Below are positions 1 to 12,906 of a stretch of 12,906 nt of DNA, piece by piece. Source of the stretch: Oxalobacter sp. (GTDB lineage: Bacteria > Pseudomonadota > Gammaproteobacteria > Burkholderiales > Burkholderiaceae_D). Each line of letters begins with the position of its first letter. The first letter of the stretch is position 1. Below the pieces are notes generated by a model. That model did not search any database and had not been told where the DNA came from. It saw only the letters and a list, made by a program, of their open reading frames with translations. Location: contig JAAZED010000197.1 of the NCBI GenBank assembly GCA_012512465.1, positions 1 to 12,906 on the forward strand, read 5' to 3'. The position numbers and the translations under genes are program-made.

Positions 1-1348
1 ACCAATAGGTGTTATTGTCCAGTATGGCGGACAGACCCCGCTCAAGCTGGCACTGGATCTTGAGAAAAACGGCGTACCGATTATCGGTACATCACCGGAC
101 ATGATCGATGCGGCAGAAGACCGCGAGCGTTTCCAGCAACTCCTGCAGAAGCTTGATTTGCGCCAGCCACCAAACCGCACGGCCCGTACCGAGGAAGAAG
201 CACTGGAAATGGCCCAGGAAATCGGTTATCCGCTGGTGGTCCGTCCTTCGTATGTCCTGGGTGGGCGTGCCATGGAAATCGTCCATGAACAAAGCGGCCT
301 GGAACGTTACATGCGTGAAGCTGTCAAGGTATCGAATGATTCTCCTGTTTTGCTTGACCGCTTTCTGAACGATGCCATTGAGGTGGATGTGGACTGTATC
401 TCAGACGGTACCCGCACCTTTATAGGTGGTGTGATGGAACATATTGAGCAGGCGGGTGTGCACTCGGGGGATTCTGCCTGTTCCCTGCCGGTCTATTCAC
501 TTTCACGCGAAACGGTTGATGAGCTCAAGCGGCAGACAACACTGATGGCACACGCGCTCAATGTGGTTGGTTTGATGAATGTCCAGTTTGCCATCCAGAA
601 GGAAGAAGTGAATGGCGAAATGAAAGACAAGGTTTTTGTACTGGAAGTCAATCCGCGCGCATCACGGACGGTCCCGTTTGTTTCCAAGGCAACAGGCCTT
701 CAGCTGGCAAAGATTGCTGCCCGCTGCATGGTAGGAAAGACACTGGATTCACAGGGTATTTTCAGTGAAACCATTCCGCCATATTACAGCGTCAAGGAAG
801 CGGTATTCCCGTTTATCAAGTTCCCGGGCGTTGACACGATCTTAGGACCGGAAATGAAGTCGACAGGTGAAGTCATGGGGGTGGGCAAAACCTTTGGCGA
901 GGCCTATGTGAAATCGCAGATGGGCGCAGGCGTGACATTGCCGCGTTCTGGCAAGGTTTTCCTTTCCATCAAGGACAGTGACAAGCCACGGGCAGTAAAG
1001 GTGGCAAGGGAGCTGATCAGGCTGGGTTTTTCTATTGTTGCAACACGCGGCACAGCAGAAACTATCCGTCAGGCCGGCATGGAAGCAGAAACCATCAACA
1101 AGATGGCAGAAGGCCGCCCGCACGTGGGTGATCTGCTGAAAAACGGTGAGATCGTGCTGGTTATCAACACGGTGGAAGAGCGCAGGAACGCCATTGCGGA
1201 TTCTCGTGCTATCCGGACCTCATCGCTGGCCGCGCGTGTCAATACGATCACGACAATCGCAGGTGCTGAAGCAAGCGTGCAGGGGATGTCCTATCTGGAT
1301 GATATCCATGTCTATGATTTACAAAGCCTGCACAAAACCTTAAACTAA
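1..1348 (+). CDS. carB: Carbamoyl-phosphate synthase large subunit, 3' part
   Basis: The reading frame is open from the window edge (first full codon at position 2) to TAA at 1346-1348, giving about 448 residues, so roughly the last 40% of a protein of about 1075 residues. CarB makes carbamoyl phosphate from glutamine-derived ammonia, bicarbonate and two ATP, feeding pyrimidine and arginine synthesis, in complex with CarA. Visible landmarks are the pre-ATP-grasp segment VIVQYGGQTPLKLA, then IIGTSPDMID and AEDRERFQ, the ATP-grasp signature EVNPRASRTVPFVSKATG of the second (carbamate-phosphorylating) half, and a C-terminal MGS-like regulatory domain with ATRGTA, INKMAEGRPHV and VINT. In the E. 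coli enzyme these last positions bind the allosteric effectors UMP and IMP. The first ATG in this frame (101) is internal, not the start. No frameshift is seen. A hairpin terminator follows 21 bp after the stop. The family call is very secure. Confidence 0.97.
   Translation, partial: PIGVIVQYGGQTPLKLALDLEKNGVPIIGTSPDMIDAAEDRERFQQLLQKLDLRQPPNRTARTEEEALEMAQEIGYPLVVRPSYVLGGRAMEIVHEQSGLERYMREAVKVSNDSPVLLDRFLNDAIEVDVDCISDGTRTFIGGVMEHIEQAGVHSGDSACSLPVYSLSRETVDELKRQTTLMAHALNVVGLMNVQFAIQKEEVNGEMKDKVFVLEVNPRASRTVPFVSKATGLQLAKIAARCMVGKTLDSQGIFSETIPPYYSVKEAVFPFIKFPGVDTILGPEMKSTGEVMGVGKTFGEAYVKSQMGAGVTLPRSGKVFLSIKDSDKPRAVKVARELIRLGFSIVATRGTAETIRQAGMEAETINKMAEGRPHVGDLLKNGEIVLVINTVEERRNAIADSRAIRTSSLAARVNTITTIAGAEASVQGMSYLDDIHVYDLQSLHKTLN
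1318..1346 (+). promoter_or_regulatory. Candidate greA leader promoter inside the end of carB
   Basis: TTTACA (1318-1323) and TAAACT (1341-1346) are separated by 17 bp, matching the sigma-70 consensus at 5 of 6 and 4 of 6 positions. A start near 1353 would give a leader that meets the hairpin at 1370-1423 almost at once. This is a consensus match only; it overlaps the carB stop codon and may be chance. Confidence 0.3.
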
Positions 1349-1369
1349 CCCCTAAACTTATTATTTTTT

Positions 1370-1423
1370 GCGAGGTCATACTGGCATTGGAAGCAATGTC
1401 ATTGATGACCTCGCTGGTTTTTT
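1370..1423 (+). terminator. Rho-independent terminator between carB and greA
   Basis: A perfect 10-bp outer stem (GCGAGGTCAT at 1370-1379 with ATGACCTCGC at 1405-1414) encloses a second stem (1382-1389 with 1394-1401, one G-U pair) capped by GAAG. Six T residues follow at 1418-1423. The T run ends right where the greA Shine-Dalgarno GGAG (1424-1427) starts, so greA must be transcribed by read-through or from a promoter whose transcript passes this hairpin. Confidence 0.85.
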
Positions 1424-1435
1424 GGAGTAGTAGAT

Positions 1436-1924
1436 ATGTCAAGCAATATGGGTACCATCCCGGTTACCGTTCTCGGCGCAAAGATGTTGCGTGACGAGTT
1501 GCACAAACTCAAGACAAAGGATCGGTACGAGATCATCCAGGCGATTGCCGAAGCGCGTTCGCATGGTGATTTGTCTGAAAATGCCGAATATGAAGCCGCG
1601 AAGGAAAGACAGGGCTTTATCGAAGGCCGTATTGCCGAGCTTGAGGCCAAACTGAGTTCTGCCCAGATTATTGATCCGACATCGCTGAATGTGGATGGCA
1701 GGATTGTTTTTGGCGCTACCGTTTTGCTTGAGGATCTGGATAACGGCAAGCAGGTGCGTTACCAGATTGTCGGTAACGATGAAGCAGATATCAAGGAATT
1801 GAAGGTATCCATTACTTCTCCTATTGCCCGTGCCATGATCGGCAAATATAGCGGAGAGGTTATTGAGGTTGAGGCACCGTCCGGCATTCGTGAATACGAA
1901 GTGCTGGAAGTCCTCTATGTCTGA
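1436..1924 (+). CDS. greA: Transcription elongation factor GreA
   Basis: A 162-residue protein (E. coli GreA has 158) that rescues backtracked RNA polymerase by stimulating transcript cleavage through the secondary channel. The N-terminal coiled coil carries the hallmark tip [10 protein letters not shown], with the two acidic residues that position Mg2+ in the polymerase active site at D45 and E48. [13 protein letters not shown] follows on the returning helix. The C-terminal FKBP-like domain contains [15 protein letters not shown] and [10 protein letters not shown], which match the family closely. The ATG at 1436 is preceded by GGAG (1424-1427) with 8-nt spacing; a second ATG at codon 5 is less well placed. 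The gene lies tightly downstream of the carB terminator and shares its own terminator with the convergent yhbY. Nothing in the protein is unusual apart from the few extra N-terminal residues. Confidence 0.97.
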
Positions 1925-1934
1925 TGGTTTGCGG

Positions 1935-1974
1935 AAAATCCCTGTCCTGATTGCTGTCAGGACAGGGATTTTTT
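1935..1974. terminator. Shared bidirectional terminator of greA and yhbY
   Basis: A 12-bp perfect stem (1939-1950 with 1957-1968) with a 6-nt loop (1951-1956) is flanked by A residues on the left (1935-1938) and T residues on the right (1969-1974), so it can terminate in both directions. The yhbY stop codon (complement of 1957-1959) and its last six codons lie within this hairpin. Confidence 0.88.
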
Positions 1975-2424
1975 CTTGGCGCTGGTCTGCCGTACCTTGG
2001 CACGTTTGACTTTACCACCGGCAGTCAACCGTTCGTTGCCCTTTACGGCGACTTTCTTTACGCGGCTGCGTACAGCGCCTGAGCCCGGACGGATGGTTTT
2101 AACTTCCCGTATGCCACGGGATTTTTTATCATCGAAAAGGGAGGAGGTTTTTTCCTTTTTGTGACGATAAACGACCAGCAGTTTTCCGATATGCTGTATG
2201 GGAGCCGCATTCAGTTCTGTGCAGATGGTCTGGTAAATATCAATCCGGTTGGCGCGGTCATCGCCAAAAACACGGATTTTGATGAGGCCATGCGCATCCA
2301 GGCTGCTGCTGATTTCCTTGAGCACCCCATCGGTCAGCCCGGCATCGCCAACCATGACGACCGGGTTTAAACCATGTGCCTGTTCACGCAGTCTGCTTCG
2401 TTCTGCCGGAGTTAATTTCAACAT
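1957..2424 (-). CDS. yhbY: YhbY-type CRM-domain RNA-binding protein with basic tail
   Basis: A 155-residue protein whose first 90 residues form a CRM domain, the RNA-binding fold of E. coli YhbY, which associates with pre-50S ribosomal particles. The family pattern is seen in [20 protein letters not shown], in the GxxG loop GDAG (residues 26-29) followed by LTDGVLKEI, and in IKIRVFG and [10 protein letters not shown]. coli YhbY ends at about 97 residues. Here a further 65 residues follow that are rich in Lys and Arg with many small residues, probably disordered and RNA-contacting (inference). The ATG at 2424-2422 is preceded on the minus strand by AGGGAAAG at good spacing. Only 30 bp separate this start from the divergent rlmE start, and both products act on the large ribosomal subunit. 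The end runs into the hairpin shared with greA. Confidence 0.9.
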
Positions 2425-2443
2425 AAACTTTCCCTAAAAGGAT

Positions 2444-2474
2444 ATTGTACGCTAATGGCAAAAAATAAATTCAA
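2444..2474 (-). promoter_or_regulatory. Candidate yhbY promoter overlapping the rlmE start
   Basis: On the minus strand TACAAT (complement of 2444-2449) matches the -10 consensus at 5 of 6 positions. TTGAAT (complement of 2469-2474) lies upstream, but the 19-bp spacing is long. If used, it covers the rlmE start codon and first codons, since the two genes are only 30 bp apart. This is a weak consensus-based call. Confidence 0.3.
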
Positions 2475-3102
2475 CAAAAGCTGGATGAACAGCCATTTGA
2501 ATGATCCTTATGTGAAGCTTGCGCAGAAAGAGGATTACCGGTCGCGTGCGGCATACAAACTCAAAGAGATTGACGAAGAGGTAAAGCTCCTCAAAAGCGG
2601 CCAGGTAATTGTGGACCTGGGCTCCTCTCCCGGAAGCTGGTCACAGTACGTGATACGCAAAATGGGGCGTGATGGCGGGGCAATCAAGGGAGAGGTGGTC
2701 GGTATTGATATCCTGCCGATGGAAGCCATTGAAGGTGTCAGATTCCTGCAGGGTGATTTCAGGGAAGAGGACGTTTTGCACCAGCTTGAAGCCATGCTGG
2801 AAGGGCGCAAGGCAGATGTCATTTTGTCGGATATGGCGCTCAATCTTTCCGGTATTGCCTTAGCCGATGCTGCAAGAATGGAGGATTTGCTGGATATTGC
2901 ACTGGACTTTGCGCAAACCCACCTGAAACCAAACGGCGCCTTGCTGGTCAAGTGTTTCAATGGAATGGGGTATAACGAGATACTGGCCAAATTCAGGGCG
3001 CAGTTTCAATCGGTGGTGTCCAAAAAACCGAAAGCCAGCCGTAACCAGTCTTCTGAGATTTATCTGTTGGGGCGTCATATGAAAACGGATGAGGGTATTT
3101 GA
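2455..3102 (+). CDS. rlmE: 23S rRNA U2552 2'-O-ribose methyltransferase RlmE (FtsJ)
   Basis: A 215-residue SAM-dependent methyltransferase of the RrmJ/FtsJ family (E. coli protein 209 residues), which methylates U2552 in the A-loop of 23S rRNA late in 50S assembly. The N-terminus has the typical [23 protein letters not shown] motif I is [14 protein letters not shown] (from residue 53). The catalytic K-D-K-E tetrad can be placed at K35, D126 (in LSDMA), K166 (in LLVKCF) and E201 (in SSEIYLLG). One deviation is that the usual DMAPN motif reads DMALN here. The ATG at 2455 is preceded by AAAAGGA (2436-2442) at 12 nt, a somewhat long spacing. It is divergent from yhbY and is followed by a 205-bp gap before ftsH, matching the conserved rlmE-ftsH order of many proteobacteria. 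Confidence 0.95.
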
Positions 3103-3179
3103 GGGAACGGCGCTTGATATCATCGTTTTTGTCCCCACTTACTTTTGATCCGGGTGAGTTTTATGGCAATTTGCCTGTA

Positions 3180-3210
3180 ATTGAACCCATGTAACATTTT
3201 GTTTCCATAT
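3180..3210 (+). promoter_or_regulatory. Candidate heat-shock (sigma-32-like) promoter for ftsH
   Basis: ATTGAAC (3180-3186) resembles the sigma-32 -35 element CTTGAAA. TTCCATAT (3203-3210) matches 6 of 8 positions of the -10 element CCCCATNT, with 16 bp between them. ftsH is under sigma-32 control in E. coli, which makes the match plausible. The rest of the 205-bp gap (3103-3307) holds no gene that I can support. Confidence 0.4.
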
Positions 3211-3281
3211 GGCACTGAAATTACGACCTGGCCTGATGCGAAGTACAGGAAATACGGGTAAAATGAAAAAACATATCAAAA

Positions 3282-3302
3282 AGGCGTGATACGCCTGAGG
3301 AG
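3282..3302 (+). promoter_or_regulatory. Hairpin abutting the ftsH Shine-Dalgarno
   Basis: AGGCGT (3282-3287) and ACGCCT (3291-3296) form a perfect 6-bp stem with a GAT loop. The next bases, GAGGAG (3297-3302), contain the Shine-Dalgarno, 5 nt before the GTG start. A stem this close could affect ribosome access or protect the message end; its role is not known. Confidence 0.5.
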
Positions 3303-3307
3303 TTACC

Positions 3308-5194
3308 GTGCATAACATGTTTGTCAGGGCAGCCGTTTGGGGCGCCATCATTGTTATCCTTCTTATGACATTCAAGCATTTAACCGATCGTGATACTACG
3401 TCGGGTGCGACACCTATTTCGTACTCCGAATTTCTCGATGAAGTAAAAGCACAGCGCGTGAAAGATGCTGTCATTGAGGACCGAGTCCTCGTGGCAAACA
3501 TGACTGACGGGCGCAGGGTCAAGACAGGCATAACCTACCTGGATCGTGGATTGATTGGCGATCTGGTCAACAGTGGCGTCAAGTTTGATGTCAAACAGCC
3601 TGAGGAGCCCTCATTCCTCTCGCAGATTTTTATTTCCTGGTTCCCCATGCTGCTTTTAATCGGCGTGTGGGTGTTTTTCATGCGACAGATGCAGGGCGGA
3701 GGAAAGGGCGGTGCCTTTTCTTTCGGCAAATCCAAGGCGCGCATGATTGATGAAAAGAGCAATACGGTGACTTTCAGTGATGTGGCCGGATGTGACGAGG
3801 CCAAGGAAGAAGTCGTTGAAATCGTCGAATTTCTGCGTGATCCGAATAAATTCCAGAAGCTGGGTGGCCGTATTCCCAGAGGCCTTCTTCTGGTTGGCCC
3901 TCCGGGTACCGGTAAAACACTGCTTGCGCGTGCTATTGCAGGCGAGGCCAAGGTGCCGTTTTTCTCCATTTCCGGCTCCGATTTTGTGGAAATGTTCGTG
4001 GGTGTCGGTGCCTCCCGTGTGAGGGACATGTTCGAGACCGCCAAAAAGCATCAATCCTGCATTATTTTCATTGATGAGATTGATGCTGTCGGCCGTCACC
4101 GTGGTGCAGGCATGGGCGGGGGCAATGATGAACGCGAGCAGACCTTGAACCAGCTTCTCGTTGAAATGGATGGCTTTGAGCCGAATTCCGGTGTTATCGT
4201 TGTCGCAGCCACTAACCGTGCCGATGTTCTGGACAAGGCGCTCCTTCGTCCTGGCCGTTTTGATCGCCAGGTGGTTGTCGGATTGCCCGATATTCGTGGC
4301 CGTGAGCAGATTCTGTATGTTCATATGCGCAAGGTGCCGATTGCTGCTGACGTAAAGGCAGATGTGATTGCACGCGGTTCTCCTGGCTTTTCTGGTGCTG
4401 ACTTGGCCAATCTGGTCAATGAAGCGGCTCTTTTCGCGGCCCGTCGTAACAAGCGGCTTGTCGAAATGCAGGATTTTGAAGATGCCAAAGATAAAGTCCT
4501 GATGGGGCCGGAGCGCAAGTCTTTCGTCATGCGCGAAGAAGAGCGCAGGAATACAGCTTTCCATGAGGCCGGGCATGCCGTAGTGGCCAAGCTGCTGCCA
4601 AAATCTGATCCGGTTCACAAGGTGACCATCATGCCGCGCGGACATGCGCTTGGCCTGACATGGCAACTGCCCGAGTATGACCAGATCAATATGTACAAGG
4701 ACAAGATGCTTGAGCAGATCGCCATCCTGTTTGGCGGGCGCATTGCTGAAGAGCTTTTCATGCACCAGATGTCAACCGGCGCTTCCAATGACTTTGAACG
4801 GGCAACCAAGATCGCCAGGGCGATGGTGACGCGCTATGGTATGTCTGAGTCCCTCGGCACCATGGTGTACGAGGATACCGAGCAGGACATGTTCCATGGT
4901 GGCCGTATGGCAGCCAAGACGGTGTCGGAGGCAACCCAGCAGAAAGTGGATAACGAAATCCGCCTGATTCTGGATCAACAGTATGATCTGGCGCGCCATC
5001 TGCTCCATGAAAACCGTGACAAGGTGGAGAAAATGGCCACCATGCTGCTGGAATGGGAGACACTGGATTCCGATCAGGTGAATGACATCATGGAAGGCAA
5101 TGATCCGCGTCCTCCCAAATCAGGCACGCCAGTAGCGGCATCATCAGGTAATCCGTCGGGTGATGTATCTGAAAGTGCGACAGCTCCGGCCTGA
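3308..5194 (+). CDS. ftsH: ATP-dependent zinc metalloprotease FtsH
   Basis: A 628-residue membrane-anchored AAA+ protease that extracts and degrades membrane proteins and unstable regulators, assembling as a hexamer in the inner membrane. Order of parts: transmembrane segment 1 (about residues 5-22), a periplasmic domain, transmembrane segment 2 (about 104-125, with [14 protein letters not shown]), Walker A GPPGTGKT (197-204), pore motif FVGVG (230-234), Walker B IIFIDEID (252-259), the second region of homology with its arginine fingers (ATNRAD...LLRPGRFDR, 301-320), zinc site HEAGH (419-423) and a third metal ligand, probably D495 in ASNDF. All key residues are present. The start is GTG at 3308, supported by AGGAG (3298-3302) at 5 nt; the ATG at 3317 would be 14 nt away. 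The last 35 residues are a low-complexity Pro/Ser/Ala tail, normal for the family. It is followed by a terminator and then folP. Confidence 0.97.
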
Positions 5195-5213
5195 TGACAA
5201 TAGGAATTGAACG

Positions 5214-5244
5214 AAAAGGGCGAGAAGTGATTCTGGCCCTTTTT
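5214..5244 (+). terminator. Terminator between ftsH and folP
   Basis: AAAAGGGC (5214-5221) pairs with GCCCTTTT (5236-5243), and an inner AGAA/TTCT stem (5223-5226 with 5231-5234) closes a GTGA loop. T5244 and a T-rich stretch follow. The hairpin lies 20 bp after the ftsH stop and only 30 bp before the folP start, so folP must depend on read-through or on a promoter that I cannot identify. Confidence 0.78.
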
Positions 5245-5273
5245 GTATTTGGAATGTGCAGGAAACAGAAACA

Positions 5274-6113
5274 ATGACACCTTTTTTTCAATGCGGGCGC
5301 TATCGTTTTGAGCTGGCCGGTCCGGATTATCGCCCGCTTGTCATGGGTATTCTCAATGTCACACCGGACTCCTTTTCCGATGGGGGGAAATATACGCAGC
5401 TGTCCGCTGCGTTGGCGCATGCCAACCGGATGATAGAAGAAGGCGTGGATATTATCGATATCGGCGCGGAATCCTCCCGTCCGGGCATTGAGCCGGTTTC
5501 ACTGCAGGAAGAGCTGGATCGCATCATGCCGGTTGTCGAGGCATTGCGTGATTGCGGCAAGCCGCTTTCCATTGATACCTACAAACCCGAGGTGATGGCT
5601 GCCACCCTGGCAGCCGGTGTGGACATGATCAATGATATTGCCGGTTTTCAGTCTGATGAATCCATAGAGGCGGTTGTCCGGAGCCAGTGTGGATTATGTG
5701 TCATGCACATGCAGGGAGAACCCGAAACCATGCAGTCCGCGCCGGAATATAGTGATGTGACCGGTGAAGTAATCCGTTTTCTCCAGGAACAGGTCAATCG
5801 ACTGGTTGCAGCAGGAGTGGTCAAAGAAAGAATCTGTATTGATCCCGGCTTCGGTTTCGGGAAAACTCTCGAACACAACCTGACACTTCTGAAAAATATC
5901 GGGCATATTCAGCAATCGCTTCAATTGCCTGTACTGGCAGGACTGTCCCGCAAATCAGTCATTGCCGCCATCACCAAAAAAGATGTTTCCCGGCGACTTG
6001 CCGGAAATCTGGGTGCCGCGCTTTCTGCCGTGGCCTATGGAACCCATATCGTTCGGGTGCATGAGGTGGGTGAAACCGTCGATGCACTTAAAGTATGGCA
6101 GGCAACAAGGTAA
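5274..6113 (+). CDS. folP: Dihydropteroate synthase
   Basis: A 279-residue TIM-barrel enzyme that condenses 6-hydroxymethyl-dihydropterin diphosphate with p-aminobenzoate in folate synthesis; it is the sulfonamide target. The conserved loops are all present: GILNVTPDSFSDGG (25-38), DIGAESSRPG (62-71), SIDTYKPEV (99-107), MINDIAG (118-124), MHMQGEPETMQ (144-154), DPGFGFGKT (190-198), GLSRKS (223-228) and RVHEV (261-265). DIGAESSRPG differs slightly from the common DIGGESTRPG, which is within normal variation. I chose ATG at 5274 because AGGA (5260-5263) lies 10 nt upstream; an in-frame GTG at 5256 has no good ribosome site and would make the protein six residues longer. Length agrees with E. 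coli FolP (282). glmM follows after 41 bp and is probably co-transcribed, as in many proteobacteria. Confidence 0.96.
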   Translation: MTPFFQCGRYRFELAGPDYRPLVMGILNVTPDSFSDGGKYTQLSAALAHANRMIEEGVDIIDIGAESSRPGIEPVSLQEELDRIMPVVEALRDCGKPLSIDTYKPEVMAATLAAGVDMINDIAGFQSDESIEAVVRSQCGLCVMHMQGEPETMQSAPEYSDVTGEVIRFLQEQVNRLVAAGVVKERICIDPGFGFGKTLEHNLTLLKNIGHIQQSLQLPVLAGLSRKSVIAAITKKDVSRRLAGNLGAALSAVAYGTHIVRVHEVGETVDALKVWQATR

Positions 6114-6154
6114 AATGACGGGTTGAAACTCATCGGAAATTACATCAGGAAGCT

Positions 6155-7501
6155 ATGACGAGAAAATATTTTGGTACAGATGGCGTAAGAGGAACAGTCG
6201 GTATCAGTCCGATTACCCCGGACTTTGTGATGCGGCTGGGGTATGCGGCAGGCAAGGTGCTGACACGTTCGGGAACTTCAGCCATACAGCCTACGGTGCT
6301 GATAGGAAAAGATACCCGTATCTCAGGCTACATGCTGGAAGCAGCCCTGCAGGCAGGGCTTTCTGCTGCCGGTGTTGATGTCATGCTTTCCGGACCAATG
6401 CCAACGCCTGCTGTGGCTTATCTGACCCGCGCATTGCGTATTACGGCGGGCATTGTCATTTCTGCCTCCCATAATCCTTATCAGGATAACGGGATCAAAT
6501 TCTTTTCCTCATCCGGCAACAAGCTGCCGGATGAAATGGAGCTGAAAATCGAGGAAATGATGGAGCGTCCAATGGATTGCGCCATGTCGGACGCCCTGGG
6601 AAAAGCGCGGCGCCTGGATGATGCGCAAGGACGATATATCGAGTTTTGCAAAAGCACCTTTCCCGGTGAGTTCGATCTGCGTGGCATGAAAATTGCGGTG
6701 GATTGTGCGCATGGTGCGGCTTATCACATTGCGCCTCACGTTTTCCATGAATTGGGCGCTGAAGTTATTGCGATTGGCGTACAGCCTAATGGTGAAAACA
6801 TCAATGATGGCTGTGGCGCAACTTCACCTGAGGCGCTGGCAGAAGCGGTGATCATGCATGGTGCCGATGTGGGCATTGCGCTGGATGGTGATGCAGACCG
6901 CGTTGTCATGATTGATGAAAAAGGAGAGATCTACAATGGTGACCAGCTGCTTTACCTGATGACCAAGGACCGCATGTCACAGGGAGCAGTTGACGGGGTG
7001 GTTGGTACGCTCATGACCAACATGGCGCTTGAAGTGGCTTTTGCCAGGATGGGTATCGGATTTGAGCGCGCAGCGGTGGGTGACCGGTATGTACTGGAAG
7101 CCATGCAGGAGCGCGGGTGGGTGCTGGGTGGAGAAGGTTCCGGGCATTTACTTTGTCTGGACAAACAGACAACCGGTGATGGTATCGTGTCGGCCCTTCA
7201 GGTGCTTTCTGCCTTGCGGCGCAACAACGCCACACTTTCCGAATATTGCAACGATCTTACCCTTTTTCCACAGACACTGATCAATGTGCGTATCGCGCGC
7301 GGCTTTAACTGGAAAGAAAATGAAGCCATGCTGAAAGAAAAGGAAAAAGTGGAAAAAGAACTCGGTAATAGCGGAAGGGTCCTGATTCGTGCCTCCGGCA
7401 CTGAGCCGCTATTGCGTATCATGGTCGAAGCGGAAAATGAAGCGGCTGCTCATGCCATGGCCAAACGGATTGCGGATTACTGCATGGTCGATGCTGCCTG
7501 A
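6155..7501 (+). CDS. glmM: Phosphoglucosamine mutase
   Basis: A 448-residue member of the alpha-D-phosphohexomutase family that converts glucosamine-6-phosphate to glucosamine-1-phosphate, on the route to UDP-GlcNAc for peptidoglycan and lipopolysaccharide. The start reads [10 protein letters not shown], as expected for GlmM. The active-site loop is ISASHNP with the phosphoserine at S105. The Mg2+ loop is DGDADR (244-249), the sugar-specificity loop GGEGSGH (325-331), and the phosphate-binding loop [10 protein letters not shown] (412-421). All four are intact. ATG at 6155 is preceded by CAGGAAG (6146-6152), a rather short spacing. It lies 41 bp after folP on the same strand. No hairpin terminator is visible right after the stop (7502-7546); the next feature is the separate promoter and gene of tRNA-Pro. 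Confidence 0.97.
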
Positions 7502-7546
7502 GATGAATTAATTAAGGGAAAACTGCGATAAAAAGTAAGAGATTGA

Positions 7547-7575
7547 TTGACCACACCACCAGATAGCGTTATTAT
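7547..7575 (+). promoter_or_regulatory. Promoter of tRNA-Pro
   Basis: TTGACC (7547-7552) and TATTAT (7570-7575) are separated by exactly 17 bp. Transcription would begin close to 7582, a few bases before the mature tRNA at 7585. Position and consensus fit make this the best-supported promoter in the window. Confidence 0.72.
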
Positions 7576-7584
7576 TTCGTTCTT

Positions 7585-7661
<77 letters not shown>

Positions 7662-7668
7662 AAATACC

Positions 7669-7702
7669 AACGGGTTATCTATCGCATAGATAACCCGTTT
7701 TT
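7669..7702 (+). terminator. Terminator of tRNA-Pro
   Basis: A perfect 14-bp stem (7669-7682 with 7686-7699) with a CGC loop runs into TTTTT (7698-7702), 8 bp after the CCA end. On the minus strand it would come just after the TAA of the orphan reading frame ending at 7701, and could act weakly there too. Confidence 0.92.
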
Positions 7703-7830
7703 ATTTCATGCCTCCTATTGCAGCGGTGTCGCCGCCAGCATTTGTCATGGCTTTTGCATATTGCGCAGGATATTCATCGGCAAAATATGCATAACCGTTC
7801 GCTAAATCGCTGGAAAACCCGCGTGGCCAC
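7701..7830 (-). other. Possible C-terminal coding remnant or frameshifted tail
   Basis: Below the annotated end of the second YeeE/YedE gene, a different minus-strand frame continues to TAA (complement of 7701-7703). It encodes a tail including FADEYPAQYAKAM and GGDTAAIGGMK. Its codon use looks like that of real genes (GCC, GAT, GAA, CCT, CAA, AAA, ATG), and it would have no start of its own unless it began inside the YeeE/YedE gene. It may be the tail of that gene after a frameshift, the remnant of a lost gene, or chance. I recognise no family. Confidence 0.25.
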
Positions 7831-8223
7831 GGAAAATGCCAGCATTCCGGCCAGCATGGCGATAAAAAAGACAACACTTTTTGCGGACGCATAGCCCAGC
7901 AATACAATGGCTGGTCCGGGGCAAATGCCTGCCAGTCCCCAGCCGATACCAAACAGCGCACTTCCTGTTACCAGCCGATAATCAAGGTTTTGGGTATCCG
8001 GTAATTGAAGAGGAATGCCTGTCATGGTAGTTTTGCGTTTTTTTGCTATCAGAAAGACGATCGCACTGATCGGGATAGCCCCTGCCATAACCAGCGCCAG
8101 CGAAGGATCCCAGTTTCCCACAATATCTAGAAATGCCAGGATTTTCACCGGGTTGGACATGCCGGAAAAAATGACGCCCATACCGAAGAGAAGTCCTGAA
8201 ATCAAAGCGGTCAGAATATACAT
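7774..8223 (-). CDS. YeeE/YedE-family (DUF6691-like) sulfur transport membrane protein
   Basis: A 149-residue, very hydrophobic protein with about four membrane segments (near residues 3-20, 42-60, 86-110 and 115-135). The loop GIGWGLAGICPGPAIVLLG carries the conserved Cys101 in the G-x-C-P-G-P motif of the second half of YeeE/YedE proteins. The full-length relative YeeE (TsuA) takes up thiosulfate, passing it along conserved cysteines, and BigR-linked YeeE/YedE pairs have been connected with sulfur export. It starts 10 bp after the preceding partner gene, so they are probably translationally coupled; the ribosome site GAGAAA is weak. The C-terminus RFSERLCIFCR is not family-like and has two extra Cys, while a coding-like frame continues next to it, so a frameshift near the end is possible. 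The direction of transport and the exact substrate cannot be read from the sequence. Confidence 0.85.
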   Translation of the reverse strand: MYILTALISGLLFGMGVIFSGMSNPVKILAFLDIVGNWDPSLALVMAGAIPISAIVFLIAKKRKTTMTGIPLQLPDTQNLDYRLVTGSALFGIGWGLAGICPGPAIVLLGYASAKSVVFFIAMLAGMLAFSVATRVFQRFSERLCIFCR

Positions 8224-8233
8224 GGCGTTTTTC

Positions 8234-8668
8234 TCACATCATCAGGTGGCGGGTAAAAAACACGGTGGAAAATCCGGCAATCATGAAGATGGCCGTTGCG
8301 ACAATGGAGCGTTTTGACAGGCGGGATATTCCACAGATGCCATGACCGCTGGTGCAGCCTGATCCCAGCCGGGCACCGAAACCAACCAGCAACCCTGCCG
8401 CAATCAGGAAAGGCCAGCTCGTATCAATATGGCTTTCGGGCAAAGTGCTCATGCCCTGGTACAGGACGGGAGACAGAAAGATGCCGCCAAGAAAAGCCAG
8501 CCGCCACAACGTATTGTTTCTTGCCGGTGGCAGAAGTCCGCCGATAATTCCACTGATCCCGGCTATTTTTCCATTAACCAGCAACAACAACATGACGGCC
8601 AGCCCGATAAGTACACCACCAGCCAGGGCACTTGCCGGGGTAAAACTGTGCCAGTCAATCATGATCAT
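8234..8668 (-). CDS. YeeE/YedE-family sulfur transport membrane protein, first half
   Basis: A 144-residue membrane protein with about four hydrophobic segments (near residues 15-31, 55-70, 86-100 and 122-138). It has the diagnostic YeeE/YedE motif GCTSGHGICG (104-113), with Cys105 and Cys112 in the pore-lining loop, and KIAGISGIIGGLL near the start. It would pair with the next gene to make a two-subunit version of a YeeE-type channel, like the PmpA/PmpB arrangement. The start ATG (8668-8666) overlaps the stop of the upstream regulator by 4 bp (ATGA), with GGGAGA as ribosome site; ATG at codon 3 is an alternative start. The overlap and the 10-bp gap to the next gene indicate one operon of regulator plus two transport genes. 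Confidence 0.88.
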   Translation of the reverse strand: MIMIDWHSFTPASALAGGVLIGLAVMLLLLVNGKIAGISGIIGGLLPPARNNTLWRLAFLGGIFLSPVLYQGMSTLPESHIDTSWPFLIAAGLLVGFGARLGSGCTSGHGICGISRLSKRSIVATAIFMIAGFSTVFFTRHLMM

Positions 8669-8997
8669 GACGTCTCTCCCGTCTGCTGGCAGTAAAGTTC
8701 ACACAGGGTTGACAGCACTGCGAGCACTTTGGGACTGGCTACAGAGTAATAAATCCGCTTTCCCTCCCGTCGTGTATTGACGAGTCCCTCTGTTCTCAGA
8801 ACCCCCAGTTGCTGGGAAAGTGACGGCTGGTGAATGTCCAGTTGCTCCTCAAGTTCGCTGACGGACTTTTCCCCTTTGCTCAATTGGCACAGCAAAAGCA
8901 GGCGATCCTCGTTAGACAGGGCGCGCAGCGTCTGGGCAGCCTCTTTAGCGGTACTTCTCATCAACTCCCTGTCCAGGTCTGTAAATTTGATCATCAC
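8665..8997 (-). CDS. ArsR-family regulator of BigR/SqrR/YgaV type (persulfide sensor)
   Basis: A 110-residue winged-helix protein: TLRALSNEDRLLLLCQLSKGE (helices 1-2), SVSELEEQLDIHQPSLSQQLGVLR (recognition helices), then the wing REGKRIYYSVAS and a C-terminal helix. It has no ArsR metal-binding ELCVC motif. Instead Cys37 lies in LLCQLSKGE and Cys103 in the last helix, 66 residues apart. In SqrR the sensing pair is C41 and C107, also 66 apart, and forms a tetrasulfide with sulfane sulfur that releases DNA. An additional Cys99 is present. The start is GTG at 8997 with AGGAG 6 nt upstream; the next codon is ATG (8994), 9 nt away, also acceptable. The protein probably represses both its own operon and the divergent reductase through the palindromes at 9034-9067 (inference). 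Confidence 0.9.
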   Translation of the reverse strand: MMIKFTDLDRELMRSTAKEAAQTLRALSNEDRLLLLCQLSKGEKSVSELEEQLDIHQPSLSQQLGVLRTEGLVNTRREGKRIYYSVASPKVLAVLSTLCELYCQQTGETS

Positions 8998-9028
8998 GAA
9001 ATACTCCTGTTGTTGCGTTGCATGAAGG

Positions 9029-9056
9029 TTTACATTATATATAATTGTATTATATT
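9029..9056 (+). promoter_or_regulatory. Promoter of the reductase-rhodanese gene
   Basis: TTTACA (9029-9034) and TATATT (9051-9056) match the sigma-70 boxes at 5 of 6 positions each with 16-bp spacing. The whole spacer and the -10 box lie within the palindromes of the intergenic region, so a bound repressor would block polymerase. On the minus strand TATAAT (complement of 9034-9039) with TTAAAT (complement of 9057-9062), spaced 17 bp, could serve the divergent operon. Confidence 0.5.
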
Positions 9057-9067
9057 ATTTAATATAA
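9034..9067. promoter_or_regulatory. Nested palindromes, candidate operator of the ArsR regulator
   Basis: Three perfect inverted repeats overlap here: ATTATATATAAT (9034-9045), ATATAAT-TGT-ATTATAT (9039-9055), and TTATATTA-TT-TAATATAA (9050-9067). All lie between the divergent start codons. AT-rich inverted repeats at divergent promoters are typical binding sites for BigR-type regulators. AT-only sequence makes short palindromes easy by chance, but the 8+2+8 repeat is harder to explain that way. Confidence 0.55.
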
Positions 9068-9111
9068 CGTTTGGCTGTTTTTAATCCCGTTCATCTTTTC
9101 AGGGAGTCCAT

Positions 9112-10767
9112 ATGGAAACATTGAGAATCATTGTCATTGGCGGTGTTGCCGCTGGCGCATCCTTTGCTGCGCGTGCCCGCCGTCTTTCGGAAACTGCGCA
9201 GATTACGATTATTGAGCGGGGTCCGGATGTGTCTTTTGCCAATTGCGGGCTTCCTTATCATATCGGTGGCGAAATCCCGGAAAGACGGGCGCTGGCGGTG
9301 CAGACTGAGGCGTCACTGAAAGCCATGCTCAATCTGGACGTTCGAACGCTTAGCGAGGCCACCTTCATTGACCGCGCCGCAAAGCGCGTATTGGTCCGCA
9401 ATCTCAGAAACGGGGAAGAGGAGTGGCTGGCGTACGATAAATTGATGCTTTCTCCGGGCGCGGCACCTGTCTATCCTTCGCTTCCCGGCATTGATGATCC
9501 GCGTGTTTTTACCTTGCGTAATCTTCAGGATATGGACCGTATTGCAGCGGCATCGGAAGCGGGAAAGCATGCGGTCATCGTCGGGGCCGGTTTTATCGGG
9601 CTGGAGATGGCCGAACAATTGTATCGCAAGGGACTTTCTGTTGAGATTGTGCAGATCATCCATCAGGTGCTGTCGCTGCTTGATGCCAAATTGGCGGGAT
9701 TGCTTGAAGATGAACTGAGTAAAAACAATATCGGTCTGCATCTGGGAAACCAGATTACCCGTTTTGAGGGCCGCGAAAACAAGCTGCTTTGCCACCTGTC
9801 TTCGGGAACGGTGTTGGAAACAGACCTTGTTGTCATGTCTATCGGTGTGCAGCCTGAAAGCGCGCTGGCACAAGCAGCGGGCTTACAACTGGGCGAAAAA
9901 GGGCATATTGCGGTCAGTGCATTCATGCAAACTTCTGACCCCGATATTTATGCTGCAGGCGATGTTGTTGAAACCAGCGAACGAACGATGGGAGGACAAA
10001 TAGCTGTGCCGCTTGGCGGGCCGGCAAACCGGCAGGGGCGTGTTGCAGCAGATCACCTCTTCCTTAAGGAAAAAGCGCGCCCCTATCCCGGCTCACTGGG
10101 AACCTCGATTGTCCGGGTATTTGACATGGCTGCAGGCGTCACAGGCTGGAATGAAAAGGGGCTGAAAAAGGCCGGTATTGATTATGAAACAGTAACCGTC
10201 ACGGACAGCCATCACGTCTCATACTATCCGGGAGCCAAACCGCTGACACTCAAAATATTCTGGGCACGCGACGATGGTATGCTCCTTGGAGCACAGGCTG
10301 CCGGGCAGGAAGGGGTTGATAAACGGCTTGATGTGATGGCAACTGCAATTGCGGCAGGGATGAACATTGAAGATCTTTGTCATCTGGAACTTGCCTATGC
10401 GCCTCCATTTGGCTCAGCCAAGGATGTGGTCAATATCGCCGGATTTGTCGCAACCAACATGCAGGACGAACTGGTTAATATGGTTCATGAATTTCCGGCG
10501 GCTTCAGCCGATGTGCAGTTGCTGGATGTACGTGGCAAGGCATTGTCAATGGCCCAGCCGGTTCCCGGTGCCATCAATATTCCCTTAACATCCTTGCGAA
10601 ACAGCATGGACAGGCTTGATCCGGGCAAACCGGTTGTCATATTTTGCTCGATAGGAAAGAACAGCTATTTTGCATCCAGAGTGTTGTTGCAGCATGGTTT
10701 TGATGCAAAAAGCCTTGCCGGAGGTGCTTTTATCAATAAGGAACGCAAAGCGGCGCCTGTCACGTAA
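9112..10767 (+). CDS. CoA-disulfide/persulfide reductase with C-terminal rhodanese domain
   Basis: A 551-residue flavoprotein. Residues 1-445 are a class of pyridine nucleotide-disulfide oxidoreductase with a single active cysteine: FAD site VIGGVAAG (8-15), active SFANCGLPYH with Cys45, NAD(P)H site GAGFIGLEMAE (158-168), second FAD motif YAAGDV (280-285), then SYYPGA and the C-terminal YAPPFGSAKD. Residues about 455-550 are a rhodanese domain with LLDVRG, GAINIPL and the active loop CSIGKNS, where Cys512 would carry persulfide. This is the architecture of CoADR-Rhd and of Npsr, the NADH-dependent persulfide reductase. It probably reduces persulfides or CoA polysulfides in the cytoplasm. Q181 replaces the acidic residue normal at the end of the NAD-binding second strand (VE), so cofactor choice is uncertain. 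Start ATG 9112 follows CAGGGAG (9100-9106) at 5 nt. It is divergent from the sensor operon. Confidence 0.93.
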   Translation: METLRIIVIGGVAAGASFAARARRLSETAQITIIERGPDVSFANCGLPYHIGGEIPERRALAVQTEASLKAMLNLDVRTLSEATFIDRAAKRVLVRNLRNGEEEWLAYDKLMLSPGAAPVYPSLPGIDDPRVFTLRNLQDMDRIAAASEAGKHAVIVGAGFIGLEMAEQLYRKGLSVEIVQIIHQVLSLLDAKLAGLLEDELSKNNIGLHLGNQITRFEGRENKLLCHLSSGTVLETDLVVMSIGVQPESALAQAAGLQLGEKGHIAVSAFMQTSDPDIYAAGDVVETSERTMGGQIAVPLGGPANRQGRVAADHLFLKEKARPYPGSLGTSIVRVFDMAAGVTGWNEKGLKKAGIDYETVTVTDSHHVSYYPGAKPLTLKIFWARDDGMLLGAQAAGQEGVDKRLDVMATAIAAGMNIEDLCHLELAYAPPFGSAKDVVNIAGFVATNMQDELVNMVHEFPAASADVQLLDVRGKALSMAQPVPGAINIPLTSLRNSMDRLDPGKPVVIFCSIGKNSYFASRVLLQHGFDAKSLAGGAFINKERKAAPVT

Positions 10768-10849
10768 TCGGCGCATGATAGAAGAGGTGATGAATCATTC
10801 GGAGTTTTGTGGCGGGAATACTATTTGCAAAACACAGGTCAGGAAAATC

Positions 10850-10875
10850 AGCCGGTCGCTCGATCGGCTTTTTTT
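10850..10875 (+). terminator. Terminator downstream of the reductase-rhodanese gene
   Basis: AGCCGGTC (10850-10857) pairs with GATCGGCT (10862-10869, one G-U pair) around a GCTC loop, followed by seven T residues (10869-10875). It lies 82 bp after the stop and faces the convergent small genes. The 159-bp gap between stop codons holds no gene that I can support. Confidence 0.9.
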
Positions 10876-10926
10876 ATTAAAATCCATCACGCAACAGCGT
10901 TTTGGCTAAATCCTGGTTTTTTTGCA

Positions 10927-11142
10927 TTATTTATTGTCAGGAAGAAGGCTTCTTCTCATGCATTCGTCATACAGGGTATCTTCAGACCAGTTGTTGTAGC
11001 CGATGAATCCTTCCATCATCATGGTCGCCAGCGCAATTTTTGCGGCATCCGACGTCCGGATGAACTGCACAAAATATTCCAGGTCGTAACTGACAAGCTT
11101 TTGGATTAAAAGCTCTTTTCTGGTTCTGATCTCGTTTGGCAT
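10927..11142 (-). CDS. Small hypothetical protein, 71 residues
   Basis: A charged, mostly helical-looking protein starting MPNEIRTRKELLIQKLVSYD, with EYFVQFIRTSDAAKIALAT and a methionine run MMM before EGFIGYNNWSEDTLYDECM. There is no signal peptide and no clear membrane segment. I recognise no family. The ATG (11142-11140) has AGGACAGG upstream on the minus strand. It lies 18 bp after the other small gene, in the same direction, so the two are probably co-transcribed. The pattern of charged and aromatic residues and the ribosome site argue that it is a real gene rather than noise. It is shorter than most orphan genes, so confidence is moderate. Confidence 0.6.
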   Translation of the reverse strand: MPNEIRTRKELLIQKLVSYDLEYFVQFIRTSDAAKIALATMMMEGFIGYNNWSEDTLYDECMRRSLLPDNK

Positions 11143-11160
11143 AACCTGTCCTGTTTTAAA

Positions 11161-11310
11161 TTATTCTGTCAGGTCTTGCCGATTAAATGTTTCAATCACA
11201 CCTGGATCAGAAACCAGTTGCGCTTCGTCTTCTGATATTTTGACCCACCATTCGCCACCGATCGGATCCCGAAACTCTTCGCCTATGGCGACGTACTGAA
11301 AATTTTGCAT
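11161..11310 (-). CDS. Small hypothetical protein, 49 residues
   Basis: Starts MQNFQYVAIGEEFRDPIGG and continues with EWWVKISEDEAQLV, ending TFNRQDLTE. The pattern of a short beta-rich protein with IGEEF...DP..GE.W.K.S..EA and a final F...D..E is reminiscent of small proteins found in accessory and phage regions, but I cannot name a family. I set the start at ATG 11310-11308 because AAAGGAAG stands at good spacing just upstream on the minus strand. A start at 11358 would add 16 residues without a ribosome site that I can see. It is 18 bp upstream of the 71-residue gene in one probable operon. Confidence 0.55.
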   Translation of the reverse strand: MQNFQYVAIGEEFRDPIGGEWWVKISEDEAQLVSDPGVIETFNRQDLTE

Positions 11311-11629
11311 GTCACTTCCTTTGCCGGATTTTGCGTGTGCCTGTCTATTGAAAATCATATCCAGAAAACATCATAGCGGCCCATTGGTTTTTTATCTGAA
11401 GATGGTCAATAGTTTTGTTTACCGCTGCTTTTGTTATTGTATGCGAAACCGTGAAGACGTTACACGGGTAAATGCCCCTGTTCATGAATATGACAGAGAG
11501 GAAGGCATGTATTTATGATGTTGATTGGCCGTTTTTAGAAGACAGATTATCTGGAATGACAGCCACGCCCAATCATTGCTGATTCAGGGTAAACTGTGTT
11601 CACAGCCTGTTCGGACAAGGGGGTCATCC
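11311..11629. other. Intergenic gap between divergent accessory genes
   Basis: These 319 bp separate the minus-strand small genes from the plus-strand secreted protein. I see no RNA gene, terminator or strong promoter. Open frames here are short, lack ribosome sites and are not protein-like. The only clear signal is the Shine-Dalgarno AAGGGGG at 11617-11623 for the next gene. Confidence 0.5.
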
Positions 11630-12361
11630 ATGCGAAAATTGTTGCTGTTACCGGTTCTTTTTCTTTACGCTTTTTTTGCCCACTCTCTTGCCAATGCCGC
11701 CCCTTCACTGACGGTTACCGATATGCAGCCAGCAGGAGAGGCTGCATATCTGACGCAGATTGTTGTGCGCTTTTCCGAAAACATGCGTTCGTCCGGACAA
11801 ACAGAGCAGGATGCGGCTACTTCCCCCCTTCAACTGAAAACTTCCTCGGGTGATCTCCCGGCAGGAAAGTATCGCTGGACAGATCCGGCAACGCTGACGT
11901 ATCTTTTTGATGAACCGGTTGCTGCTCCCCTGACAATCATGGCTACCGTTTTGGCAGGTGCCAAAGCGCTTTCAGGCCGCGTATTGAATAAAACAGTCTC
12001 GTGGAAAGTCAGTACGCCACCGTATGATTTTTCAGTGGCACCGTATGCTTCGCTTCCTGCCAAAAATCCGATTGTGGCGCTTTCCAGCAATTACGAAATT
12101 ACGCCTGGCATTCTCAAAGACAAGCTGTCCATCCTGATGAATGGACAGATGATTCCCTTTACTGTCGATGAAATCCAACACCCTATACCACCAGGACATC
12201 GCAGCATATATACCGCATTCGGGTATCGCATTGACATGCCGGCAGATCTACCGCCGAATGCCATTGTTGAGATCAGGCTGGCTCCTGGCATTACTTTCAA
12301 AAAAGGCGGTGAACCGGCAAAAGCACATACTTTCATTGTGACAGGTTATAAATCACAATAA
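11630..12361 (+). CDS. Secreted Ig-like protein similar to the N-terminus of bacterial alpha-2-macroglobulins
   Basis: A 243-residue protein. It begins with a Sec signal peptide: MRK, a Leu/Phe-rich core LLLLPVLFLYAFFAHSL, and a probable cleavage site after NAA (about residue 23). The mature part contains VRFSENMRSS, then LPAGKYRWTDPATLTYLFDEP and LSGRVLNKTVSWKVST, followed by a second segment with NPIVALSSNYEITPGIL and a closing IEIRLAPG-like strand. This resembles the first beta-sandwich domains of bacterial alpha-2-macroglobulins, or Big_5/SbsA-type Ig domains. Full bacterial A2Ms have about 1500 residues or more with a thioester CLEQ motif; none of that is here, so it is either stand-alone or truncated. 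ATG 11630 has AAGGGGG at 6 nt; the frame is open back to a TTG at 11525 without a ribosome site. The family link is by eye only. Confidence 0.72.
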   Translation: MRKLLLLPVLFLYAFFAHSLANAAPSLTVTDMQPAGEAAYLTQIVVRFSENMRSSGQTEQDAATSPLQLKTSSGDLPAGKYRWTDPATLTYLFDEPVAAPLTIMATVLAGAKALSGRVLNKTVSWKVSTPPYDFSVAPYASLPAKNPIVALSSNYEITPGILKDKLSILMNGQMIPFTVDEIQHPIPPGHRSIYTAFGYRIDMPADLPPNAIVEIRLAPGITFKKGGEPAKAHTFIVTGYKSQ

Positions 12362-12425
12362 AAACATGTGGACAAAAGGACATATTCGGGTGGCCATCTG
12401 TATACGGCAGCCGTTGCCACAGCAC

Positions 12426-12466
12426 TTGTTTTAACATGAGCTTGCCTATAATCAATTTTTTTGATT
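12426..12466 (+). promoter_or_regulatory. Promoter and inverted repeat before the lactate-oxidase-like gene
   Basis: A perfect -10 box TATAAT (12447-12452) has TTGTTT (12426-12431) upstream with 15-bp spacing. The repeat AATCAA-TTTTT-TTGATT (12450-12466) begins in the -10 box and covers the expected transcription start, a good place for a repressor. No regulator gene is next to it. Confidence 0.5.
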
Positions 12467-12503
12467 CAACCGGACTTAAAATGGAGAACAAAGGAGGGGG
12501 TAA

Positions 12504-12906
12504 ATGATGAAAAAACACATTCAGGCAGTTGCAGTTGTCTCAGCAATCATTTTTTCTCAGGCAGTGATGGCACAGGGGACTAAAAATGCCCCGGTCATCA
12601 GTGATGCTGAAGGACCGATCAAAATCATCAATCTTTATGATCTTGAAAAGGAGGCGTCAACGAAAGTAGCGAAGGGCGCTTTTGGCTATGTCGAGGGAGG
12701 CGCAGAGGATGAAGTCACCATGCGAAGCAATTCGACCGCATTCGACAAGAAAAAAATCCTGCCCAATGGTCTGGCAGGTATAGATGGCGTCAATTTAAAG
12801 ACCACTTTTTTAGGTGTTGAATTAGCCAGTCCGATCATTATCGCGCCAATGGCCGCCCATGGGCTGGTCCATAAAGAAGCAGACAGGGCAACCATCAGGG
12901 GAACTC
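12504..12906 (+). CDS. FMN-dependent lactate oxidase-type protein with signal peptide, 5' part
   Basis: The first 134 codons of an alpha-hydroxy-acid oxidizing flavoprotein, cut by the window edge. After the signal region the family pattern is plain: INLYDLEKEA, then GYVEGGAEDEVTMRSN (FMN-binding region, as in lactate oxidase), FDKKKILPNGL, LKTTFLGVELASPIIIAPMAAHGLVH and KEADRATI. These enzymes oxidise L-lactate or related 2-hydroxy acids. The unusual part is the start: MMKK, a hydrophobic core AVAVVSAIIFSQAV and a probable cleavage site MAQG, a classical Sec signal without twin arginines, so the enzyme is predicted to work outside the cytoplasm. ATG 12504 follows AAGGAGG (12491-12497) at 6 nt; ATG 12507 is nearly as good. 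Active-site His and Arg lie beyond the window, so activity cannot be judged. Confidence 0.9.
   Translation, partial: MMKKHIQAVAVVSAIIFSQAVMAQGTKNAPVISDAEGPIKIINLYDLEKEASTKVAKGAFGYVEGGAEDEVTMRSNSTAFDKKKILPNGLAGIDGVNLKTTFLGVELASPIIIAPMAAHGLVHKEADRATIRGT

Follow-up and report, generated by a model that had tools for sequence, protein, structure and literature searches.

BigR-type defence against sulfane sulfur has so far been described around oxygen-dependent persulfide dioxygenases (PDOs). The bigR-controlled yeeE-yedE-pdo2 genes of Acinetobacter baumannii, with pigS/pmp of Serratia as their forerunner, combine an ArsR-type dithiol repressor (C34/C100) with two YeeE/YedE proteins and a PDO; according to the available text of these reports, PmpA and PmpB match the halves of full-length YeeE and have one conserved cysteine each (PMC7315123, PMC11582611). 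The bigR operon of Xylella and Agrobacterium has the same type of repressor and also encodes Blh, a DUF442-ETHE1 protein, and a transporter related to TauE; YeeE is not mentioned in the sections of the source cited here (PMC5823870). Enterococcus faecalis provides a precedent for a CoA-persulfide reductase controlled by a sulfane-sulfur sensor: its cst-like operon with coaP, encoding a CoADR-RHD-type enzyme, is regulated by an unrelated sensor, CstR; neither a persulfide dioxygenase nor YeeE is mentioned in the excerpts of that work (PMC9405070). Npsr of Shewanella loihica and Archaeoglobus fulgidus is a CoA-linked enzyme with a flavin-side cysteine and a C-terminal rhodanese cysteine, for which the accessible part of the report mentions no BigR-type operator or link with pmpAB (PMC7969121).

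The locus described here lies in a stretch of 12,906 nucleotides of Oxalobacter DNA, hereafter the window, and has something in common with each of these systems. It resembles the A. baumannii and Serratia genes in its dithiol repressor and its two YeeE/YedE-type proteins, the Xylella and Agrobacterium operon in its type of repressor, and Npsr in the cysteines of its reductase. However, its enzyme is a divergently encoded reductase-rhodanese instead of a PDO, its membrane proteins are of the YeeE/YedE type and not TauE-related, its sensor belongs to the ArsR family, unlike CstR, and its Npsr-like gene is accompanied by pmpAB and a predicted BigR-type operator. Among the papers listed in searches of the open-licence literature and in the passages cited here, none was found to link BigR/SqrR/PmpAB with a CoADR-type reductase.

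Gene products of the locus

Three genes on the reverse strand, arsR (8665-8997), a pmpA-like gene (8234-8668) and a pmpB-like gene (7774-8223), are tightly packed, with an overlap of 4 bp between the first two and a gap of 10 bp between the last two. They face a reductase-rhodanese gene on the forward strand (9112-10767), and no PDO-like ORF is present in the whole window. A first-pass annotation had proposed precisely this arrangement, namely a Cys37/Cys103 ArsR sensor in a tight operon with two half-size YeeE/YedE proteins and, facing them, a single-Cys CoADR-type reductase fused to rhodanese. All four ORFs are where it placed them, and the domains and cysteines reported below agree with it; sensing, transport and catalysis are the functions that these products would be predicted to have.

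The repressor matches HTH_5 (E 2.1e-12) in profile searches. Its best relatives in the PDB are 13ct/6o8k (91.9 bits), deposited as 'ArsR family', which we take to be SqrR, followed by the BigR structure 3pqj (82.5 bits). With the NCBIfam BigR model it scores 106.4 bits, and two congeners 102 and 89, below the equivalog cut-off of 155, so that we file it as BigR/SqrR-like and not as BigR itself. C37 and C103 are invariant in the four Oxalobacter homologues (4/4) and align with the matching cysteines of SqrR/BigR-type PDB sequences; C99 varies. CstR, in contrast to this ArsR-family protein, is a member of the CsoR family.

PmpB (149 aa) matches DUF6691 (E 1.9e-47); its alignment with the N-half of Sulf_transp scores 25 bits, below the cut-off of 27, and PmpA (144 aa) matches the C-half of Sulf_transp above its cut-off (31.3 bits). 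These two half-length proteins thus match the halves of YeeE as expected for a split YeeE/YedE, with the PmpB N-half match being sub-cut-off. No variation was seen at C101 of PmpB in sets of 4 and 12 homologues, nor at C105 and C112 of PmpA in sets of 4 and 14. The second invariant cysteine of PmpA, C112, goes beyond the one cysteine per half expected of a split YeeE/YedE. Predicted structures were weak (mean pLDDT of 69 for PmpB and 57 for PmpA), and a Foldseek search with the weak PmpB model gave no match at E up to 0.001. PmpAB of Hyphomicrobium is reported not to have been linked with the oxidative metabolism of sulfur (PMC11582611).

The reductase (551 aa) contains Pyr_redox_2, dimerisation and rhodanese domains, and its best PDB match, over residues 5-539, is 3nta (E 2.5e-154), presumably the Shewanella enzyme Npsr. 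A flavin-side cysteine (C45, in SFANC), two Tyr motifs and a rhodanese cysteine (C512), the sequence features of CoADR-RHD/Npsr, are all present. The score with the NCBIfam CoA-disulfide reductase model is 434 bits, below the cut-off of 579. The rhodanese loop reads CSIGKNS, versus CQVGLRG in 3nta.

Persulfide dioxygenase and reductase in related loci and genomes

An arsR gene accompanies pmpA in 57 of 80 loci compared. An ETHE1/Blh-type PDO is encoded within 6 kb in 42 of these 57 arsR-pmpA loci, 36 times in the divergent slot. Some of the PDO matches in the 80 loci are at just 30-33% identity and about 100 bits, and two (L132, L164) are partial, at 60-70 bits. The reductase fills the divergent slot in 2/57 (Formivibrio citricus and a metagenome-assembled genome), neither enzyme is nearby in 13, and the two enzymes occur together in none of the 57. 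The reductase of the window stands in the slot where most arsR-bearing relatives have a PDO.

At the genome level, a PDO was detected in 229 of 392 genomes of the family and in 0/13 of those carrying the reductase; this mutual exclusion has a p of 8e-6 when counted over genomes and of 0.14 when counted over genera. A PDO elsewhere in the genome under the same operator had been named as a finding that would refute the initial proposal; a search for ETHE1/Blh homologues found no PDO in a one-contig genome of the same species. Taken over all 13 Oxalobacter genomes, with G012 and G000 among them, the search yielded none, the window's own genome being 85% complete. The nearest metallo-beta-lactamase of G012 was rejected as a PDO, as it is YcbL/GloB-like (264 bits to 2xf4 versus 58 to ETHE1 4chl); the ninth PF00753 match of this genome, inside an 838-aa frame, was left out of the individual scans. 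A further metallo-beta-lactamase is encoded in another Oxalobacter genome, G007, with 71 bits to the Blh model and 28-29% identity to the PDO queries.

Predicted operator sites and occurrence of the module

Clean ORFs were available for 55 of the 57 upstream regions, and L152 was excluded from motif work as too short. A first, hand-drawn operator pattern was dropped, since its spacing was wrong, known sites were missed and its matches were about as numerous as those of the control. The matrix used in its stead was trained on the upstream regions of 42 loci of the PDO type, cut by position and including no Oxalobacter. This PDO-trained matrix predicts two sites between arsR and the reductase gene: site 1 (9032-9055; 24 bp, a near-palindrome), with 27.9 bits and a local-shuffle p of 0.0005, and site 2 (9047-9070), 15 bp from it, with 23.1 bits. 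The 15-bp spacing is also the commonest one in the 42 training loci: a second site was detected 26 times there, and in 20 cases it lay at this distance. The predicted operator of the window promoter is, as judged from sequence, of the same class as the sites of PDO loci.

All eight Oxalobacter arsR or first-copy reductase promoters tested score 27.9-34.0 bits (local-shuffle p <= 0.0005), and the top 28 positions in a matrix scan of 226 kb are all at these promoters. Searched in 13 genomes, a plain operator pattern had 14 matches, of which 12 fall at these promoters; a control pattern had 6. In two Oxalobacter species with the reductase gene 200-600 kb from arsR-pmpAB, a site is predicted at both promoters. 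The reductase genes preceded by a predicted site include the first-copy ones far from arsR in G001 and G004, that in G003, and lone ones in three genomes of another family. No operator was found at second-copy reductase promoters (four of six scanned: G008, G002, G012 and G009; G000 and G010 were left out), and the reductase genes of G503 and G420 are without a predicted site.

Only 5/13 Oxalobacter genomes have arsR-pmpAB, 3/13 are without such a reductase, and several reductase genes have no arsR-pmpAB nearby. Outside Oxalobacter, three genomes of another genus (g41) have the same divergent module with a predicted site, and in G751, from another family, the four genes are co-directional, again with a predicted site. 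L193 and L201, which are copies of G001 and G004, were excluded from the module tree.

Proposed function and alternatives

Taken together, the four genes form a module under one predicted operator region. Its products are an ArsR repressor predicted to be of the BigR/SqrR type, PmpA and PmpB as the halves of a predicted YeeE/YedE-type transporter, and a divergently encoded, predicted CoA-persulfide reductase-rhodanese. The module most likely serves to sense sulfane sulfur and, in place of the O2-dependent oxidation expected in relatives, to reduce this sulfur to H2S at the expense of NAD(P)H. The reduced repressor would bind the two phased sites and close both promoters, and would come off once a bridge of persulfide or polysulfide sulfur has formed between C37 and C103. 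PmpAB may be the inner-membrane passage for sulfane sulfur or for thiosulfate. By the route reported for Npsr, from the rhodanese cysteine to CoA and then to the flavin-side cysteine (PMC7969121, as far as its available text goes), C512 would accept sulfane sulfur, bound CoA would pass the sulfur to C45, and FAD and NAD(P)H would free sulfide. An O2-free variant in which NAD(P)H reduction replaces oxidation had been suggested from the outset; it gains support because the divergent slot, the operator class with its 15-bp phasing and the search of the same-species genome, which found no PDO, were all comparisons that could have gone against it. Points that weigh against the proposed function are the BigR score below the cut-off, the p of 0.14 over genera, the 13 arsR-pmpA loci with neither enzyme nearby, the Oxalobacter genomes without arsR-pmpAB or without such a reductase, the site-less reductase genes of G503 and G420, and the Hyphomicrobium report on PmpAB. 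The O2-free reading is also qualified by the aerotolerance described for the otherwise anaerobic Oxalobacter species (PMC9812493).

One could also imagine a nutritional role, in which PmpAB imports thiosulfate or zero-valent sulfur, the reductase makes sulfide for cysteine synthesis and the repressor opens when sulfane sulfur is offered. Import of these compounds is the function given for YeeE-type proteins in the parts of the reports cited (PMC11582611, PMC9774590), and sulfide is the expected product of the reductase, according to the Npsr excerpt (PMC7969121). We nevertheless consider this role unlikely, as the same regulator, channel and operator go in most arsR-bearing relatives with a PDO, an enzyme that destroys sulfane sulfur and does not assimilate it. 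Moreover, assimilation would rather call for a regulator that responds to sulfur starvation. A role in thiol redox or air stress, with oxidants forming a plain C37-C103 disulfide and a reductase acting mainly on CoA disulfide or peroxide, would suit the aerotolerance of the anaerobic Oxalobacter species (PMC9812493), the C42-C108 disulfide of BigR (PMC9774590), both taken from excerpts, and the match of the reductase core with CoA-disulfide reductase models, below their cut-offs. It appears more improbable still: a fused rhodanese domain and PmpAB as partner point to sulfane sulfur, the PDO version of the gene set acts on persulfide, and the available text on A. fulgidus Npsr reports a preference for per-/polysulfide and undetectable activity with CoA disulfide (PMC7969121).

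The reductase gene might finally be a housekeeping gene that is a chance neighbour of an unrelated arsR-pmpAB operon, as second-copy and some other reductase genes without operator, or those lacking arsR-pmpAB nearby, could suggest. We regard this as very improbable, since the predicted operator accompanies the reductase even away from arsR, as in G001 and G004, in G003 and before the lone genes of the other family; furthermore, the quartet recurs in other genomes at different chromosomal sites, so that the gene order is beyond chance.

Beyond the proposed module for sulfane-sulfur reduction itself, a more general and tentative view, for which we see slightly less than an even chance, is that of a plug-in cassette. 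The sensor type, phased double operator and split channel would be kept, and the end enzyme would be swapped according to lifestyle, aerobes having a PDO and anaerobes a persulfide reductase that uses NAD(P)H, with at least two independent swaps and lateral spread of the reductase version among anaerobes of different families (Oxalobacter, g41 and Formivibrio). The regulon would be small and directly testable, as the two genome-wide matches to the operator pattern in the window's or same-species genome are sites 1 and 2 of this promoter. The predicted end product is H2S, not sulfite or thiosulfate. If true, a constant sensor, operator and channel with a reductase exchanged in would be how an anaerobe of the gut or of sediments clears reactive sulfur without oxygen.

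A reductase in the place of the dioxygenase

The pmpB-like (7774-8223), pmpA-like (8234-8668) and arsR (8665-8997) genes lie on the minus strand and are faced by a plus-strand gene for a 551-aa reductase-rhodanese (9112-10767); family, PDB and alignment evidence supports all four assignments. The draft genome of the window comprises 448 contigs (2.04 Mb, completeness 85%), and G012, a genome of the same species, is a single contig of 2.6 Mb with a completeness of 99%. Three Oxalobacter species are anaerobic yet aerotolerant according to their published description (PMC9812493). Downstream of the reductase are two ORFs of 71 and 278 aa (10927-11142, minus strand, and 11525-12361, plus strand), for which no Pfam or NCBIfam match was obtained at E 0.001.

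To survey gene neighbourhoods, PmpA relatives were scanned in named genomes, the best 80 of 576 were taken as loci, and neighbour genes were counted within 6 kb. Among these best 80, an ArsR gene is present in 57, a persulfide dioxygenase (PDO, ETHE1/Blh type) in 45 and both in 42, with the PDO occupying the divergent slot, i.e. the position facing arsR, in 36 of the 42. Thirteen ArsR loci of this set, including one short contig and two from Oxalobacter, have neither enzyme. The reductase fills the divergent slot at two, in Formivibrio citricus DSM 6150 (70% identity) and in an unclassified proteobacterial metagenome-assembled genome (66%), in whose enzyme no rhodanese domain reaches E 1e-5 in Pfam, though the Cys loop aligns. 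Formivibrio is an anaerobe. The same divergent arrangement with arsR-pmpA-pmpB is found in 3/3 genomes of g41, another genus of the family. All four genes are co-directional in G751, from another family.

Among the 13 Oxalobacter genomes, several of them incomplete, arsR and pmpAB are present in five, a module-type reductase in six, a second reductase copy in six, and neither reductase in three. The second CoADR-rhodanese copies (G000:C407, L018 and L036; G012:C1:2167560-2169173, L019 and L026; L020, L011, L012 and L013) share 57-59% identity with the window's enzyme and have other neighbouring genes.

As in the window, no persulfide dioxygenase was found in G012 or the 12 other Oxalobacter genomes searched for ETHE1/Blh. 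A profile search of G012 gave nine PF00753 matches. Eight, translated and scanned, are GloB, YcbL-like, lactonase-like and others without a good name, with no ETHE1/Blh among these eight; the ninth, in an 838-aa frame outside the scanned set, was taken for ComEC from its length. Across the 13 genomes the Blh model gave at most 71 bits (cut-off 625), versus 385 for the PDO of a relative. The genus maximum belongs to an extra metallo-beta-lactamase at G007:C14:41130-41645 (L070, L099). At E 1e-25 the relative's PDO, used as query, matched 229 of 392 family genomes, but none of the 13 from Oxalobacter or the three from g41, and at E 1e-120 the reductase matched 13 of the 392, namely ten Oxalobacter and the three g41 genomes. 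Mutual exclusion of the two enzymes is suggestive, not proven, since Fisher's p is 0.14 over genera despite 8e-6 over genomes.

A predicted operator shared by both enzyme types

A symmetric 24-bp operator matrix was learnt from 42 PDO-type regions, reductase-type promoters being unseen in training; its log-likelihood was 543 versus 182-206 for three local shuffles. It predicts two sites between arsR and the reductase, at 9032-9055 (27.9 bits) and 9047-9070 (23.1 bits). A second site lies 8-40 bp away at 26/42 training loci, with a spacing of 15 bp in 20 of those 26. Seven further Oxalobacter promoters, of arsR or first-copy reductases, score 29.5-34.0 bits (local-shuffle p <=0.0005 each). The Oxalobacter DNA scanned amounts to 226 kb of fetched neighbourhoods and is not a random sample; its 28 top-scoring positions all fall in these promoters. 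Four second-copy reductase promoters and that of G005 reach only -2.5 to -16.9. As a plain pattern with <=2 mismatches, the operator occurs at 14 positions in the 13 Oxalobacter genomes (G000 and G012, two each; G001, four; G004, three; G003, G009 and G005, one each), 12 of them at arsR or a reductase, versus six positions in total for the reversed control.

The reductase of O. formigenes is ~610 kb, and that of O. paraformigenes ~205 kb, away from arsR-pmpAB; in each species both promoters carry a predicted site. Lone reductases of another family (G395, G527 and G708; L233, L234 and L235) have one directly upstream (27.6-33.3 bits), and arsR-pmpAB is absent from the stretches fetched around them; regulation in trans is possible. 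No predicted site was found upstream of the G503 and G420 reductases. An extra 21-bit match in O. formigenes (L223, G001:C1:1748516-1748539), ~85 bp before a 302-aa ORF with a transporter-like ORF nearby, is probably due to chance.

History of the module

In the reductase tree, module-type and second Oxalobacter copies form one group (100/100), inside which a starred branch unites the second copies; the module reductases may or may not be a single clade in it. The rhodanese loop reads GKNSYF in ten module-type rows, GKMSYF in the unclassified proteobacterial genome, GRTSYF in second copies, and is GLR-type in more distant rows of families f5, f24 and f38. In the ArsR+PmpA+PmpB tree, three g41 rows, Formivibrio and G009 join the window in one group (99/88) amid PDO-type modules; G751 falls elsewhere, in a group (100/99) that also holds O. 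formigenes and O. paraformigenes. Along the starred branches of this tree the reductase label changed at least twice. Because of these groupings and of flanking genes that differ between G012, G009 and g41, we infer lateral transfer of the module. A tRNA-Pro (TGG) gene lies at 7585-7661 (plus strand), between glmM and the module end, and as the module is placed elsewhere in G009 and g41, this side may have been an insertion point. ArsR of O. paraformigenes (L095) and O. formigenes (L096) shares just 39% and 41% identity with that of the window; given this and the grouping with G751, their sensor-channel part seems to stem from another lineage, with the same operator class.

Known designs and proposed function

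Acinetobacter baumannii has a repressor and channel of the same kind, but with a PDO, and there is a Serratia precedent (PMC7315123); Enterococcus faecalis has a CoA-persulfide reductase, but under CstR (PMC9405070). No publication uniting a BigR/SqrR/PmpAB system with a CoADR-type reductase was found among the open-licence papers surveyed; each design is already known, and their combination may be what is new here.

By homology, sulfane sulfur would bridge the sensor dithiol, and what PmpAB transports would be sulfane sulfur or thiosulfate. An import-type channel sits oddly in a defence module; a nutritional role of the module is possible, and in the Hyphomicrobium PmpAB study the authors made no tie to oxidative sulfur metabolism (PMC11582611). 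In the proposed persulfide-reducing mechanism, sulfur would pass from the rhodanese Cys to CoA and then to C45, matching the route by way of CoA to the flavin-side Cys that is reported for Npsr (PMC7969121), and NAD(P)H would drive the release of sulfide.
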